DNA from: Pseudoflavitalea sp. G-6-1-2
GTDB taxonomy: Bacteria; Bacteroidota; Bacteroidia; Chitinophagales; Chitinophagaceae
Direction: 5' to 3'
Length of the DNA: 64,000 bases
Assembly (NCBI RefSeq): GCF_012927185.1
Contig: NZ_JABBGB010000002.1
Coordinates: 1,178,001-1,242,000, forward strand
This document shows, one piece after another, positions 1 through 64,000 of the stretch (within the stretch, counting starts at the first letter, position 1; every line of letters starts with the position of its first letter). The notes under the pieces are model-generated. The model was not told where the DNA came from and searched no databases. It saw nothing but the letters and a program-made list of their open reading frames with translations. The position numbers and the translations under genes were made by a program.

Positions 1-151
1 CACCAAGAAACGTGGTTGGGGTCTTGGACTAAGCCTGAGCAAGAGAATCATTGAACAATATCATCGCGGAGAACTTTTCGTAAAACATTCTGAGCCAGGA
101 AAGGGTACTACCTTCAGAATTGTACTGAAAAACAGAAACATACCTGCTTAG
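1..151 (+). CDS. Sensor histidine kinase, C-terminal fragment (5' cut by window edge)
   Basis: The reading frame is open from base 2 and ends at TAG 149-151, giving the last 49 residues of a protein. They contain a G2-box-like GWGLGLSLSKRIIE segment followed by a GKGTTF motif near the end. This is the usual end of the HATPase_c ATP-binding domain of two-component sensor kinases. The sensor part, the phosphorylated His and any partner regulator lie outside the window, so the signal it reads cannot be stated. Confidence 0.85.
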   Translation, partial: TKKRGWGLGLSLSKRIIEQYHRGELFVKHSEPGKGTTFRIVLKNRNIPA

Positions 152-314
152 ACAACAATATTTCTGATTTTTTTTCAGATAAATTTCAATAGCACTCAAA
201 CCAGCTCATGCGCCTCAAACTCAGGCCTAAACAAGCTTGCAGCGGATCAGGAAAACCAGAGAGCGTTCATCTCTAAAAGATTCTGAATAAAGTTTTTACG
301 TTTTTCTTCAAAGA

Positions 315-347
315 TTTTAGTTTTTTAGAAAAAGTGTTTTACATTTG
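315..347 (+). promoter_or_regulatory. Promoter of tRNA-Leu, -7 box TACATTTG
   Basis: TACATTTG at 340-347 matches the Bacteroidota -7 consensus TAnnTTTG and sits 19 bases before the mature tRNA 5' end. The region upstream is T-rich, but no exact TTTG -33 box is seen at the expected distance, so only the -7 element is firm. Confidence 0.55.
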
Positions 348-366
348 CAACCCCTACGGGATTGGC

Positions 367-450
367 GCCCAGGTGTTGAAACTGGTAGACAAGCCACTTT
401 GAGGTGGTGGTGTTCGAAAGGACGTGCAAGTTCGAATCTTGTCCTGGGCA
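367..450 (+). tRNA. tRNA-Leu (anticodon GAG)
   Basis: The 84-base sequence folds as a class II tRNA. The acceptor stem is GCCCAGG with CCTGGGC and discriminator A at 450. The D-arm carries GGTAGAC. The anticodon stem is CCACT with GGTGG around loop TTGAGGT, so the anticodon is GAG (reads CUC/CUU). A long variable arm (GTGTTCGAAAGGACGT region) and the T-loop TTCGAAT follow. The 3' CCA is not encoded, since CTT follows the discriminator. Its own promoter and terminator are visible on either side. Confidence 0.95.
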
Positions 451-460
451 CTTTCAAAAA

Positions 461-499
461 GGTCTGTAAGTCGAAAGATTTACAGACCTTTTTCTTTTG
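461..499 (+). terminator. Rho-independent terminator after tRNA-Leu
   Basis: Arms GGTCTGTAAGTC (461-472) and GATTTACAGACC (477-488) around loop GAAA are followed by a T-rich run. It ends the tRNA transcript. A closely similar hairpin occurs again after the next gene at 1677-1711. Confidence 0.85.
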
Positions 500-589
500 T
501 GATGCTGCATTGAATGCTGTGGTTTCAACGTACCTTACTTTCCCTGGCTTGAAGATTCCATAAGGAAGCCAGCTTTATCATAACCCCTT

Positions 590-616
590 TTCAATATTCC
601 TCTTCTGAATATTGAA
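590..616 (+). promoter_or_regulatory. 10-bp inverted repeat just before the S33 hydrolase start
   Basis: TTCAATATTC (590-599) and GAATATTGAA (607-616) are perfect inverted arms separated by 7 bases, ending 12 bases before ATG 629. The symmetry suits a dimeric repressor operator. Alternatively it is a weak AU-rich hairpin in the mRNA leader. Either way it is placed to control the downstream gene. Confidence 0.5.
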
Positions 617-628
617 CAAAACCAAAAC

Positions 629-1645
629 ATGAGAATTGTGATCACAAAGAATTTTATCATTCTGTTACTGTTGTCCATCCTGTGCTTCTCTCAGACGTCA
701 TTGCAGGCAAACAGCGACACGCTTACCCCATCAAAACCTTCGGGGCAATTACCTGCAACAAAGATCGATTCGCTGCTGACAATTGAAATTGGCGGAATCA
801 AACAAGTAATAGAAATCAAAACAGACGACTCCAATAAACCTGTATTGCTCTTTTTATCCGGAGGCCCGGGAAGTTCAATGATGAAAAATGCAGATAACTT
901 CACAAACATTCTAAAAACCAGATTCACCATTGTTCAATGGGATCAAAGAGACGCAGGAAAAACCCTTCAACTAAATCCATCGCCGGTTACTCCTTCCGTT
1001 GACTTAATGGGCAGGGACACTTACGAAGTGATCAACTTTCTGATAAAAGAATTGAAGCAACCCAAAATATACCTGCTCGGCAGCTCATGGGGAAATGCTC
1101 TGGGTTTTTATATCGTAAGAAATCATCCGGAATTATTACACGCATATTTTGCTGCAAACCCCGTTATCAGTCAATTGGCGAGTGAAAAAGAATTGCTCGA
1201 CACATTGAAGATTCATTTTAAAGCAGATTCTGTTGCCAGTAAAGAACTGGCGATGGTAAACATTCCTTTTAAAGTTGACGAAGACCTGTTCTATCTAAGA
1301 AAATGGCTTTTCTATACCGAAGGGAAAAAGTTTGTAACAACCGATGATTTCAAAAAAGGATTTCTCGAATGGTCAAAAACCCGGTCACCTGCCTGGAATG
1401 AAGTAATGGCAATTGATTTACCCAAAACACTAAAGAAGGTTAAGTGCCCGGTATATTTTTTCGTTGGGAAAAACGATATTCAAACATCTACCAGCATTAC
1501 AAAAGCCTACTTCGAAAAAGTAAAAGCGCCAAAGAAAGACTTGATCTTGTTTGAAAAATCCGGACATCAGATACATAAAGATGAGCCTGAAAATTTTCAA
1601 AATGCAATCATCGGAATTTTAGACAAAATGAATGCCGGAAAGTAA
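629..1645 (+). CDS. Secreted alpha/beta hydrolase, proline iminopeptidase-like (S33)
   Basis: The 338-aa product has a signal peptide (hydrophobic residues about 9-21, cleavage near SLQA). The mature part shows an alpha/beta hydrolase core: GGPG at 78-81 (oxyanion region typical of peptidase family S33), WDQR at 104-107, and the nucleophile elbow GSSWG at 151-155 with Ser153. Asp283 and His313 (SGHQIH) are the likely acid and base. S33 enzymes release N-terminal residues, often Pro, from peptides, but the fold also covers esterases, so the substrate is open. It stands alone between two look-alike terminators with an inverted repeat before its start, so it is probably a single-gene transcription unit. 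Confidence 0.8.
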   Translation: MRIVITKNFIILLLLSILCFSQTSLQANSDTLTPSKPSGQLPATKIDSLLTIEIGGIKQVIEIKTDDSNKPVLLFLSGGPGSSMMKNADNFTNILKTRFTIVQWDQRDAGKTLQLNPSPVTPSVDLMGRDTYEVINFLIKELKQPKIYLLGSSWGNALGFYIVRNHPELLHAYFAANPVISQLASEKELLDTLKIHFKADSVASKELAMVNIPFKVDEDLFYLRKWLFYTEGKKFVTTDDFKKGFLEWSKTRSPAWNEVMAIDLPKTLKKVKCPVYFFVGKNDIQTSTSITKAYFEKVKAPKKDLILFEKSGHQIHKDEPENFQNAIIGILDKMNAGK

Positions 1646-1676
1646 GATACAGAAAGAGTTTCAGCGATATTAAGAA

Positions 1677-1711
1677 GGTCTGCAAGTTGATAGATTTGCA
1701 GACCTTTCTAT
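1677..1711 (+). terminator. Terminator after the S33 hydrolase, near-copy of the tRNA-Leu terminator
   Basis: GGTCTGCAAG starts at 1677 and pairs with CTTGCAGACC-like bases ending at 1704, followed by a TTTCTATTT run. The stem sequence resembles the hairpin at 461-488. Confidence 0.75.
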
Positions 1712-1740
1712 TTAAGATTGTATTTCCATTATTCTGCCCG

Positions 1741-2421
1741 CTACAGCACAAGTTTGTATTCGCGTTTGAAGCTTTTGGGATTCAGGTCCTCAAAACGAAA
1801 CATATCAGCATCCACCATTACATCAGACAGCAAACGCATCGCCTCTTCATGTGAAAAGGATTGAGGATAATGAATGCCATCAAATGCAACGTCAGTGATC
1901 TGCGTTTCAAATGCATGATCGAAGCTATCCTCTCCCGCATAGAAGAGCGCGATCTTTCCGGTCCAGTGAATGCTGAACAAATTATTTTCTTGCCTTTCGA
2001 TTGCAATATAATGATCAGCAGAAGCATCATGCCCTAACAGATAAATGCCGAAAGCCAGATCATCCAATTCAAAATCCTCCATCACTGGAAGTGGGTCTGC
2101 AGTGAATGTTTGCGACTGAAATTCAGAGAAGGAAAACTTACTGCCGCGTTGTGCCACCAATATTCCCGGTTGTCCCTTTTCTTTTGAAGCTATCGTACAG
2201 GCATGATAGTTATTCCAGACTATTTTGGATTCCCAGTCGGAAAGAACTTCGTCCTCCTCTTCTTCATTGCTGGTTTCGCCAGCATTGTAGTTGTCTGTTT
2301 TGAGATAGAAATCAAAGTACAGGCCATCTTCGGGATCAAGTCTGCCACTCCATGTAAACTTGTTCAAAGCATGCCCATCTGGCCAGGGATTGTTCCGGAA
2401 ATAAATTCGGTTGGTTTGCAT
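1741..2421 (-). CDS. Hypothetical protein, acidic, cytoplasmic
   Basis: This 226-aa product is not recognised. It starts at ATG 2421 and has no signal peptide or membrane segment. It is acidic, with a run of glutamates around residues 53-58, and has many aromatic residues in beta-like stretches. The gene stands alone: it is convergent with the S33 hydrolase upstream in the window and separated from the esterase operon by that operon's terminator. Size, acidity and solitary position resemble small immunity or SMI1-like proteins, but no diagnostic motif was found and that is only a guess. Confidence 0.7.
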   Translation of the reverse strand: MQTNRIYFRNNPWPDGHALNKFTWSGRLDPEDGLYFDFYLKTDNYNAGETSNEEEEDEVLSDWESKIVWNNYHACTIASKEKGQPGILVAQRGSKFSFSEFQSQTFTADPLPVMEDFELDDLAFGIYLLGHDASADHYIAIERQENNLFSIHWTGKIALFYAGEDSFDHAFETQITDVAFDGIHYPQSFSHEEAMRLLSDVMVDADMFRFEDLNPKSFKREYKLVL

Positions 2422-2466
2422 AATACAAATTACAGTATCCAGAAAACAAAACGATCCTCCGGAGAA

Positions 2467-2493
2467 TAAAAAAAGCCGCTCTCGGGGAGCGGC
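2467..2493 (-). terminator. Terminator of the TonB receptor-TPR-esterase operon
   Basis: Read on the minus strand, GCCGCTC and GAGCGGC arms (plus-strand 2475-2481 and 2487-2493) are followed by a run of seven or more T. It lies 23 bases after the esterase stop codon. Confidence 0.9.
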
Positions 2494-2515
2494 TTGCCAC
2501 TAAAAAGGCCGGTGA

Positions 2516-3334
2516 TTAATTCATGAAATCACAGATCATATCCAGCATCTGCTGTGCAGCATCAGACTGAATATTGGTTAACGGCCATACATGCGTCTGT
2601 GATTCAAAAGCTGCGAAAGTGGCGTCAGCGCCCATTTGCAGCAGTTTTTCATAGAAATTTCCGGCATCATCATATAACACTTCCCTCGTACCGGTCATGA
2701 TCAGGGCTTTGGGGAAATGAGTAAAATTCAATGTAGAAGGATCTGCATCCTCCCCTGCTTCTCCTGCATAGTATCCGGCAAACCTGAGCAGTTCTTCGCG
2801 GGAAAGGATCGGATCTAGCTCCTTCCTTTCATCGTAAGATTCATTTATGCAACGAAGGTCGATCCACGGTGAGATCATAACAACTCCTGCCGGTTCGGAT
2901 AATCCAAGCATTTGCAGCCGATGAAGTCCACTCAATAAAATACCACCACCTGCACTGTCTGCCAGCAGCCACATATTCGTTTTCGGAGAATGGGAAATGA
3001 TGAATTGGTACACTGCCAGAAAATCATTTACTCCTGCAGGATAAGGAAGTTCCGGTGCCAGCGCATAATCTATATACAATATTTTTCTGTTCAGCTTCGA
3101 AGCAAAATGCGTGAGCATTGCTTTGTGAGAATGGATAGATCCCATTGCATACGATCCGCCATGCAGAGAGATCACAATATCCTCATCAAGCAGCAATTGA
3201 GGCAGAAACCAGTAACAGCTGACTCCATTGATGGTTTCCTGCTGTACAGTTACGGAATAGTCTGCATCATAACATTTTCCCAGTCCGTTGTAGAATTCTC
3301 TGAAGTGCTTTATTTCAGTCAAAAAATTATCCAT
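2516..3334 (-). CDS. Alpha/beta hydrolase fold-3 esterase (HSL family)
   Basis: The 272-aa cytoplasmic product carries the hallmarks of hormone-sensitive-lipase-type esterases: HGG at 58-60 (oxyanion hole), nucleophile motif ADSAG at 125-129 with Ser127, acid Asp222 or Asp223 in a TGTREVLYDD context, and base His248 in THVWP. Such enzymes hydrolyse short acyl esters. It is the last gene of a minus-strand operon, 33 bases behind the TPR-like gene and just before a strong terminator. Co-transcription with a TonB receptor suggests it processes an ester that the receptor brings in, which is inference. Confidence 0.85.
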   Translation of the reverse strand: MDNFLTEIKHFREFYNGLGKCYDADYSVTVQQETINGVSCYWFLPQLLLDEDIVISLHGGSYAMGSIHSHKAMLTHFASKLNRKILYIDYALAPELPYPAGVNDFLAVYQFIISHSPKTNMWLLADSAGGGILLSGLHRLQMLGLSEPAGVVMISPWIDLRCINESYDERKELDPILSREELLRFAGYYAGEAGEDADPSTLNFTHFPKALIMTGTREVLYDDAGNFYEKLLQMGADATFAAFESQTHVWPLTNIQSDAAQQMLDMICDFMN

Positions 3335-3367
3335 TTGATTCGTTTATTTGAAATGGCAGCTGAGTAA

Positions 3368-4012
3368 TCAATCACATTTCACCAGATACTCTTCGTTCTC
3401 CTTTTCACCCCAGTAGGGTTTCAGGATGGAGCCAGCGGTTTGTTTGGCAAAAAGTGTTTTTGCTTTCTCGAAATATGGTTTCGCTTTTTTCTTACCACCG
3501 CCATACAGCACTGGTTTGTTGAAAACCGGAATTCCTTCGAGGTAGTAGATCCTTGGATTATCGGCGTTGGCCTTCTTCGCTTTTTCGAGATTTTCGTTCA
3601 TGATCTCCAGATATTTTCTCCAGCGATTGGCAGGGTCTACCTGAAAACGCGCGAATGCAGCATAGGCAGTAAGAACAAGGCTTTCATCGTTTGCAGCATC
3701 GATAGAATTCATCACTGCAACATATTTGTCGGCTTCATCCAACAACTGATCTTTTCTTTTTGCATCAGTTTCTTTGGCAGCAATCTGGATCCTCGCATAA
3801 GCAGCATAGTAATTCGCATTACGGTCTTCGGGCCATTTTGCAGCGATGAGATTGAATTTGTTGCCTGCATTCATGAGTGCGGGCATGTCGCCGGCTTCCT
3901 GCAAGGCTTTCCAGGCTTCACTCAGACCAGATTCCAATTGCTGGGCCGACAGTTGAAATGAAAGGAGGGCTAAGACCAACAATACACTGGCTGCCCGGAT
4001 GATCTTTTTCAT
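3368..4012 (-). CDS. Secreted TPR-like protein downstream of a TonB receptor
   Basis: The 214-aa product has a clear signal peptide (hydrophobic residues 5-20, cleavage at LSAQ). The rest is mostly helical with repeated Ala/Tyr/Asn patterns such as NANYYAAYARIQIA and NPRIYYLEG that resemble tetratricopeptide repeats. It is probably periplasmic and works by protein contact rather than catalysis, since no catalytic motif is seen. It begins 17 bases after the TonB receptor stop, so the two genes are almost certainly co-transcribed. TPR proteins next to TonB-dependent receptors are common in Bacteroidota, but their roles are mostly unassigned. Confidence 0.75.
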   Translation of the reverse strand: MKKIIRAASVLLVLALLSFQLSAQQLESGLSEAWKALQEAGDMPALMNAGNKFNLIAAKWPEDRNANYYAAYARIQIAAKETDAKRKDQLLDEADKYVAVMNSIDAANDESLVLTAYAAFARFQVDPANRWRKYLEIMNENLEKAKKANADNPRIYYLEGIPVFNKPVLYGGGKKKAKPYFEKAKTLFAKQTAGSILKPYWGEKENEEYLVKCD

Positions 4013-4029
4013 AACATCAATTTTTGTTT

Positions 4030-6201
4030 TTATAAATCGTCTTTTTTGAATTGAGAGATAGAAAGATGCACGCCGAAAAAAACGGCGAAATATTGTGGAG
4101 GTAAAACCGGTGTTCTCAACTGACCATCATTCGAATACCGATATCCCAATACATTCTTTTGATTGGTGAGATTGTCGAAGTTCACATAGAAGGCAGCAAA
4201 AACTCTTCTGATATTTGTAAGGTAGCTTGCTTTGAACGAGAGGTTATGATAAGCAGGCGCTTTATCAGCCAGAAACCCCGATGCCATTGGATTGTAGTAG
4301 GGTCTTCCACTGGAATAATTGTATCCCGCCGACAAAGCGGTATGCAGTTTTTCGGAATAGTATTTTACGATGACGTTGAGATTATTTTCTGAGATGAAAT
4401 CAGGACTTGCCTTTGCTGAATAATTCTGGTAAAGTCTGCGTGTATCGATAAAGCTGTAAGTGATCCAGTAATCGATATTTTTGATGGAGGCTTTATCCCG
4501 CCAGAATATGTCGAATCCTTTGGCATAGCCCGATCCACTGTTGTCTACACTCCCAAGTTCGGTTCTGAAGGGTCTGGGAAGATAAGGAACGCCCTGTTCT
4601 CTCACGAGGTTTGCATAATCTTTGTAATAGGCTTCCAGCCTGAATGAGCGGTTGTTTTGAATCCATTCGTAGTTGGCGAGATAATGAATGGCATGCTGAT
4701 ATCCCGGGCGCAATCCATTCAACAAATAGAGATTGGGGGCAGACTGATAGAATAATCCGGTTGCCAGTCCGAACTGACTGAACGGTCCGGCTTTCAGCGC
4801 CAGGGCAAACCTTGGCGCTATATTTCCTTTCCGGAGCAGATCGCTGTATTCAGCTCTCAGTCCGGGTTTCAGAGCGATGTTCCGCGTTATCCTGAATTCA
4901 GCTTCGCCAAAAGCAGCAGCCATTGTTTCGTCGAACTTTCCTTTAATCGAATCGAATTGCTGCTCAAAACTGAAGTGTTGCAACTCTGCACCTGCAGTGA
5001 ATTTTAACAGCTTTGAAGAGAAGGTGAATTCGGTACGGAGTTGCGAGCGCCTGTCAGAACGGGTGAATGCAGTATCGGACCAAAGGATATTATCGTGATT
5101 GCTGCTGATGCCGGCAGCCAGCAGCAATTTCCATTTGTCTGAAAGCCTGGTTCTGTAAGAGCTGTTCACATTGGTGTTTTCATTTTTCAGATCGAACGAA
5201 ATGATTGAGCCAGGGGCATTCGGATTGGAAATGAAAGTGCCACTACCGCTGGAATTGAAGCTGATACTGGTTTTGAAGATGCCACCTTTGGAATCTTTGG
5301 AAATCCAGCGAAGAGAACCTCCACCCGATACAGGTTTTCTGAAGAACTCATAATTGGTTTTGGCGAGGCCGTAATAAGCGCCGAAGTTGGTGTAATTAGC
5401 GGCGTATTCGATAGCATTGTTTTCCATTTTTTCAGCGCCAATGACCATGGCGCCGGAGAGGTTGAGTCCGGCTGAAATGGTTGAATGCTGAGGCAGATCG
5501 GTAGTTTGAAGACTTAACACAGAAGAAAGTGCCTGGCCGTATTTTGCAGAATATCCTCCGGAGCTGAATGAAGTACCTTTTATCTGAAAAGGATTGAAAC
5601 GGCTTCGCTGTCCGATGCCTGGCACAGCACTGAAGAAAGCATTCTGAACAGTTGTTCCGTCGATGATCATTACGGTTTCTGAAGCGTCTCCTCCGCGCAC
5701 GAACAAACCTGTCTCATCGCCGCCGTTGCGCTGAACGCCGGGCAGGTTCTGAATAGCGCCAACAATGTCTCCTTGTGAACTGGCATTACTGAGAATATCA
5801 ACAGGTTTGATAATAGTAAGAATTCTATCATCAGTAGCATCGATGGTACCTGCAGTAACAACCACTTCTCCGAGCTGTTTTGCATTGGTTTTGAGAATGA
5901 GTTGAAGATCGGGTGTTTGAGATGTGATCTCAAGAGGATGCTGCAGCTCCTGAAAACCGACAGCGGATACTATCAAAACCAGATTGCCGCTGGCATTGGT
6001 AGTAAAAGAAAAGCGGCCGAGGCTGTCGGTAAGGCTGCCGTCGGTGGATGATTTCAGAGAGACTGAAGCATACAGAACAGGGCGTTTCTTTTCGTCGAGC
6101 ACTCTTCCTTTGATAGTGTTTTGTGCCTGCGCCCGGAGGCTCATAAACAACAGCAGGAATATCGCCGCAATTATACTTTGTTTCGCTAATTTAGTTTGCA
6201 T
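4030..6201 (-). CDS. TonB-dependent outer membrane receptor with N-terminal carboxypeptidase-like domain
   Basis: The 723-aa product has a signal peptide (residues 1-26, ending RAQAQ). Next come a carboxypeptidase-regulatory-like beta-sandwich (about 28-112, IKGRVLDEKKRPV start), a plug domain (about 125-235, with LPGVQRNGGDETGLFVRGGDASETVMIIDG-type features) and a beta-barrel to the C-terminus. It is not SusC-like: it is shorter and has no SusD partner. ATG 6201 was chosen because the frame extends upstream only to a weak TTG at 6219, and the signal peptide fits the ATG. It heads an operon with the TPR-like protein and esterase. The promoter at 6554-6582 implies a leader of about 340 bases. 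The ligand is unknown. Confidence 0.9.
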   Translation of the reverse strand: MQTKLAKQSIIAAIFLLLFMSLRAQAQNTIKGRVLDEKKRPVLYASVSLKSSTDGSLTDSLGRFSFTTNASGNLVLIVSAVGFQELQHPLEITSQTPDLQLILKTNAKQLGEVVVTAGTIDATDDRILTIIKPVDILSNASSQGDIVGAIQNLPGVQRNGGDETGLFVRGGDASETVMIIDGTTVQNAFFSAVPGIGQRSRFNPFQIKGTSFSSGGYSAKYGQALSSVLSLQTTDLPQHSTISAGLNLSGAMVIGAEKMENNAIEYAANYTNFGAYYGLAKTNYEFFRKPVSGGGSLRWISKDSKGGIFKTSISFNSSGSGTFISNPNAPGSIISFDLKNENTNVNSSYRTRLSDKWKLLLAAGISSNHDNILWSDTAFTRSDRRSQLRTEFTFSSKLLKFTAGAELQHFSFEQQFDSIKGKFDETMAAAFGEAEFRITRNIALKPGLRAEYSDLLRKGNIAPRFALALKAGPFSQFGLATGLFYQSAPNLYLLNGLRPGYQHAIHYLANYEWIQNNRSFRLEAYYKDYANLVREQGVPYLPRPFRTELGSVDNSGSGYAKGFDIFWRDKASIKNIDYWITYSFIDTRRLYQNYSAKASPDFISENNLNVIVKYYSEKLHTALSAGYNYSSGRPYYNPMASGFLADKAPAYHNLSFKASYLTNIRRVFAAFYVNFDNLTNQKNVLGYRYSNDGQLRTPVLPPQYFAVFFGVHLSISQFKKDDL

Positions 6202-7284
6202 TATAAACCTTATTTTCAAAAAAAACAGAACTTGTGAGTTCTGCTGTCTATAGTGAACGGATTGCTTTTATGAGAAGTTACTGGTATTTGAGATTCTGCA
6301 ATAACCTGCAATGTTTTGAAACTTCCTATAGCAGGAAAGACATAGGTCATACCTGCCTCGTACTTACTCATTCCAGCAATTCCGTAATGCATCGATTTCA
6401 AATTACCGGAACATGGTCAGGAGTTTGATCAACTTCAAATTCACAAAACTGCTCACATTGCCATCAACTCCTAAACTTCTCGTATTCCACAGTTTTATCC
6501 TCTGTAAAATTTCTGATGGCTCTACTCTTGGCCAACAATTGACTTATCAGGAGCAAATATAAACTTTAGTTTGCAATACAAACTATATTGCAGTATTAAT
6601 TCTTTAAGGTAGCATTTCAGATTATGACCGGTAAGAAAAGCATGGTTATGGGTTGAGTCTGCTTTTGCAAAAATGTATTTTGGATTTCTCTTTTGCATGG
6701 GAAACAGGAGAATAGTTATCAAAAAGATAACATCGCATTCTCAGGATAAATTCGGGGGAGCTGTTTGTCGGGTAACAATTTCAGTCGTCTAACGAGGATA
6801 ATTATCCGACCTCAGAAGCATCAATTTCTCATAAAACCTGCGAAGAAGAAAACTTCCATTATTCCGGATCAAATTTACATCCGTAATTGCCCCGATGCCA
6901 CTAAAAAGGACAAAATCAGATTCCGGAAAAAATGTTTAACCATCGCTATTTTCTTGATTCCAATCAACTTTTCTATATTATTTTCCATTTCGGATAGTTA
7001 AAAAAATAAATTAGGGTAATTTTTCAACGCTAAGTGAAAACACTTAGGAAGGTTACAGGTTATTATGGTTAGCTAAAGGCTCAGCATTTTCCACCCTTAT
7101 TCTATCTCTGGGATAATCAATCTCTTAGGAGTACTCTCCAAAAAGTACAAAATTGGGAATACCTGACTCTGGGCAGTTTGAATATGCCGATAAGTCCTGT
7201 ACACATTCCATGTATTTGAATTGTGTATGTTGAAACAGGCGAGGCGCCCAAATTATTCAACCAGAAAAAGATATTCGCCAGTTT
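6202..7284. other. Gene-free AT-rich stretch with the TonB operon promoter and leader
   Basis: No convincing gene is seen in about 1.08 kb. The left third is the untranslated leader of the minus-strand TonB operon, starting from the promoter at 6554-6582. The middle and right parts are AT-rich with only short open frames of poor codon character. One clean hairpin (CTAAGTG, AAAA, CACTTAG at 7030-7047) lies between the leader and the MauE-like gene. No recognisable riboswitch or tRNA was found in the leader by eye. Confidence 0.6.
6554..6582 (-). promoter_or_regulatory. Promoter of the TonB receptor operon (TTTG-N17-TATATTTG)
   Basis: On the minus strand TTTG (plus 6579-6582) is followed after 17 bases by TATATTTG (plus 6554-6561). 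This matches the Bacteroidota -33/-7 consensus TTTG ... TAnnTTTG in both sequence and spacing. It lies about 350 bases upstream of ATG 6201, which implies a long leader. Confidence 0.7.
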
Positions 7285-7734
7285 ATGAAAAGGAAAATTG
7301 CTTTGGAAGGTATAATATCCCTGCTGATATTGTTATTTCTCTACACAGGACTGACACAATTGTTGGCCTACAAATACTTCCACGGAAATATTTACAATCA
7401 ACCGATCTTTCAATGGAGCAAACCCATTCTGGTGTATGCAGTTCCAGGCGCACAATTACTGATTGTTGCCGGACTTCTGTTTGAAAGAACAAGGCTCAAA
7501 GCTTTATGGGCCTCACTAATATTGTTATCAATTTTCACAGTATATATTGTAATGATTATTCTGAATATGCTTGCAAGAGTACCATGCTCTTGTGGCGGGG
7601 TGATCAGTTCTTTTACCTGGCCACAACATCTCATGTTCAACCTCTTCTTCATTATTCTCAATGTCATTGCCATCCTGATGATGAAAAGACGTATTCCTGA
7701 TACAACAGTGAATGCGCAAATGGTGGTTAACTAA
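7285..7734 (+). CDS. MauE/DoxX-like redox-associated integral membrane protein
   Basis: The 149-aa product has four predicted membrane segments (about 8-30, 47-66, 74-96, 116-134). A short loop at the end of the third segment carries Cys101 and Cys103 in VPCSCGG. That Cys-x-Cys-Gly-Gly motif and topology match the MauE/DoxX-type proteins linked to electron transfer and disulfide chemistry, where MauE supports maturation of disulfide-rich methylamine dehydrogenase. Two exported Cys-rich peptides are encoded downstream on the same strand. A role in oxidising or reducing their cysteines is an attractive inference, but 429 bases separate it from the first peptide, so a single transcript is not certain. 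Confidence 0.7.
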   Translation: MKRKIALEGIISLLILLFLYTGLTQLLAYKYFHGNIYNQPIFQWSKPILVYAVPGAQLLIVAGLLFERTRLKALWASLILLSIFTVYIVMIILNMLARVPCSCGGVISSFTWPQHLMFNLFFIILNVIAILMMKRRIPDTTVNAQMVVN

Positions 7735-8163
7735 TCATTTCCCATTTGAATTTTCATTACACTTCTATTGGTTGTTGTAGCAAACCAACCTTCACAAAAT
7801 CCTTGGTTCCTTGAAATCTAATTCATTTCCTCCTGATCATTTCATGGAGGTGTTCTACTAACATAATCTCTGGTTAAGCATGGCTTCTGATTACATCTTG
7901 GGAACTGGTTACGACCTAATCACTTCACACATTATTACAAAAAACTTTACGGGAAAATTATTGGTCTTCAGGAATTGTCGGAAACGACAGTTGGGGTGAA
8001 GGCAGATAATCAATTGCTTAGTCCTGCCGCAAGGTAAGGAAAGGCCTTGCTTTGCGTGCAGTTAAGATAACCTGGCCAGGTACCTGCATGGCAAATGTCT
8101 GCTGCCTTGCATTTTATGAGATACGAGCAGACAAAACTCTTTTTAACACTCAAAAACAATTTT
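7735..8163. other. 429-bp gene-free gap between the MauE-like gene and the first Cys-rich peptide
   Basis: No convincing open frame, hairpin terminator or consensus promoter stands out. It may hold the promoter of the first peptide, but no TAnnTTTG box was found in the 100 bases before ATG 8164. Confidence 0.5.
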
Positions 8164-8427
8164 ATGAAAAAAATGAAAGTGATACTTATGGTTATCGTTG
8201 TGATAGCAGCGGTGAGTGGGGCTTTTGCAGCGAAGAAGAAATTTGATTGCTATGATCAAGCTCAATATTATTTAGACAATGGCGTGTATAAATATGCTGG
8301 AATATTTGGAGTAAACTGGTATTGTATTTCCCAACCCACGAGTGCATGTTCATATATTATGACTGCTCCGTTCGTGTATACAATGTGCAGAACAGGGCAT
8401 TATGCACCTATCAACCCCACACGCTAA
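8164..8427 (+). CDS. Exported Cys-rich peptide 1 (DUF6520-like)
   Basis: This 87-aa peptide starts at ATG 8164. A longer frame exists upstream, but the signal peptide begins here (MKKMKVILMVIVVIAAVSGAFA). The mature part of about 65 residues has four cysteines, in the contexts DCYDQAQYY, YCISQPTSACSY and MCRTGHYAP. The spacing of the second and third (seven residues between) and the C-x-x-G end match the second peptide at 8624. Small signal-bearing peptides of this kind occur in Bacteroidota under DUF6520, to which I tentatively assign it. Function is unknown. A terminator follows at 8469. Confidence 0.75.
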   Translation: MKKMKVILMVIVVIAAVSGAFAAKKKFDCYDQAQYYLDNGVYKYAGIFGVNWYCISQPTSACSYIMTAPFVYTMCRTGHYAPINPTR

Positions 8428-8468
8428 TTTCAACCTTTCATATCTTATTAATACTTTCAGCCTTTAGA

Positions 8469-8503
8469 ATGCCACTTCAACTTAACGAAAGTGGCATTTT
8501 CTT
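8469..8503 (+). terminator. Terminator after Cys-rich peptide 1
   Basis: ATGCCACTT (8469-8477) pairs perfectly with AAGTGGCAT (8489-8497) and is followed by TTTTC. It separates the two peptide genes into different transcripts or attenuates the second. Confidence 0.85.
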
Positions 8504-8623
8504 TACTCCAAATATAAAATATTCGATAGCAATCCCCAATGTCAATAGATTGCCACATCAAACAAGGAACACTTCGCACTCAAAATAAGTACCTTGGCGC
8601 CTCATCAATAACTTTATCTCAAA

Positions 8624-8902
8624 ATGAAAAAATTGAAATCGGTCTTAATGATTGTCACAATCATTATTTCTGTTTCGGCTTCATTTGCCAAGGTTTCTGA
8701 CCCATTTTGTATGCAAGAAACCCAGTATTACAAAATGAACACACCCTGGGGGTATTACTTTATCCCTGCCGGAACACTAGGCGAAGACTACATTTGCCTT
8801 TATTCACCTTTTACTACCTGCACCTATTATCGAATCCAAGGTACAGACTATTTCTTCACATGTAAGGAGGGACAATTTTTTCCTGCCTGTCCGGGAAACT
8901 AA
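8624..8902 (+). CDS. Exported Cys-rich peptide 2 (DUF6520-like, paralogue of peptide 1)
   Basis: The 92-aa peptide has a signal sequence (MKKLKSVLMIVTIIISVSASFA) and a mature part with five cysteines. It shares with peptide 1 an early FCMQETQYY versus DCYDQAQYY motif, the C-x7-C pair (YICLYSPFTTCTYY) and a final C-x-x-G region (TCKEGQFFPAC). The pair are therefore diverged paralogues. The fold is probably disulfide-stabilised and periplasmic or extracellular. No lipobox or T9SS tail is present. A near-consensus TACCTTGG lies at 8590-8597, which could be its own promoter. Confidence 0.75.
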   Translation: MKKLKSVLMIVTIIISVSASFAKVSDPFCMQETQYYKMNTPWGYYFIPAGTLGEDYICLYSPFTTCTYYRIQGTDYFFTCKEGQFFPACPGN

Positions 8903-9030
8903 ACGTTCTCTTCATGAACAACCAATATTAAAATATCTGCCATTACAATTTTTTTTAGGTTATGGCAAAATATCCTAAATTCATGTTTTCATAGGATAAG
9001 GTTTAATGGTTAATGGTATTTGATTAGTAC

Positions 9031-9062
9031 AGTCCCCCCGCTTCTTCGGGGGGACTTGCATT
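9031..9062 (+). terminator. Strong GC hairpin between peptide 2 and susD
   Basis: AGTCCCCCCG (9031-9040) pairs perfectly with CGGGGGGACT (9047-9056) around CTTCTT, followed by TTGCATTTTG. It lies between two convergent genes and most likely ends the plus-strand peptide transcript. Confidence 0.7.
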
Positions 9063-9107
9063 TTGTATAAGGTGAACAACAAATTCCATAGAATTTATCA
9101 AACAGCT

Positions 9108-10496
9108 TTAACGTTCATTCTGAGGGATTCCACTAAGAGCAATAACATCAGGTGGGATCGGTAATAAATATTTGGAATCATTAGGTGCTAAATAATATGT
9201 AAGCCCATTTAGCTTTCGTGTAAGAACTGAATTTCTATTTTCCTTATTGTAACGCTTAAGATCAGTCCAACGAAGACCGCGCATCACCAATTCCTTTTTT
9301 CTTTCATTCAATATCAGCTGTAAAGCATCTTCTGGCGTGTTTGCTTGCAAAGGTTTGAACTTATTCTTATCAATGCGATTTTTTAATAAGAGATTCAGCA
9401 TATCAATAGCATCTTCGGTTTTCCTCTCTCTTGCTAAGCACTCGGCTTTTATTAATACAACTTCATCAGTAGCTACTCCAGCATATGAAAAAGCACTACC
9501 AGAATATCCTCCTTTGAAGTTGGGGTGATTAGCCCCATTCATCAAAAAGAAAATATTCTTTCGCAAATCATTTACATCATAAGAATTATAGAGATTAGAA
9601 TCAACTACTGTCAATGGCTGAAGAATTCCATTCAGAACCTTTGATTCAACAGGCATGGTTGCAAAATAGATTGATTCGTCATTTTGAGCTTTGAATGGAT
9701 AAAAAGCGTTCTTATCAACCTTATTATAGTCGATCAGTTTATTGTAATATTTCAAGCAACTATCGGCATACTGATGCGCAATTTCATACGAACGATTACT
9801 TAAATGTATACGCGCCAGTACTGCAAAAATTGCGGGTTTACTAGGTCTGTTTCTAGCTTTAACAGGAATAGTATCTGGTAATAATAAAGAAGCCTGCTGT
9901 AAATCAGAAAAAATTTGTTTGTAGGTGTCACCCAAATTGGAGCGATGTGATTGTTCATCCACTTCAGGCCTTAGACGTATAGGTATACCTGGCTTTGCAG
10001 AGGCAGATGGGTCGTCAAAAATGTCGGAAAATAATACAGCCACATTATAAAACGCTAAACCCCGCACAAAAAATGCAGCCCCCTTTAAATAATTAAGTTC
10101 AACTTCTGTTGCGTCCTCAATAGTATTTTTTTCTAAAGCATCTAAAACAACATTACATTGCAATACTTGCTTGTAAGGCATATTCCAATCACCAATATTC
10201 GGCTGACCTTGAAAAATATCCTTGGCCCATATATAAGAATTCCTTTCCTTAGAATCCAGAGTTTCCCAATACCCTGGTTCAAAATAATATTCATCAGCTG
10301 ATAGGGTGCCTAACTCTGGCATAACATTAAGAAAAAAGGACTTATCCATTAAGGACTGTAACTCAACTTTTGATTTTGGAAGAAAAACATCTGAGCTTGG
10401 TTTTTCATCTAAAAAATCTTTTTTTGCACCGCAGCTGGCACCAAGTAGAGCGGTCAACAGACACAGTATATTAGAACATCGGAGGAGTAAATTCAT
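9108..10496 (-). CDS. SusD/RagB-family outer membrane lipoprotein
   Basis: The 462-aa product begins with a lipoprotein signal ending LLGASC (Cys22), followed by KKDFLDEKPSSDVF, a common SusD start. The middle has TPR-type helices that hold the ligand-binding surface, and the C-terminus has the NERKKELVMRGLRWTDLKRY segment found across SusD/RagB proteins. These lipoproteins cap a SusC barrel on the cell surface and capture glycan or peptide substrates. It starts 19 bases after the SusC stop. No glycosidase or peptidase is encoded with it, so the substrate cannot be inferred. Codon choice is AT-rich, like the barrel part of SusC. Confidence 0.93.
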   Translation of the reverse strand: MNLLLRCSNILCLLTALLGASCGAKKDFLDEKPSSDVFLPKSKVELQSLMDKSFFLNVMPELGTLSADEYYFEPGYWETLDSKERNSYIWAKDIFQGQPNIGDWNMPYKQVLQCNVVLDALEKNTIEDATEVELNYLKGAAFFVRGLAFYNVAVLFSDIFDDPSASAKPGIPIRLRPEVDEQSHRSNLGDTYKQIFSDLQQASLLLPDTIPVKARNRPSKPAIFAVLARIHLSNRSYEIAHQYADSCLKYYNKLIDYNKVDKNAFYPFKAQNDESIYFATMPVESKVLNGILQPLTVVDSNLYNSYDVNDLRKNIFFLMNGANHPNFKGGYSGSAFSYAGVATDEVVLIKAECLARERKTEDAIDMLNLLLKNRIDKNKFKPLQANTPEDALQLILNERKKELVMRGLRWTDLKRYNKENRNSVLTRKLNGLTYYLAPNDSKYLLPIPPDVIALSGIPQNER

Positions 10497-10515
10497 TATT
10501 ATACTGTTTTGAAAG

Positions 10516-13500
10516 TTAAAAATCCAACTTTATACCAATTGAATAACTTCTCTTTGCCGGATATGTGTCCAGGTAATCGGGATCTAGACCATATTTATTT
10601 GCTTTCCATAAAATACCTACATTATTAACATAGGCGTAGATCTCAGCCTGTTGAAAAGGAGTTTTCTTGTATTTGCTTTTAGCTAAGATATAGGAGCACC
10701 TGATATCTTTTAATCTAACATGATCGCCTTTCTCAACCAAGATTGTTGACATGTTATAAAATGCATCTCTATTGTTATCTGGTGGATAAACAAAAGAAGG
10801 AACATCAGTGATTAGCTCATCACCTGGTTTGCGCCATCTATTTGCAAAATCTGGATGACCAGGTGAAATGCCTGCAATCAATTCTATATAGTTGATGGAT
10901 GATCTTCTAAAATAATATCCGAGTTTCCAGCTAATGTTAAAAGACAATTCAAATTCTTTATAGGAAAATGTATTTATCCAATTGCCATAATGCGTTGGCA
11001 CTGCAGATCCTTTATAAATAATATCATCAAAATTAGTAGAGTTTACAATTTGCGGATAATCGGTACTTGGGTGGCCATTCAGATAACCAATAGGGCTTCC
11101 ATTCTGCGGATCCAGACCACCCCATTGTAAAGCGAGTATAGAATATAGCGGCTTACCGGCTAAGGGAGTCAATGAAAATTTGTTCAGATAGCTACCAATT
11201 CCACCTTTTACATCTTTATACTCATCTACCTTATCCAGAGAATAACTTGCAAGGAAATTGGTATGCCATTTTACTATCCCACCAGTAACCTTTGAATTCA
11301 AGGTAAGTTCAAAACCTTGCCCCTTCATAGAACTTGTATTACCTTTGAAAGTTTCAACACCCGTTGTAGGATCAACAGGTGTCACTCCTATCAGATCCTT
11401 TGCTTTTCTGAAGTAATAATCAAAGCTTCCTGAGAGGCAATCATTTTTGATAGAAAAATCCAATCCTAGATTTATCATATGCACTCTCTCCCACCTTAAT
11501 GACGGATTAGGTGGATTTGAAATTGATGCAGTTACATTGTTGAAGAAATTCAATCCATCAATAAAAGCCGTTGTGTAAGCTGAAACATCCCTGCCAACAT
11601 TTCCGCTATATCCATTAGTAAATCGAACTTTCAAATATGGAATAGCTTCTGAAGTATAGAAATTTTCTTTACTTATTATCCAGCTTACGCCTGCCGCCCA
11701 AAGAGGAACTCCTTTTTGATTGGCTTTGACTCCAAAAATATTTGACTCATCCTTTCTAATATTAATCGATAAATTGTAGCGGCCTTTGTAAGAATATAAC
11801 GCGTTTGAATAAACAGAAAAGAAATTGGCTGTTGTTCTGACAAAAGGACGAACAAACGGATTAGGAATTCTTACAAATGAATTTGGGTCATAATAATAAC
11901 TGTAATTAGAGAGGTAATCAACCTCCTGCCCCATGGGATGATCATCATCCAAGCCGTACAGTCTTTTTGAACTAAAATCGCTTCGTATACTACGGATCTC
12001 TGTTCCTCCAAGTGCTGAAAACTCGTGATCTCCTTTTGCAAACTTATATTCGGTCTGGGCTCTGCCGTAATGATTATTTCTGGTAACGTCAATATTATCA
12101 AGAATACCACCAAGTGGAATAATTCGACTAATCTTATTGTCAGAAACTCTTTGAGTAAAACTATTGATTAGATTCCTTGTATAATAAGAAGTTGGACTAT
12201 TATATTCCCTATTCTTACCCAATTCATGATAATACTGATAGGACAATATAACATCCCATCCTTTTAGTATTTTATGCTTTATACTGAAATCGAACTTATA
12301 CCCTTCAGTTTTTATACTGCCATTTCGAATTTTGGCCTCCTCCAGCGGTCGCAGATTCCAATCAAGCAGGCTGCCTTTCCCAGCAGTATCTTTTATAACC
12401 TGTCTTACATCACTAGGAACAACCGCCGCATTACCATTCTCATCAACCAGACTTACATATGGATTATTAATTCCCAGGAACCATTGCCGGTTATTCATTT
12501 GCTTAGTTGAGGTAACCATTATCCCCGTGGTAAGTTCTAATTTCTTCTTTAGTAACAGTAATGTATTGCTACCATTGATTGTAAACCTCTCTGAATTGGG
12601 AGCTGTAATATCTACATTTTGTTTGTCGTACCCTAATGACAGATAATAGTGGTTTATTTTAGTACCACCTCTTAGGTTAAGACTATATTGTTGCAGAAAG
12701 CTACTGTTTAACAATAACCTGTCAATATCACTTCTCTGATCGTTTCTGCGGAGTTGTTCAAGCTTCTGGTTTAACTCATCTTCACTTATAAGTCCTTTCT
12801 TTCTCTTGATCAATAGTTCAACAACTGGCGGGGCTGCTGCTTTTGATGATCCCAATTCAATCCCTCCATAAAAACCTCTCGAAAAAAGAATTTGTTCTAA
12901 CTCAACTCTTGATTCGGCGTTCATATAGGGAATATAGAACAAATCTGGCTTCTCAACTACAGTCATCGAGCTAGTAAATGATACCTTCAATGGTTGATTA
13001 TACTTACCCTTTTTCGTAGTAATTACAATTACACCATTTCCAGAAAGCGCACCCCATATTGCCGCCACCGCAGGATCTTTCAGAACAGTAATCTTTTCTA
13101 TATCATTTGGGTTTATGCTACTCAATGTTCCATTGTAAGGAAAATTATCAATAATGATTAAGGGATCTGCATTAGAAAAAATCGTTGACCTTCCCCGGAT
13201 ACTTATTTCAGATTGATTCAAACCAGGAGTAATATTCTTGTTAAGCAATAATCCACTGGTAATTCCATCCAATCTTTCTACAATACTTGCAGAGGCAAAA
13301 TTCCTGTTATACGTTTTATTATCTATCACATTATACGCACCCGTTGTGCGCCTTGCCACCTGCTTATCTATCCCCGACGTTATCGAAACATCATTCAACT
13401 CATTCGGTCTGCCTACCAACTTCACCACAACCTTCACTCCTTCTTCCACTGCTATCTCTTGCGGATCATATCCAACATTTGAAATAACAATTGTATCTCC

Positions 13501-13980
13501 TTTCTTCAATCGTTGTACCTGCAGATCGAAGGTTCCCTGGATATTCGTTGCTACGCCCCTGCTGCCGGGTGCTCCTTTCAGATATACCGTGGCGCCGTTC
13601 AACGGATCATCCTGTTCGTTCATTACTGTTCCACGGATATGTACAACCGGAGGTGGCGCTGGCTTCGGTGCAGGCTTAGGATTGTCCCGCACTATGGTTA
13701 CCATATTGCTGGCGAACTCATATGTAATGGGTAATTGTGCTTTGAAGATATTCAGCACTTCCTGAATGGAGGCATTCTGAACATAGATGGTTATCCGATC
13801 AGTTTCCAGAAACGTATTGGTCTGATAGAAGAAATTATACTTTGTCTGATTTTTTACAGATTCAATTACTTCCCTGGCGGGAGCATTGTTATACGATAGC
13901 GTGATCTGCGCATACGTATGTAGGCTGATGAGCAAGCAAACGATCAGTAATAATGCAGTTGTCTTAAAGGTTTTCCACAT
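10516..13980 (-). CDS. SusC/RagA-family TonB-linked outer membrane transporter with STN signalling domain
   Basis: The 1154-aa product has a signal peptide (1-24) and an STN (secretin/TonB N-terminal) domain at about 30-100, ending ASNMVTIVRDN. A proline-rich linker (KPAPKPAPPP) follows. Next are a carboxypeptidase-like beta-sandwich (about 113-200), a plug with SIRGRSTI and the long TonB-linked family signature, and a barrel. The STN domain is the part that signals to FecR anti-sigma factors, and FecR and ECF sigma genes lie directly upstream. The 5' end (bases about 13320-13980) is clearly richer in G+C than the plug, barrel and SusD part, which suggests a composite gene. Confidence 0.93.
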   Translation of the reverse strand: MWKTFKTTALLLIVCLLISLHTYAQITLSYNNAPAREVIESVKNQTKYNFFYQTNTFLETDRITIYVQNASIQEVLNIFKAQLPITYEFASNMVTIVRDNPKPAPKPAPPPVVHIRGTVMNEQDDPLNGATVYLKGAPGSRGVATNIQGTFDLQVQRLKKGDTIVISNVGYDPQEIAVEEGVKVVVKLVGRPNELNDVSITSGIDKQVARRTTGAYNVIDNKTYNRNFASASIVERLDGITSGLLLNKNITPGLNQSEISIRGRSTIFSNADPLIIIDNFPYNGTLSSINPNDIEKITVLKDPAVAAIWGALSGNGVIVITTKKGKYNQPLKVSFTSSMTVVEKPDLFYIPYMNAESRVELEQILFSRGFYGGIELGSSKAAAPPVVELLIKRKKGLISEDELNQKLEQLRRNDQRSDIDRLLLNSSFLQQYSLNLRGGTKINHYYLSLGYDKQNVDITAPNSERFTINGSNTLLLLKKKLELTTGIMVTSTKQMNNRQWFLGINNPYVSLVDENGNAAVVPSDVRQVIKDTAGKGSLLDWNLRPLEEAKIRNGSIKTEGYKFDFSIKHKILKGWDVILSYQYYHELGKNREYNSPTSYYTRNLINSFTQRVSDNKISRIIPLGGILDNIDVTRNNHYGRAQTEYKFAKGDHEFSALGGTEIRSIRSDFSSKRLYGLDDDHPMGQEVDYLSNYSYYYDPNSFVRIPNPFVRPFVRTTANFFSVYSNALYSYKGRYNLSINIRKDESNIFGVKANQKGVPLWAAGVSWIISKENFYTSEAIPYLKVRFTNGYSGNVGRDVSAYTTAFIDGLNFFNNVTASISNPPNPSLRWERVHMINLGLDFSIKNDCLSGSFDYYFRKAKDLIGVTPVDPTTGVETFKGNTSSMKGQGFELTLNSKVTGGIVKWHTNFLASYSLDKVDEYKDVKGGIGSYLNKFSLTPLAGKPLYSILALQWGGLDPQNGSPIGYLNGHPSTDYPQIVNSTNFDDIIYKGSAVPTHYGNWINTFSYKEFELSFNISWKLGYYFRRSSINYIELIAGISPGHPDFANRWRKPGDELITDVPSFVYPPDNNRDAFYNMSTILVEKGDHVRLKDIRCSYILAKSKYKKTPFQQAEIYAYVNNVGILWKANKYGLDPDYLDTYPAKRSYSIGIKLDF

Positions 13981-14117
13981 CCTGATAGAAGGTTACTTTT
14001 AGTGTAACTGAATGAAAGGAATATTGATTTTACACTACTACGCAGAAAAGACCGCTCCATTGCAATTCTACGTTTTCCTTCAGATAGTATAAAAGCTACA
14101 AACTGCGAACCTTTCAG

Positions 14118-14125
14118 CAAATATA
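14118..14125 (-). promoter_or_regulatory. Candidate -7 box for susC (TATATTTG)
   Basis: On the minus strand TATATTTG matches TAnnTTTG and lies about 140 bases before the SusC start, in the 278-bp gap after FecR. No TTTG -33 box is seen at the right spacing. Transcription here is expected to depend on the upstream ECF sigma factor, whose recognition sequence is unknown, so this box may be incidental. Confidence 0.35.
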
Positions 14126-14258
14126 GCCTAAGGTCGCAGTAAGTAGCTTCCGCCGCTTCTTATTTTCCGAAAAAAGCAGCACTAGGATGGGCTTAATGAT
14201 TAATGGAAAATCAGGTTTTACAGAAACAATGAATCAAACGTGATGCTCAAGTGCTTGA

Positions 14259-15488
14259 TTATAACTGTTTTACAACTATTTTCCTATTAGGTTTATCTAA
14301 GTATGTATGTATTCCGTTTGCGTTTAAAATTTTGAGTACATCTTCTATTCCGGCTTCACGGGGCAACTTACCCTCGAATTTCATTTCGGGAATGCTTCCC
14401 TGGAACTCCAGCCCTACATCGTACCATCTGGCGATCTGACGCATGAGTACATCAGCGCTTGTACCGGGGAAAAATCCGTCTTTCCATGAAACCAGCTCTT
14501 CTGCTGCGGGTATATCCTGCACAGTGAGCTTATCATTGGCTACCGCGAAATTGATGATCTTCGCCTGTTGACCGGGTTTCAGCACTTTGGAAAGATTTCC
14601 GCTGACAACTTTTACGGATCCTTTCAGCAAGGTGGTCTGAATGGCCGGCTCATTGGAATAAGCCATGATATTAAAATGTGTTCCTACCACTTCTACCTCT
14701 CCGATCCCTTTGCTGACTCCTTCGGGTGTAAGGTCAGCGGCTATCACTGCTTTGAATGGCTGACTGGGATTCTTAGCCACTTCAAAGTATACTTCACCGT
14801 TGATCGCTACCCTTCTTTCCCTGCCGTTGAAGGCTACCGGGAAACGAATGGATGATCCCGCATTGAGCCAAACCTTGGTCTGATCGGGCAGTATCAGCTG
14901 ATACTGTCCGCCACGGGGAGTTTTAATGGTATTGTATACTTCCGTTCCGTTCCCGCCTGCGGCTTTTGACTCGTAAACAAGAACACGGTCATTTACTTTC
15001 TTAATGGTTGAGTTGCCCTGTTCTGTGAGTATTCCATTGGCAGCTTCATTCAGCTGTACAGTGGATCCATCTGCCAGAATCAGTTCGGCTTTGTCTGTAC
15101 CGGGGAGTATCGCTTTATCTGTTTCTGCAATTATCTGCTGCTGTTGGGCAGCTTTTTTGTTCATCAGAAAATATGCTCCTGTGCCGATTACAAGCACTGC
15201 GGCTGCAGCCCAGCTGATCACTTTTACCAGATTTCTGCGGGGGCGCATCGGAATCACTGCTCCACCACTTATTGCATCCAGACGACTTTCCAGCTGACCA
15301 ATCCAATTAGAGGACGGCTTCCCGGAAATAACAGCCTGTTGCTGAAGTGTTTCAAACTCGCCGGCAATTGCTTCGATATGATCCATAGGGGCCCCATTCA
15401 CCCACTGCAGAAAAGATTCATGCTCTTCCTGCGTGTATTTGCCTTGAACAAACCTGGCAACAAATGTCCGTGCCTCCTGGATATTCAT
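14259..15488 (-). CDS. FecR-family anti-sigma factor
   Basis: The 409-aa product has a cytoplasmic N-terminal part (1-85, sigma-binding), one membrane segment (about 88-107), and a periplasmic FecR domain (about 180-290, with PRGGQYQLILPDQTKVWLNA and GEVYFEVAKNPSQPF). A C-terminal STN-like DUF4974 domain (about 335-405) follows, with GKLPREAGIEDVLKILN and a KIVVKQL end. The family senses a loaded TonB/SusC transporter and controls the partner sigma factor. It lies between the ECF sigma gene (120 bases upstream) and susC (278 bases downstream), the standard order for this circuit. Confidence 0.93.
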   Translation of the reverse strand: MNIQEARTFVARFVQGKYTQEEHESFLQWVNGAPMDHIEAIAGEFETLQQQAVISGKPSSNWIGQLESRLDAISGGAVIPMRPRRNLVKVISWAAAAVLVIGTGAYFLMNKKAAQQQQIIAETDKAILPGTDKAELILADGSTVQLNEAANGILTEQGNSTIKKVNDRVLVYESKAAGGNGTEVYNTIKTPRGGQYQLILPDQTKVWLNAGSSIRFPVAFNGRERRVAINGEVYFEVAKNPSQPFKAVIAADLTPEGVSKGIGEVEVVGTHFNIMAYSNEPAIQTTLLKGSVKVVSGNLSKVLKPGQQAKIINFAVANDKLTVQDIPAAEELVSWKDGFFPGTSADVLMRQIARWYDVGLEFQGSIPEMKFEGKLPREAGIEDVLKILNANGIHTYLDKPNRKIVVKQL

Positions 15489-15608
15489 AACATATATAAA
15501 GACACACGCCCGGAAAGAAAGGACACCTCCGACACTGATTTTTTTTGAGATTTTTTTGAGAAAAACCTGAAACTCAGTCCCAGCCTCACTTTTAAATAAT
15601 AAAAATAT

Positions 15609-16202
15609 TTACTGATCTAAGAGGGAAAGGAATACATATAATAAAGTAGTGATGCCGGCATTCCGCTCAAGGTATTGCCTTACGTGTGCGATGCCCGCAT
15701 AAAGTTGATTTTTTACGCCCGACTTGGAGATGCCGAGCTTTTCGGCTATTTCATCGAGGGTGAGGCCCTCGTCGATACTCATTTTCAATACCTGTTTACG
15801 ACCGGCAGGCAATTGTTCGATCGCTTCGGCCGCCATCTGGTAATACTGGTTCAGCACCAGCTTATGATCGGTATCTTCGGTAAACGGTTCGTCTGTAAGC
15901 TGCTGCGCTTCCTTGATCCGCTGCTGCACCCTGCATCCGCGGATATAGTTCAATACCTGATTCTTGGTGATCTTGAAGAGATAATTCTGAAAAGATTCAA
16001 CATTCGTAAGCTTATGACGCTTTTCCCAGATCCTTACAAAAACATCCTGAGTTAATTCATCCAGTTTGGAAGAGTCGAACGAGAACAGCAGAACGTACTG
16101 CTGCACAGCGCCGTAGTAATGGTTGTACACCTGTCTGAACGCATCCCTGTCATCTGCCGCCACCCGGTTCAATATCACCTGCTCATTTAAAAGGTTTTCC
16201 AT
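15609..16202 (-). CDS. ECF-type RNA polymerase sigma factor of the FecR/SusC circuit
   Basis: The 197-aa product has sigma region 2 (about 20-90, with DELTQDVFVRIWEKR) and region 4 (about 130-180, with LTLDEIAEKLGISKSGVKNQL). It matches the Bacteroidota FecI-like group, which works with FecR anti-sigma factors. It is held inactive until substrate binding at SusC is relayed through the STN domain and FecR, and then directs transcription of susCD (known for the family, inferred here from gene order). The hydrophobic LLYVFLSLL tail is common in this subgroup. Confidence 0.93.
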   Translation of the reverse strand: MENLLNEQVILNRVAADDRDAFRQVYNHYYGAVQQYVLLFSFDSSKLDELTQDVFVRIWEKRHKLTNVESFQNYLFKITKNQVLNYIRGCRVQQRIKEAQQLTDEPFTEDTDHKLVLNQYYQMAAEAIEQLPAGRKQVLKMSIDEGLTLDEIAEKLGISKSGVKNQLYAGIAHVRQYLERNAGITTLLYVFLSLLDQ

Positions 16203-16330
16203 TGAGAAAGGATGAAATAAAAATTTAGGTTAATAATCAACAAGGATGAGGCTAAAGGAGCTATAAAAATATCCTTTTTTATTCATATCAGAATTGTATA
16301 AACCGCAGTTATAAATGGAAACATTTATAA

Positions 16331-16375
16331 AATAAAAAAGTCGCGGTATTGAATGTAAAACAATACCGCGACTTT
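16331..16375 (-). terminator. Terminator of the six-gene collar operon
   Basis: A 15-bp perfect stem (plus 16337-16351 with 16361-16375, containing GTCGCGGTATTG) around a 9-base loop is followed on the minus strand by a T-rich run. It sits 18 bases after the stop of the T9SS protein gene. Confidence 0.9.
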
Positions 16376-16392
16376 GCATCATTCTTTTTAGG

Positions 16393-19131
16393 TTATTTCC
16401 TGATTATTCTGATGGTTTCCCCGTTCGATAGCCGTATCAGGTAAGCTCCTTTTACATATCGGGCGAGTGAAACCGTGGTAGCGGTCTGACTGATATAGAT
16501 CTGCTGTAACTCGCGTCCATCGCTGTTGTACAGCTTCGCCACCGTATTCATCAGGCTTCTGTCTGTGATGTTCAGTGTAATGTTTCCGTCTGTTGGGTTC
16601 GGATAGGCGGTAACGGTACCCCCCTGAACATTGTTCACTATCAGTACCTGACTAAAGGTGGTTCTTCCATCCTTATCGGTCTGGCGTATACGATAGTAAG
16701 TTCTTCCGGTTACTGCAGCTGCTTCCGTGAAGGTGTAATTATTTCTTCCATCACCTTTCGATGCCTGCGTATTTGCCGCAGCAAATGTTGATCCGTTGGA
16801 TGATCTTTCTACCACATAAGCGGCCACATTCGATTCTTCCACTTCCCATCTGATCTGAGCCCTTCCCTGTGGATCTGTAAGCGCTGTTACATTCAACCAG
16901 GTTACCGGAAGCACCGTAATAGCAGTCTGCAACACAAATCCGCTGAATCCGACTGCATCGAAACTGATCTCCCAGCGGTTTTCAGTGAGATTGAAAACGA
17001 TATCCGCATCATTCGGGTCGATTACGGTAGCCGCACCAGTATAAGTTCCCGGTAATCCGCTTCCATCGCTGGATGAGCCAGGATACTTGCCGATGCGCAC
17101 ATTTGCTTTTCCGCCTGCATCACCACTGTTCATTGGCAGTTTCAGTGTAGCTCCTGCATGTGCATTGAAGGCATCGAACTCACTTTGTTTGAAGTAGAGC
17201 GTTACTCTTCCGGTAGCAGTTGCAGCCCCGGTTGATGGTGTGATCTGGAAGTGACGCTGTACATATGGTTTTCCGTTTACAGCCGGGAATACCGGTACTG
17301 TCAGCGCCACTTTCACAAACGCCACCGTATTGCCACTGATCGGATTTGCTCCGTTGGGCACCACTTTGGCTATCAGTTTACAGCTTGCGCTTGCAATGAT
17401 GGTATTGGTTGCGGAGATGTTCACGCCTGTATTGGCTGCATCCTCATTGGCGATGCTCACAACAGGTGGATTGACGGTGGCAGACTTCATTACAGACTGT
17501 GATACAGCATCGGTTACTGTTACCGTGTAATTACCAGGACATAAACCCGTTGCCGTAGCAGCTGCACCTCCACTTGGCGACCATGAATAGTTATATGGAG
17601 GAACGCCGCCTGATACAGCAGCAGTAGCCGTTCCATTACATCCGTTATCACAGGAAGGATCTGTGGCGCTTGCTGTTACAACCAATCCCGCAGCCAGCTG
17701 TGCAATAAAAATATCTACATTACCCGCCGAGGTGCCGGGTATGGATCCAAAATTGGAGGAGCCACCAAATTGACCGCATACAGCAATTTTTCCGGCCGGT
17801 CCTCCGGTGGATATGCTATAAGCCTGATCAGTTCGCAACGGATCATTTCCATCAGCACTGATAGCCCATTGCCTGGTACCATCCGTCACCGACAATCCAC
17901 CTACCAGAATACCTGCCGCAACTGTTGCCGGCAGATTTACTGAACCAAAACTGAGTGCGCCACTGTAATATCCTGCCACATACACTGAGCCGGCATTATT
18001 GCTGCAAATAGCATTCCCCCTGTCTGCATCCGTGCTGCCTCCATTGACTGACCAAACAAAAGTATTGGTTGCAGGTGCATACCTGAGCACAAACAGGTCA
18101 TTGCCTCCGGAGCCCGTCAGTTGCGCATTTCCGGGGAAAGTGATATTACCCTCGAAGTAACCCGTTGCAAAAACATCCTGCGTTACCGGATCATAACAAA
18201 CACCGAGCATTTCATCATCTGCGCCACTACTTCCTCCGAATCCGTATGCCTGCAAAAATGCGCCGGTAGACGCATTCACTTCCAGCAATACCATTTCGTT
18301 ACCGCCTGAATTGGAGAGATTGAATCCTCCGTATACTGCATTGGCGCCGAAGTATGCTCCGGTAACAATCACTTCATTAAGACCGGGATGATAACAGATG
18401 GATGAACCTCCGCCATTATCGAAATTGCCGCTCGATCCGCCACTCACTGCCCACGTAACATTCCCGTTGTTTTTATCGAGTTTGGCAATTACCATATCGT
18501 TGCCGGATCCGCCCTGCGCACTCAAGGGAAAAGTTCCGAAAGTCATGGATGTATTGAAAGTGCCGGAGAAATACAAACCATTCCCGCCATCGAGACAAAG
18601 CGCCTGACCAACATCCGAGGAGGTTGATCCGAAATTCTTCGCCCACTGAAATGCACCGGTTCCGGCATTCAGGCTGGCAATGAAAATATCCGTTCCTCCG
18701 GTGGTGGGCAAACTGGTTGCACCGAACACACCTGTACCGGCATATCTGCCGGTTATAAAAACATTGGTACCGTCAGTTGTTATGCCGAAACCCTGATCCT
18801 GACTTGGCCCCCCGCATGTGGCGGCCCATTGAAAAGCACCGCTGGAATTGTATTTGGTGATAAATACATCTGTAACACCTGCCAGTGGCAGCGTGCTCAC
18901 AGCGCCGCTACCATCGAAGTCGGTACCAGCAGCAGAATAAGTACCGATCGTATATACGTTGCCGCTGGCATCTGTGCAGGATCCGCGGCCAAATTCACTT
19001 CCTCCCCCCTGCCCGATAACGGCTACGTTTGTCCATTTCTGAGCATAGGAACTCATCACTGTTGCTACCATACACATCGCGGCCAGCAATGTTTTACGGG
19101 CAAGTGACTTAATAGGTAAATGGTTTTTCAT
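16393..19131 (-). CDS. Large T9SS-exported protein with SBBP-type beta-propeller repeats and SprB-like repeat
   Basis: The 912-aa product has a signal peptide (1-30, ending SSYAQ). About seven repeats of roughly 60 residues follow (about 35-485) with recurring GTDIFIASLN, GNDMVIAKLD and WAVNGGS-like cores, as in SBBP beta-propeller repeats. A SprB-like repeat (about 490-545, DPSCDNGCNGTATAAVSGG), a beta-rich region, a fibronectin-III-like domain (about 745-830) and a type A T9SS sorting domain (about 843-912, YPNPTDGNITLNI) complete it. It is thus exported across the outer membrane by type IX secretion and probably anchored at the surface. It is the last gene of a six-gene operon, 10 bases behind the formyltransferase. 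Its ligand is unknown. Confidence 0.88.
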   Translation of the reverse strand: MKNHLPIKSLARKTLLAAMCMVATVMSSYAQKWTNVAVIGQGGGSEFGRGSCTDASGNVYTIGTYSAAGTDFDGSGAVSTLPLAGVTDVFITKYNSSGAFQWAATCGGPSQDQGFGITTDGTNVFITGRYAGTGVFGATSLPTTGGTDIFIASLNAGTGAFQWAKNFGSTSSDVGQALCLDGGNGLYFSGTFNTSMTFGTFPLSAQGGSGNDMVIAKLDKNNGNVTWAVSGGSSGNFDNGGGSSICYHPGLNEVIVTGAYFGANAVYGGFNLSNSGGNEMVLLEVNASTGAFLQAYGFGGSSGADDEMLGVCYDPVTQDVFATGYFEGNITFPGNAQLTGSGGNDLFVLRYAPATNTFVWSVNGGSTDADRGNAICSNNAGSVYVAGYYSGALSFGSVNLPATVAAGILVGGLSVTDGTRQWAISADGNDPLRTDQAYSISTGGPAGKIAVCGQFGGSSNFGSIPGTSAGNVDIFIAQLAAGLVVTASATDPSCDNGCNGTATAAVSGGVPPYNYSWSPSGGAAATATGLCPGNYTVTVTDAVSQSVMKSATVNPPVVSIANEDAANTGVNISATNTIIASASCKLIAKVVPNGANPISGNTVAFVKVALTVPVFPAVNGKPYVQRHFQITPSTGAATATGRVTLYFKQSEFDAFNAHAGATLKLPMNSGDAGGKANVRIGKYPGSSSDGSGLPGTYTGAATVIDPNDADIVFNLTENRWEISFDAVGFSGFVLQTAITVLPVTWLNVTALTDPQGRAQIRWEVEESNVAAYVVERSSNGSTFAAANTQASKGDGRNNYTFTEAAAVTGRTYYRIRQTDKDGRTTFSQVLIVNNVQGGTVTAYPNPTDGNITLNITDRSLMNTVAKLYNSDGRELQQIYISQTATTVSLARYVKGAYLIRLSNGETIRIIRK

Positions 19132-19141
19132 TGCACTTTTT

Positions 19142-20143
19142 TTATGATGAATGTTGATTAACTGATGGCGGGTTGGAGGGGGAGTTTGTTTGTAGAAAGG
19201 GGTGACTGCCCAATACGCATCCCGGCCTGATGCCGAACGAATGCAGGCGAAATCCGGGAAAGAAACCTTCTTCGCAGTAAACGATATTTATTCTGAGTAC
19301 TTCGCCATGCAGGCAGGAAACCAGCAAACCGGTTTGTTCACCGGAAGCGAGAACAGTGCCGGGCATTTTCGGTTGTTCGTTTGAGTGAACAGATGCATCT
19401 AACACAGTTGCATCTGTTACGCCGAACATCCAGTTATTCCAGCTGGTGGCTGCGCCTTTGTTCCAGGGATTGCAGGCCAGCGTCAATGCGCGGATCTCCG
19501 CAGCCGTCATGCTGTTCCAAAGGATCTGCACATCGGCAGCGGTTGGCCTCGGATACCACGCTATCAGCGAATTATCCTGAGGTATAGGATGGAGTGTACC
19601 TTCCTGCAGTCCTTTTAAAAGATTCCAGGTTAGCTGAAGGCCCGAATATGCAAGCTGGGTGCAGAACCAGCCATAGGTAAGATCGGGAGATATGGGGATG
19701 GATTGTTGCAATAAAACCGGACCATGATCGAACAGTTTATCCATTACATGCACTGTTACACCGCCAGTTTTTTCCTGCCGGCGCAACATCCAGAACAAAG
19801 GATTCGGTCCGCGGAATGCAGGCAGCGGTGCATAATGGAAATTGATAAACCCATGTTTCGGGATATGTAGCAATGAGGCAGGGATGCGCCATGGAAAAGT
19901 TTTCACCAGCACCACATCAGGCTGATACTGATTCAGCCATGCACCCAGTGCTTCTTCCAGCATTTCTTTTTCAAAAAAGCGGAAAGGAATATTGAACTGA
20001 CGGCACTGCTGCTGCACCATCATCTGTGTTTCGTGCATGCCCGCAGGCATGGCTACTGCTGCTGTGATGCCAGATCCAAGCAACCAGCCAACCGCAGGAA
20101 GACAGAGACGGTCGTTGCACAATATGGCTACCCTGATGTTCAT
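19142..20143 (-). CDS. Formyltransferase-family enzyme (Fmt/ArnA-like), not the housekeeping Fmt
   Basis: The 333-aa cytoplasmic product has an N-terminal formyl transferase domain with the catalytic trio Asn101, His103 (NFHYAPLPAFRG) and Asp139 (FDHGPV). The spacing is that of 10-formyl-tetrahydrofolate-dependent enzymes. A C-terminal domain follows with PGTVLASGEQTGLLVSC, as in the Fmt C-terminal fold. The usual SLLP after the His is APLP here. Relatives formylate Met-tRNA, UDP-sugar amines or other amino groups, or work in hydrogenase maturation. Its place inside an operon with collar proteins and a surface protein argues for a special acceptor, possibly a small molecule or a protein amine. 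It starts directly after the ligand-binding-fold gene. Confidence 0.82.
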   Translation of the reverse strand: MNIRVAILCNDRLCLPAVGWLLGSGITAAVAMPAGMHETQMMVQQQCRQFNIPFRFFEKEMLEEALGAWLNQYQPDVVLVKTFPWRIPASLLHIPKHGFINFHYAPLPAFRGPNPLFWMLRRQEKTGGVTVHVMDKLFDHGPVLLQQSIPISPDLTYGWFCTQLAYSGLQLTWNLLKGLQEGTLHPIPQDNSLIAWYPRPTAADVQILWNSMTAAEIRALTLACNPWNKGAATSWNNWMFGVTDATVLDASVHSNEQPKMPGTVLASGEQTGLLVSCLHGEVLRINIVYCEEGFFPGFRLHSFGIRPGCVLGSHPFLQTNSPSNPPSVNQHSS

Positions 20144-21268
20144 TCAGATGCAGAAATAATTATTCTTCCAGCCGGTGATCATATGATCTTCTCCGGCAAT
20201 GAGATAACGTAGATGCATAGTTGAATCGATCGGAATGGTTTCGTGATATTGCCAGCTGCATTTGCCATGCTGGTCGGGAACGATCATTCCATAATATACC
20301 GGTGCATACGTGTGGTTAGTATCGGCATGTATGGTTACTGCTCCTCTCGGACTCTGATAACTGAAGCCGCTCAACGATGCCCTTCCTTCCTGGTTCAGTT
20401 GCTGCAATACGGTAGCAGCTTCCCACCCCAGCAATGAAAACAGGTTCGGATTCTTATCCGCCCCATTTTTTATGGCAGCTGCAAACGCTTGCTGCTGCTC
20501 GTTTTCAATGGACGAATACCAGGGTACAAATGCATGGAATGTCCCTCCCGGAAAAGTGCATTTTCCCAACAACGCCTCCTCGGCCATGAAGGGTGAACAA
20601 TAAAATGGAATGGAAGTGGCCTTCTCGCCTGCCTGTTTAAGTGCATCGAAAAATAATTCCGCGAGGTAAGAACTGAAGCAGGCAGCAATTCCTTCCGGAC
20701 TTGTCTGCTGCAGCAATTCCATATACGGTTGAATAGTAAAATCTGCTTTTTTGTAGGTGCTTACATAATTGCCGCAGATGCTTCCGCCTGCTTCTTCAAT
20801 GCTTACATGGTAACCCCATGGACCACGGTATCCGCCGTCATAAAATGAGGTTGCCATCAATACGCGTCTGTTACCGGTTGCAGCTCTTGCGCCTGCGATG
20901 GAGCAGGCATGAACACCCTGCAGGGAAATATGAAAACAATAGTCGTTTTTGGGAGCCGTCATCAGTTGCATGCCGGCATCGAGAAAGATGAATGGCTTGC
21001 CGGTAGCAGTGGCCAGCGCATAGAGCGGTTCTGCATTGAAGAAATTGCTGTAGCAGATGATGGCCTGCACATCGTGCTGAAGAAGTATTTTTTCTGCGCA
21101 TGCATAGTTCACTGCGGGGTCTTCGCCGAATCCTATGTTGGCTGTTTCAAGGTTGTAAGCATTGAGGCCGGCAGCTGCCAGACCTGCTTTCAATCCTGCC
21201 AGAATATCGAAACCCATTGCAGGATACTCGCCGGAGCGCGGCAATAATATTCCTATAGTTTTATTCAT
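20144..21268 (-). CDS. Periplasmic-binding-protein-fold protein (Peripla_BP_6-like) without signal peptide
   Basis: The 374-aa product matches the branched-chain amino acid/amide-binding fold of ABC uptake receptors: it starts TIGILLPRSGEYPAMGFDILAGLKAGL and continues with alternating Rossmann-like lobes. It lacks any signal peptide or lipobox, so it is probably cytoplasmic. The best-known cytoplasmic member is AmiC, an amide sensor that controls amidase expression. No permease or ATPase genes are nearby, which argues against transport. It sits in the collar operon with 5 bases to the upstream collar gene and none to the formyltransferase, so it probably binds the small molecule that the operon handles. 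That last point is inference. Confidence 0.78.
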   Translation of the reverse strand: MNKTIGILLPRSGEYPAMGFDILAGLKAGLAAAGLNAYNLETANIGFGEDPAVNYACAEKILLQHDVQAIICYSNFFNAEPLYALATATGKPFIFLDAGMQLMTAPKNDYCFHISLQGVHACSIAGARAATGNRRVLMATSFYDGGYRGPWGYHVSIEEAGGSICGNYVSTYKKADFTIQPYMELLQQTSPEGIAACFSSYLAELFFDALKQAGEKATSIPFYCSPFMAEEALLGKCTFPGGTFHAFVPWYSSIENEQQQAFAAAIKNGADKNPNLFSLLGWEAATVLQQLNQEGRASLSGFSYQSPRGAVTIHADTNHTYAPVYYGMIVPDQHGKCSWQYHETIPIDSTMHLRYLIAGEDHMITGWKNNYFCI

Positions 21269-21273
21269 ATTGG

Positions 21274-21819
21274 TTATGGTCTTGCAGGGAATACTCCAAA
21301 CAAACAGATCACCATGGTCATACCAAGGTATGGACTGCGGTTGCTGAATGGCTGTGTGTTGCCGGTGAACCCGGTATTGACAGTTACATTATATGGTTTC
21401 ATTCTTGAATTGGGGGCGCTTCCGAATGCATTGCCGCCGCTGCTCAGCGGTGCATACACATTATTCTTGGGGTTGTTTGAATTTCCGTTGGAACTCGCAC
21501 AGCCGGGCGTTATGCCAATACTTACCTGATGCGTATGCGCAGGCATATTGGTCGTAAGCATGGTTACGGTTTCCGTTCCCCCTTGTTGCCCTACGTCGTA
21601 TTGTGAAAGTCCGGGCCCCTGCCCTGCGCCGATAATTGCTCTGCCCTGAAGATCAGGAAGGGCAAATGTAGTTTGTCCGTTTCCTCCATAATTAGTTCCC
21701 AGCAATGAGAAGAGTGCAGTATTCTGGGCGATGGGCATTAATTGTCCTGCACAGATGGCCCAGTTGCGGGGTGCGAAATTTCCTGCGAAAGGTGTTACAT
21801 ATGCAATTACTCCATCCAT
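21274..21819 (-). CDS. Phage tail-collar domain protein 3 (MdpB-like)
   Basis: The 181-aa product starts at ATG 21819 (MDGVIAYVTPFAGNF), aligned with the starts of its two paralogues; a longer frame upstream is ignored. The N-terminal 60 residues are a tail-collar domain: FAGNFAPRNWAICAGQ, SLLGTNYGGNGQTTF and ALPDLQGRAIIGAGQG. A Gly/Asn/Thr-rich middle follows and a YLGMTMVICLFG tail closes it. In phages this fold trimerises at the tail fibre base. Chromosomal relatives include the so-called microcystin-dependent protein. It has no signal peptide or T9SS tail, so its route to the surface, if any, is unclear. No other phage genes are present. Confidence 0.85.
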   Translation of the reverse strand: MDGVIAYVTPFAGNFAPRNWAICAGQLMPIAQNTALFSLLGTNYGGNGQTTFALPDLQGRAIIGAGQGPGLSQYDVGQQGGTETVTMLTTNMPAHTHQVSIGITPGCASSNGNSNNPKNNVYAPLSSGGNAFGSAPNSRMKPYNVTVNTGFTGNTQPFSNRSPYLGMTMVICLFGVFPARP

Positions 21820-21850
21820 ATTGAATTGTTTCTGGGGTGAAGAAAATTTA

Positions 21851-22399
21851 TCAGTTTGGTGGCGGATAAATGCCGAATACAGCAATGATGTAATTCATGG
21901 CGAGGTAGGGCGGCAAGATCTCCATGGGAATATTGCTGCCCGCCGGGCTTGTACTGCCGGTACCCGTTGTAGGTGCCAGTCCCAGTCCGTCGGCCGATGC
22001 ATTGAATACATTTTGTGATGCTATTGCTGGCACATTGCCATTGGGCGTATTGAGATTGCCTGCACTGGTGGCAACCAGTGGTGCTCCTGTGATGCCCGTT
22101 ACACTGTGATTATGCGCAGGCATCTGATTTACGGTAACTGTGGTGGTTTCGGTACCGGATGTTTGTCCGATTACATACGTATTGCCACCCGAAGTTCCTG
22201 CATGGATCGCTATTCTGCTTTGCAGATTCGGAAGTGCAAACGTATTTACGCCATCGCCTCCGTAAGTAGTGCCGATGAGATTGTACAGCACATCATACTC
22301 CGATATGGCAAGTAAGGCGCCGTTGCAGAACATCCATCCTACAGGGGCGAAATTGCCTGCAAACACCGTTACAAATCCTATGTAAGGTTGAGTAAACAT
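21851..22399 (-). CDS. Phage tail-collar domain protein 2
   Basis: The 182-aa product starts at ATG 22399 (MFTQPYIGFVTVFAGNFAPVG); the frame extends upstream into the previous gene but the paralogue alignment fixes this start. It has the same collar architecture (LYNLIGTTYGGDGVNTFALPNLQSR) but a distinct N-terminus from its neighbours, which both begin MDGV. The middle region is variable and rich in Ala, Asn and Thr, and it ends YLAMNYIIAVFGIYP. Separate sequences kept side by side suggest three different subunits or specificities rather than simple copies. It lies 10 bases after the first and 31 bases before the third collar gene. Confidence 0.85.
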   Translation of the reverse strand: MFTQPYIGFVTVFAGNFAPVGWMFCNGALLAISEYDVLYNLIGTTYGGDGVNTFALPNLQSRIAIHAGTSGGNTYVIGQTSGTETTTVTVNQMPAHNHSVTGITGAPLVATSAGNLNTPNGNVPAIASQNVFNASADGLGLAPTTGTGSTSPAGSNIPMEILPPYLAMNYIIAVFGIYPPPN

Positions 22400-22409
22400 A
22401 TTCGTTGAT

Positions 22410-22955
22410 TTAATTCCTTGAAGGATAAATGCCGCTGAGGCAGATAATGTAATTGATGGCCAGATAAGGAGGCATAATGGAAACAGGCTGATTATTTCCT
22501 GCATTGGCGATCACGCCTGTATAAGCCGGTGTCTGCAAAAAATTGCCTGCCACTCCGTTTGCTGCGAAAGAATTGTTGAAGCCTGCGATGTAAAATCCAT
22601 CGGGCAGCGGCTCCGATGCAGGCGTTGAATCACATTCATAACTTACGGAAACAGTGCCATTGAGGTGTGCATGCTGAGGCAGATTGTTTATGGTGAGTGT
22701 GGTAGTGGTACTACCTCCGACCTCGCCAAGGTTGATGTTTGAAAGCCCTGGTCCCTGCCCGGTTCCTATCGGCGCACGCCCCCGAAGATCGGGCAAGGCA
22801 AATGTTGTAGTGCCATTGCCCCCGTAGGTTGTACCAAGCAGCGAGAACAATGCCTGATTTTGGGCAATAGACAATATCTGCCCATTGCATAATGCAAAAT
22901 ACTTTGGAGCATAGTTAGCCGCAAAGCAGGTTATTACTGCTAATACTCCGTCCAT
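22410..22955 (-). CDS. Phage tail-collar domain protein 1, first gene of the operon
   Basis: The 181-aa product begins MDGVLAVITCFAANYAPKY and has the collar core SLLGTTYGGNGTTTF with ALPDLRGRAPIGTGQG. It ends with the same YLAINYIICLSGIYP tail as the other two. The differing central region (about 95-150) includes two runs of small polar residues. As the first gene after a 235-bp gap it probably carries the operon promoter upstream, but no TAnnTTTG box was found there. A 12-bp palindrome GTTTAATTAAAC lies 11 bases before the start. Confidence 0.85.
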   Translation of the reverse strand: MDGVLAVITCFAANYAPKYFALCNGQILSIAQNQALFSLLGTTYGGNGTTTFALPDLRGRAPIGTGQGPGLSNINLGEVGGSTTTTLTINNLPQHAHLNGTVSVSYECDSTPASEPLPDGFYIAGFNNSFAANGVAGNFLQTPAYTGVIANAGNNQPVSIMPPYLAINYIICLSGIYPSRN

Positions 22956-22965
22956 AATGTGGAGG

Positions 22966-22977
22966 GTTTAATTAAAC
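22966..22977 (-). promoter_or_regulatory. 12-bp palindrome before the collar operon
   Basis: GTTTAATTAAAC is a perfect palindrome 11 bases upstream of the first collar gene. It could be an operator half or chance in AT-rich DNA. Confidence 0.3.
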
Positions 22978-23190
22978 AATAAGGTTGACAGGTACGGATG
23001 AAGTACTTATCGCATGGTGCTTAACAGGGACTAAATAATGCTAAATCGGGGAAGAGAAATTAGGAGTTCGGGAATCTTGTAAACTTAACGAATTAAAAGT
23101 AATTAAAATATCCGATGTTTCCACACAGTGTTTATACCCTTTTATTTTCAAACGGAGGGTTCTTTGTAAACTTGCATAAATTTTGGTTTG

Positions 23191-24498
23191 ATGGCTGCAG
23201 AGATCAAGTGCCCTGCCTGCTCGCATGAGTTCGCAATTTCAGAAGCATTGTCTGAAGATGTGAAGAAAGAACTGAGAGAGCAGATGATGGATTACAAGAA
23301 AAAGAAAGACGAAGAAGTCGCGAAGGAAAAAAGTGAATTTGCACGCAAAGAAAAAGAGCTGCAACAGCAGTCTCAGTTGCGCGAACAGGAGATTGCCAGA
23401 ATCTTTGAAGCAGAGAAACTACAGATACAGCAAGGTTTTGAATCGCAGAAGAAGCAGATACAGCAAGCCATCGAACAGGATCTCCGCAAAAATATCAGCG
23501 CCGACTTCGAACACAAACTCAGGCTCCTCGAAGCAAACAATAAAGACAACGAAGAAAAACTAAAAGCCGCCCGCGACCGCGAGATCAACTTTCTCAAACA
23601 GGAACAGGAGCTGAAAAACAAGGAAGCAGAACTGGAACTCACCCTCCAGCGTCAGCTGATGGAAGCCAAAACCCAGCTCACAGAAGACATCCGCAAAATA
23701 GAAGAAGCCCGCACCGCCAACAAGGAGTCCGAATTCCAGCTCAAACTGAAAGAACTCGAAAAGCAACTCGAAGACCAGAAGAAACTGGCCGACGAAATGA
23801 GACGCAAAGCCGAACAGGGCTCCATGCAATTACAGGGCGAAGTGCTGGAACTGGCGCTGGAAGAACAACTTCGCGCCACTTTCCCCTTCGACATCATCAG
23901 CGAAGTAGGCAAAGGCATCCGGGGAGCAGACTGCATGCAGACCGTTCGCAACAGCTTCGGACAGGAATGCGGAAAGATCATCTACGAAAGCAAACGCACC
24001 AAACACTTCGATAAGGCCTGGATCGAAAAACTCAAAGCCGATATGCGCTCCACCACAGCAGATGTAGCCGTACTCGTAACACAGGCAAAGCCAGATCAGA
24101 TGGATGTATTCGGACAAATAGACGGCATCTGGGTTTGTTCCTATTCAGAGGTAACAGCATTGGCACAGGTGCTCCGCGACGGCATCCTCAAACTCTTCGC
24201 CATGGTTAAATCGCAACAGAACCGGGGCGACAAGATGCACCTGCTCTACGACTATCTCACCAGCCATGAGTTCGGCGAACAATGGAAAGCTATACGTGAA
24301 GGATTCTTCTCCATGAAAATGAGCATCCAGCGCGAACGCGATGCCATGGAAAAACTCTGGAAAGCCCGCGAAAAGCAACTGGAAAAAGTGCTGATCAATG
24401 CCAATGGCATCAAAGGGTCTATCGAAGGCATTGCCGGCAGCGAAGACATTCAGATAAACCTGCTCGATGATGTGGAAGAAGAAGAAACAGCAGAGTAA
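23191..24498 (+). CDS. DUF2130 coiled-coil protein
   Basis: The 435-aa product starts at ATG 23191 (MAAEIKCPACSHEF); an upstream in-frame TTG is ignored. Residues 6-13 hold a C-x2-C pair that could bind zinc. A long charged coiled coil (about 30-215) leads into a DUF2130 domain (about 215-420) with AFPFDIISEVGKGIRGADCMQ-like and KRTKHFDKAWIEKLKADMR features. DUF2130 resembles restriction-endonuclease-fold and RmuC-type proteins, but its activity is not established. It is convergent with the phosphopantetheinyl transferase, with 8 bases between the stops. Confidence 0.88.
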   Translation: MAAEIKCPACSHEFAISEALSEDVKKELREQMMDYKKKKDEEVAKEKSEFARKEKELQQQSQLREQEIARIFEAEKLQIQQGFESQKKQIQQAIEQDLRKNISADFEHKLRLLEANNKDNEEKLKAARDREINFLKQEQELKNKEAELELTLQRQLMEAKTQLTEDIRKIEEARTANKESEFQLKLKELEKQLEDQKKLADEMRRKAEQGSMQLQGEVLELALEEQLRATFPFDIISEVGKGIRGADCMQTVRNSFGQECGKIIYESKRTKHFDKAWIEKLKADMRSTTADVAVLVTQAKPDQMDVFGQIDGIWVCSYSEVTALAQVLRDGILKLFAMVKSQQNRGDKMHLLYDYLTSHEFGEQWKAIREGFFSMKMSIQRERDAMEKLWKAREKQLEKVLINANGIKGSIEGIAGSEDIQINLLDDVEEEETAE

Positions 24499-24506
24499 AT
24501 CAGCAA

Positions 24507-25163
24507 TTACACTTTCAATGCAGCATCGGAAGTAACGTAAGCCATCACCAACGGATCGAAGATCCGTGCGTGAACGGTAAGCTTTACGGGTTCATGCTTC
24601 CTGAATTCAAAAGGAAGAGTGATCCAGTCACTGCTGCCGAATACAACCGGGCCGCAGAGGCGCATATCATCCCGAAAACTCAGCTGGCCGAGGCCATACC
24701 ATTTATAGATGGCTTCTTTGGCACTCCATAATATGGTGAGGAGTTCCAGATGCACTTTGCTCATGTATTCCCATTCGGCCAGATAATCCTGCTCCGACTC
24801 ATGGAGGAACTTATGCATGATGGTGTACATGCGGGGGGTAACCAGCTCTATGTCCACCCCCACCCGCTCTTCGCCGCTTACGATAGCTGCAGCGTAATTG
24901 CCGCAATGCGAGATGGAGAAATGGTATTGCTCATTCTGAAGAAATGGCTTGCGTGTATCGGCAATCTGTATCTCTTCGAGCGGAAAATCGGTGTACAGTT
25001 CCGGAAGCAGGTAACGCCCGGCGAGGTGCTGGAGACGCTTATAGGGATGGGAAACATTGCTTTTCAGCGGCACTTTGTTGAGAAAAAAACTTTCATCCTC
25101 TTCAATGCGCCAAATTGCTACTTTTGTGCCCCCGTTGATATTATGTTGATAAAACAGACCCAC
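24507..25163 (-). CDS. 4'-phosphopantetheinyl transferase (Sfp-type)
   Basis: The 218-aa enzyme transfers the phosphopantetheine arm of CoA to carrier-protein serines. It shows the superfamily motifs HFSISHCG (81-88), VGVDIE (101-106, metal ligands Asp104 and Glu106) and WSAKEAIYK (146-154, Glu150 and Lys154). The start is GTG 25163: MGLFYQHNIN fits the family N-terminus and no ATG is nearer. It stands alone, so its carrier protein (fatty acid ACP or a secondary-metabolite carrier) cannot be told from context. Confidence 0.92.
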   Translation of the reverse strand: MGLFYQHNINGGTKVAIWRIEEDESFFLNKVPLKSNVSHPYKRLQHLAGRYLLPELYTDFPLEEIQIADTRKPFLQNEQYHFSISHCGNYAAAIVSGEERVGVDIELVTPRMYTIMHKFLHESEQDYLAEWEYMSKVHLELLTILWSAKEAIYKWYGLGQLSFRDDMRLCGPVVFGSSDWITLPFEFRKHEPVKLTVHARIFDPLVMAYVTSDAALKV

Positions 25164-25231
25164 AGTAAGAATTAAGAATTTAGATTGCAGATATAAGATT
25201 TATTTGCTGATTCATCAAAACAAATACCAAT

Positions 25232-25768
25232 ATGATCCTGTCGGATAAGAGAATACTGGAGGAAATCGAAAAAGGCACTATTAAGATCGAACCTTATAAC
25301 AGGCAGTGCCTGGGCAGCAACTCTTATGATGTTCACCTCGGCAAATACCTGGCTACTTACAAAGATCATATTCTCGATGCCAAAAAGCACAATGAGATAG
25401 AGGTTTTCGAGATCCCCGAAGACGGATTTGTTTTGTATCCGCATGTATTCTACCTCGGTGTTACTGCCGAATACACAGAAACGCATGCGCATGTTCCCTT
25501 TCTTGAAGGAAAATCTTCCACAGGTAGACTGGGTATCGATATACACGCCACTGCAGGTAAGGGAGATGTTGGTTTCTGCGGAAACTGGACGCTCGAAATC
25601 TCCGTTAAGCAACCCGTGAAAATATACAAGGGAATGCCTATCGGTCAGCTCATCTATTTCCCTGTTGAAGGAGAAATTGAGATCTCATACAACCAGAAGA
25701 AGAATGCCAAATACAGTGGTCAGCCAGACCGCCCTGTAGAGAGCATGATGTGGAAGAACAAATTCTGA
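25232..25768 (+). CDS. dcd: dCTP deaminase
   Basis: The 178-aa enzyme converts dCTP to dUTP and ammonia, feeding thymidylate synthesis. The active-site set is intact: Ser95 and Arg99 in EGKSSTGRLG, and catalytic Glu122 in GNWTLEIS, with the same 23-residue spacing as in the E. coli enzyme. The length is normal for the trimeric family. It is divergent from the phosphopantetheinyl transferase and convergent with the DUF3810 gene, 5 bases between the stops. Confidence 0.95.
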   Translation: MILSDKRILEEIEKGTIKIEPYNRQCLGSNSYDVHLGKYLATYKDHILDAKKHNEIEVFEIPEDGFVLYPHVFYLGVTAEYTETHAHVPFLEGKSSTGRLGIDIHATAGKGDVGFCGNWTLEISVKQPVKIYKGMPIGQLIYFPVEGEIEISYNQKKNAKYSGQPDRPVESMMWKNKF

Positions 25769-25773
25769 TCTTT

Positions 25774-26853
25774 CTAAATCGCTTCTTTTCCATTCTTTTT
25801 GTAGTACGCCACCAACCAGGCGATCACTTCATTGTAGGCCAGTTTACCTGAGGGCTGCTGATTGGCTTTCAGGTATTCTCCATACAATTTATCTATTACC
25901 TGCTCCACCGGATTGCCGTGCCTGAGGTTGAACTCTTTCATTTCTTTGAAATCATCTTTTACCTGCTGTGGCAGCTGTTTGCTGAAATCGCGCGCCATCG
26001 ACGAATCGATATTGTAGAGATAGTACCAGGAGTACGTATAGAGATCGAAATACACCGAGTACCTGAAAGCCGCATCGCCCGATGATTTCGCAGCGAGATA
26101 TCCTGCAAAATTTGCTTCGTTCTCCTTCGCATATCCCAACTGGTGACCTATCTCATGACAGGTTGTGAAAGGCTGAATAAATAATGGCACCGTTGTGTTC
26201 ACCTGCGCTTCTCCTGAAAATGGATTGTAGTAACCCGTAAAACCGAGATAGTTTCCCAGATAACTGTAGAGCGAAGGTTTTACAGATCTGAAAGAGTAAT
26301 TCAATTCCGGCTGATGTATGGCGAGACTATCATAACTCTGCTTTGCCTGACTGAACAGCCAGCGCTTTTTTCGTATGTCCTGCCGGGTTAGCATAGCAGC
26401 ACTGTCTGTTTGCTGCAGTCTTTCTCGGATGGTTTCCATTACGGCCACCAGATCATCCTTCGAATATTTTTCTACTTTCAATCCCAGTTGCTCTGCAATG
26501 CCGGTACGGTTGTAATTGAGGCCCCACAACCCATTGAACCCAACATACACCAGCACAACTACCCAAACGAATTGTTTGCCACCGCGTAGCCAGTATTGTT
26601 TGTCTGCCTGTTTGCGTCGGAGCTTTTTTACCAGTATGATCAATTTGTTAAGCAGCAGCAGAATGAGTACTGCATAGTAGATATCACCAATGCTGAAAGG
26701 TATCCACCCGAATAAAATGCGTTGCAGCCCGGCAGTAACGGGGTAAATGCCATTGGAGTAATAACGTTCAACTGCTTCCGGAAACAGGGAGAAGATCCTG
26801 ATACCCACTGCCAGTACGATAAATCCGGTCAACCATTTATTCTTGCTCAGCAT
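25774..26853 (-). CDS. DUF3810 membrane protein with zinc-protease-like HEIGH motif
   Basis: The 359-aa product starts at ATG 26853 (MLSKNKWLTGF); an upstream TTG frame is rejected. Three membrane segments (about 8-24, 55-76, 95-112) are followed by a large extracytoplasmic domain. It carries TTCHEIGHQLGYAKENEANF at 231-249, a gluzincin-like H-E-x-x-H with a downstream Glu. A metalloprotease activity is therefore likely but unproven. DUF3810 proteins are widespread in Bacteroidota and Firmicutes. Confidence 0.85.
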   Translation of the reverse strand: MLSKNKWLTGFIVLAVGIRIFSLFPEAVERYYSNGIYPVTAGLQRILFGWIPFSIGDIYYAVLILLLLNKLIILVKKLRRKQADKQYWLRGGKQFVWVVVLVYVGFNGLWGLNYNRTGIAEQLGLKVEKYSKDDLVAVMETIRERLQQTDSAAMLTRQDIRKKRWLFSQAKQSYDSLAIHQPELNYSFRSVKPSLYSYLGNYLGFTGYYNPFSGEAQVNTTVPLFIQPFTTCHEIGHQLGYAKENEANFAGYLAAKSSGDAAFRYSVYFDLYTYSWYYLYNIDSSMARDFSKQLPQQVKDDFKEMKEFNLRHGNPVEQVIDKLYGEYLKANQQPSGKLAYNEVIAWLVAYYKKNGKEAI

Positions 26854-26972
26854 ACCCAATAAAAATAGGAACAAAATGCCAGAAAATTGTACGGTAAAAC
26901 GGTATTCCGGCTATCAGTAATAAGGCTTATTTTGCACTAATATATTATCCTCGTCTATAACGATTGTCAATT

Positions 26973-28604
26973 ATGATAAACCTGGAATTTAATAAAAACG
27001 AAGATGCCATGAAGCTGGCCGTGAGTCAGCTGCGGCAACGCTGGGAACAGGTATCCCTGGGCGGAGGGAAAAAAGCCATTGAAAAGCAGCATGAAAAGAA
27101 AAAGCTTACCGCCCGCGAAAGGATCGAATACCTTCGCGACAAAGACACGCCATTTGTAGAGATCGGCGCATTCTGCGGATGGGAGATGTATAAAGATGAA
27201 GGGGGATGCCCTTCGGGCGGAACGGTTGCTGGTGTGGGTTATGTAAGCGGTCGCCAGTGCGTGATCGTTGCCAATGACCAGACAGTGAAAGCCGGCGCCT
27301 GGTTTCCTATCACCGGCAAGAAGAATCTGCGCATGCAGGAGATTTCGATGGAGAACAATCTTCCCATCATTTACCTGGTAGACAGTGCCGGAGTTTACCT
27401 TCCCTTGCAGAAAGATATTTTTCCCGACAAAGAACATTTCGGCCGCATATTCCGCAACAATGCGAAGATGAGTGCCATGGGCATCACACAGATTGCGGCC
27501 GTGATGGGCTCCTGCGTAGCTGGCGGCGCTTATCTGCCACTCATGAGCGACGAAATTCTGATGGTAGACAACAACTCTTCCATTGCACTTGCCGGACCAT
27601 ATCTCGTAAAAGCCGCCATCGGAGAAGATGTAGACATCCTCACACTCGGCGGATCGGTAACGCATACCGCCATCAGTGGCAATGCGGATTACCGCTTCGA
27701 ATCGGAAGAAGCCTGTCTCGATTATATCAGAAGCCTCATGAGCAAACTGGGACATGGCGAAAAAGCAGGGTTCGACCGTATTGCACCAGCTCCTCCAACA
27801 AAAGATCCGAAAGAATTATATGGTCTGATGCCTTCCGATGCTACCAAACCGTATGATATGGCAGACATCATCGAAAGGATTGTAGACAATTCATCGTTTG
27901 AACAGTATAAAGCAGATTACGGTAAAACTATCCTTTGCGGTTATGCGCGTGTTGAAGGATGGGCTGTTGGTATCGTAGCCAATCAGCGCAAAGTGGTGAA
28001 GACCGCCAAAGGTGAGATTCAGATGGGTGGCGTTATCTACAACGACAGTGCCGATAAGGTAGCCCGCTTTGTAATGAACTGCAACCAGAAAAAAATACCG
28101 CTGGTGTTTCTGCAGGATGTAACCGGCTTTATGGTAGGCAGCCGCAGCGAGCATGCAGGCATCATCAAAGACGGTGCGAAAATGGTGAATGCCGTAGCCA
28201 ATTCCGTTGTTCCAAAGATCACCATATACGTAGGCAATTCGTACGGTGCAGGCAATTACGCCATGTGCGGAAAGGCCTATGATCCGCGATTCATCTATGC
28301 ATGGCCCAATGCGCGCATTGCTGTAATGGGTGGAGAGCAGGCGGCTAAGACCGTATTGCAGAGCCGCATCAACAGTCTCAAATCGAAAGGCAAGGAATTT
28401 ACGCCGCAGGAAGAAAAAGAGCTGCTGGATAAGATCCGCGCCGATATCGAAGAGCAAAGCACACCAACCTATGCAGCAGCAAGACTGCTGGTAGATGATG
28501 TGATCGATCCGATCGATACAAGAAAAATAATTTCCGAAGGCATTGCCGCCGCGAATCATAATCCTCATATAGAACCATTCCGAACCGGAGTGATACAGGT
28601 TTAA
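26973..28604 (+). CDS. Acyl-CoA carboxylase, beta (carboxyltransferase) subunit, MccB-like
   Basis: The 543-aa product starts at ATG 26973, rejecting a TTG nine bases earlier. It has the two crotonase-like halves of biotin-dependent carboxyltransferases. The C-terminal half shows DVTGFMVGSRSEHAGIIKDG and GNSYGAGNYAMCGKAYDPRF, followed by WPNARIAVMGGEQAA. These resemble methylcrotonyl-CoA carboxylase beta subunits (leucine breakdown) more than propionyl-CoA types. The enzyme moves CO2 from carboxybiotin to an acyl-CoA. The biotin carboxylase/carrier alpha subunit is not in this window, so the partner is encoded elsewhere. Confidence 0.88.
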   Translation: MINLEFNKNEDAMKLAVSQLRQRWEQVSLGGGKKAIEKQHEKKKLTARERIEYLRDKDTPFVEIGAFCGWEMYKDEGGCPSGGTVAGVGYVSGRQCVIVANDQTVKAGAWFPITGKKNLRMQEISMENNLPIIYLVDSAGVYLPLQKDIFPDKEHFGRIFRNNAKMSAMGITQIAAVMGSCVAGGAYLPLMSDEILMVDNNSSIALAGPYLVKAAIGEDVDILTLGGSVTHTAISGNADYRFESEEACLDYIRSLMSKLGHGEKAGFDRIAPAPPTKDPKELYGLMPSDATKPYDMADIIERIVDNSSFEQYKADYGKTILCGYARVEGWAVGIVANQRKVVKTAKGEIQMGGVIYNDSADKVARFVMNCNQKKIPLVFLQDVTGFMVGSRSEHAGIIKDGAKMVNAVANSVVPKITIYVGNSYGAGNYAMCGKAYDPRFIYAWPNARIAVMGGEQAAKTVLQSRINSLKSKGKEFTPQEEKELLDKIRADIEEQSTPTYAAARLLVDDVIDPIDTRKIISEGIAAANHNPHIEPFRTGVIQV

Positions 28605-28712
28605 TGATTACATTTGCCGCCATTTGAAAATCCCGAAAGGTAGCAGCGGTTAAACAGCTATGCTTATCCGCTGCGCTTTTCAGGCGGTAAAAAGAATGTC
28701 GGAACATACATT

Positions 28713-29180
28713 ATGGCGCAAGAACTGATCGTTTATACTGATGGCTCATCCCGTGGCAATCCCGGTCCCGGTGGGTATGGTGCAATTCTGATGTGGGGAG
28801 GAAAGGCAAAAGAGCTCTCCGGCGGATTCCGCAAAACCACCAATAACCGCATGGAACTGATGGCAGTGATTGCTGCCTTGCAGGCACTCAACAGACCCGG
28901 GCTGAGCATCACGGTCTATTCCGACAGCCAGTACGTAGTAAAAGCCGTGAAAGAAGGCTGGCTCCGCAACTGGATCGCCACCAACTTCAAAGGAGGCAAA
29001 AAGAATAAAGATCTCTGGCTGAAATACGATGCCCTCGCTAAACAACATCAGGTTAAGTTCGTTTGGGTAAAGGGCCACGCAGACAATCCATACAATAATC
29101 GTTGCGATGAACTGGCTACATCGGCAGCAGATCAGAAGAACCTCCCTCCTGACAATGGGTTTGAGAGTGGCGAAAACTAA
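28713..29180 (+). CDS. rnhA: Ribonuclease HI
   Basis: The 155-aa enzyme degrades the RNA strand of RNA-DNA hybrids during replication and repair. The metal-binding residues Asp10, Glu48, Asp71 and Asp132 and the catalytic His122 (KGHADNPYNNRCDELA) are all present. The basic segment NFKGGKKNKD (91-100) matches the substrate-gripping handle of E. coli-type RNase HI. It follows the carboxylase gene after 108 bases. Confidence 0.95.
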   Translation: MAQELIVYTDGSSRGNPGPGGYGAILMWGGKAKELSGGFRKTTNNRMELMAVIAALQALNRPGLSITVYSDSQYVVKAVKEGWLRNWIATNFKGGKKNKDLWLKYDALAKQHQVKFVWVKGHADNPYNNRCDELATSAADQKNLPPDNGFESGEN

Positions 29181-29262
29181 TTACTCACGGGGATTATTTT
29201 TTGTAACCTATCCGTTCTCTGTTCTCCCAATTGTTTTTTTCTGAGTTCTTATCCAGCAGATT

Positions 29263-29751
29263 TTACATCGCTTCGTAAATCTGATTCAACTGGAGATCGT
29301 GATCGCCAATGCGACTGCGAAGTTCTTCCAGTTGAAAGCTCAATTCATTTCTGGTGGCCATCAATTTCCGCACTTCCACAAAGGCACGCATGATGGCAAT
29401 ATTCATGTTGATGGCTTTGTCTGAATTAAGGATACCGCTGAGCATGGCTACGCCTTGTTCGGTGAAGGCATATGGCAGATAGCGGTTACCTCCTTTTGAG
29501 ATCACAAATTGTGATCTCAAAGCTTCGGGTTGAAGTTTGTTTGAGGTTTCAATTTGAAACCTCAATGCATCTACTTCATCTTTAGTGAGTTGAAACATAA
29601 AATCTGGGGGAAACCGCTTCAGGTTCCGTTTTACTGCCTGATTGAGCATTCTGGATTCTGTTTCATAAAGTATAGCCAGATCTCTGTCTATCATCACCCT
29701 TTCGCCCCTGATCTCATAGATACGGGCAGGAATGTTCTGCATAATTTCCAT
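29263..29751 (-). CDS. ORF6N-domain DNA-binding protein
   Basis: The 162-aa product has an ORF6N domain (about 7-115: YEIRGERVMIDRDLA, LNQAVKRNLKRFP, YLPYAFTEQGVAMLSGILNS), then a short coiled coil (about 128-158). ORF6N is a phage-associated, KilA-N-related presumed DNA-binding domain that is common on Bacteroidota chromosomes, with roles not established. The variable part holds two look-alike motifs, ALRFQIETS (about 62-70) and ALRSQFVIS (about 77-85), encoded by two perfect DNA palindromes. No prophage genes are adjacent. Confidence 0.88.
   Translation of the reverse strand: MEIMQNIPARIYEIRGERVMIDRDLAILYETESRMLNQAVKRNLKRFPPDFMFQLTKDEVDALRFQIETSNKLQPEALRSQFVISKGGNRYLPYAFTEQGVAMLSGILNSDKAINMNIAIMRAFVEVRKLMATRNELSFQLEELRSRIGDHDLQLNQIYEAM
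29495..29565 (-). repeat. Two perfect palindromes inside the ORF6N gene
   Basis: Palindrome A: arms TTTGAGATCACAA (29495-29507) and TTGTGATCTCAAA (29509-29521) with one central base. Palindrome B: arms TTGAGGTTTCAA (29541-29552) and TTGAAACCTCAA (29554-29565) with one central base. Both encode the LR-x-Q motifs and are 19 bases apart. Confidence 0.9.
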
Positions 29752-29855
29752 GGAATGCTTTTGATTATTTATGAGTTAAGAAGAGTTCGCTGCCATAGAA
29801 GCAACTGCTGATTCAGAGCGGGAGACACAAAGAAACCCTGCTGAAGTGGGGATCT

Positions 29856-29863
29856 CAAATATA
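29856..29863 (-). promoter_or_regulatory. Candidate -7 box of the ORF6N gene (TATATTTG)
   Basis: On the minus strand TATATTTG matches TAnnTTTG about 105 bases before the ORF6N ATG. The -33 region has a TTTC instead of TTTG, so the assignment is tentative. Confidence 0.45.
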
Positions 29864-29923
29864 ACGAAAAGGCCAATACGAAAATCTAACACCCTAACGG
29901 TGACGCACAACGGATAAGTATCA

Positions 29924-29955
29924 AAAGAAAAGCCGCTACGGAGATCCGTAGCGGC
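29924..29955 (-). terminator. Terminator after the DUF6580 gene
   Basis: GCCGCTACGG (plus 29932-29941) and CCGTAGCGGC (29946-29955) form a perfect 10-bp stem with an AGAT loop. On the minus strand it is followed by TTTTCTTTTG. It lies 30 bases after the DUF6580 stop. Confidence 0.9.
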
Positions 29956-29984
29956 CTGCATATTTTCAATTACACTATTTTGAA

Positions 29985-30548
29985 TTAAGCGGTAGCTTCT
30001 TTCAGTTCTTTTTTATTGAGCATGTACCAGGTTCCGAAGAACAGGGCGCTGAATGCTACAGTGGCCATCAGGCTTCCTTTGTAGAAAGGAATACCAGCTG
30101 TGTAAGAAGCCATCAGTCCTTCCCATGTTGCAGGATACTCAACGTAAGAGCCTACACCCGCCCATGTAAGGAAATTCGATACCAGGAAGAAATAAGTAGG
30201 TGCTGCCAGTGAGGCGAACAGTACATTCTTCACGTTTATCTTTCTGATCATTAGGCCGAACAAGGTTACAGATGTGAACAGCACATAGTTGATCCACATG
30301 CCTCTGTAGAAACCTCCGTATGGGCTCAGATCATATACATACAGTACTTCGTAGAGCAGATCGGATATCAGCATGGATAGCACAGGGAACAGGAAAGCCA
30401 GTTTTTTGTCTTTGATCATGGCACCTGCAAAGAGTGCTATGGCAAGCTGGGGAGCAAATCCCATAGGTCTGTCTGGTATTACGCGGTATACAGCTCCAAC
30501 GATTACCATCAGTATCAGCGTCCAGATCAGTTTGTGATTCAGTTTCAT
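29985..30548 (-). CDS. DUF6580-family integral membrane protein, putative transport component
   Basis: The 187-aa product starts at ATG 30548 (MKLNHKLIWTL); the longer frame uses a non-ATG start. It has about five membrane segments and the RVIPDRPMGFAPQLAIALFAGA region typical of DUF6580 proteins, which resemble the substrate-binding (S) subunits of ECF vitamin transporters in size and layout. No energising ECF subunits are encoded nearby, and no vitamin riboswitch was recognised in the region before it. Transport of a small cofactor is a plausible inference only. It is divergent from ahpC and shares the intergenic region with the OxyR-like site. Confidence 0.75.
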   Translation of the reverse strand: MKLNHKLIWTLILMVIVGAVYRVIPDRPMGFAPQLAIALFAGAMIKDKKLAFLFPVLSMLISDLLYEVLYVYDLSPYGGFYRGMWINYVLFTSVTLFGLMIRKINVKNVLFASLAAPTYFFLVSNFLTWAGVGSYVEYPATWEGLMASYTAGIPFYKGSLMATVAFSALFFGTWYMLNKKELKEATA

Positions 30549-30620
30549 AATAGAAGTAATAGGCCTCAAAAGTACAATTTTTTCGGTTTATTGGCGCCGT
30601 ATGCAGATTCGGCCCGATTT

Positions 30621-30666
30621 ATAGATAAAACCTATCGATCAATAGATAATGTTTATGATTATCTAT
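30621..30666 (+). promoter_or_regulatory. OxyR-like operator upstream of ahpC
   Basis: ATAGATAAAACCTAT (30621-30635) fits the OxyR half-site pattern ATAG-n-T-nnn-A-n-CTAT exactly. After 6 bases a second ATAG begins (30642), and the tract ends in a 9-bp inverted repeat ATAGATAAT (30642-30650) with ATTATCTAT (30658-30666). The site lies just upstream of the -7 box at 30679, consistent with activation of ahpC under peroxide stress. Confidence 0.6.
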
Positions 30667-30678
30667 CTGTTACACCCT

Positions 30679-30686
30679 TACTTTTG
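30679..30686 (+). promoter_or_regulatory. -7 box of the ahpC-ahpD operon (TACTTTTG)
   Basis: TACTTTTG matches TAnnTTTG, 68 bases before the AhpC start. No clear -33 TTTG is seen, which is common at activator-dependent promoters, and the OxyR-like site occupies that position. Confidence 0.6.
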
Positions 30687-30753
30687 CGCCACCTTACGAT
30701 TGCCCACCTGAGAGAATTCACTGAATCACGTTAATTTATTTAAACAACAATAT

Positions 30754-31323
30754 ATGTCCAACAGAATTTTGTCTATTGGGAGCCAGTTCCCTGCATTTAA
30801 GAAGAAAGCAGTTGTATCAACAGAGAAAGGAAAAGAGTTTGCAGACCTCACACAAGACCATGCAAGCAGCCAGGGTCAGTGGATGGTGATGTTCTGGTGG
30901 CCAAAAGATTTCACTTTCGTATGCCCTACAGAGATCGCTGAATTCAACAAGAAAGCATCCGATTTCTCTGATCGCGACACTGTTCTGATCGGAGCATCTA
31001 CCGATTCTGAATTCGTTCACCTCGCATGGAGAAAAGATCACGCAGACCTGAAAGACCTGAAATTCCCTATGCTCGCTGATACTTCAAAATCACTTGCTGA
31101 GGAACTCGGTATCCTCGACAACGAAGAGAAGATCGCTTACCGCGCTACCTTCATCATCGATCCACAAGGCATCGTTCGCTGGGTGAGCGTATACGACCTC
31201 AATGTAGGCCGCAACGTACAGGAAGTTCTACGCGTACTGGACGCTCTCCAAACAGATGAGCTCTGCCCATGTAACTGGAACAAGGGTCAGGAAACACTTA
31301 CCACTCAGCTGAACATGAACTAA
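30754..31323 (+). CDS. ahpC: Peroxiredoxin, AhpC type
   Basis: The 189-aa enzyme reduces hydrogen peroxide and organic hydroperoxides. The peroxidatic Cys57 sits in TFVCPTE. Cys171 and Cys173 near the C-terminus (ELCPCNW) provide the resolving thiol, as in the three-cysteine AhpC group that is re-reduced by AhpD. The next gene encodes exactly such an AhpD-like protein. The upstream OxyR-like site suggests induction by peroxide. The divergent neighbour is the DUF6580 gene. Confidence 0.93.
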   Translation: MSNRILSIGSQFPAFKKKAVVSTEKGKEFADLTQDHASSQGQWMVMFWWPKDFTFVCPTEIAEFNKKASDFSDRDTVLIGASTDSEFVHLAWRKDHADLKDLKFPMLADTSKSLAEELGILDNEEKIAYRATFIIDPQGIVRWVSVYDLNVGRNVQEVLRVLDALQTDELCPCNWNKGQETLTTQLNMN

Positions 31324-31338
31324 TCTAAACGAGTAACC

Positions 31339-31938
31339 ATGAGTGTTGAAGCAACTATTCAGAACGAAACTTTTGTGAACCTCCTGGCGGAACTGAACAT
31401 ACCCAACTATGTTCCTTCTGCCAATGCACAGGCATTGCTGAACGTAAATGCGAGATACATCAAAGATCTCAAAATCAACACCAGCAATGTGCTCAGCAAT
31501 AATCAGCACCTGAGCCGCAAAGAGGCAGTGTTGCTGGCACTGGGCATAGCCGTGAATGAACGTGTGGTATTTTTACAGGAAGCCTTCACTGCATTGGCCG
31601 TTGAAGCCGGAGCTACTGAAGCCGAGATCGCTGAAATGATCGCCTGCACCTCACTGATGGCTACCAACAACGTATTCTACAGGTTCCGCCATTTTATGCA
31701 GAAAGAATATTACACCGCCACTCCTGCCGGCATCAAGATGAGCATTATGATGAATCCCGTGCTCGGCAAGGAATTCTTTGAACTGGCGAGTCTGGTGATT
31801 TCTTCTGTAAATGGATGCGAGATGTGCGTAACATCGCATGAACAATCCGTACTGCAGCATGGCAGCAGCGAAGCCAAAGTGCTGGAAGCTGTAAAGCTGG
31901 GCGCAGTGATCAAAGGATTGATCACCATCTTAGCGTAA
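31339..31938 (+). CDS. AhpD-like carboxymuconolactone decarboxylase family protein
   Basis: The 199-aa all-helical product carries Cys160-x-x-Cys163-x3-His167 (NGCEMCVTSHE). This is the redox centre and proton relay of AhpD, which passes electrons to oxidised AhpC. It starts 15 bases after the ahpC stop, so the two form one operon and work as a pair. The lipoamide-linked electron donor used by mycobacterial AhpD may apply here, which is inference. A strong terminator follows. Confidence 0.9.
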   Translation: MSVEATIQNETFVNLLAELNIPNYVPSANAQALLNVNARYIKDLKINTSNVLSNNQHLSRKEAVLLALGIAVNERVVFLQEAFTALAVEAGATEAEIAEMIACTSLMATNNVFYRFRHFMQKEYYTATPAGIKMSIMMNPVLGKEFFELASLVISSVNGCEMCVTSHEQSVLQHGSSEAKVLEAVKLGAVIKGLITILA

Positions 31939-31954
31939 ATGTTCCCCAGATACA

Positions 31955-31998
31955 AAACGGGGCTGTGTTTTTTACAACGCAGCCCCGTTTATTTTTTT
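31955..31998 (+). terminator. Terminator of ahpC-ahpD
   Basis: A 13-bp GC-rich stem (AAACGGGGCTG at 31955 with CAGCCCCGTTT ending 31990) is followed by a run of T. It sits between convergent genes and may serve ManA as well. Confidence 0.92.
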
Positions 31999-32010
31999 AT
32001 GCTTAGGCAG

Positions 32011-33234
32011 TTATTGCATGCCAGATGTAGCCCTGAATACGGTTACTTCATCGCCCAATGCTTCTATTTCTACTGATGCTCCGGCTATGGCCAGCAACAC
32101 TTCTCCCCTCTTCAGTTCGAGCTTGTCTGATCCGCTTTTGAAAGATGCTTTGCCTCCCAGCACTATGAATATGTCTGCTGTTGAAACAGGCACCGTTGTT
32201 TTCTCTCCTTCGGGCAACCATATCTGCCGCAGTTCAAAATCAGGTGCAGGTGTGATAAAGCGCGATTCTGCATAGGCTTCGTCCAGCGAGCCTGCAAATA
32301 CGTTTGGTTCCACCGCTTCGAATTTTACATGCTTCATCAGCTCATCTACATCTACGTGTTTATTGGTGAGGCCTCCGCGCAGTACGTTATCGGAATTGGC
32401 CATGATCTCCATGTTTTGCCCTTCGAGGTAAGCATGCGGTACTCCTGCATCCTGGTAGATGGCAAAATCTGGTTCTATATGCACGAGATTGAAAAGATAC
32501 ACGGAGAATATGCCTCGGTCTATTTTACCCGCTTCGTTGTAGGTTAGCGCTGCTCTCGCTGCCCAGAATGCTGCATCCGTTTTCTCCAATGCATTCTGCT
32601 GGTATTGGGGAATGATGCGGTCGAGCAAGGGCTGAAGCGATGCATTCACTTCTTGCTGAGGCATGGTCATTACGGTTTTGTACACACCAGCATATCCATC
32701 CTTCTCAAAGATAGGCAACAGAAAGTTCAGCTCAGGAACCTGCTGCAATGTAGCTTTCAGCTGGTCTGCCGGTTTAAATCCATGCAGCAACCAGAAATCA
32801 GAGAGCGCCAGCATCAGTTCCGGCTTATGGTTATCGTCTTTATAATTGCGGTTGGGAGCATTGAGCGCTGTGCCTTTTTTATTCTCCGCTGCAAACTCCG
32901 CTGCTGCCGCTGCTTTGGTGGGATGCACCTGAATGCTCAGCATATCTTTCACATCGAGCACTTTGAACAGATAAGGCAATCTGCCGAATGCGTCTTTTAC
33001 TTTCTTTCCCAATATTACTTCGGGTTGTGCTGCTACAAATTCGTTCAACGCCACTTTCCCATTTGCTGTAATTACATAAGACGGTACGTTATCGTGCGCA
33101 CCCATCCAGTATTCTGCAAATGGCTGATTATCGGAGTTGGTAACCGATAATAATGCAGGAATGTACTGATTGCCTCCCCATGCGTAATGCTGAACCCTGC
33201 CTTCGAGCCTGAATATTTTAGTATTATTGTGCAT
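32011..33234 (-). CDS. manA: Mannose-6-phosphate isomerase, class I
   Basis: The 407-aa zinc enzyme interconverts mannose 6-phosphate and fructose 6-phosphate, linking mannose use and GDP-mannose synthesis to glycolysis. The zinc ligands Gln102, His104 (SIQVHPT), Glu139 (HKPEL) and His267 (GVPHAYLEG) are present. The C-terminal cupin half (GGKASFKSGSDKLELKRGE) matches type I enzymes. It is divergent from the YraN gene with 39 bases between the starts, so the promoters overlap. Confidence 0.94.
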   Translation of the reverse strand: MHNNTKIFRLEGRVQHYAWGGNQYIPALLSVTNSDNQPFAEYWMGAHDNVPSYVITANGKVALNEFVAAQPEVILGKKVKDAFGRLPYLFKVLDVKDMLSIQVHPTKAAAAAEFAAENKKGTALNAPNRNYKDDNHKPELMLALSDFWLLHGFKPADQLKATLQQVPELNFLLPIFEKDGYAGVYKTVMTMPQQEVNASLQPLLDRIIPQYQQNALEKTDAAFWAARAALTYNEAGKIDRGIFSVYLFNLVHIEPDFAIYQDAGVPHAYLEGQNMEIMANSDNVLRGGLTNKHVDVDELMKHVKFEAVEPNVFAGSLDEAYAESRFITPAPDFELRQIWLPEGEKTTVPVSTADIFIVLGGKASFKSGSDKLELKRGEVLLAIAGASVEIEALGDEVTVFRATSGMQ

Positions 33235-33273
33235 ATGCCTTTTTTTCGGCTACAATAATACTAAAAGCATCGC

Positions 33274-33630
33274 ATGGCTGAACACAATTTAACAGGACAC
33301 TATGGAGAAGCCATCGCTGCGGAATGGCTTCAGCTAAACGGTTTTAGCATACTCCACCGCAACTGGAAATACCGCCGTTACGAAATCGATGTGATTGCAT
33401 CAAAAGAAGAAATGCTTCACTTCATCGAAGTGAAAACCAGAACCAGCCATCAGTTCGGTTACCCCGAAGAAGCGGTTTCAAAGAAGAAAATGGAAAACAT
33501 GATGAAATGCGCCGACCGGTATCAGCAAACCGATACCCGCTGGAAACGCATCCAGTACGATATTCTCAGCATCAGCATTTCAAAGAATGCCGCGCCTGAA
33601 TTTCTGCTGATTGAAGATATTTATTGCTGA
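33274..33630 (+). CDS. YraN/UPF0102-family nuclease-fold protein
   Basis: The 118-aa product has the restriction-endonuclease-like active-site pattern of the family: Glu12 in GEAIAAEWL, Asp39 in YEIDVIA, and Glu52-x-Lys54 in FIEVKTR. The family is universal but of uncertain function, with links to DNA recombination or processing. The stop at 33630 abuts the convergent YkgJ-type gene stop at 33631. Confidence 0.9.
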   Translation: MAEHNLTGHYGEAIAAEWLQLNGFSILHRNWKYRRYEIDVIASKEEMLHFIEVKTRTSHQFGYPEEAVSKKKMENMMKCADRYQQTDTRWKRIQYDILSISISKNAAPEFLLIEDIYC

Positions 33631-34146
33631 TCATTTAGGAGCCTCGCCTTCGAGACGAATCATCATACGTTCTACCAGCTTGTAGGTAGCAGGACAATAC
33701 TCCACGTTCTGCTTGTACACGTGAATATAATCCAGCGGTTTTGTTTTATTATGATGCGGGAATGTAGCGCAGTCGAGCGGACGCACTTCATAGATGCTGC
33801 ACTTGTTGTCTTTCAGATTGAGGAACTGACAGGGCTGTGATTTGTTCATCCAGTCTTTATCTGCACGATCGAGATAGAGATACTTCTCACGGAATTTCTC
33901 CTGCGACATGCCCACATGCTTTGAGATGCGCTTTACATCTTCTGTTGTGAAAGTTGGGCTCATGGTTTTACAACAATTGGCACAGGCCAGGCAATCTGTT
34001 TCTTTCCACACTTCCACATCTTCCTGCTGCATGATCTTGTCCAGACCGCGTTGCTTATTTTTTTCAATACGGCTTAAAAACCTTCTGAAAGCGGGACGAT
34101 TGAGAACCATCTTCTTTTTGAACGAACGCAGATTGAACTGTTCCAT
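33631..34146 (-). CDS. YkgJ-family cysteine-cluster protein
   Basis: The 171-aa product has eight cysteines in the family pattern: C52, C55, C58, C59 (CLACANCC), then C105, C115, C125 and C150. They most likely bind zinc or an iron-sulfur cluster. The family (also called Fe-S oxidoreductase or CxxCxxCC) has no agreed function. It stands alone and is divergent from xerD. Confidence 0.88.
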   Translation of the reverse strand: MEQFNLRSFKKKMVLNRPAFRRFLSRIEKNKQRGLDKIMQQEDVEVWKETDCLACANCCKTMSPTFTTEDVKRISKHVGMSQEKFREKYLYLDRADKDWMNKSQPCQFLNLKDNKCSIYEVRPLDCATFPHHNKTKPLDYIHVYKQNVEYCPATYKLVERMMIRLEGEAPK

Positions 34147-34254
34147 CTGTGAATTAAGGAATTTTATTGTTGTAAATACCTTATCGGTACATTTGATGAG
34201 CGAATATAACAGATAGTTTGTTTATATCAGCATTTTCAATCATTCTTTGTACAG

Positions 34255-35196
34255 ATGTGGGAGATAGAGATAAAAGGCTTTAAAGACTACCTTCAACTGG
34301 AGCGCAACCTTTCGGAGAATTCGGTGGACGCCTACCTGCATGATATCACCATGCTCGATGAATACTTCAATCCCAAAACAGGTACCGGCAATACAAGGGT
34401 TCATGCAGATGCCGATCAGGTACGCAAAAAGCTTTCGGAGATCACCCTCAACGATATCAGGGACTTTCTCGCAGCCATCACCGACCTCGCTCCTTCTTCG
34501 CAATCGCGCATCGTATCGGGTCTTCGCTCATTTTTCAAGTACTGTACCATAGAAAGAATACTTGACAACGATCCTACAGTACTGCTCGAAACGCCGAGCC
34601 TGCCCAGGTATCTGCCCGAAGTATTGTCTGCAAAGGAAATCGAGTCCATCATCAATCAGATAGATCTCAGCAAACCCGAAGGCCATCGCAACAAAGCCAT
34701 CCTCGAAACCCTGTACAGTTCGGGGCTGCGCGTAAGCGAGATTACAGAGCTGAAGATCTCGCAGCTTTATCTCGATGAACGATTTATCCGCGTAGTGGGA
34801 AAAGGCAATAAAGAAAGACTGGTGCCAATCGGCACAGTGGCCATCGACAACATCACCGTTTATCGCCAGAACTACCGCAACCTGCAAAAAGCAGTGAGGG
34901 GTTATGAGGATCATCTTTTTCTCAATCGCCGCGGCAAATCACTCAGCAGGGTAATGATATTCCTCATCATCAAAGACCTTGCGGAAAAAGCGGGCATCCG
35001 AAAGAACATTTCGCCACACACATTCAGGCATTCATTTGCAACGCATCTGGTAGAGCATGGCGCCAATCTGCGTGCTGTTCAGGAGATGCTGGGCCATGTA
35101 AGCATCACTACCACCGAGATCTATACGCACCTCGATAAAACCTTTCTGCAGAAGACACTGGAGCAGTTTCATCCGGCATTCCACCGAAGGTTTTAA
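34255..35196 (+). CDS. xerD: Tyrosine recombinase XerD/XerC, chromosome dimer resolution
   Basis: The 313-aa recombinase has an N-terminal SAM-like core-binding domain (1-105) and a catalytic domain with the full set Arg159, Lys183, His255, Arg258, His281 and nucleophile Tyr290. The length and LSENSVDAYLHDI start fit host Xer recombinases rather than integrases of mobile elements. It resolves chromosome dimers at dif. No dif site or element boundary is seen nearby. Confidence 0.9.
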   Translation: MWEIEIKGFKDYLQLERNLSENSVDAYLHDITMLDEYFNPKTGTGNTRVHADADQVRKKLSEITLNDIRDFLAAITDLAPSSQSRIVSGLRSFFKYCTIERILDNDPTVLLETPSLPRYLPEVLSAKEIESIINQIDLSKPEGHRNKAILETLYSSGLRVSEITELKISQLYLDERFIRVVGKGNKERLVPIGTVAIDNITVYRQNYRNLQKAVRGYEDHLFLNRRGKSLSRVMIFLIIKDLAEKAGIRKNISPHTFRHSFATHLVEHGANLRAVQEMLGHVSITTTEIYTHLDKTFLQKTLEQFHPAFHRRF

Positions 35197-35260
35197 CACG
35201 CCCTTACATCTTTCACCGTAATTTTTTTTCATCTTTGCCCGCATCACAAAACGCGCGCCT

Positions 35261-35950
35261 ATGACCATTCTGATCATTGAAGACGAGCAGAAAGTAGCGA
35301 GCTTCATCAAAAAAGGGCTCGAAGAACAGCAGTTCACCGTGGAAGTGGAAAACGATGGAGAGCGCGGCCTGCAAACCGCTCTGGAAAAGGATTTCGACTG
35401 CATCATACTCGACATTCTGTTGCCCGGCATCAATGGACGCGAGATCTGCCGCCGGCTTCGTCAGAACCAGGTATGGACGCCCGTGCTGATGCTCTCTGCT
35501 TTGCAGACAACCGATGATATTGTAACAGGCCTCGATCATGGCGCCGACGATTATCTGCGCAAGCCTTTTCATTTCAAGGAACTGCTGGCCCGCATTCAGG
35601 CACTGCATCGCAGACATCATCAGGATATGATCGGGCAGGAACGCCTGCAGTTCCAGGATCTCATACTCGATACAGCCGCCAAAAGCGCCAGCCGCAGCGG
35701 CATTCAGATTGTGCTCACCGCCCGCGAATACAAACTGCTGGAGCTCTTCATGCGCCATCCCAACAAAGTACTGAGCCGCGCTTTCATCTCCGATGCAGTG
35801 TGGGGTATCGACCGGCAATCGAACGCCAATGTGGTAGATGTGTACGTAAATTATCTCCGGAACAAAATCGAAAAACCTTTCCACGGCGACAAACTCATTC
35901 ATACCCTCACCGGCATGGGTTATGTACTGAAACCATCCAAACAAGACTAA
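35261..35950 (+). CDS. OmpR-family response regulator of the metal-efflux operon
   Basis: The 229-aa regulator has a receiver domain with Glu7/Asp8, phospho-acceptor Asp51 and Lys101. A winged-helix DNA-binding domain (about 130-225) with LTAREYKLLELFMRHPN and RNKIEKPF follows. It resembles CusR/CzcR-type regulators. The sensor kinase starts 3 bases after its stop, and the efflux genes follow, so it most likely activates the pump genes when periplasmic metal is high. Confidence 0.92.
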   Translation: MTILIIEDEQKVASFIKKGLEEQQFTVEVENDGERGLQTALEKDFDCIILDILLPGINGREICRRLRQNQVWTPVLMLSALQTTDDIVTGLDHGADDYLRKPFHFKELLARIQALHRRHHQDMIGQERLQFQDLILDTAAKSASRSGIQIVLTAREYKLLELFMRHPNKVLSRAFISDAVWGIDRQSNANVVDVYVNYLRNKIEKPFHGDKLIHTLTGMGYVLKPSKQD

Positions 35951-35953
35951 ATA

Positions 35954-37312
35954 ATGAAGATCCGCAACAGGCTCTCGATGGAATTCACGCTGCTCACCGC
36001 AGGCATCATGCTGCTGGTGATGGTGCTGATTTACGGGCTGTTTGCGGATTACGTAAAGCAGGTATTCTTCCATCGCCTGCGCGACAGGGCCCTCATCACT
36101 GCACAGGTATTCCTCGAAAAAGACGAGCTCACCAAAAAAAGCTTTCTCGAAATTCAGCAGAAATACATGCAGAGCCTCACCGATGAGCGTTCACTTATCT
36201 TCAACGAACAGAATACCCAGAGCTTCACCAACGATTCTACCATCGCAATAGATCCGGGCATTATCGAAAAAGTGCGGAACAACAGTCAGCAATTCTTCAT
36301 GCTGGGCGATCTGCCGGCCGCGGGGATTGCCTACAACGATAACCAGGGTAATTTCGTGATCATCGTAACCGCTAAGAACGTAACAGGCAGGCAACATATA
36401 AACAACCTGCTGGCGATGCTCTGCATCACCTACTTCTTCGGATTGCTTGTATTGTTCATCTTCAGCAAACGCTTTGCCGGCAAGGCTTTGAAGCCGATCA
36501 TTCATATCAACAACACCATCCGGCAGATCCGTTCGGGCAACCTCAATGAACGGGTGATTGTTCCCGACAATAAAGACGAGATCAACGAACTGGCCAATAA
36601 TTTCAATACCCTGCTCGAACACCTCGAACATGCTTTCGATCTGCAGCGTTCTTTTGTGAGCAATGCTTCGCATGAATTGAGAACACCTCTCACCAGCATT
36701 ATCGGAGAACTCGAAGTGATGCTGAACAAGCCCCGCTCGCAGGAAGAATATATCAGCACCATGCGCTCCGTGCTGGCTGAATCGGAAAAGCTCACCGTTA
36801 TCATCAACAGGCTCTTCGAACTCAGCAACTACGATGCGGCAAAACCTTTGCAGCATTTCGAAGCAGTGGATGTTTACGAGCTGATCACCGACATCATGCA
36901 GTTCTGGTTCGATAAAGGACCGGAATACAAATTCCAATTCAAGGCGGATGTACAGGTAGCGCCATGGATCACGGGCAATCGCGTACTGCTCGAAACTGCC
37001 ATCAACAACGTGATCAGAAACGCTTTCAAGTACTCCAATAATCAAACTGTTGGCATCGATCTCATCACCAACGGAAATATGTTTCAGATCAGCATTTCAG
37101 ATTCCGGCATTGGCTTCGAGGCATCAGAAGCAGAAAGTCTTTTTCAGCCATTTGTGCGTGGCAACAATGCCAGACAGTTCCCCGGAAGTGGCGTAGGGCT
37201 GAGCATTACGCAGAAGATCATTCAGATGCACAAGGGTACAGTTCAGGCAGTTGCGCTAACACCCAAAGGCGCATGTTTTCACATTAATTTACCGATAAAT
37301 ACGCCTTTCTAA
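35954..37312 (+). CDS. Sensor histidine kinase of the metal-efflux operon
   Basis: The 452-aa membrane kinase has two transmembrane segments (about 11-31 and 152-171) around a periplasmic sensor of about 120 residues. A HAMP domain, the phospho-accepting His240 (SNASHELRTPLT) and a HATPase domain with N, G1 (DSGIGFE) and G2 (GSGVGLSI) boxes follow. The sensor has no His- or Met-rich metal site that is obvious by eye. Together with the preceding regulator it forms a two-component system controlling the adjacent RND pump. Confidence 0.92.
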   Translation: MKIRNRLSMEFTLLTAGIMLLVMVLIYGLFADYVKQVFFHRLRDRALITAQVFLEKDELTKKSFLEIQQKYMQSLTDERSLIFNEQNTQSFTNDSTIAIDPGIIEKVRNNSQQFFMLGDLPAAGIAYNDNQGNFVIIVTAKNVTGRQHINNLLAMLCITYFFGLLVLFIFSKRFAGKALKPIIHINNTIRQIRSGNLNERVIVPDNKDEINELANNFNTLLEHLEHAFDLQRSFVSNASHELRTPLTSIIGELEVMLNKPRSQEEYISTMRSVLAESEKLTVIINRLFELSNYDAAKPLQHFEAVDVYELITDIMQFWFDKGPEYKFQFKADVQVAPWITGNRVLLETAINNVIRNAFKYSNNQTVGIDLITNGNMFQISISDSGIGFEASEAESLFQPFVRGNNARQFPGSGVGLSITQKIIQMHKGTVQAVALTPKGACFHINLPINTPF

Positions 37313-37387
37313 TCCCGCTCTAATCTTCCTGTAAGGATCGTCTAATGATCGTTTTCAAATTTTGCATCCGGAATAAAAACAGACCGG

Positions 37388-38671
37388 ATGCAACAATTGA
37401 AACGATATTTTCTCGCATTGGCTTTGCTGATCACCGCTACGGGTATCGCGCAGGCGCAACTGCGAACAGACACACTTCATCTCAGCCTGCAACTGGCGGA
37501 GCAACGTTTTATCGACAGCAATCTTACTCTGCTGGCCGCGCGATACAACATTGATATTGCAAAAACGGAAGTGATCACTGCCGGACTGTACAACAACCCG
37601 GAGCTCAGCTTCGAGAATGTGTTGTACAATCCCGACAACAAAAGATTCTTCGATCTCTCAAAGTCAGGAACCAATGCAGCAGAGTTATCGCAGGTAATTA
37701 TGCTCGCAGGCAAAAGGAACAAGGCAGTGAAAGTTGCGGAAAGTCAGGTTAAATTGAGCGAGCACGAATTCTACGATTTGATCCGTACCCTCACTTTCAC
37801 ACTTCGCGACAATTTCTATCACCTCAATTTCCTGCAGCGTTCCATGGGTTTGTACGATGCGCAGATATTGTCGCTGAACCGCATCGTTACTGGTTTTAAG
37901 GAGCAGCTGGCAAAGGGAAATATCGCGCAGAAAGAACTGCTGCGCATTCAATCTTTGCTGTACAGTTTGCAGGCCACCAAAAAAGAATTGCAGCAGGAGA
38001 TCAATACGGTTAGTACGGAACTGAAACAACTTACCCGCATCGATCCCGCCACACCGATACTGCCTGAATGGACAGAACCCGCATTCACCTTTCATCCATT
38101 GCAGCAACTCACTTATGAGCAGTTGCTCGATTCAGCCAAAACAAACCGTCACGATCTGCTGGCTGCCAAAGAGAACGTACGTACGCAGGAGCTGAATCAG
38201 AAACTGCAAAAGGCATTAGCCGTTCCCGACCTTACTGTTGGCCTCACCTACGACAAACAGGGAAGTTTTACGCGCGATTACACCGGCCTGAAAGTGGGGC
38301 TTCCGCTTGCCATTTTCAACCGCAATCAGGGCAATGTAAAGCAGGCTGCAAGCCGTGTTGAGCAAAGCAAAATACAATTGCTCGATAACGAAAATGCACT
38401 CGCGCACGAAGTGATGTTACGATACACCGACGCCTTTCAGGCCGAATCTCTGTACGATGGGATCGATCATGAATTCGATGCACAGTTCAAACACCTCATA
38501 GAAGAAGTGCAGAAGAATTTTGTAAGACGAAATATCAGTCTGCTCGAATTCATCGACTTCTACGATTCGTACAAAGAAACCATCATCAACCTCAATCAGA
38601 TCAGATACAACCGCTACCGCGCACTGGAGAACATCAACTACGTGAGCGGAATCCAGCTTATTCACCTGTAA
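37388..38671 (+). CDS. TolC-family outer membrane efflux protein (CzcC/CusC-like)
   Basis: The 427-aa product has a signal peptide (1-23, ending AQAQ) and paired long helical and beta segments of the outer membrane efflux family. YNNPELSFENVLY in the first half and LPLAIFNRNQGNVKQA in the second are typical of metal-efflux TolC proteins. It forms the outer-membrane exit duct for the adaptor and pump encoded next (10-base gap to the adaptor gene). Confidence 0.92.
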   Translation: MQQLKRYFLALALLITATGIAQAQLRTDTLHLSLQLAEQRFIDSNLTLLAARYNIDIAKTEVITAGLYNNPELSFENVLYNPDNKRFFDLSKSGTNAAELSQVIMLAGKRNKAVKVAESQVKLSEHEFYDLIRTLTFTLRDNFYHLNFLQRSMGLYDAQILSLNRIVTGFKEQLAKGNIAQKELLRIQSLLYSLQATKKELQQEINTVSTELKQLTRIDPATPILPEWTEPAFTFHPLQQLTYEQLLDSAKTNRHDLLAAKENVRTQELNQKLQKALAVPDLTVGLTYDKQGSFTRDYTGLKVGLPLAIFNRNQGNVKQAASRVEQSKIQLLDNENALAHEVMLRYTDAFQAESLYDGIDHEFDAQFKHLIEEVQKNFVRRNISLLEFIDFYDSYKETIINLNQIRYNRYRALENINYVSGIQLIHL

Positions 38672-38680
38672 ACTCTTACG

Positions 38681-39766
38681 ATGCCAAACAAACATTACAT
38701 ACTCTACTTGTGCCTGCTGGGTTTGCTACTGGCAGCCTGTTCACAAAAACCAGAACCCGCTCCTGCAAAAGATCCTGTGAAGGAAATGGAAGAAGTGCTC
38801 AGCAAAGTAAATACCGATACAGCCTCCACCCATTCAGTGAAAGATGAAATTCTTGTGACGGGAAAAATAGTTCCCGATGAAGATAGCCAGATCAGGATCT
38901 ATCCGATGGTGAGTGGGATTGTAAAAAAGATCAACGTACACTCAGGCTGGTATGTGAAAGCCGGACAGGTACTGGCAGAGCTGGAAAGCAGCGAGATGGC
39001 CACTTTCAGCAACGAGCTTTCTTCCGCAGAAGCCAGCATGGCCAATGCAAAACGCAACCTTTCCGTTAAGAAAGATCTCTATGCCAGCGGCCTGGCATCT
39101 GCGCGCGATGTGGAGGAAGCAGAGAGTGAATTCAAACGTGCCAGCAGCGAAGTGCATAAATCGGAAAAAGTATTGCAGCTGAATGGCGGCAATCGCCAGG
39201 CAGGCTATCGCATCACTACTCCCATCAACGGATTTGTGATTGAAAAGAAAGTTACTGATCACTCGCATCTGCGTCCGGATAATGCCGACCCGGTTTTTGT
39301 GGTGGCGGATATCAGCAAGGTTTGGGCCATGGTGAATATCTATGAGTCCGACATTTCTTTCATTCATCAGGGAGACAGTGTTCATCTTACTTCCCTCTCC
39401 TATCCCGGAAAAATTTTCTCCGGCAGCATTGAAAAGATCTATCAGGTGCTCGATCCGGAGACCAAGACCATGCGTGCACGCATCAATATCCATAACCCCG
39501 ATCTGTTGCTGAAACCAGAAATGTTCGTGTCGGGAAAAGTAAAAGTAGTGCAGCAGAACAGTCGTGTAAGCATCGCATCCAAAGCCCTGATCTTCGACAA
39601 CGACCGCTACTATGTGATAGTGAAAGAGGGCAACAAACCACGCATTCAGGAGGTAGAAGTAGCAGAGAAAATGGGAGGCCGCGCCTATATCAGCAATGGC
39701 CTGCAAGACAATGAGGTAGTGGTTTCCAGCAGGCAGCTGTATTTCTACGAGGCCCTCAAACAATAA
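38681..39766 (+). CDS. RND efflux periplasmic adaptor, lipoprotein (CzcB-like)
   Basis: The 361-aa product has a lipobox ending LLLAAC (Cys20), so it is tethered to a membrane. A barrel-sandwich hybrid (VSGIVKKINVHSGWYVKAGQ), a short helical hairpin (about 105-165) and a beta-barrel (about 205-285) follow in the order of HlyD-type adaptors. It has no His-rich metal-binding tail. It joins the TolC-type duct to the RND pump; the pump gene starts 16 bases downstream. Confidence 0.92.
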   Translation: MPNKHYILYLCLLGLLLAACSQKPEPAPAKDPVKEMEEVLSKVNTDTASTHSVKDEILVTGKIVPDEDSQIRIYPMVSGIVKKINVHSGWYVKAGQVLAELESSEMATFSNELSSAEASMANAKRNLSVKKDLYASGLASARDVEEAESEFKRASSEVHKSEKVLQLNGGNRQAGYRITTPINGFVIEKKVTDHSHLRPDNADPVFVVADISKVWAMVNIYESDISFIHQGDSVHLTSLSYPGKIFSGSIEKIYQVLDPETKTMRARINIHNPDLLLKPEMFVSGKVKVVQQNSRVSIASKALIFDNDRYYVIVKEGNKPRIQEVEVAEKMGGRAYISNGLQDNEVVVSSRQLYFYEALKQ

Positions 39767-39782
39767 CCTTTAATGCCGTTCC

Positions 39783-42700
39783 ATGAATAAACTCATCAGG
39801 AGAGTGGTAAGCTTCTCTCTCAGGAATAAATTTTTCATCTTTTTTGCAGCAGGTCTGTTGGCCATTGCAGGATACCTCAGCTTCAAGAGTATCGGCATCG
39901 AAGCGTTTCCGGACGTGACCAATACATCCGTAACGGTGATCACACAATGGCCAGGACGAAGTGCCGAAGAAGTAGAACGTTTTGTAACGCGTCCGCTGGA
40001 GATTGCGATGAATACGGCGCAGAAGAAAACTGCTATCCGTTCATCATCCCTCTTTGGACTGTCTGTGGTGAAGATCATTTTCGAAGACAATGTAGATGAT
40101 GCCTTCGCGCGCGTGCAGGTGAACAACAATATCGGCAAGGCCAGATTGCCGGAGGGTGTAGATCCGGACATACAACCGCCCTATGGGCCAACCGGCGAGA
40201 TCTATCGTTACACGCTCGAAAGCAGCACCAAATCTGTGCGCGATCTCAAGACCATTCAGGACTGGACCATCGAAAAGAATATCCTCGCTGTGCCCGGCGT
40301 GGCAGACATTGTGAGTTTCGGAGGTGAGGTGAAAACCTATGAGATAACGGTGGATCCCGGCAAAGCTGCGCAATATGGCATCACGCCGGTAGAGCTGTAC
40401 AGCGCTGTATCGAGAAGCAATATCAATGTGGGTGGAGACATCATCGTGGAAAACGGGCAAGCCTATGTGGTACGCGGCATCGGTATTCTGAACGATGTGG
40501 ATGAGATCAGAAATATCATCGTAGACAATATCAACGGAACGCCGGTACTGGTGAGCCATGTAGCCGATGTTACCGTTTCTTCGTTGCCGAGACTTGGGCA
40601 GGTAGGGCGCGATAAAGATCCGGATGTGGTGCAGGGAATTGTAGTAATGCGCAAAGGAGAGAATGCCACAGAAGTGATAGAGGCGCTGCAAAAGAAGATC
40701 GATCATCTCAATAAGAATGTATTGCCTGCCGATGTGCAGATCAAGCCGTTCTACAACCGTCAGAACCTTGTAGACTTCGCCACCGGCACCGTGTTGCACA
40801 ACATGATGGAAGGCATCATTCTCGTAACGGTAGTGGTATTCATTTTCATGGCCGACTGGCGAACTACGCTGATCGTATCCATAGTGATTCCGCTGGCATT
40901 GCTGTTTGCATTTGTTTGCCTGAAGCTGAAAGGCATGTCGGCAAATCTGTTGTCGATGGGTGCCGTAGATTTCGGCATCATCATCGACGGAGCTGTGGTG
41001 ATTGTGGAAGGGATATTTGTGATGCTCGACAAACGCGCGCATCTCGTGGGCATGGACAAGTTCAACCGACAGAGCAAACTTGGTCTCATCCGCAAAGCAT
41101 GCATGGAAAGCGGCAAGAGCATTTTCTTCGCCAAGCTCATCATCATTGCAGGGCTGCTGCCCATATTCACGTTCGAGAAAGTGGAAGGCAAGATGTTCTC
41201 TCCCCTCGCCTGGACACTTGGTTTTGCGCTGCTTGGTGCGCTCATTCTCACTTTCACGCTCGTACCGGTACTGAGCAGTGTGCTGCTGAAAAAGAATGTG
41301 AAAGAGAAACACAACTTCTTCCTCGAATTCCTCAACCGGAATGTGATGCGGATATTCCGAGCATCGTTCAGGAGAAAGCTCGTGAGTTTCAGCATAGCCA
41401 TTGTGATTCTTGTTGGAGGATTTCTGAGCTTCAAATTTGTAGGCACCGAATTTTTACCGCAACTGAACGAAGGCAGCATTTATGTACGTGCAACCGGGCC
41501 ATTGTCTACTTCGCTCGATCAGTCGGTGAAAGTGGCCAATCAGATGCGCAAAGTGTTTCTGCAATTCCCCGAAGTGCGTCAGGTGATGAGCCAGACGGGA
41601 AGGCCCAACGACGGCACCGACGCAACAGGTTTTTACAACGTAGAGTGTCATATTGATATTTATCCGCAGAAGGAATGGAAATCCAAACTCACGCGTGAAC
41701 AGCTTATAGAGGCGATGAATCAGAAGCTGGAGGTGATTCCGGGCATCAGTCTGAACTTCTCACAACCTATCATGGACAATGTGGAAGAAGCAGTGTCTGG
41801 TGTAAAAGGATCGCTGGTAGTAAAGATGTATGGCAACAATTACCAGGTGATAGAAAAAACGGAAGACTCCATATTCAATGTACTGAAAACAGTGCAGGGA
41901 ATTGAAGATCTGGCGATCCTCCGGAATCTCGGCCAGCCCGAATTGCAGATCAATCTCAACCAGCAGAAGATGGCGCTCTATGGCATCACAACAGACAATG
42001 CGAATGCCGTGATTGAAATGGCTATCGGCGGGAAAGCCGCCACCAGCATTTATGAAGGAGAAAAGATCTTCGATCTGCGGATCCGCTATCCCGAAGATTT
42101 CCGGCAGAGTGAGCAGCAGATCGGCAACCTGCTGGTGCCTACTATCCGCGGAACAAAAATTCCCATCAAGGAGATTGCAGACATCAAACGCATCACAGGG
42201 CCAAGCATCATTTACCGTGATGATCACACCCGATACGGCGCCATCAAATTTTCTGTTCGCGGGCGCGATATGGGAAGCACCATTGCAGAAGCGCAGCAGA
42301 AAGTAGGTGCGGCAGTTAGTATTCCAGATGGATACACATTGCAATGGTCGGGTGATTTCGAGAACCAGCAACGCGCTACAGATCGTTTAACCAAAGTGGT
42401 GCCGATCAGTCTGCTGCTGATCTTCTTCATACTATTCATTCTCTTTGGCAACATCAAAGATTCGGCGCTGGTGCTGCATACGGTGTTGTTCGCCATCACG
42501 GGTGGAATATTCGCGATGCTGTTCACAGGCATCAACTTCAGTATCTCTGCAGGTATTGGTTTCATTGCCCTGTTCGGCATATGCATTCAGAATGGTGTGA
42601 TATTGTTGTCTACATTCAAATCGAATATGCGCATCATGAAAGTGGCAACAGAGCAGGATCTGGTGTCGGCCATCACAAAAGGCGTGGAATCGAGGATACG

Positions 42701-42899
42701 TCCGGTTTTGATGACGGCACTGATGGCGGCTATCGGCCTTTTGCCTGCGGCTATCAGCACCGGCATCGGATCGGAAACTGCGAGACCACTCGCGCGCGTA
42801 GTGATCGGTGGGCTCATTACAGATACCATTTTCAAGCTCTTCGTATTTCCCGTAGTGGTGTACTGGGCTTACCGAAAAACCATTAAAGCCACTGCATAG
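39783..42899 (+). CDS. Heavy-metal efflux RND transporter (CzcA type)
   Basis: The 1038-aa proton-driven pump has the two-fold RND layout with 12 membrane segments and two large periplasmic loops. The fourth segment carries Asp396, Asp402 and Glu409 (VDFGIIIDGAVVIVE), the same charged trio and spacing as CzcA/CnrA proton-relay residues. CusA-type copper/silver pumps differ in that segment. The likely substrates are therefore divalent ions such as Zn, Co, Cd or Ni, which is inference from the family. It is the last gene of the five-gene operon. Confidence 0.93.
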   Translation: MNKLIRRVVSFSLRNKFFIFFAAGLLAIAGYLSFKSIGIEAFPDVTNTSVTVITQWPGRSAEEVERFVTRPLEIAMNTAQKKTAIRSSSLFGLSVVKIIFEDNVDDAFARVQVNNNIGKARLPEGVDPDIQPPYGPTGEIYRYTLESSTKSVRDLKTIQDWTIEKNILAVPGVADIVSFGGEVKTYEITVDPGKAAQYGITPVELYSAVSRSNINVGGDIIVENGQAYVVRGIGILNDVDEIRNIIVDNINGTPVLVSHVADVTVSSLPRLGQVGRDKDPDVVQGIVVMRKGENATEVIEALQKKIDHLNKNVLPADVQIKPFYNRQNLVDFATGTVLHNMMEGIILVTVVVFIFMADWRTTLIVSIVIPLALLFAFVCLKLKGMSANLLSMGAVDFGIIIDGAVVIVEGIFVMLDKRAHLVGMDKFNRQSKLGLIRKACMESGKSIFFAKLIIIAGLLPIFTFEKVEGKMFSPLAWTLGFALLGALILTFTLVPVLSSVLLKKNVKEKHNFFLEFLNRNVMRIFRASFRRKLVSFSIAIVILVGGFLSFKFVGTEFLPQLNEGSIYVRATGPLSTSLDQSVKVANQMRKVFLQFPEVRQVMSQTGRPNDGTDATGFYNVECHIDIYPQKEWKSKLTREQLIEAMNQKLEVIPGISLNFSQPIMDNVEEAVSGVKGSLVVKMYGNNYQVIEKTEDSIFNVLKTVQGIEDLAILRNLGQPELQINLNQQKMALYGITTDNANAVIEMAIGGKAATSIYEGEKIFDLRIRYPEDFRQSEQQIGNLLVPTIRGTKIPIKEIADIKRITGPSIIYRDDHTRYGAIKFSVRGRDMGSTIAEAQQKVGAAVSIPDGYTLQWSGDFENQQRATDRLTKVVPISLLLIFFILFILFGNIKDSALVLHTVLFAITGGIFAMLFTGINFSISAGIGFIALFGICIQNGVILLSTFKSNMRIMKVATEQDLVSAITKGVESRIRPVLMTALMAAIGLLPAAISTGIGSETARPLARVVIGGLITDTIFKLFVFPVVVYWAYRKTIKATA

Positions 42900-43001
42900 C
42901 TTGATGTGCTAACAACAAAAAATATTTCTCCGGATCGGTGGGACATTGTGAAATTCTACAAAAGCAAAACAGTACATTGCGAAACGAAAAAGCATTGAGC
43001 A

Positions 43002-43730
43002 ATGTCCCACAACAATAGCAGAGAAGCCTATACAGCAAAGGATATCCTTGAACAACTGGATCAGAGTGCAGCAAATTTCGAATTCCCCATGCTGGATAAC
43101 GCCTATGTATACCCGGTTACCAACCGGTTATCGGCGTACCGTGACGAAAGCAGATGGATGATCATCATAGAAACGGTTGGTTTCAATTATCGCGGTGGTG
43201 GACATAACGGCATCAACAATTGCCTGTACGTTTATGGCAATGAGCTTACGTATAAGCCGGGGCTCAATAACAACAACTTTCTCAACTTCACGGCCGACAG
43301 TACATCGGGACCTACTTTCGACACCAATGCAGAAGAGTTTCTGAACCCATATGTAAACTCCATGCTGCTCCGCGATCGTGAGATCAGCATCAGTTCCGAT
43401 CCGCAGTTCTATGCCGCGCAGGGCATCAGATCCGAAGGAGCAGGCAGGGTCACCATCTGGGAATTGCTTCGCGGGCTGGAACCTGAGCATCGCAATGATT
43501 TCTTCGCAACCAGTACAGAACTGAAAGAGCGCGTTCCGCAGGATCTTCCATTATTTCTGCGCCTCGAAGAATGGCATCATCCCGATCTGGCAAATGAAGA
43601 ACGTCCGGGCAAGAATGAAACCTTCGTAATGCTGGCCGATGCGCTCGAAACCGGCGATCTGAGCATCTTCAAACCAAAAACCTCTCCCAATACCCATTGG
43701 AGCAACTGGCCGGAAGGAGGCACTCTGTAG
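43002..43730 (+). CDS. Hypothetical cytoplasmic protein, possibly DUF7003
   Basis: The 242-aa product has no signal peptide or membrane segment. The N-terminal FEFPMLDNAYVYPVTNRLSAYRDESRWMIIIE and the NCLYVYGN segment remind me of the DUF7003 group of small bacterial proteins, but I am not certain. It is acidic and rich in Asn and aromatic residues. It starts 102 bases after the CzcA stop with no clear promoter, so it could be read from the efflux operon or separately. No function is proposed. Confidence 0.75.
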   Translation: MSHNNSREAYTAKDILEQLDQSAANFEFPMLDNAYVYPVTNRLSAYRDESRWMIIIETVGFNYRGGGHNGINNCLYVYGNELTYKPGLNNNNFLNFTADSTSGPTFDTNAEEFLNPYVNSMLLRDREISISSDPQFYAAQGIRSEGAGRVTIWELLRGLEPEHRNDFFATSTELKERVPQDLPLFLRLEEWHHPDLANEERPGKNETFVMLADALETGDLSIFKPKTSPNTHWSNWPEGGTL

Positions 43731-44045
43731 CCGAAATGCGTTCTACTTACATGCGACAGCGCTTTCACAGCGCTTTTTCAGCAGTAATTCAGCGCTTTTA
43801 AACGGAAAGGCAGCCCTTCCAGAGCACTTCTGCATCCCTTCTGCAGCACTTTTGCGCCTATTGCCGTGCCCGATTGCAGCCAGTGCAGATCTGAACCCCA
43901 GTCGTTCGTCGAATTCTGTATGAACCGCATTTAACAGGATGATACCTACTTCACTCGCTTTCAGGGGTTCAGGGCAGTAACTGCGCCATTATTTCATCGT
44001 CCGGCCACTACCGCAACCCATAAAAAATAGCTACTTTTACAACCG
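43731..44045. other. 315-bp gene-free region with a phased 11-bp repeat tract
   Basis: There is no open frame of note. The first half holds the repeat at 43758-43855. The second half leads to a near-consensus -7 box TACTTTTA at 44032-44039, only 6 bases before the GTG start of the sigma gene. Either that mRNA is nearly leaderless or the true start is further in. Confidence 0.6.
43758..43855 (+). repeat. Degenerate tandem repeat with 11-bp period
   Basis: Units at 43758, 43769, 43780 and 43791 read AGCGCTTTCAC, AGCGCTTTTTC, AGCAGTAATTC and AGCGCTTTTAA. After a 10-base unit, four more start at 43812, 43823, 43834 and 43845: AGCCCTTCCAG, AGCACTTCTGC, ATCCCTTCTGC and AGCACTTTTGC. The period is close to one DNA helical turn. 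Confidence 0.75.
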
Positions 44046-44636
44046 GTGGGATTTCTGAAAAACATACAAGATCACCAGCAGTCAGACAAAGAGCTGGCCG
44101 ACCTGTACCGCGAAACCGGCAATATGGAACTTTTGGGCCAGCTGTTTCAACGGTACATGGATATGATGTATGGTGTGTGCCTGAAATACCTCAAAGACCC
44201 CGAAACCGCCAAAGATGCTGTAATGCAGCTCTTTGAAGAATTAGGCAAAAAACTCAGCCATCATCAGGTAGAAAATGTTAAAAGCTGGATCTACACGCTG
44301 GCCAAGAACTACTGCCTGATGCAACTCCGCTCTCCCCGTAATTTCCGGACCACAGAATTTAACCCAGAGATTATGCAATCGGAAAACGAAACGCATCTGA
44401 ATGGCGTATTGCAAAAAGAGGAGAATCTGCAAAGGCTCGAAAACTGCCTGCAGACGCTTTCCGGAGAGCAGAAAACCACCGTTGAACTGTTCTATCTGCA
44501 AAACAAATGTTATAAAGAAATATCAGCCGAAACCGGTATAGATTGGAATAAGGTAAGAAGCCATATTCAGAACGGAAGACGAAATCTGAAACTATGCATG
44601 GAAAAACAGGCCGCCATTCAAACACCGGAATTTTAG
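44046..44636 (+). CDS. ECF-type RNA polymerase sigma factor
   Basis: The 196-aa product has region 2 (about 28-95: YMDMMYGVCLKYLKDPETAKDAVMQLFEEL, then SWIYTLAKNYCL) and region 4 (about 130-185: TLSGEQKTTVELFYLQNKCYKEISAETGIDWNKVRSHIQNGRRNLK). GTG 44046 is used because the N-terminal residues MGFLKNIQDHQQSDKELADLY look like part of the family. Its next gene, 15 bases downstream, encodes an anti-sigma-like membrane protein, so the pair probably forms a regulatory unit distinct from the FecR type. Confidence 0.9.
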   Translation: MGFLKNIQDHQQSDKELADLYRETGNMELLGQLFQRYMDMMYGVCLKYLKDPETAKDAVMQLFEELGKKLSHHQVENVKSWIYTLAKNYCLMQLRSPRNFRTTEFNPEIMQSENETHLNGVLQKEENLQRLENCLQTLSGEQKTTVELFYLQNKCYKEISAETGIDWNKVRSHIQNGRRNLKLCMEKQAAIQTPEF

Positions 44637-44651
44637 CAATGAGCATTCACC

Positions 44652-46130
44652 ATGAATGATCAATCACAACATATCACCCATTACACAGCAGCAGATATCC
44701 GGCGATATCTGAATGGCTCCATGTCAGCAGCAGAAATGCACGCCATGGAGCTGGCCGCATTGGATGATCCCTTCCTCTCAGATGCAATTGAAGGAATGGA
44801 AGCAACCATACAGTCGCATGGCGAAGCCATCATTCAGACCAAACTGCAGGAGATCGGCCAGGCAGTGGAAGCACGAATACATCCGGAAGGAGGAAAAGTG
44901 AGAAAGATGGTGTGGTGGAGAATGGCCGCCGCTGCTGTAGTGATAATTGCCGGCGGACTCTTTGTGTGGAATAGCTTCTTCAAACCAGAGGGTGATGGCT
45001 CCAGTGAAAAAACATTGGCAGTTAAACAAAAAGAAGCTGCTCCCGATACAGTTGTTCCCGCACCACAGGCAACACAACCCGCACAGAACAATGAATTGCC
45101 TTCAGATTTAAAAACTGCTGATGCGGGCATCGACAAGCAACAGCTCGCACGCACAGAGGAATCGCAGATCGTGAAAGACGCACTCCCGCATTCAGCGAAT
45201 AAAGCTGTAGCCCGCAAGCTACCGGCTGCTGAGACAGCAAGAGCCTACACCTTTAGTACTTTCAGCGATCAGGCAGTAACAGCAGAGCCCATTAAGCCAG
45301 ATTCCAATATGCCCGCCATCGTAGCGGCGCCGGAAAATAAACTGGCACTCACCAATCAGATACTCAACAAAAAATTAGAACTGAATTTTTCAGATACACT
45401 CAATCGCATCACGGAAACGGAAGTGATACAGGGCGCCTTACAGGGACATGCCAAAGGCCTTGTTACCACTAATGTGAATCCTAAAGAAAAAGCAAAGCTG
45501 CAGAACGTTATCCGTGGCCGCGTGTTCGATCAGTTCAATCAACCGATCGCTAACGCCTATCTTCAGGCGCAGCAGTCGCCTTCGGCTATTTTCCAGAATC
45601 AGCCATCGCAGATATCATCTTATCTCACCGACAAAGATGGATATTTCACTATACCTACCAATGAACTCGATACTGCATTGAAAGTATCAGTAGGTGCTGT
45701 GGGATACAGCACTAAAAATTTCGACCTGGCTAAGAACAGCCAGTCGAATATGCTGCAGCTGCAATCTCAGAATATCGACCTCAACGAAGTGGTAGTAACG
45801 GGGATGGCACGCAGAAGAAGCAGCAAGATCCGGAAAGTGGCTTCCGAAGCCAGTTCAATTATCAAACAAAATGCAGAACCGGCTTATGGCTGGATCACCT
45901 ACAATAAATATCTGCAGGATAACGTAAGAAAATCAGTTGCAGGCTCAACCAGCGGCGATGTGCTTGTTTCGTTCTCCGTAAACCGCAAGGGCGAACTCTC
46001 TGAATTCACCATTCTCCGCTCGCTCACCGAAGCGGCAGACAACGAAGCCATCCGCCTCATCAAAGACGGTCCCGGCTGGAAGATCAGCAAAGGCCGGAAA
46101 GCCACTGCTACCGTAACCGTACATTTTTAG
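44652..46130 (+). CDS. Anti-sigma-like membrane protein fused to carboxypeptidase-like and TonB C-terminal domains
   Basis: The 492-aa product has a cytoplasmic N-terminal part (1-85; YTAADIRRYLNGSMSAAEMHAMELAALDDPFLSDAIEGM, an anti-sigma-like helical zone), one membrane segment (about 90-108) and a long Pro/Ala/Gln linker. A carboxypeptidase-regulatory-like domain (about 288-375, RGRVFDQFNQPIANAYLQA) ending LNEVVVTG and a TonB C-terminal-like domain (about 405-492) follow. The layout would let an envelope protein with TonB-type contacts control the sigma factor encoded 15 bases upstream. I infer the anti-sigma role from position and topology. Confidence 0.78.
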   Translation: MNDQSQHITHYTAADIRRYLNGSMSAAEMHAMELAALDDPFLSDAIEGMEATIQSHGEAIIQTKLQEIGQAVEARIHPEGGKVRKMVWWRMAAAAVVIIAGGLFVWNSFFKPEGDGSSEKTLAVKQKEAAPDTVVPAPQATQPAQNNELPSDLKTADAGIDKQQLARTEESQIVKDALPHSANKAVARKLPAAETARAYTFSTFSDQAVTAEPIKPDSNMPAIVAAPENKLALTNQILNKKLELNFSDTLNRITETEVIQGALQGHAKGLVTTNVNPKEKAKLQNVIRGRVFDQFNQPIANAYLQAQQSPSAIFQNQPSQISSYLTDKDGYFTIPTNELDTALKVSVGAVGYSTKNFDLAKNSQSNMLQLQSQNIDLNEVVVTGMARRRSSKIRKVASEASSIIKQNAEPAYGWITYNKYLQDNVRKSVAGSTSGDVLVSFSVNRKGELSEFTILRSLTEAADNEAIRLIKDGPGWKISKGRKATATVTVHF

Positions 46131-46162
46131 GATGAATGAGAAGGAATAATGATTGTAACTTC

Positions 46163-46170
46163 TACCTTTG
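46163..46170 (+). promoter_or_regulatory. -7 box of the DUF2911 gene (TACCTTTG)
   Basis: TACCTTTG matches TAnnTTTG and lies 21 bases before ATG 46192. No TTTG -33 box is seen at the usual spacing. Confidence 0.55.
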
Positions 46171-46191
46171 TGAGCATTAAACTTGTTTGCA

Positions 46192-47037
46192 ATGATCAAA
46201 ACAGCAATCGCGATTGCCTGCAGCATCACATTAACTTGTGGCGCTCTCCAGGCTCAGGGCTTGAAAGTTCCCGCTCCTTCTACCGGCCAGACCATTAAGC
46301 AGGAATTCGGACTGGGAAACGTTGAACTCAGCTACTCCCGCCCCAGCACTAAAGGACGTAAGATCTTTGGTGACCTGGTGCCTTTCAACAAAGTATGGCG
46401 TACCGGTGCAAATGGAGCCACTACACTCAATTTCAGCGATGACGTAATTATCGGCGGAAAAACTATCCCTGCCGGAAAATACGGTCTGCTTACCATCCCT
46501 GCTCAGGGTTCATGGACAGTTATCATCACCAAACAACTGGATGTAACTTCTCCATCTGCCTACAAAGAAGATCAGGATGTGGTTCGCGTGAACGTAAAAA
46601 CCATCGCACTCCCTTACAAAGTGGAGACCTTCCTCATGCAATTCGATGAGATCAAAGGCACAGAGTGCAATCTCTGGATCATGTGGGACAAAACAGCTGT
46701 TGCTCTCCCCATCAAAACCGACATCGATGGTAAAGTAATGGCACAGATCAGCGAAGCTATGAAGTCTGAGAAACCTCCTTACTTCAATGCTGCCATGTAC
46801 TACATGGAAACTGGTAAAGACATCAAGCAGGCGCGTGAGTGGCTTACCAAAGCAACTGAACTCAATCCTAATTTCTTCTGGGTATGGCACCAAAAAGCCA
46901 ATGCAGAAGCTAAACTGGGATTGAAAAAAGAAGCGATCGCTTCAGCTACTCAATCAATGAAACTGGCTCAGGAAGCTAAAAACCCTGACTATGTTGCACT
47001 GAACGAGAAACTGCTGAAGACACTGGCTGGTAAATAA
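46192..47037 (+). CDS. DUF2911 protein with C-terminal TPR-like region
   Basis: The 281-aa product starts at ATG 46192 (a TTG three codons upstream is ignored) with a signal peptide ending GALQAQG. A DUF2911 domain (about 25-175) has VELSYSRPSTKGRKIFGDLVPFNKVWRTGANGATTL and AGKYGLLTIP features. The final 80 residues (AREWLTKATELNPNFFWVWHQKANAEAKLG) look like one or two TPR repeats. It is periplasmic, and its function is not established. The -7 box TACCTTTG lies 21 bases upstream and a terminator follows. Confidence 0.88.
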   Translation: MIKTAIAIACSITLTCGALQAQGLKVPAPSTGQTIKQEFGLGNVELSYSRPSTKGRKIFGDLVPFNKVWRTGANGATTLNFSDDVIIGGKTIPAGKYGLLTIPAQGSWTVIITKQLDVTSPSAYKEDQDVVRVNVKTIALPYKVETFLMQFDEIKGTECNLWIMWDKTAVALPIKTDIDGKVMAQISEAMKSEKPPYFNAAMYYMETGKDIKQAREWLTKATELNPNFFWVWHQKANAEAKLGLKKEAIASATQSMKLAQEAKNPDYVALNEKLLKTLAGK

Positions 47038-47063
47038 TCAGATTACAGTTTTCCTCAAATACT

Positions 47064-47105
47064 GAAAAGGCTTTATCGTTATGATAAAGCCTTTTCTTTT
47101 TGTTC
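47064..47105 (+). terminator. Terminator of the DUF2911 gene, overlapping the symporter stop
   Basis: A 14-bp stem (GAAAAGGCTTTATC at 47064-47077 with GATAAAGCCTTTTC at 47083-47096) is followed by TTTTTG. The stop codon of the convergent symporter gene (47079-47081) lies in the loop, so the hairpin doubles as the end of that coding region. Confidence 0.88.
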
Positions 47106-48821
47106 TCCGTTCTTACGCGGCAATATCATTTGAATCACCAGGCTCAAAACCACTACCAGCACGGCTCCGATTACGTTCAGCCAAAGCCAGGAGAACATAT
47201 CCAGTTTGTAGATGATAATTACAATCAGTTCTGTAAGCAGGGCTGCATAGAACACTGCCGACCCTTTCACTTTTTTGAGATAGAAAGCAACGAGGAAGAT
47301 GCCGAGAATGGCGCCATAGAACCAGCTGCCGATTATATTCACAGCCTCGATAAGACTGTTGCCGAGACTATATGCAAACTGTGCTACGATAATGCAGAAC
47401 ACTCCCCAGAGCAGCGTATAGTACCTGCTCCATTTGTATTCTTTTTCGGCACTCAGTTCTTTTTTGGAAAGCCGTTTATGAAAATCCACCATGGTGCAGG
47501 AAGCCAGAGAATTGAGGGCTGCTGCCACACTGCCCCATGCAGCGAGGAAGATGATGGCAATGATCAATCCCACCAATCCTTTCGGAAAAAAATCTCCTAC
47601 GAAACGAAGGAACACATAATTGGTGTCGTTGCTGTCTGCACCAGGCACGGCCTTCTTTACAATTTCCTTGATGGCTTCTCTCGACTGATTGCTGGCGGTC
47701 TCCTGCTCTTTGATGGTTGTTCGCAGTTTATCGATAGTTGCCTCATCATCATTGTGCAGTGCCTGCGCCAGTGAGATGGCTGTTTGTCTTTTTTCTTCCT
47801 GTATTACATCATACTTCGCAACTGCTTCTGTGTATGCAGGCGAATGTTCGCTGCTCTTTACTTTTTCTTCCAGCGCCAGATTGAAGAAAGCAGGCGCTTT
47901 ATAGAACTGATAGAAGGAGAATACCAGTACGCCAATCAGCAGAATAAAGAACTGCAGTGGCACTTTTGCCAGTCCGTTCATCAGCAGGCCGAGTTTGCTT
48001 TCACCTTCGGTGCGGGCTGTAAGATAGCGTCCTACCTGACTTTGATCGGTTCCGAAATAACTGAGTGCAAGGAATAATCCGCCGAAAATGCCGCTCCAGA
48101 TATTGAAGCGATCTTTCCAGTCGAAGCCATTTTCGGTTACACCTGTAGTGAATACATTGAGCTTTCCGGCTTTGCCGCCGATATGGAGTGCGTCTGTAAA
48201 TCCAACGCCTTCGGGTAAACTTTTTACTGCCCACCATGCTGCTACGAACATGGCGATGTAGATGATCACGAACTGCAATTGCTGCGTGTAACCTACGGCC
48301 TTGGCGCCACCGGTTGCGGTGTAGATCATCAGTACGCCACCCATTACAAGATTGGTAATGGTGATATCCCATCCCATCATGCTATGCAACACAAGAGATG
48401 GAGCAAGAATGCTGATGCCCGTGCTCAGTCCACGCGAGAGCATGAAGAGAAAACTGGTAAGCAATCTTGTTTTGATATCGAAACGTTGTTCGAGGTATTC
48501 GTAAGCCGTGAAGATCTTCATTCGCCTGAATACAGGAACAAAGGCAAATGCGATGATCACCATGGCAATCGGCAGACCGAAGTAGTACTGAACAAACCGC
48601 ATTCCATCTGTAAATGCCTGTCCGGGTGCAGATAAAAAAGTAACAGCACTTGCCTGTGTGCCCATGATGCTGAGCAGCACCACCCACCATGGCATCTGAC
48701 GGTCGCTCAGAAAATAACCTTCGAGATTTTTCTTTGAGCTGCGCCCTTTGTAAATGCCGTAAAGGATGATGCACACCAGTGTGGTCACCAGTACCATCCA
48801 GTCCAGGCCGGAAAAATTCAT
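47079..48821 (-). CDS. Sodium/solute symporter (SSS family)
   Basis: The 580-aa transporter starts at ATG 48821, which overlaps the stop of the upstream micro-gene (ATGA); a longer frame is rejected. It shows the SSS fold with 13-14 membrane segments and QMPWWVVLLSIMGTQASAVTFLSAPGQAF early on. A conserved GGAKAVGYTQQLQFVIIY region follows. An unusual hydrophilic insert of about 95 residues (roughly 318-412, coiled-coil-like, rich in Glu, Lys and Gln) separates two membrane segments. It is translationally coupled to the PIG-L and micro-protein genes, so it likely imports the product released by that deacetylase. The substrate is otherwise unknown. Confidence 0.9.
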   Translation of the reverse strand: MNFSGLDWMVLVTTLVCIILYGIYKGRSSKKNLEGYFLSDRQMPWWVVLLSIMGTQASAVTFLSAPGQAFTDGMRFVQYYFGLPIAMVIIAFAFVPVFRRMKIFTAYEYLEQRFDIKTRLLTSFLFMLSRGLSTGISILAPSLVLHSMMGWDITITNLVMGGVLMIYTATGGAKAVGYTQQLQFVIIYIAMFVAAWWAVKSLPEGVGFTDALHIGGKAGKLNVFTTGVTENGFDWKDRFNIWSGIFGGLFLALSYFGTDQSQVGRYLTARTEGESKLGLLMNGLAKVPLQFFILLIGVLVFSFYQFYKAPAFFNLALEEKVKSSEHSPAYTEAVAKYDVIQEEKRQTAISLAQALHNDDEATIDKLRTTIKEQETASNQSREAIKEIVKKAVPGADSNDTNYVFLRFVGDFFPKGLVGLIIAIIFLAAWGSVAAALNSLASCTMVDFHKRLSKKELSAEKEYKWSRYYTLLWGVFCIIVAQFAYSLGNSLIEAVNIIGSWFYGAILGIFLVAFYLKKVKGSAVFYAALLTELIVIIIYKLDMFSWLWLNVIGAVLVVVLSLVIQMILPRKNGEQKEKALS

Positions 48822-48955
48822 GCGAAATGTTTGGTAAAGAAATAAAACAACACAATCAGCAGACCCAGAAATCCGATCACCAGCCAGTACCAGTAACTCC
48901 ACTTAGGGAATAGCGGTACTTTTTCCTGCTCACGGTTTTGACTGTGCTGTTGCAT
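48818..48955 (-). CDS. Micro-membrane protein of 45 aa in the PIG-L-symporter operon
   Basis: The frame runs from ATG 48955 to TGA 48818-48820 and encodes a 17-residue charged N-terminal tail (QQHSQNREQEKVPLFPKW region), then one membrane segment (about 20-40, WYWLVIGFLGLLIVLFYFF) and a short TKHFA end. The stop overlaps the symporter ATG by the ATGA arrangement, a sign of translational coupling. It resembles small accessory subunits of transporters. The SSS symporters of E. coli do not carry such a subunit in their operons, so this may be a new accessory protein. Confidence 0.75.
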   Translation of the reverse strand: MQQHSQNREQEKVPLFPKWSYWYWLVIGFLGLLIVLFYFFTKHFA

Positions 48956-48956
48956 A

Positions 48957-49121
48957 CTATCTTTTTTTAGAGAATGCCATCATCAGTATGAGACCCAGGA
49001 TCAGTCCGATCAGCAAGCCCACTCCCACTTTCTTGATCATCTTCCCGATAAGGAAGCCCACGATCATTGCGATGATAAATAAAACCCTGCTCTTGTCTAT
49101 ACCTGATGTGGTCTGACTCAT
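48957..49121 (-). CDS. Micro-membrane protein of 54 aa in the PIG-L-symporter operon
   Basis: The frame runs from ATG 49121 to TAG 48957-48959. It encodes a short polar start (MSQTTSGIDKSR), then two hydrophobic stretches (about 13-26 and 33-50) rich in Gly, Ile and Leu, with a basic KMIKK hinge between and an SKKR tail. This suggests a helical hairpin in the inner membrane. Its ATG overlaps the PIG-L stop (ATGA), and its own stop lies one base before the next ATG. No family is recognised. Confidence 0.72.
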   Translation of the reverse strand: MSQTTSGIDKSRVLFIIAMIVGFLIGKMIKKVGVGLLIGLILGLILMMAFSKKR

Positions 49122-51649
49122 TTCTTTGTGTTGCTTTTATTCAGTGCGATGATATTGGCAATGATCCGGTAAGCGCCTGGTACACCTGCGGGCAGTTCAC
49201 GGAAGAATACCAGCCCGGTATACACAAACTTTCCTTTGCCATAATCTGCAATGATAAGACTTCCTTTCTGATCTGGCTCATCCGGATCTGCCATAGACAG
49301 CGGAGTCTGATAAGCAGCATCCGTCTGCTCTGCAAAATAGATGCCCCGCTCCTGTACCCATCCTTCAAAATCCTTTTCAGTGATCTTGTTCGGATAATTC
49401 AGTACCGGATGCGATGGAAGCAGAAAGTTCACTTTTGCATTTTCATCGGTAACGCGGTTGCGCGAAATATTGAACCCATAAGGCCCGATGCCTGAACCAC
49501 GTGCACTGCTCAGGTTATTGTTGGTATTGTATTGTACAATGAGGTTCCCGCCATTTTTCACATACTCCATCAGCGCATCGTATTTGGTTTTGAGGAAGTC
49601 GTGCACATTGTAAGCGCGAACTCCTGTTATCACCGCATCGAATTGTTTCAGGTTGGCGGATGTGAGATCGTTTTCTTTGAGGATGGTTACTTCGTAACCC
49701 ATTTGCCCGAGCGTGAATGCTACTTTGTCGCCGGCACCATCGATATACCCAATCTTATGACCTACGGTTTTGAGGTCCAGATCGAGAAGCTTCGCTTTAT
49801 CCTGCATGTAGTAATGGATCGGAGGAATATGATCGTAGTTGATGCTGATGAGATTCAGCCAGGCTGGTTGTTCTTCTTTTCCGTTCTTCAGTTCTACGAA
49901 TACCTGCGCATAGTCGGTCTTCCCTTTCTTTGCATCATATAGATGCTCATTGGAGATGGTGAACTCGTAATTTCTGCTCATACCTTTCGCCATGGTAAAC
50001 CCTGTATCTTTTGTTTCCTGACGTTTGCCGGCGTCGAGCATCACATTGGCTCTGTATTTCTGCAAATCCTTATTGGCAGTAACTTTCACGCTGAGCTGCG
50101 CGGACTCTTTCTGGCCTTTGTGGAATACGAATATATCCGGACCAGTAGTGAGCGTAGCAGGCGGAACAATCACCAGTGGACGATACAATTCTCCTTTCAC
50201 AGGATCAGTGAATTTGTACATCACAGGGCGGGTGAATGTGAACCGCTGTCCTTCGATAGTGATATCGAAATCTACCGCATAAGCAGGCAGACTTTCCGGA
50301 CGGCCGATCAGTTTCTGATCAGCAACTTCAAAAGAACCGGTGTTCATTTGTTTCTCCAGCCAGTATGGTTGAGACAATGGCTTGGTAGCAAAAACGTAGA
50401 GTGGTTTATTGAGTGTGAAATTGCGGTTCTTTTCGAGTGGCTGATTCAGTTCGGCATCGATCACATCTACTTTAATATTGTTGAGCGTACTGTTGGTGCC
50501 GAGCCTGTTATTGGCAAAGAAGTTCAGTCTGATGGAATCTCCCTGTACCGCAAACTCTGTATTTGCAGTGGCTTCGAGCCAGAGCCCGCTGCAGTTGGCG
50601 ATGAGATCCTGCAGTTCCTGCAGCTTCTTTGTTTTCCAGTAATGATCGGGCAATGCAGCTATGTCTTTGTAGAGCGCAACCAATTGCGGAACAATTGCCG
50701 AAGGCTGATCGAGTTTATAATTGCTGAGAATAGCGTCGATTTTGGAGGCGATGGATTCCGCACCGGGGATCCTGTTCCAGCTGGTGTTCACATCGTCGAG
50801 GATATCGCTTTTAGCTGCGTCTCCTTTCAGGAGCTGGAAATATTCGAGGGATGAACCTCTTCCGGCGGGTACGCCGAAGCCCTGACTCTTATGCTGGCTG
50901 CGGCTTTCGGCGGAGATCTCTCCGTAACCCTGTCCCAGTGCGGCATTGTACACACCTACGTCGATCTTCAACTGATCGTCGCTGGTAGTGTTCACAGAAC
51001 CAAAGCTGAAAGTATTCCAGAGAACGCGTTTCACTTTCCAGGGTTTTACGCCATGAGTGAATTGTTCGGGGAAACGATTGGGATCTGCTGCTGCTTCGAA
51101 TGCGAGTTGAGCGATCACAGCAGATGCGGAGTGATGCCCGTGCCCTGCCCTGCTATCGGGCGGGAAACGTGTGATGATCACATCCGGTTGGAACTTGCGG
51201 ATCACCCAAACGGCGTCTGCGAGTATCTTTTCCTGATTCCAGGTAGAGAGCGCTTCTTCAGTACGTTTGCTGAAACCAAAGTCGTAAGCGCGACTGAAGA
51301 ACTGTTCTGCACCGTCGATGCGGCGGGCGGCCAGCAGCTCCTGTGTGCGGATCATGCCAAGCTCGATGCCCTGCTCGTCTCCGATGAGGTTTTGTCCACC
51401 ATCACCACGCGTGAGCGAGAGATAACCAGTTCGATACAATCTGTCTTTGGAGAGCCAGGCGAGCAATCGGGTATTCTCATCGTCGGGGTGTGCTGCCATG
51501 TACAACACGGAGCCCAGTACTTTGAGTTTCTTCACCTGCTGGTAAAGATCCGAACTGCTGTAAGAAGCTGGTGTCTGCGCCACAGACGTAGACACCTGAG
51601 TGAATGCAATGCAACCGAGGATCAGCTGAAGGGGTCTAAATGATCTCAT
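49118..51649 (-). CDS. Secreted PIG-L (LmbE)-family deacetylase, large form
   Basis: The 843-aa product has a signal peptide (1-24) and a PIG-L zinc deacetylase domain (about 45-290). AHPDDE sits at 53-58 and HGHH at 170-173, where a third zinc-ligand His lies. PIG-L enzymes remove N-acetyl groups from sugar amides such as GlcNAc-inositol. Beta-rich domains follow (about 360-620), and a glutamine-amidotransferase-like domain near 640-740 (FDAVITGVRAYNVHDF) closes it. It is periplasmic or surface-exposed. Two micro-membrane genes and a symporter follow without gaps. The upstream gene is an M14 peptidase 57 bases away. Confidence 0.88.
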   Translation of the reverse strand: MRSFRPLQLILGCIAFTQVSTSVAQTPASYSSSDLYQQVKKLKVLGSVLYMAAHPDDENTRLLAWLSKDRLYRTGYLSLTRGDGGQNLIGDEQGIELGMIRTQELLAARRIDGAEQFFSRAYDFGFSKRTEEALSTWNQEKILADAVWVIRKFQPDVIITRFPPDSRAGHGHHSASAVIAQLAFEAAADPNRFPEQFTHGVKPWKVKRVLWNTFSFGSVNTTSDDQLKIDVGVYNAALGQGYGEISAESRSQHKSQGFGVPAGRGSSLEYFQLLKGDAAKSDILDDVNTSWNRIPGAESIASKIDAILSNYKLDQPSAIVPQLVALYKDIAALPDHYWKTKKLQELQDLIANCSGLWLEATANTEFAVQGDSIRLNFFANNRLGTNSTLNNIKVDVIDAELNQPLEKNRNFTLNKPLYVFATKPLSQPYWLEKQMNTGSFEVADQKLIGRPESLPAYAVDFDITIEGQRFTFTRPVMYKFTDPVKGELYRPLVIVPPATLTTGPDIFVFHKGQKESAQLSVKVTANKDLQKYRANVMLDAGKRQETKDTGFTMAKGMSRNYEFTISNEHLYDAKKGKTDYAQVFVELKNGKEEQPAWLNLISINYDHIPPIHYYMQDKAKLLDLDLKTVGHKIGYIDGAGDKVAFTLGQMGYEVTILKENDLTSANLKQFDAVITGVRAYNVHDFLKTKYDALMEYVKNGGNLIVQYNTNNNLSSARGSGIGPYGFNISRNRVTDENAKVNFLLPSHPVLNYPNKITEKDFEGWVQERGIYFAEQTDAAYQTPLSMADPDEPDQKGSLIIADYGKGKFVYTGLVFFRELPAGVPGAYRIIANIIALNKSNTKK

Positions 51650-51706
51650 TCAGTTAATAGATTTTGGAATAGGAATAATAACCGGCCAAAGATATAGGGC
51701 CAGCCC

Positions 51707-54241
51707 TTATTGACCTACCATAAATACAGCATTGGCAAAAAGGAGCTTTCCATTTTCCCAGAAACTGCGGAAAACAGGGTTATCGGTAAAGTAAACAATG
51801 GTACCATCGCCCTGATTCTGTACACCGAAGAGAAGGCCGTCTTTCAGTCTGTCTTTGAGTTTGGAGCCAACGAAGCCGGATATCTGACTGCTCTTTTTGA
51901 TCACTCCTACATTCCAGCCCATACCCTCCTTAAAGAAATCATAAATATTATCGTCTTGTTTGAGCGTATAGTAAGTGCTGTCGTAACCGAAAGCCAGCGG
52001 ATGTGAATTGTCAAGATCTACCTTGTAAATGGCGCCGGGGATGAAGCTGGGCAGATAGTCGCGTTCGCGGTTCTCGTATTTGCGCAGCAAAGTGTAATCG
52101 TCTTTCTTATCCTCCTTCTTATCATCTTTCTTATCGTCGCTTTCTTTGAGTTTGATGCCCCACTCGTTGCGGGCGAGTGTACCTACACCTCCTTCAATTG
52201 CTACGATGCGTCCACCATTGCTTACCCAGTCTTTGAGGGCATCGTGCATGTTCTTATCGAAGCTGCGGTAGTTGCCATCGGGCATGATGAGTACATCGGT
52301 TTCTTTCAGTACATCTTTGCCAAAGTCTTTGATCCAAACCACATTGAGTGGATAGTTGATCACGTGATCGAAGTAATGCCATACTTCGCCCATACCGAGT
52401 GATGATATGCCATCGCCTGCGAGAAGCGTTACGCGCGGCGCGCGGATGATGCGTACTTTGTCTGATCCGAAATCGTAACCTCTGTCTACATATCCTGAAG
52501 CAACCGGATAATAAGCTTCACCAGTTGTTTTCGATACTTCCTGAATGATGGATTCCAGCGGCGCCTGCACATTGGTATTGCTGGTTTTGGTAACAATGAG
52601 TGTTCCTTTTTCGAATTGTTCACCACCGGTAACAAATGGTTGCTCTGCGTAACGCACTTTCACTTTCCTTTTGATCAGCTCCGCAAGGAAACGAACACTT
52701 CCGAGGCCGGTCCATTTAATGGCATAAGCTGTGATGGTTGAACCCGGAGCTACGGTTGTTTTCAGTGGAACAGGTGGTTCAGCAGAACCGCCGCCCAGCG
52801 TGGCATTTAGCCCATAAGTAGTGAGGCCGTATGCATAAGGCATGCTCCATGCAGTGATATCGTAAGTTGCAGAATCTGATAATTTGGATGTTCTCTCGAA
52901 CAATACTTTCAGCAGGTTGGCATTGGTTTGTCCGGCATTGATCACCACATCACCCGGAGTTATTTTCACCGATTCGTTTTTGTTGGTGAAATAGTTGAGT
53001 CCGTTTGCAGAACCGCTGCTGAGATAACTGTATTCGATATTGTTCTTGTCGAGCAGTTGTGTGAGTCTTTTTAAGCGATCGCCCCCATCGGCTTTTATCA
53101 GCCATGCTTTGAATTCGCCGGGAGGTGCGGTGCGGGCTTTGTCGTAATATTTTTTGAATTCCTTCACCAGTCTCGATGCATTGGAGGCACTGGTTTCGAT
53201 GGTGCTCATGCCGGTGGTGAAGTGGTGTATCAGTCGATCGTACAATGTAAGCGTATCGCCATCTTCATTGATCACGGCAGCGCCTCCGCGGCTATGGCCT
53301 CCTTGTTCGTAGGTCATGCCGATGGCTCCTTTATAAATAGGATAGGTATCACCGTAACTTGGATAGAAGAGATCGAATCTTTCTTTGGTGAAGAAGAGCC
53401 ATCCGTTCTGATCGAAATATTTGGCGTTGCTTCTTCCGATCATCACCTGAAAATCGCGCTGCCATGGAGTGATCACTTCGTGAAATGGTTCGGCAGCGGG
53501 AGCGAAATAGTAAGGTTCATTCACGCCCTGTTCGTGGAAGTCTACATGCACCTGCGGCAGCCACTGGTTGTAGCGGGCCATGCGCTGCTGCGATTCCACC
53601 TGCGTTTGCCAGGCCCAGTCGCGGTTGAGATCGAAGTAGTAATGATTGGGTCTGCCGCCGGGCCATGGCTCACTGTGCTCGCGGGTGAAGTTCACGGGAT
53701 TGGCATTTTTGCCTACTACGCTGTTGAACCAGTTCACATAACGGTCACGGCCATCCGGGTTCATGCAGGGATCAACCACCACCACTGTATTTTTCAGGTA
53801 TTCTTTTGTTTTGCTGTTGGCAGGGTTCACCAGTTCGAAGAGGGTGAGCATCGCTGCTTCGGAAGAAGAAGTTTCGTTGCCATGCACATTATAGCTGAGC
53901 CATACGATAGCGGGTGCATTTTCATCAGATGCAGCTTTGTCCCTGGTAGCGCCTGCCAGTCTCAGGTTGTTCAATCTGATAGCATCGAGGCGTTGTGCAT
54001 TTTCGGGAGAAGCTACAAACACCAGCAGCAAGGGCCTGCCTTCATTGGTGGTTCCATACTGCTCTACCTTCACCATATTGGGTGCGGCTGTACCGAGGTA
54101 CTTGCAGTAATTCACAACATTGAAGTGGGGAGTGTAACGGCTACCGATTTTGTAACCAAGGAACTGTTCAGGGGATTGAACCTGGGCGAAGAGCATCGTG
54201 GAAATGAGCAGCAGCAGCCAGGTAACGTAGATCTTCTTCAT
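51707..54241 (-). CDS. Secreted M14-family zinc carboxypeptidase
   Basis: The 844-aa product starts at ATG 54241, where the signal peptide begins (MKKIYVTWLLLLISTMLFAQ); a longer frame upstream is rejected. The M14 domain (about 30-380) has zinc ligands His120 and Glu123 (VHGNETSSSE) and His232 or His236 (HVDFHEQG), plus the substrate-binding NPDGRDRY segment. The C-terminal part includes a GATase-like region (VLIMPDGNYRSFDKN) and a Lys/Asp-rich linker near 705. It likely trims peptides or peptidoglycan-like amides outside the cytoplasm. It is divergent from the gamma-glutamyltranspeptidase gene. Confidence 0.9.
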   Translation of the reverse strand: MKKIYVTWLLLLISTMLFAQVQSPEQFLGYKIGSRYTPHFNVVNYCKYLGTAAPNMVKVEQYGTTNEGRPLLLVFVASPENAQRLDAIRLNNLRLAGATRDKAASDENAPAIVWLSYNVHGNETSSSEAAMLTLFELVNPANSKTKEYLKNTVVVVDPCMNPDGRDRYVNWFNSVVGKNANPVNFTREHSEPWPGGRPNHYYFDLNRDWAWQTQVESQQRMARYNQWLPQVHVDFHEQGVNEPYYFAPAAEPFHEVITPWQRDFQVMIGRSNAKYFDQNGWLFFTKERFDLFYPSYGDTYPIYKGAIGMTYEQGGHSRGGAAVINEDGDTLTLYDRLIHHFTTGMSTIETSASNASRLVKEFKKYYDKARTAPPGEFKAWLIKADGGDRLKRLTQLLDKNNIEYSYLSSGSANGLNYFTNKNESVKITPGDVVINAGQTNANLLKVLFERTSKLSDSATYDITAWSMPYAYGLTTYGLNATLGGGSAEPPVPLKTTVAPGSTITAYAIKWTGLGSVRFLAELIKRKVKVRYAEQPFVTGGEQFEKGTLIVTKTSNTNVQAPLESIIQEVSKTTGEAYYPVASGYVDRGYDFGSDKVRIIRAPRVTLLAGDGISSLGMGEVWHYFDHVINYPLNVVWIKDFGKDVLKETDVLIMPDGNYRSFDKNMHDALKDWVSNGGRIVAIEGGVGTLARNEWGIKLKESDDKKDDKKEDKKDDYTLLRKYENRERDYLPSFIPGAIYKVDLDNSHPLAFGYDSTYYTLKQDDNIYDFFKEGMGWNVGVIKKSSQISGFVGSKLKDRLKDGLLFGVQNQGDGTIVYFTDNPVFRSFWENGKLLFANAVFMVGQ

Positions 54242-54282
54242 ATTGACATCAAAATAAGGATGTGAATATAAAATAACTTCCT

Positions 54283-54323
54283 GAAAAAGAACATCCCCGC
54301 TCATGGCGGGGATATTCTTTTTC
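54283..54323. terminator. Long terminator-like hairpin in the divergent M14-ggt region
   Basis: GAAAAAGAA at 54283 plus ATCCCCGC (to 54300) pair with GCGGGGAT (54306) plus TTCTTTTTC (to 54323), an 18-position stem with one mismatch and a TCATG loop. Its A-rich and T-rich outer arms let it act as an intrinsic terminator in both directions, although no gene end is next to it. Confidence 0.6.
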
Positions 54324-54498
54324 TCATGTGTTCGTAGTTCTTTGGTGTCTAACCAGGAATTACTAGTGTGCAATGAAAGTATGAAAAGAAAATTAATTTT
54401 CCACGTTATCAATCGCCATTTGAGGTGAATCTTACATAATTTTAGTAGAGGTTCAATATTTATGTAAGTGTTTACACATATTCAAATAATTGATAATT

Positions 54499-56211
54499 AT
54501 GATACGTCGGATAATTTGCTGCTTTTCAGTCTCAGCATTGCTTTTCGCGTGCTCGGTAAGTAAGAAAAACAGTTCAGTTGCCCTTAACCCCTATTCGTAC
54601 AGCATACAAAAAAAAGTATTGTGCAGGAATGGTGCAGTAGTAAGTGCACATCCGTTGGCGAGTGAAGTGGGTATAGCTGTTTTGAAGAAGGGCGGCAATG
54701 CGGTTGATGCGGCAATTGCCACTCAGCTGGCACTGGCGGTTGTATATCCTGCCGCCGGAAATATTGGCGGAGGTGGCTTTCTGGTGGGGCATCTTGCCGA
54801 TGGCAAAAACCTCGCCATCGATTACAGAGAGAAAGCGCCGGGTAAGGCATCACGCGATATGTATCTCGATGCCAATGGGAATGCACAGACAAAGCTCAGT
54901 CAGAACGGCCATCTGGCAGCAGGTGTGCCGGGTACTGTAGCCGGACTGATCACTTCAGCCAAATACGCGAAGCTTCCATTCGGAGAGCTGGTGCAACCCG
55001 CCATCGAACTGGCAGAAAAAGGATTTGCAATTACAGCTGCCGAAGCCCGTGCACTCAATTCACACAAAGAAGAGTTCCTTCAATACAATTCCACCGCTCC
55101 GGTTTTTGTAAGAAGTCAGCCCTGGAAAGCAGGCGATACGCTCATTCAGACCGATCTGGCCAATACCCTCAAACGCATCCGCGATGAAGGCCGCAAAGGA
55201 TTCTATGAAGGCGTCACTGCAAAACTCATAGTGGAAGAAATGAACCGCGGCAAAGGCATCATCAGTTATGAAGATCTCAAAAACTACGAAGCCAGCGAAC
55301 GTGAAATAGTATCCTTCCCATACAAAGGCTACACTATTCTCACCATGCCTCTCCCCTCCAGTGGTGGCATATTGCTGCCACAGATGATGAAGATGGTGGA
55401 GGACAAAAACATTCAGCAGATGGGCTTCCAGACCACTGCCTCTGTTCAACTGATGACGGAAGTGGAGCGCCGTGCTTATGCCGACCGTGCTAAATTTCTC
55501 GGTGATGCCGACTTCTACAAAGTGCCTGTTCGCACTCTCACCAGCGAGGCATATATCAAAGAGCGCATGAAAGATTACGATCCTTCCAAAGCCGGCACCA
55601 GCACAGCTATTGGGGCAGGCCTCATTCCCGAAAGCGAAGAAACCACGCACCTCAGCGTATACGATAATGCAGGCAATGCAGTAGCCGTTACCACCACCCT
55701 CAACGGAGGTTATGGCAGCAGCACTGCGGTAACCGGAGCAGGGTTTATCCTCAACAACGAAATGGACGACTTCAGTGTAAAGCCCGGAGTGCCCAATATG
55801 TACGGCGCAGTGGGCGCCGATGCCAACGCCATCGCTCCCAACAAAAGGATGCTCAGTTCCATGACGCCCACCATTGTTCTGCAAAACAACAAACCCTTCC
55901 TCGTAATCGGAACTCCCGGAGGTACTACCATCACTACTTCGGTATTTCAGACACTGATGAATATTCTCGAATTCAATCTCTCTGCTGATGATGCTGTGAA
56001 CAAACCGAAATTCCATCACCAGTGGTTGCCCGATGAAATCTTTGTTGAAAAAAGTTTCCCCGAAGCAGTGCGCCAGCAGTTGAAAAAGATGGGTTACAAA
56101 GTAACGGAGCGTGGACAGATCGGAAGAACCGAAGTGATCCGCATCAATGCAAATGGCAGCATCGAAGCCGTGGGCGATCATCGCGGAGATGATGCCGCTG
56201 CCGGATTCTAA
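54499..56211 (+). CDS. ggt: Gamma-glutamyltranspeptidase, lipoprotein
   Basis: The 570-aa product starts at ATG 54499 (an earlier TTG is ignored) and has a lipobox ending LLFAC (Cys18). The family features are the GGNAVDAAIATQLALAVVYP and NIGGGGFL segments. The autoprocessing site ETTHLSVYD carries nucleophile Thr382, the first residue of the small subunit. The DDFSVKPG region and GGTTITTSV complete the active site. It cleaves gamma-glutamyl bonds of glutathione and related peptides in the periplasm, supplying Glu and Cys-Gly. Confidence 0.93.
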   Translation: MIRRIICCFSVSALLFACSVSKKNSSVALNPYSYSIQKKVLCRNGAVVSAHPLASEVGIAVLKKGGNAVDAAIATQLALAVVYPAAGNIGGGGFLVGHLADGKNLAIDYREKAPGKASRDMYLDANGNAQTKLSQNGHLAAGVPGTVAGLITSAKYAKLPFGELVQPAIELAEKGFAITAAEARALNSHKEEFLQYNSTAPVFVRSQPWKAGDTLIQTDLANTLKRIRDEGRKGFYEGVTAKLIVEEMNRGKGIISYEDLKNYEASEREIVSFPYKGYTILTMPLPSSGGILLPQMMKMVEDKNIQQMGFQTTASVQLMTEVERRAYADRAKFLGDADFYKVPVRTLTSEAYIKERMKDYDPSKAGTSTAIGAGLIPESEETTHLSVYDNAGNAVAVTTTLNGGYGSSTAVTGAGFILNNEMDDFSVKPGVPNMYGAVGADANAIAPNKRMLSSMTPTIVLQNNKPFLVIGTPGGTTITTSVFQTLMNILEFNLSADDAVNKPKFHHQWLPDEIFVEKSFPEAVRQQLKKMGYKVTERGQIGRTEVIRINANGSIEAVGDHRGDDAAAGF

Positions 56212-56273
56212 GCCGCTTTTAACATGCAGGCATTACTGCATTAAGTACCTTTATTTTCTAAATAGCCACGATC

Positions 56274-56825
56274 ATGAATACATTAGGCAACGAGTTTTTG
56301 CAGTCGGCCATCAGAAGATACAAATCTTACAAACAGCTGGGAGATAAAACCTTCGATCAGCTGGGCGAAGCGGATTTCCATTTCAGACCTAATGAAGTGA
56401 GCAACAGCATTGCTACTATCATTCAGCATTTGAATGGCAATATGCGCAGCCGCTGGACCAACCTGCTTACGGAAGACGGAGAGAAAGAATGGCGCCAGCG
56501 CGATGAAGAGTTTGAGATTCACAATCATACCCGCGAGCAATTGATTCAGATGTGGGAGGATGGATGGAAATGCCTGCTCGATACATTGCAAAGTCTGAAA
56601 GAAGAAGACCTGCTCACTACCATCTATATCCGCAAAGAACCGTTGACGGTAACGGATGCGATACTGCGTCAGCTGGCGCATTATCCGAGCCATGTGGGAC
56701 AGATAATGTACATCGGAAAGATTATCAAAGGCGATGCGTGGAAGAGTTTGTCGATCGAAAAAGGACAGTCGCAGGCGTATAATAATTCGGACGGTGTGAA
56801 AGATCCGGCTAAGCTGATGAAATAG
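56274..56825 (+). CDS. DinB-like / DUF1572 protein
   Basis: The 183-aa four-helix-bundle protein carries the spaced histidines of the DinB superfamily: His52 (IIQHLNGN) and His136 and His140 (LAHYPSHVGQI), which bind a metal. DUF1572 is the closest group. Such proteins are thiol-transferase-like or damage-inducible, with roles not proved here. It follows ggt after 62 bases; a near-consensus TACCTTTA (56246-56253) suggests its own promoter. Confidence 0.88.
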   Translation: MNTLGNEFLQSAIRRYKSYKQLGDKTFDQLGEADFHFRPNEVSNSIATIIQHLNGNMRSRWTNLLTEDGEKEWRQRDEEFEIHNHTREQLIQMWEDGWKCLLDTLQSLKEEDLLTTIYIRKEPLTVTDAILRQLAHYPSHVGQIMYIGKIIKGDAWKSLSIEKGQSQAYNNSDGVKDPAKLMK

Positions 56826-57063
56826 AAACGCTCACTTATTGGGTTTAGTTTTGATCTGATTTCTCAAAGGGCTATGGAACGCGGGCGATGAAATAAACCG
56901 CCGCGGGAGAATATCCATTAAGCAACTTTGAGGAAAGATGGGACTGTAGGATGTATTTCAGCTTCTTCGCTTATATTTCAAAGGCCGCGTTACATAGCCC
57001 TTTGATGCATATCGCTGAATGGGTAGATGTTCAAAAGCAAATACATGAGTATGGAAATTGTCT

Positions 57064-57248
57064 TACTTAGCAGGCAGCACGGTTGCGGATATCCCGTAAA
57101 CTGGTCTTCAAATGTGTTGCACGAAAGTTTGGCCTTATTCTATTGTTCAATCCTACTTGATTGCTGATCATCGGAGATTCAATACTGCCCGGCACATTTG
57201 TCAACCATGTTTTCGGGATATCCCGCGGCCGTGCGGTAATAAAATAAG
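57064..57248. repeat. Imperfect inverted-repeat element of about 185 bp
   Basis: GCACGGTTGCGGATATCCCG (57077-57096) is mirrored by CGGGATATCCCGCGGCCGTG (57214-57233). The match continues inward: ATGTG with AACTGGTC on the left versus a reverse-complement AACATGGTT and ACAAATGTG on the right. It also continues outward to CTTA ends near 57064 and 57248. The whole segment can fold into one long stem with a central loop. Confidence 0.65.
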
Positions 57249-57269
57249 CACACACTTTTTTATATAAAA

Positions 57270-57309
57270 TAATAGCAAAGGCCAGCTAATAACTTTCAGC
57301 TGGCCTTTG
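57270..57309 (-). terminator. Terminator after the isoaspartyl peptidase gene
   Basis: CAAAGGCCAGCT (57276-57287) pairs perfectly with AGCTGGCCTTTG (57298-57309). On the minus strand an A/T-rich tail (CTATTATTTTATA) follows. Confidence 0.85.
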
Positions 57310-57348
57310 ATTATGGTAAACCGGTCGCTGCATTTGCAGCTTGTGGCA

Positions 57349-58446
57349 TTAGTCTTTGTAGATCTTGATGGTAACTTTTCCGTCTTTGTCTATATAGCCG
57401 CGGTACATGCCTTCGGTATTGAAGGGCATGGCGATGTGGCCGTCTTTGTCGACGGCGATCAGTCCGCCATCACCGCCGAGAGCACCGAGACGCTTCATCA
57501 CCATTTCGTTGGTGGCTTTTTCGAGACTGAAGTGGCCGAACTCCATCATGTCGCTAACGGTTTTGGCCATTACCAGAAGAATGAAATATTCGCCCCAGCC
57601 AGTACAGCTTACGGCGCAGGTGTTGTTATCGGCATAGGTTCCGGCACCGATGATGGGTGAGTCCCCTACTCTGCCGAATCTTTTGTTGGTCATGCCTCCG
57701 GTGCTGGTGGCAGCGGCGAGATTGCCCTGGGCATCGAGCGCTACGGCACCAACGGTTCCGTATTTGGAGTCGCGGTTTTCGGGTTGACGAAGTCCGGACG
57801 TGGGCTTGTTGCCGTGATCGAGTTCGGTCTTCATGGAATCTTGCTTTTTCACGCGTTGCAGCCCCTGCCATCTGTCTTCGGTGTAGAAATAGGAAGGATC
57901 TACGATGGTGAGACCTTGCTGTTTGGCGAATTCTTCGGCGCCTCTGCCGGTCATCATTACGTGAGAACTCTTTTCCATTACGGCACGGGCGGCCGTGATG
58001 GGATTGCGGATGGTGGTTACTCCGGCTACAGCTCCGGCAGCGAGGGTGCGGCCATTCATGATGCTGGCATCGAGCTCATTCTTTCCTTCGTGGGTGAATA
58101 CGGCACCCTTTCCGGCATTGAAGAGCGGATCATCTTCCATTACATTTACGGCCGCCTCTACTGCATCCAGCGAGGAACCGCCATTTTTCAGGATGCTGTA
58201 ACCCTTTTCCAGTGCGGCTTTAAGAGCTTCCATGTATGCGCGCTCCTTTTCGGGAGACATATTCTTTTTGAGGATGGTGCCGGCTCCGCCATGGATCACC
58301 AGTACTGGTTTGATTGCCGTGCGGGGAGCGTTGGAGGCAGGTTGTTGTTTCATCCGGGCATTTTCGAGTGACTGCGACAAGGATTGTGCCTGTGCTAAGG
58401 CGCTGTTAAAAACAAGCGCCAGAAAAAAAGGTATCAGTTTTCTCAT
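57349..58446 (-). CDS. Secreted isoaspartyl peptidase / L-asparaginase (Ntn hydrolase)
   Basis: The 365-aa product starts at ATG 58446 (MRKLIPFFLALVFNSALAQAQ signal peptide); an upstream frame is rejected. Ntn-hydrolase signatures are HGGAGTI (52-58), the activation site KYGTVGAVALD with nucleophile Thr231, and GGMTNKRFGRVGDSPIIGAGTYAD. The enzyme is made as a precursor that cuts itself before Thr231, then hydrolyses beta-aspartyl dipeptides and asparagine. Together with GGT and the M14 peptidase it completes a set of exported peptide-degrading enzymes. Confidence 0.93.
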   Translation of the reverse strand: MRKLIPFFLALVFNSALAQAQSLSQSLENARMKQQPASNAPRTAIKPVLVIHGGAGTILKKNMSPEKERAYMEALKAALEKGYSILKNGGSSLDAVEAAVNVMEDDPLFNAGKGAVFTHEGKNELDASIMNGRTLAAGAVAGVTTIRNPITAARAVMEKSSHVMMTGRGAEEFAKQQGLTIVDPSYFYTEDRWQGLQRVKKQDSMKTELDHGNKPTSGLRQPENRDSKYGTVGAVALDAQGNLAAATSTGGMTNKRFGRVGDSPIIGAGTYADNNTCAVSCTGWGEYFILLVMAKTVSDMMEFGHFSLEKATNEMVMKRLGALGGDGGLIAVDKDGHIAMPFNTEGMYRGYIDKDGKVTIKIYKD

Positions 58447-58539
58447 ACGTGTATCGTTTAGGCTGCTACTGCAATATATGTTTTTTGAGGGGTTGTGGTA
58501 CCGTTCGCAAGGTATTTTGACGGATTCATTGGTATTGAA

Positions 58540-58570
58540 TTTGCACAAACACCCCGAACACCTAATTTTG
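58540..58570 (+). promoter_or_regulatory. Promoter of the TamB-like gene (TTTG-N19-TAATTTTG)
   Basis: TTTG at 58540-58543 and TAATTTTG at 58563-58570 match the Bacteroidota -33/-7 consensus with 19 bases between. It lies inside the GTG-initiated reading frame (GTG 58495), so translation must start downstream of it. Confidence 0.65.
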
Positions 58571-58587
58571 CACCCAATACTCAGAAC

Positions 58588-61500
58588 CTGAGAAAGTTTT
58601 GGAAAATATCCCGGACCATATTATTGGTCCTGATCGCACTGATCATACTGGCATGGCTTGCATTGCAAACTACGCCGGTTCAAAACTGGCTGGTACAACA
58701 GGCAACCGCCAGATTATCGAAAGATCTCAAGACCACCGTTTCCATCAAGCATGTAGATTTTGCGTTGTTCAATAAGATGAGCCTCGAACAAACGCTGATC
58801 AAAGACAGAAAGAACGATACCCTCCTTTATGCCGGTGCACTCAAAGTAAATATCACCGACTGGTTCTTCTTCAAAGACAAGATCGAACTCAAATACCTCG
58901 GCCTCCAGGATGCAGAGATCAATCTCAACCGAACGGACTCCATCTGGAACTACCGGTTCATTCTCGAATATTTTTCAGGTCCGGCAGATACGAGTTCCAA
59001 AAAGAGCGGCATCAATCTCGATCTCAAAAAGATCGATCTCGATAATGTAATGCTCAATCAGCGCGATGCATGGCGTGGTGAAGATCAGCTGATCCGCTTC
59101 AGCAGCCTCGATATAGATGCCGAAATGGTGAGCCTCGCCAAAAAACAACTCTGGCTGAGAAGCGTGAATATCGATAAACCACTCTTCGCCATTTACAATT
59201 ATGTTGGCAACCGCCCGGACTCACTTCGTCCCAAAAGTGTGGACACCATTATAGTGAATGATCCCAATAAGCTCCGCTGGAATGCCGGCAACTGGGATAT
59301 ACGCATTGCTCAACTGAATCTCAATAACGGCACTTTCAAAAGTGATGTGAATACGGAGCGTAAGCCCTACGATTATTTCGATGGCGCGCATATTCAGTTC
59401 AGCGATATCGAAGCCAATTTCAAGAACGTGCGCTTTCAGCAGGATTCCATTACTGCCGTGATGAACCTCAGCACCAAAGAAAGAAGCGGACTGGTAGTGA
59501 AACATCTCAAAGCCAACTTCAAGGCTCATCCCGAAGCCATGGAGTTCAATAATCTGGATCTGGAGACCAACCGCAGTCACCTCCACCGCTACTTCGCCAT
59601 GCGTTACAACACTTTCGACGATATGAGCGACTTCATCTCCAAAGTGCGCATGGAAGGCGACTTCGATGAAGCGTATCTCGAAAGTGACGATATCGCTTAC
59701 TTCGCTCCGGAGCTGAAAGAATGGAAAAAGAAAGTGCGCATCAATGGGAAGATCAAAGGCCCTATTGAAAACCTGGTGGCCAGAAAGATCACCATCGAAG
59801 CAGGACAAAACGCTTACCTCAACGGAAATATCAGTCTTAAAGGACTGCCCGATATAGATAAGACCTTCATCGACTTTGAAGCCACCGATTTCAGAACCAC
59901 TTACAAAGATGCGATAGCCATCATACCCCAACTGCGAACAATTACGCAACCAAGGCTCGATCGCATCGAGTTCCTGCGCTTCCGGGGCAACTTCACGGGA
60001 TTCGTAAAAGACTTCGTAACCTACGGAACCATCGAAACCAATCTCGGTACAATTGTGAGTGACGTAAATATGAAGTTCCCGGATAAAGGCCATACCAGTT
60101 ATGTAGGGAACCTCAACACCAGCAATTTCCAGCTCGGAGAATTCATCAATGTGCCGCAGATCGGGAAGATCAGCTTCAAGGGGAAGGTAAACGGACAGGG
60201 CCTTCGCACCGGCAACCTCAACGCCAAACTCGACGGCAACATAGCATCATTCGATGCATACGGATATGTCTATCACGATATCATAGTAAAAGGAACCGTA
60301 GCCAAACGCCTCTTCAACGGAGAACTGAATGTAGCCGACTCGAATCTAACTGCCAAACTGAATGGTCTGGTAGACTTCAGCAAGGCTGTGCCTGAATTCA
60401 ATTTCGATGCAGACATTTCTAAGGCGAGTCTGAAGAACCTCAAGCTCACCAAAGACAGCATCGATGGATACGGCAAATTCAAATTCGATTTCACCGGAAA
60501 CAATATCGATAACTTCTTAGGAACAGCACGCATTTACGATGCTTCAGTATTCAAGAACGGAAGAAGGATCTCCTTCGATTCGCTGAGTGTGGAATCGAAA
60601 GTGATGGGCAACAACAAAGTGATCACCGTACTCAGCAATGAGTTCGATGCAGCGCTGGTGGGCGATTTCTCCATCATGGAGCTGCCTGCTGCCTTTCAGA
60701 GTTTCCTCAATAAATATTATCCCAGTTATATCAAGCCGGCACAGACACTGAAGAACGAGAACTTCAGTTTTGTGATCACCACTAAGAAAGTGGAGGACTA
60801 TCTCGACTTCGTAGATAAGAATCTGGGCGGCTTCAACTTCAGTACCATTGCGGGGCGCATCAACAGTAAAGAGAACCTGCTCGATCTCAATGCCGAAGTG
60901 CCGCAGTTCAATTATAAGAATCTCACCGTGTACAATGTGAGTTTGAAAGGCATCGGGAATATGGACAGCCTTTCACTCGAAAGCAGCATCGCCGATGTGT
61001 ATGTGAACGACAGCCTTCACTTTCCGGGAACCACCATCCGCATGAGTTCGTCCAACGACTTATCGCATGTGATGGTGAAAACCAGCGCCAGCCAAACCAT
61101 CAATGCAGCCAGTATTGCCGCCAAAGTGCAGACCATGCCTCGCGGTGTGCGCATACTCTTCGACAAAAGCAATTTCGATGTGAATGGAAAGAACTGGCTC
61201 ATCGAAAAAGACGGAGAGCTGGTGTTCAGTGAGGATCTTGTATCTGCCGACGGCGTACGCATCTACAGCGGCGATCAGGAAATACTGGTAACCACCCACC
61301 CTTCCGATATAGGCAACACCAATGATGTAAGGGTGGAAATGAAACGCATCAATATCGGCGACTTCACACCCTACTTTGTGAAGAAGAACAGAATTGAAGG
61401 ATTGTTCACCGGAACGGTCGACATATCAGATCCATTCAAAAAGTTCCAGGCAGATATGTCGGGCGAAGCCGAACAATTCAGGCTCGACGACGACAGCATC

Positions 61501-63423
61501 GGAAGAGTGGCGCTGAAAGGCAATTACAGCTCGCGTACAGGAACCGTAAACTTCGGTGCGCTGAGCAAGAACCCGCATTACAATTTCGATATCGCCGGAA
61601 GCTACAACACCATCGATACCGTCAACAGCTTACCGCTGGATATAACCGGCGAGTTCAATGATATGCGTATCAGGTTGCTGCAGCAATACCTCGATGGCGT
61701 ATTCACCGATCTCAACGGATATGCCACCGGCGATCTGCGCATCTCCGGCGCTCCCGACAACCTGAAATATACTGGTACGGTAACGCTGAAAGAAGGACAG
61801 CTGCGCGTGAAGTACACCAACGTGCTGTACAAAATTCCGCAGGCCACTTTCGATTTCAGAGATGGATTTGTTGACTTCGGCGCATTCCCCATCAAAGACG
61901 AATACGGCAATACAGGCCATATCACCAAAGGCATACTCAAACACCAGGCATGGGACAATCTCGAATTCGATTTCGGGATGAACACCAATAAGCTGCAGGT
62001 ACTCAACACCAACGGCACCGGTAAAGACGCTTATTTCGGGAACGTATTCGCCAAAGCGAATATGACGCTGAAGGGCCCGCTGGCTGATATGAAAATGGAC
62101 ATCAAAGGCGAACCCGCTGACAGTTCCAAAGTGTATATCCGTTCTACATCCTCACGCGAAAGCGGACAGGCAGACTTCATCGTATGGAAAGTCTACGGTC
62201 GTGAAATGCAGCCGGAGAAACAGTTTCAGGAGAGTAACCTCACGGTATCGCTCGATATCACCGCCAATAACCTGGCCAATATGTACGTGATAATGGATGA
62301 GCTTACCGGCGATATCATCCAGGCTAACGGACATGGCAACCTGAAAATAAAGGCGGGTACCAGTGGCGATTTCACCATCCTTGGCCGCTTCGATATCGAC
62401 AGAGGAAATTACAATTTCAGTTTCCAGAGCTTCCTGCGCAAACCATTCAAACTGCGCGAAGGTGTGGGCAACTATATTCAATGGAAGGGCGATCCCTATG
62501 ATGCGGATTGCAAGATCGATGCGGAGTATCATGCGGAGAACGTGCGTTTCAGCGATCTCGGTCTCGATCAGTTTTCGCTGGCACAGGGAAGCACGGGCGT
62601 GAACAACGCCGTGAAGAAATATCGTGGCGAAGTGATAGTGGTGGCCAACCTCACGGAGAAGCTCATGCGTCCGAAGATCAAATTCACCATCGAGCTGCCG
62701 CAGGGAAGCGCGCTGAAGAACGATCCGGATGCACTGGCCATTCTGCAGCGCATACAGAACGACGAGAACGAATTGAACAAACAGGTAGCTTTCCTCATTG
62801 TGTTCAACAGCTTCGGCCCCCTGCAAACCGGCAGCCAGAGCGGGTTGGGCAATATCGCGTTTGAAGGTGTGGTGATCGGAAGCATCTCCGGAATGGTGTC
62901 TGGAGCACTCAGCAAATGGAGCTCCAATATCTTCCAGAAGATATTCAACGATAAGAGCATCAAGGTAAACTTCAATGCCCAGTTGTACAGCGGGTACAAT
63001 CTGGTGGATGGTTCGGACCGGAACCGCATCAACTACGACCGAAGTAATCTCAACCTCAATATCGGTAAGAGCTTCCTTAATGAGCGGCTCACCTTTACAT
63101 TTGGCAGCGCCCTCGATTTCGGATTGAGCAGTGAGCAGGCGCAGGCCACTAAGAACCTGCAGTTCCTTCCTGATATCACTGCAGAGTGGAAGATCAGGCA
63201 GGATGGAAAACTGGTGCTCACTTTCTTCTACCGCGATTCCTATAATTATCTAACTGGTTCGGGCGTAGGTGCAAGGCAGAACCGTTCGGGTGCGAGCATC
63301 AGTTACCGCCGCGACTTCGACAAGATCGATGAACTCTTCAGAGGTGAGCGGAAAAAGAAACCAAAGGCAGCGGCTGCGCCTCCGGTAGTTCCTCCCCAAA
63401 AAGACAGCGCCGGAGCTAATTAG
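58588..63423 (+). CDS. TamB/AsmA-like translocation and assembly module protein
   Basis: The product is about 1611 aa if started at 58588. An N-terminal basic stretch and signal anchor (RKFWKISRTILLVLIALIIL) is followed by a very long beta-rich AsmA-like body. The C-terminal DUF490/TamB domain (about the last 350 residues, with ADMKMDIKGEPADSSKVYI and RPKIKFTIELPQGSALKNDP) completes it. It spans the periplasm and helps insert outer membrane proteins or move lipids. The frame opens at GTG 58495, but a complete promoter lies inside it, and the basic anchor begins at codon CTG 58588, so I place the start there (non-ATG). TTG 58621 is a weaker alternative. Confidence 0.88.
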   Translation: MRKFWKISRTILLVLIALIILAWLALQTTPVQNWLVQQATARLSKDLKTTVSIKHVDFALFNKMSLEQTLIKDRKNDTLLYAGALKVNITDWFFFKDKIELKYLGLQDAEINLNRTDSIWNYRFILEYFSGPADTSSKKSGINLDLKKIDLDNVMLNQRDAWRGEDQLIRFSSLDIDAEMVSLAKKQLWLRSVNIDKPLFAIYNYVGNRPDSLRPKSVDTIIVNDPNKLRWNAGNWDIRIAQLNLNNGTFKSDVNTERKPYDYFDGAHIQFSDIEANFKNVRFQQDSITAVMNLSTKERSGLVVKHLKANFKAHPEAMEFNNLDLETNRSHLHRYFAMRYNTFDDMSDFISKVRMEGDFDEAYLESDDIAYFAPELKEWKKKVRINGKIKGPIENLVARKITIEAGQNAYLNGNISLKGLPDIDKTFIDFEATDFRTTYKDAIAIIPQLRTITQPRLDRIEFLRFRGNFTGFVKDFVTYGTIETNLGTIVSDVNMKFPDKGHTSYVGNLNTSNFQLGEFINVPQIGKISFKGKVNGQGLRTGNLNAKLDGNIASFDAYGYVYHDIIVKGTVAKRLFNGELNVADSNLTAKLNGLVDFSKAVPEFNFDADISKASLKNLKLTKDSIDGYGKFKFDFTGNNIDNFLGTARIYDASVFKNGRRISFDSLSVESKVMGNNKVITVLSNEFDAALVGDFSIMELPAAFQSFLNKYYPSYIKPAQTLKNENFSFVITTKKVEDYLDFVDKNLGGFNFSTIAGRINSKENLLDLNAEVPQFNYKNLTVYNVSLKGIGNMDSLSLESSIADVYVNDSLHFPGTTIRMSSSNDLSHVMVKTSASQTINAASIAAKVQTMPRGVRILFDKSNFDVNGKNWLIEKDGELVFSEDLVSADGVRIYSGDQEILVTTHPSDIGNTNDVRVEMKRINIGDFTPYFVKKNRIEGLFTGTVDISDPFKKFQADMSGEAEQFRLDDDSIGRVALKGNYSSRTGTVNFGALSKNPHYNFDIAGSYNTIDTVNSLPLDITGEFNDMRIRLLQQYLDGVFTDLNGYATGDLRISGAPDNLKYTGTVTLKEGQLRVKYTNVLYKIPQATFDFRDGFVDFGAFPIKDEYGNTGHITKGILKHQAWDNLEFDFGMNTNKLQVLNTNGTGKDAYFGNVFAKANMTLKGPLADMKMDIKGEPADSSKVYIRSTSSRESGQADFIVWKVYGREMQPEKQFQESNLTVSLDITANNLANMYVIMDELTGDIIQANGHGNLKIKAGTSGDFTILGRFDIDRGNYNFSFQSFLRKPFKLREGVGNYIQWKGDPYDADCKIDAEYHAENVRFSDLGLDQFSLAQGSTGVNNAVKKYRGEVIVVANLTEKLMRPKIKFTIELPQGSALKNDPDALAILQRIQNDENELNKQVAFLIVFNSFGPLQTGSQSGLGNIAFEGVVIGSISGMVSGALSKWSSNIFQKIFNDKSIKVNFNAQLYSGYNLVDGSDRNRINYDRSNLNLNIGKSFLNERLTFTFGSALDFGLSSEQAQATKNLQFLPDITAEWKIRQDGKLVLTFFYRDSYNYLTGSGVGARQNRSGASISYRRDFDKIDELFRGERKKKPKAAAAPPVVPPQKDSAGAN

Positions 63424-63464
63424 CACCGGCGCGGCAATTACTTGTTGAAGTATATGGGAGGATG

Positions 63465-64000
63465 TTATCCTTTCAAGATTTCATGTCCGAGTTTATCCCG
63501 TTTTGTTTGCAGGTATTTTTCGTTGTGCACGTTAGGCTCAACTTCGATGGGTACAGCTTCTACTACTTCGAGGCCATAACCCAGCAGTCCTGCGCGTTTG
63601 CGTGGGTTGTTGCTCATCAGTTTCAGCTTGGTGATGCCGAGTGAGCGAAGCATTTGTGCACCGATGCCGTAATCGCGTTTGTCCATCGGGAAACCGAGGT
63701 GGAGATTGGCTTCAACGGTGTCCATGCCGTTTTCCTGCAACTTGTAGGCTTTGAGTTTATTCATCAGACCGATGCCTCTGCCCTCCTGGTTCATGTAGAG
63801 GATGGCACCTTTTCCTTCTTTCTCTACCATCGACATGGCAACATGCAGTTGTTCGCCGCAATCGCAACGGAACGATCCGAGGATATCGCCGGTAAAGCAG
63901 GATGAGTGCACACGCACCAGCACGGGTTCGTCTTTCTCCCATGTTCCCTTGATGAGGGCCAGGTGCTCGGCATTGCTGCTTTTGTCGCGATACGCCACCA
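63465..64000 (-). CDS. ribA: GTP cyclohydrolase II domain, partial at window end (RibA or RibBA)
   Basis: The frame enters from beyond the window, so the 5' part is missing; about 178 residues are seen. They match GTP cyclohydrolase [24 protein letters not shown] holds three zinc-binding cysteines, [24 protein letters not shown] the catalytic region, and [17 protein letters not shown] the C-terminal substrate region. It opens the imidazole ring of GTP in riboflavin synthesis. The initial residues seen ([14 protein letters not shown]) are mid-domain. Whether a DHBP synthase domain precedes it, as in bifunctional RibBA, cannot be told here. Confidence 0.9.

Follow-up and report, generated by a model that had tools for sequence, protein, structure and literature searches.

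A bacterial gene unit of three phage-type collar proteins and a T9SS surface protein that may form a recognition device

Introduction

T4 short tail fibre gp12 carries an HxH metal site, and AmiC of Pseudomonas aeruginosa is a cytoplasmic amide sensor of the type-I binding-protein fold. Collar-domain proteins are also described from bacteria: in the excerpted text on the rhiABC(D) operon of Rhizobium leguminosarum, RhiB is such a protein and is said to link to plant-bacteria interaction, the operon is flanked by luxI/luxR-like quorum-sensing genes, and no Pfam domain was detected in RhiA and RhiC (PMC13133039). The PF07484 protein YP_165745.1 of Ruegeria pomeroyi DSS-3 was, according to excerpts of its source, detected in exoproteomes (PMC4949626).

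Here we describe a six-gene unit in a 64,000-nucleotide stretch of the Pseudoflavitalea sp. G-6-1-2 genome (the window), encoding three collar proteins (C1–C3), a protein of the type-I binding-protein fold (PBP), a formyltransferase (FMT) and a secreted protein (T9). The window collars have the collar domain in common with gp12 (1ocy; profile match E 1.8e-6) but, unlike gp12 and phage collars, lack a fibre shaft, measure 180 aa, come as three paralogues and belong to a bacterial operon with a T9SS partner. Like RhiB, they are collar-domain proteins of a non-phage operon; as far as the excerpted description goes, neither a PBP nor a formyltransferase is mentioned for rhi (PMC13133039). YP_165745.1, like C1–C3, is a PF07484 protein, and its detection, in the excerpted account, is extracellular (PMC4949626). 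AmiC shares the fold of PBP, but the unit of PBP has no AmiR or amidase, PBP has a conserved C-terminal tail, and collar genes adjoin it. FMT has its two domains and its N-H-D residues in common with methionyl-tRNA formyltransferase and the ArnA formyltransferase domain. No description of such a module was found in the open-access literature searched, a search partly swamped by common words; likewise no paper was found for 'microcystin-dependent protein', which we take to be an annotation for collar proteins.

Results

Six genes form one unit

The genes lie on the minus strand in the order C1, C2, C3, PBP, FMT, T9, with intergenic gaps of 10, 31, 5, 0 and 10 bases, and are followed by an intrinsic terminator (Table 1) whose hairpin folds at -25.8 kcal/mol, compared with a mean of -7.2 in shuffles (equalled by 0 of 200). 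The gaps, the strong terminator and conservation in relatives support the single unit that the earlier note had proposed. By Pfam, the unit contains no regulator or DNA-binding family and no glycosyltransferase or sugar-nucleotide enzyme; Pfam and ORF inspection revealed no transporter gene within it. By eye, neither a Tat-signal gene nor luxI/luxR-type regulators were noticed among the ORFs inspected. The host genome has two PorV matches over the cut-off, which indicate that a T9SS is present, and beyond C1–C3 it yields no collar match at E 0.001. An anti-repressor-like gene is located at 29263-29751, ~6.3 kb from the unit.

Table 1. Features of the six-gene unit in window coordinates.
Feature	Description	Position	Strand	Evidence
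C1	first collar protein, 181 aa, leaderless, MDGV start	22410..22955	-	PF07484 E 5e-26
C2	second collar protein, 182 aa, leaderless, MFTQ start	21851..22399	-	PF07484 E 1.4e-24 (computed with one extra upstream codon)
C3	third collar protein, 181 aa, leaderless, MDGV start	21274..21819	-	PF07484 E 1e-25
PBP	type-I binding-protein fold, 374 aa, without signal peptide	20144..21268	-	Peripla_BP_6 E 2.3e-29
PBP C-terminal tail	residues 361-374	20147..20188	-	W-x-N-x3-C signature of the family, beyond the part modelled with confidence
FMT	stand-alone formyltransferase, N and C domains, 333 aa	19142..20143	-	PF00551 E 1.2e-20; PF02911 E 3e-9
T9	secreted protein, 912 aa	16393..19131	-	Por_Secre_tail PF18962, TIGR04183 and SprB over cut-offs
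Terminator	intrinsic, ends the unit	16331..16375	-	folding z = -9.0

Three collar lineages

Relatives were surveyed at the 92 collar loci listed outside the window, 17 of them first met via the PBP search, a listing that does not extend to the places of G159 and G286 and perhaps others; L084, L087, L122, L128, L138 and L139 have no collar in the ORF call and enter no count, leaving 86 loci. These counts take in related genomes as they stand, uncorrected for kinship, and gene starts in the survey loci are mechanical calls. Models for CTD, GNAT, DUF6916, HK and RR were built from survey loci, that for the CTD being checked against Pfam and NCBIfam.

C1, C2 and C3 each fall into a clade of orthologues occupying the same position at 10 loci (SH-aLRT 97, 95 and 99 respectively). 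Over 36 trios the collar tree, of a quick kind with SH-aLRT as its sole support, requires 27 position changes; 60 shuffles of positions inside loci needed 55 on average and never fewer than 49. By this sequence comparison, C1, C2 and C3 are three separate orthologue lines whose order is fixed across genera. Maintenance of three distinct subunits by descent holds for the 10-locus clade of the window and not for every trio: those of L049, L069, L079 and L104 cluster by locus and those of L073 and L111 partly so, which counts against the explanation favoured below. At L101, a single 547-aa chain contains three collar domains, with T9SS cargo downstream. Together, the position-specific lines and this fusion fit a collar hetero-trimer, and the clades lend support to the hetero-oligomer suggested in the earlier note; the AlphaFold collar model, which failed as a monomer (pLDDT 46), gives the trimer no structural support. 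The HxH motif of C3 (H95 and H97) is invariant across all 24 aligned collars.

A binding protein with a conserved tail

As previously claimed, PBP lacks a signal peptide, judged by eye on its N-terminus MNKTIGILLPRSG (starting MNKTIGILL). PDB matches of its AlphaFold model (pLDDT 86.9) include aromatic-acid and urea binding proteins, with AmiC at rank 14 (1qnl, 1pea). PBP differs from an ABC-transporter substrate-binding protein in having neither a signal peptide nor permease or ATPase genes in its unit; the leaderless fold of an AmiC-type sensor is present, and an AmiR-like regulator partner is absent from the unit. In the C-terminal tail, W367, N369 and C373 are invariant in 14/14, at pLDDT <50. 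A purely cytoplasmic place for the PBP branch may be too simple, as distant homologues in Deinococcus ficus and at L069 start with Tat-like leaders; that of L069 matches the PBP profile only weakly (42 bits) and no Pfam family, and with curated Tat models the D. ficus homologue scores below the cut-off and that of L069 is silent. At L029, an alternative upstream start would add a hydrophobic stretch to the PBP frame, and for this reason we do not call the family as a whole leaderless.

The PBP family is present at 31 further loci. Collar genes adjoin it at all 31, FMT follows at 19 (absent from 12), and T9SS cargo follows at 20 of the 22 loci that can be judged, the remaining nine being cut off; the T9 gene of G002 was recognised by BLAST only. 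Pseudoflavitalea rhizosphaerae (L015), a culturable relative, has all of the unit. The predicted co-occurrence of collars, signal-less PBP and FMT was found for PBP beside collars throughout and for FMT at those 19 loci, while trios also occur without them. Among the loci listed, 21 carry a trio, with PBP in 7, FMT in 7, GNAT in 6 and none of these in 7. Trios without the other genes were a refuting condition set in the earlier note itself, and its view of the six genes as the system is not supported in that form. The partner that collars mostly keep is T9SS cargo: the conserved core is broader than the six genes, consisting of collar and T9SS cargo, with PBP and FMT optional.

Collars are linked to T9SS cargo

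T9 has a signal-peptide-like stretch at its N-terminus (by eye), a T9SS type A sorting domain (PF18962, 32 bits, cut-off 27; TIGR04183, 37.1 bits, cut-off 23) and one SprB repeat over the cut-off; residues 52-196 partially match an SBBP beta-propeller lipoprotein model, far below its cut-off. Free-standing collars (160-240 aa) are followed by a T9SS-sorted gene at 37 of the 64 loci listed, 11 being without one and 16 cut off, a class that includes genes broken by the end of the examined stretch. Same-strand ORFs of at least 150 aa are T9SS-sorted in 43/105 cases in the 5 kb that follow a free-standing collar and in 24/403 cases in the rest of these loci (Fisher 3e-17 for the listed loci, kinship between them ignored). 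When one T9SS gene end per locus was chosen with our own CTD model, 37/37 matched both PF18962 and TIGR04183 at E 0.01. Enrichment and curated matches bear out the link of collars to a T9SS surface protein drawn in the earlier note. At most plasmid loci, the trio and the large repeat protein are encoded on opposite strands; this arrangement and the 11 free-standing collar loci without a T9SS gene count against the favoured explanation.

Two unrelated acyltransferases

The Asn-His-Asp trio of FMT (N101, H103 and D139), reported before, is complete and invariant in 10/10 aligned sequences, that of the window included, in keeping with formyltransferase fold and chemistry. Unlike methionyl-tRNA formyltransferase, FMT scores 112.3 bits with the TIGR00460 fmt model (cut-off 201.5), and the genome encodes another Formyl_trans_C protein on a separate contig. 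PDB relatives of FMT include ArnA and sugar N-formyltransferases. Other loci carry a GNAT acetyltransferase and DUF6916 in the place of PBP and FMT; the trio of Ruegeria sp. TM1040 is accompanied by GNAT and DUF6916 and, unlike the window, has no match to the PBP or FMT profiles. In Deinococcus ficus, trio, PBP and GNAT are consecutive. Among the 86 listed loci, FMT (12 loci) and GNAT (7 loci, the GNAT model having matched only the seven behind it and Pfam confirming the family for L074 and L105 only) never coincide, and these unrelated amine acyltransferases occupy the same kind of unit. The second collar residue is small in 16 of 19 scored at GNAT loci (1/20 unscored); at FMT loci it is small in 10 and large in 15 (4/29 unscored), and this mixture permits no conclusion on N-terminal acylation of the collars.

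Leaders and export

A collar with a Sec- or Tat-like leader, the latter called by our own pattern, occurs at 22/86 listed loci, and these leaders point to work outside the cytoplasm. In the related trios of L071 and L148, a full Tat-like leader is present on one collar; another collar has an RR motif without hydrophobic stretch, and the last has neither, as expected if a single leader carries a hetero-trimer. With the curated Tat model, each of the ten proteins scored gave either a sub-threshold match or none. Tat-like genes show a weak excess among neighbours (9/206 versus 6/396, p 0.05), two of the nine being doubtful. PBP, FMT and GNAT accompany only leaderless collars, being present at 27/64 leaderless loci versus 0/22 with a leader; for FMT and GNAT alone, the figures are 19/64 versus 0/22 (p 0.002, kinship ignored; listed loci in both cases). 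This pattern could equally mean a subtype that stays in the cytoplasm.

Discussion

The explanation we favour, tentatively and with a confidence somewhat short of even, is that the unit specifies an exapted phage tail tip, an amine-acylated hetero-trimer that would act with the T9SS surface protein as a recognition or adhesion device. C1, C2 and C3 would assemble with one strand per gene, like the receptor-binding tip collar of T4 gp12, and PBP would dock on the trimer, perhaps via its conserved C-terminal tail. The amine that FMT would formylate in the cytoplasm would most likely belong to the collars, to PBP or to something carried by them. The leaderless collars would be exported, the T9SS would bring the propeller/SprB-repeat protein T9 to the surface, and T9 and the tip would there act jointly, binding other cells or glycans. 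The exoproteome finding for the Ruegeria pomeroyi collar protein (PMC4949626) speaks for this explanation. That no leader was seen by eye on C1–C3 or PBP of the window, and no Tat-signal gene among the ORFs inspected, counts against it.

The lack of leaders, which by eye extends to FMT, would suit a cytoplasmic sensor-regulator in which PBP binds a small molecule like AmiC, the collars and FMT tune T9 production or maturation, and T9 alone is exported. The AmiC structures among the PDB matches of PBP and the cytoplasmic folate cofactor that FMT is generally expected to need point the same way. We nevertheless consider such a sensor unlikely, given a unit devoid of regulator and DNA-binding families, the leaders on the collars of relatives, to a weak degree the Tat-like leaders of distant PBP homologues, and a collar protein that, in the excerpted source, was found extracellularly in another phylum (PMC4949626). 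Quite improbable, in our view, is a collar complex that would carry or scaffold a small molecule or a modified glycan of the surface, with FMT decorating a sugar or peptide cargo held by PBP, as GNAT, sulfotransferase or lasso-like genes would do elsewhere. PBP does resemble small-molecule binding proteins, and FMT has ArnA and sugar N-formyltransferases among its PDB relatives; the L073 trio lies amid PqqD, Transglut_core3, Asn_synthase, NTP_transf_5, sulfotransferase and Asp/Asn hydroxylase genes, a setting that L077 resembles by eye. However, the window unit is without glycosyltransferase or sugar-nucleotide enzyme, and FMT is missing from 12/31 PBP loci.

The collar domain belongs to phage tail fibres, and C1 has relatives in 185 phage records, all <60% identical, as might be expected of a domesticated phage or tailocin tail remnant with no present role. 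In a PHROGs scan, the collars match tail families and FMT one moron family, but T9 and nine neighbours (the TonB gene at 10516-13980 left out) yielded no phage structural protein, and the adjacent capsid, tail, baseplate and lysis genes of a prophage or tailocin were not found. None of 50,697 phage records matches PBP at E 0.01, and the 36 pattern matches among viral contigs include not one that encodes a relative. On these grounds a prophage was rejected, in agreement with the earlier note. Three intact orthologues kept in order across genera, and linked to T9SS cargo, further speak against a remnant, a reading that is largely refuted and that we regard as very improbable.

Returning to the exapted tip, collar sets recur in other bacteria outside phages and may represent a bacterial recognition device made from a phage part. 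It is conceivable, if rather doubtful, that Bacteroidota, Pseudomonadota, Deinococcota and Bacillota share one unnamed class of surface systems. At its centre would be a hetero-trimer of phage-tip fold, which interchangeable formyl- or acetyltransferases would acylate on amines in the cytoplasm and which would sometimes have a PBP subunit. This trimer would leave the cell already assembled, in some lineages by Tat with a single leader for all three chains, and have a giant secreted repeat protein as its stalk. If true, a phage part would underlie a widespread bacterial recognition system, and RhiB-type proteins, linked to plant-microbe interaction, would gain a testable frame.

In the annotated plasmid records examined, stand-alone collars are mostly labelled tail fiber protein. 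The label suggests phage debris; in our survey, free-standing collars of this phylum are often joined in one fixed module to a surface protein that is secreted.

The six-gene unit as one version of a wider module

All six genes of the earlier note, together with their strand, gaps and terminator, were borne out by ORF coordinates and hairpin folding. Domain searches identified PF07484 in the three collar proteins (C1–C3), Peripla_BP_6 in the binding protein (PBP), and Formyl_trans_N and Formyl_trans_C in the formyltransferase (FMT); the secreted protein (T9) has a T9SS type A sorting domain, one SprB repeat and a stretch matching part of an SBBP propeller. The host genome encodes PorV and TatC; collar genes beyond C1–C3 were not found in it. 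A second Formyl_trans_C protein, encoded elsewhere in this genome, is most likely the housekeeping Fmt. Upstream of the unit, the plus strand carries a DUF2130 gene; the downstream genes (see Table) are a usual uptake set carrying its own regulators.

Table. Coordinates of features in the window and at surveyed loci (L numbers)
Region	Coordinates	Feature
Window	9108-16202	Downstream of the unit: ECF sigma and FecR, then TonB-receptor- and SusD-like ORFs (last two by eye)
Window	29263-29751	Single gene resembling anti-repressors, with matches in phage anti-repressor families
L071	229-2272	Collar trio, one member with a full Tat-like leader
L148	3705-5670	Collar trio, one member with a full Tat-like leader
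L101	7174-8814	547-aa chain fusing three collar domains; T9SS cargo downstream

Collars are present in 77 of 296 phylum genomes. Among the matches listed, 92 collar loci were surveyed, and a collar ORF was obtained in 86. Where the collar measured 160–240 aa (64 loci, including 17 PBP loci), a same-strand T9SS-sorted gene followed in 37, the downstream gene was cut in 16 and none was seen in 11; loci with other collar lengths only had such a gene in 3 of 22. T9SS-sorted genes were enriched downstream of collars (43/105 ORFs versus 24/403, P = 3e-17), and Pfam and NCBIfam confirmed the sorting domain in all 37 gene ends submitted. The core is therefore collar plus T9SS cargo, and PBP and FMT are options. 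The earlier proposal of a small-molecule sensor and a formylation step tied to a surface assembly was supported in part, and its centre shifts to a wide module of collars and a secreted protein, of which the six genes represent one version. Searches of open-access papers gave us no description of this module, which is a limited test.

A further option, a GNAT acetyltransferase with DUF6916, occurs at seven loci (families confirmed for L074). No locus has both FMT (12/86) and GNAT (7/86), which could be a chance effect given the few GNAT loci. Among the 21 survey trios (three collar genes together), seven have PBP, seven FMT, six GNAT and seven none of these; PBP coincides with GNAT in one and with FMT in five. 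Collar proteins of only 88–115 aa (family f36: L118, L124, L132) had no T9SS gene found nearby, though L118 includes a cut gene; this is apparently another collar setting, perhaps phage.

Conservation of the binding protein

PBP homologues were collected from 59 relatives (10 with a match, host included), by matching a pattern against 84,980 species genomes (eight loci), and with a 14-row profile against the 296 phylum genomes (18 at E ≤ 1e-20, host included). Leaving out the host and merging L015, L018 and L022, treated as identical to contigs of genomes G004, G005 and G002, gave 31 loci. A collar gene adjoins the PBP gene in all 31, a formyltransferase follows PBP in 19, and T9SS cargo lies downstream in 20; of the rest, nine have a cut downstream gene and two (L029, L030) showed no cargo. 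FMT is missing from the Niastella caeni unit (L019), which retains its collars, PBP and T9. The PBP tail motif W-x-N-x3-C occurs in 14/14 aligned family members and in 16/18 survey members (exceptions L064, L069), and falls outside the confident AlphaFold fold. In family f42 (L058–L062), a conserved protein of 124–127 aa precedes the collar–PBP pair at 5/5 loci; the one copy searched (L062) had no Pfam match.

On plasmids, the C3 query matched 70 records at E 1e-5, many in three places each, and ten regions were inspected gene by gene. The trios of Deinococcus, Comamonas, Aminobacter, Paenibacillus, Ruegeria and Sinorhizobium have GNAT as their direct neighbour or with a single gene in between, and the Spirosoma trio has a formyltransferase in such a position. 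Large proteins with YDG, Ig-like, choice-of-anchor or Ig annotations stand on the opposite strand beside the trio in Comamonas, Paenibacillus (at the GNAT end), Ruegeria and Sinorhizobium; Spirosoma has a large protein annotated as cellulose-binding on the same strand. Deinococcus ficus carries contiguous trio, PBP and GNAT, and the Tateyamaria trio is accompanied by a sulfotransferase and a protein with a carbamoyltransferase domain. Single collars occur in Hymenobacter, with an Ig-like protein, and in Burkholderia anthina, where a phage tape-measure region lies on one side and a DUF4347 protein on the other. Plasmid PBP matches share 23–27% identity, and the annotated ones are ordinary substrate-binding proteins (best 20 of 24 records).

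Three collar subunits kept apart by descent

A maximum-likelihood tree of 36 trios required 27 position-label changes, against at least 49 (mean 55) in 60 within-locus shuffles. Window C1, C2 and C3 each fall in one clade per position (SH-aLRT 97, 95 and 99), shared with the same-position genes of the same nine other loci, the named ones being from Chitinophagaceae and Flavobacterium. GNAT-type trios (three phylum loci, Comamonas and Aminobacter) likewise split by position (SH-aLRT 96, 93 and 83, the last set also containing L065). Against this pattern, L049, L069, L079 and L104 cluster by locus, as do L073 and L111 partly; the L110 trio has no clear placement. Because subunit identity is kept by descent and exactly three domains are fused in cis at L101, we infer that the collars would form an obligate hetero-trimer of trimeric fold.

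Place of action and mechanism

Leaders were called with a script keyed to hydrophobic stretches or RR motifs. Collars with a Sec- or Tat-like leader, found in 22/86 loci, point to a location outside the cytoplasm. PBP, FMT or GNAT was nearby in 0/22 leader loci versus 27/64 leaderless ones (P = 9e-5), and in 0/14 versus 27/50 for 160–240 aa loci only (P = 1.4e-4). Singly, the leaderless counts were 18/64 for PBP (P = 0.005), 12/64 for FMT (P = 0.03) and 7/64 for GNAT (P = 0.18), each versus 0/22. By this exclusion, the acyltransferases go with collars whose own N-terminus is retained. At L071 and L148, where one of three collars has a full Tat-like leader, another has only an RR motif without hydrophobic stretch, as if leaders were decaying and export proceeded by hitch-hiking; the curated Tat model was silent for both trios, and TIGR01409 and PF10518 gave sub-threshold scores at best on script-called Tat leaders. 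In the window, neither a leader nor a Tat partner is visible.

Our best reading, held tentatively, is that the window unit forms a recognition or adhesion complex. A collar protein has been detected in Ruegeria pomeroyi exoproteomes (PMC4949626), and RhiB of Rhizobium, likewise a collar protein, is reported to have a link with plant interaction (PMC13133039). The chief rival, in which a cytoplasmic AmiC-like sensor controls the surface protein, seems to us rather unlikely. FMT would carry out formylation, to judge from its catalytic residues. FMT and GNAT occupy the same kind of unit, which suggests that amine acylation matters, rather than the formyl group itself.

Collar units repeatedly have a histidine kinase/response regulator pair as neighbour (L048–L051, L066, L090 and L110; by eye at L019, L020 and L026). 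The pair is often transcribed divergently and is often joined by a small protein and a membrane protein. The pair is likely a regulator of the module; none was seen beside the window unit. Near L073 (trio and formyltransferase) lie PqqD, Transglut_core3, Asn_synthase, NTP_transf_5, sulfotransferases and an Asp/Asn hydroxylase; NTP_transf_5 is also near L029 (five collars and PBP), and L077 (trio and formyltransferase) has maturation-type genes around its collars by eye. We take this gene set to be reminiscent of lasso-peptide clusters.
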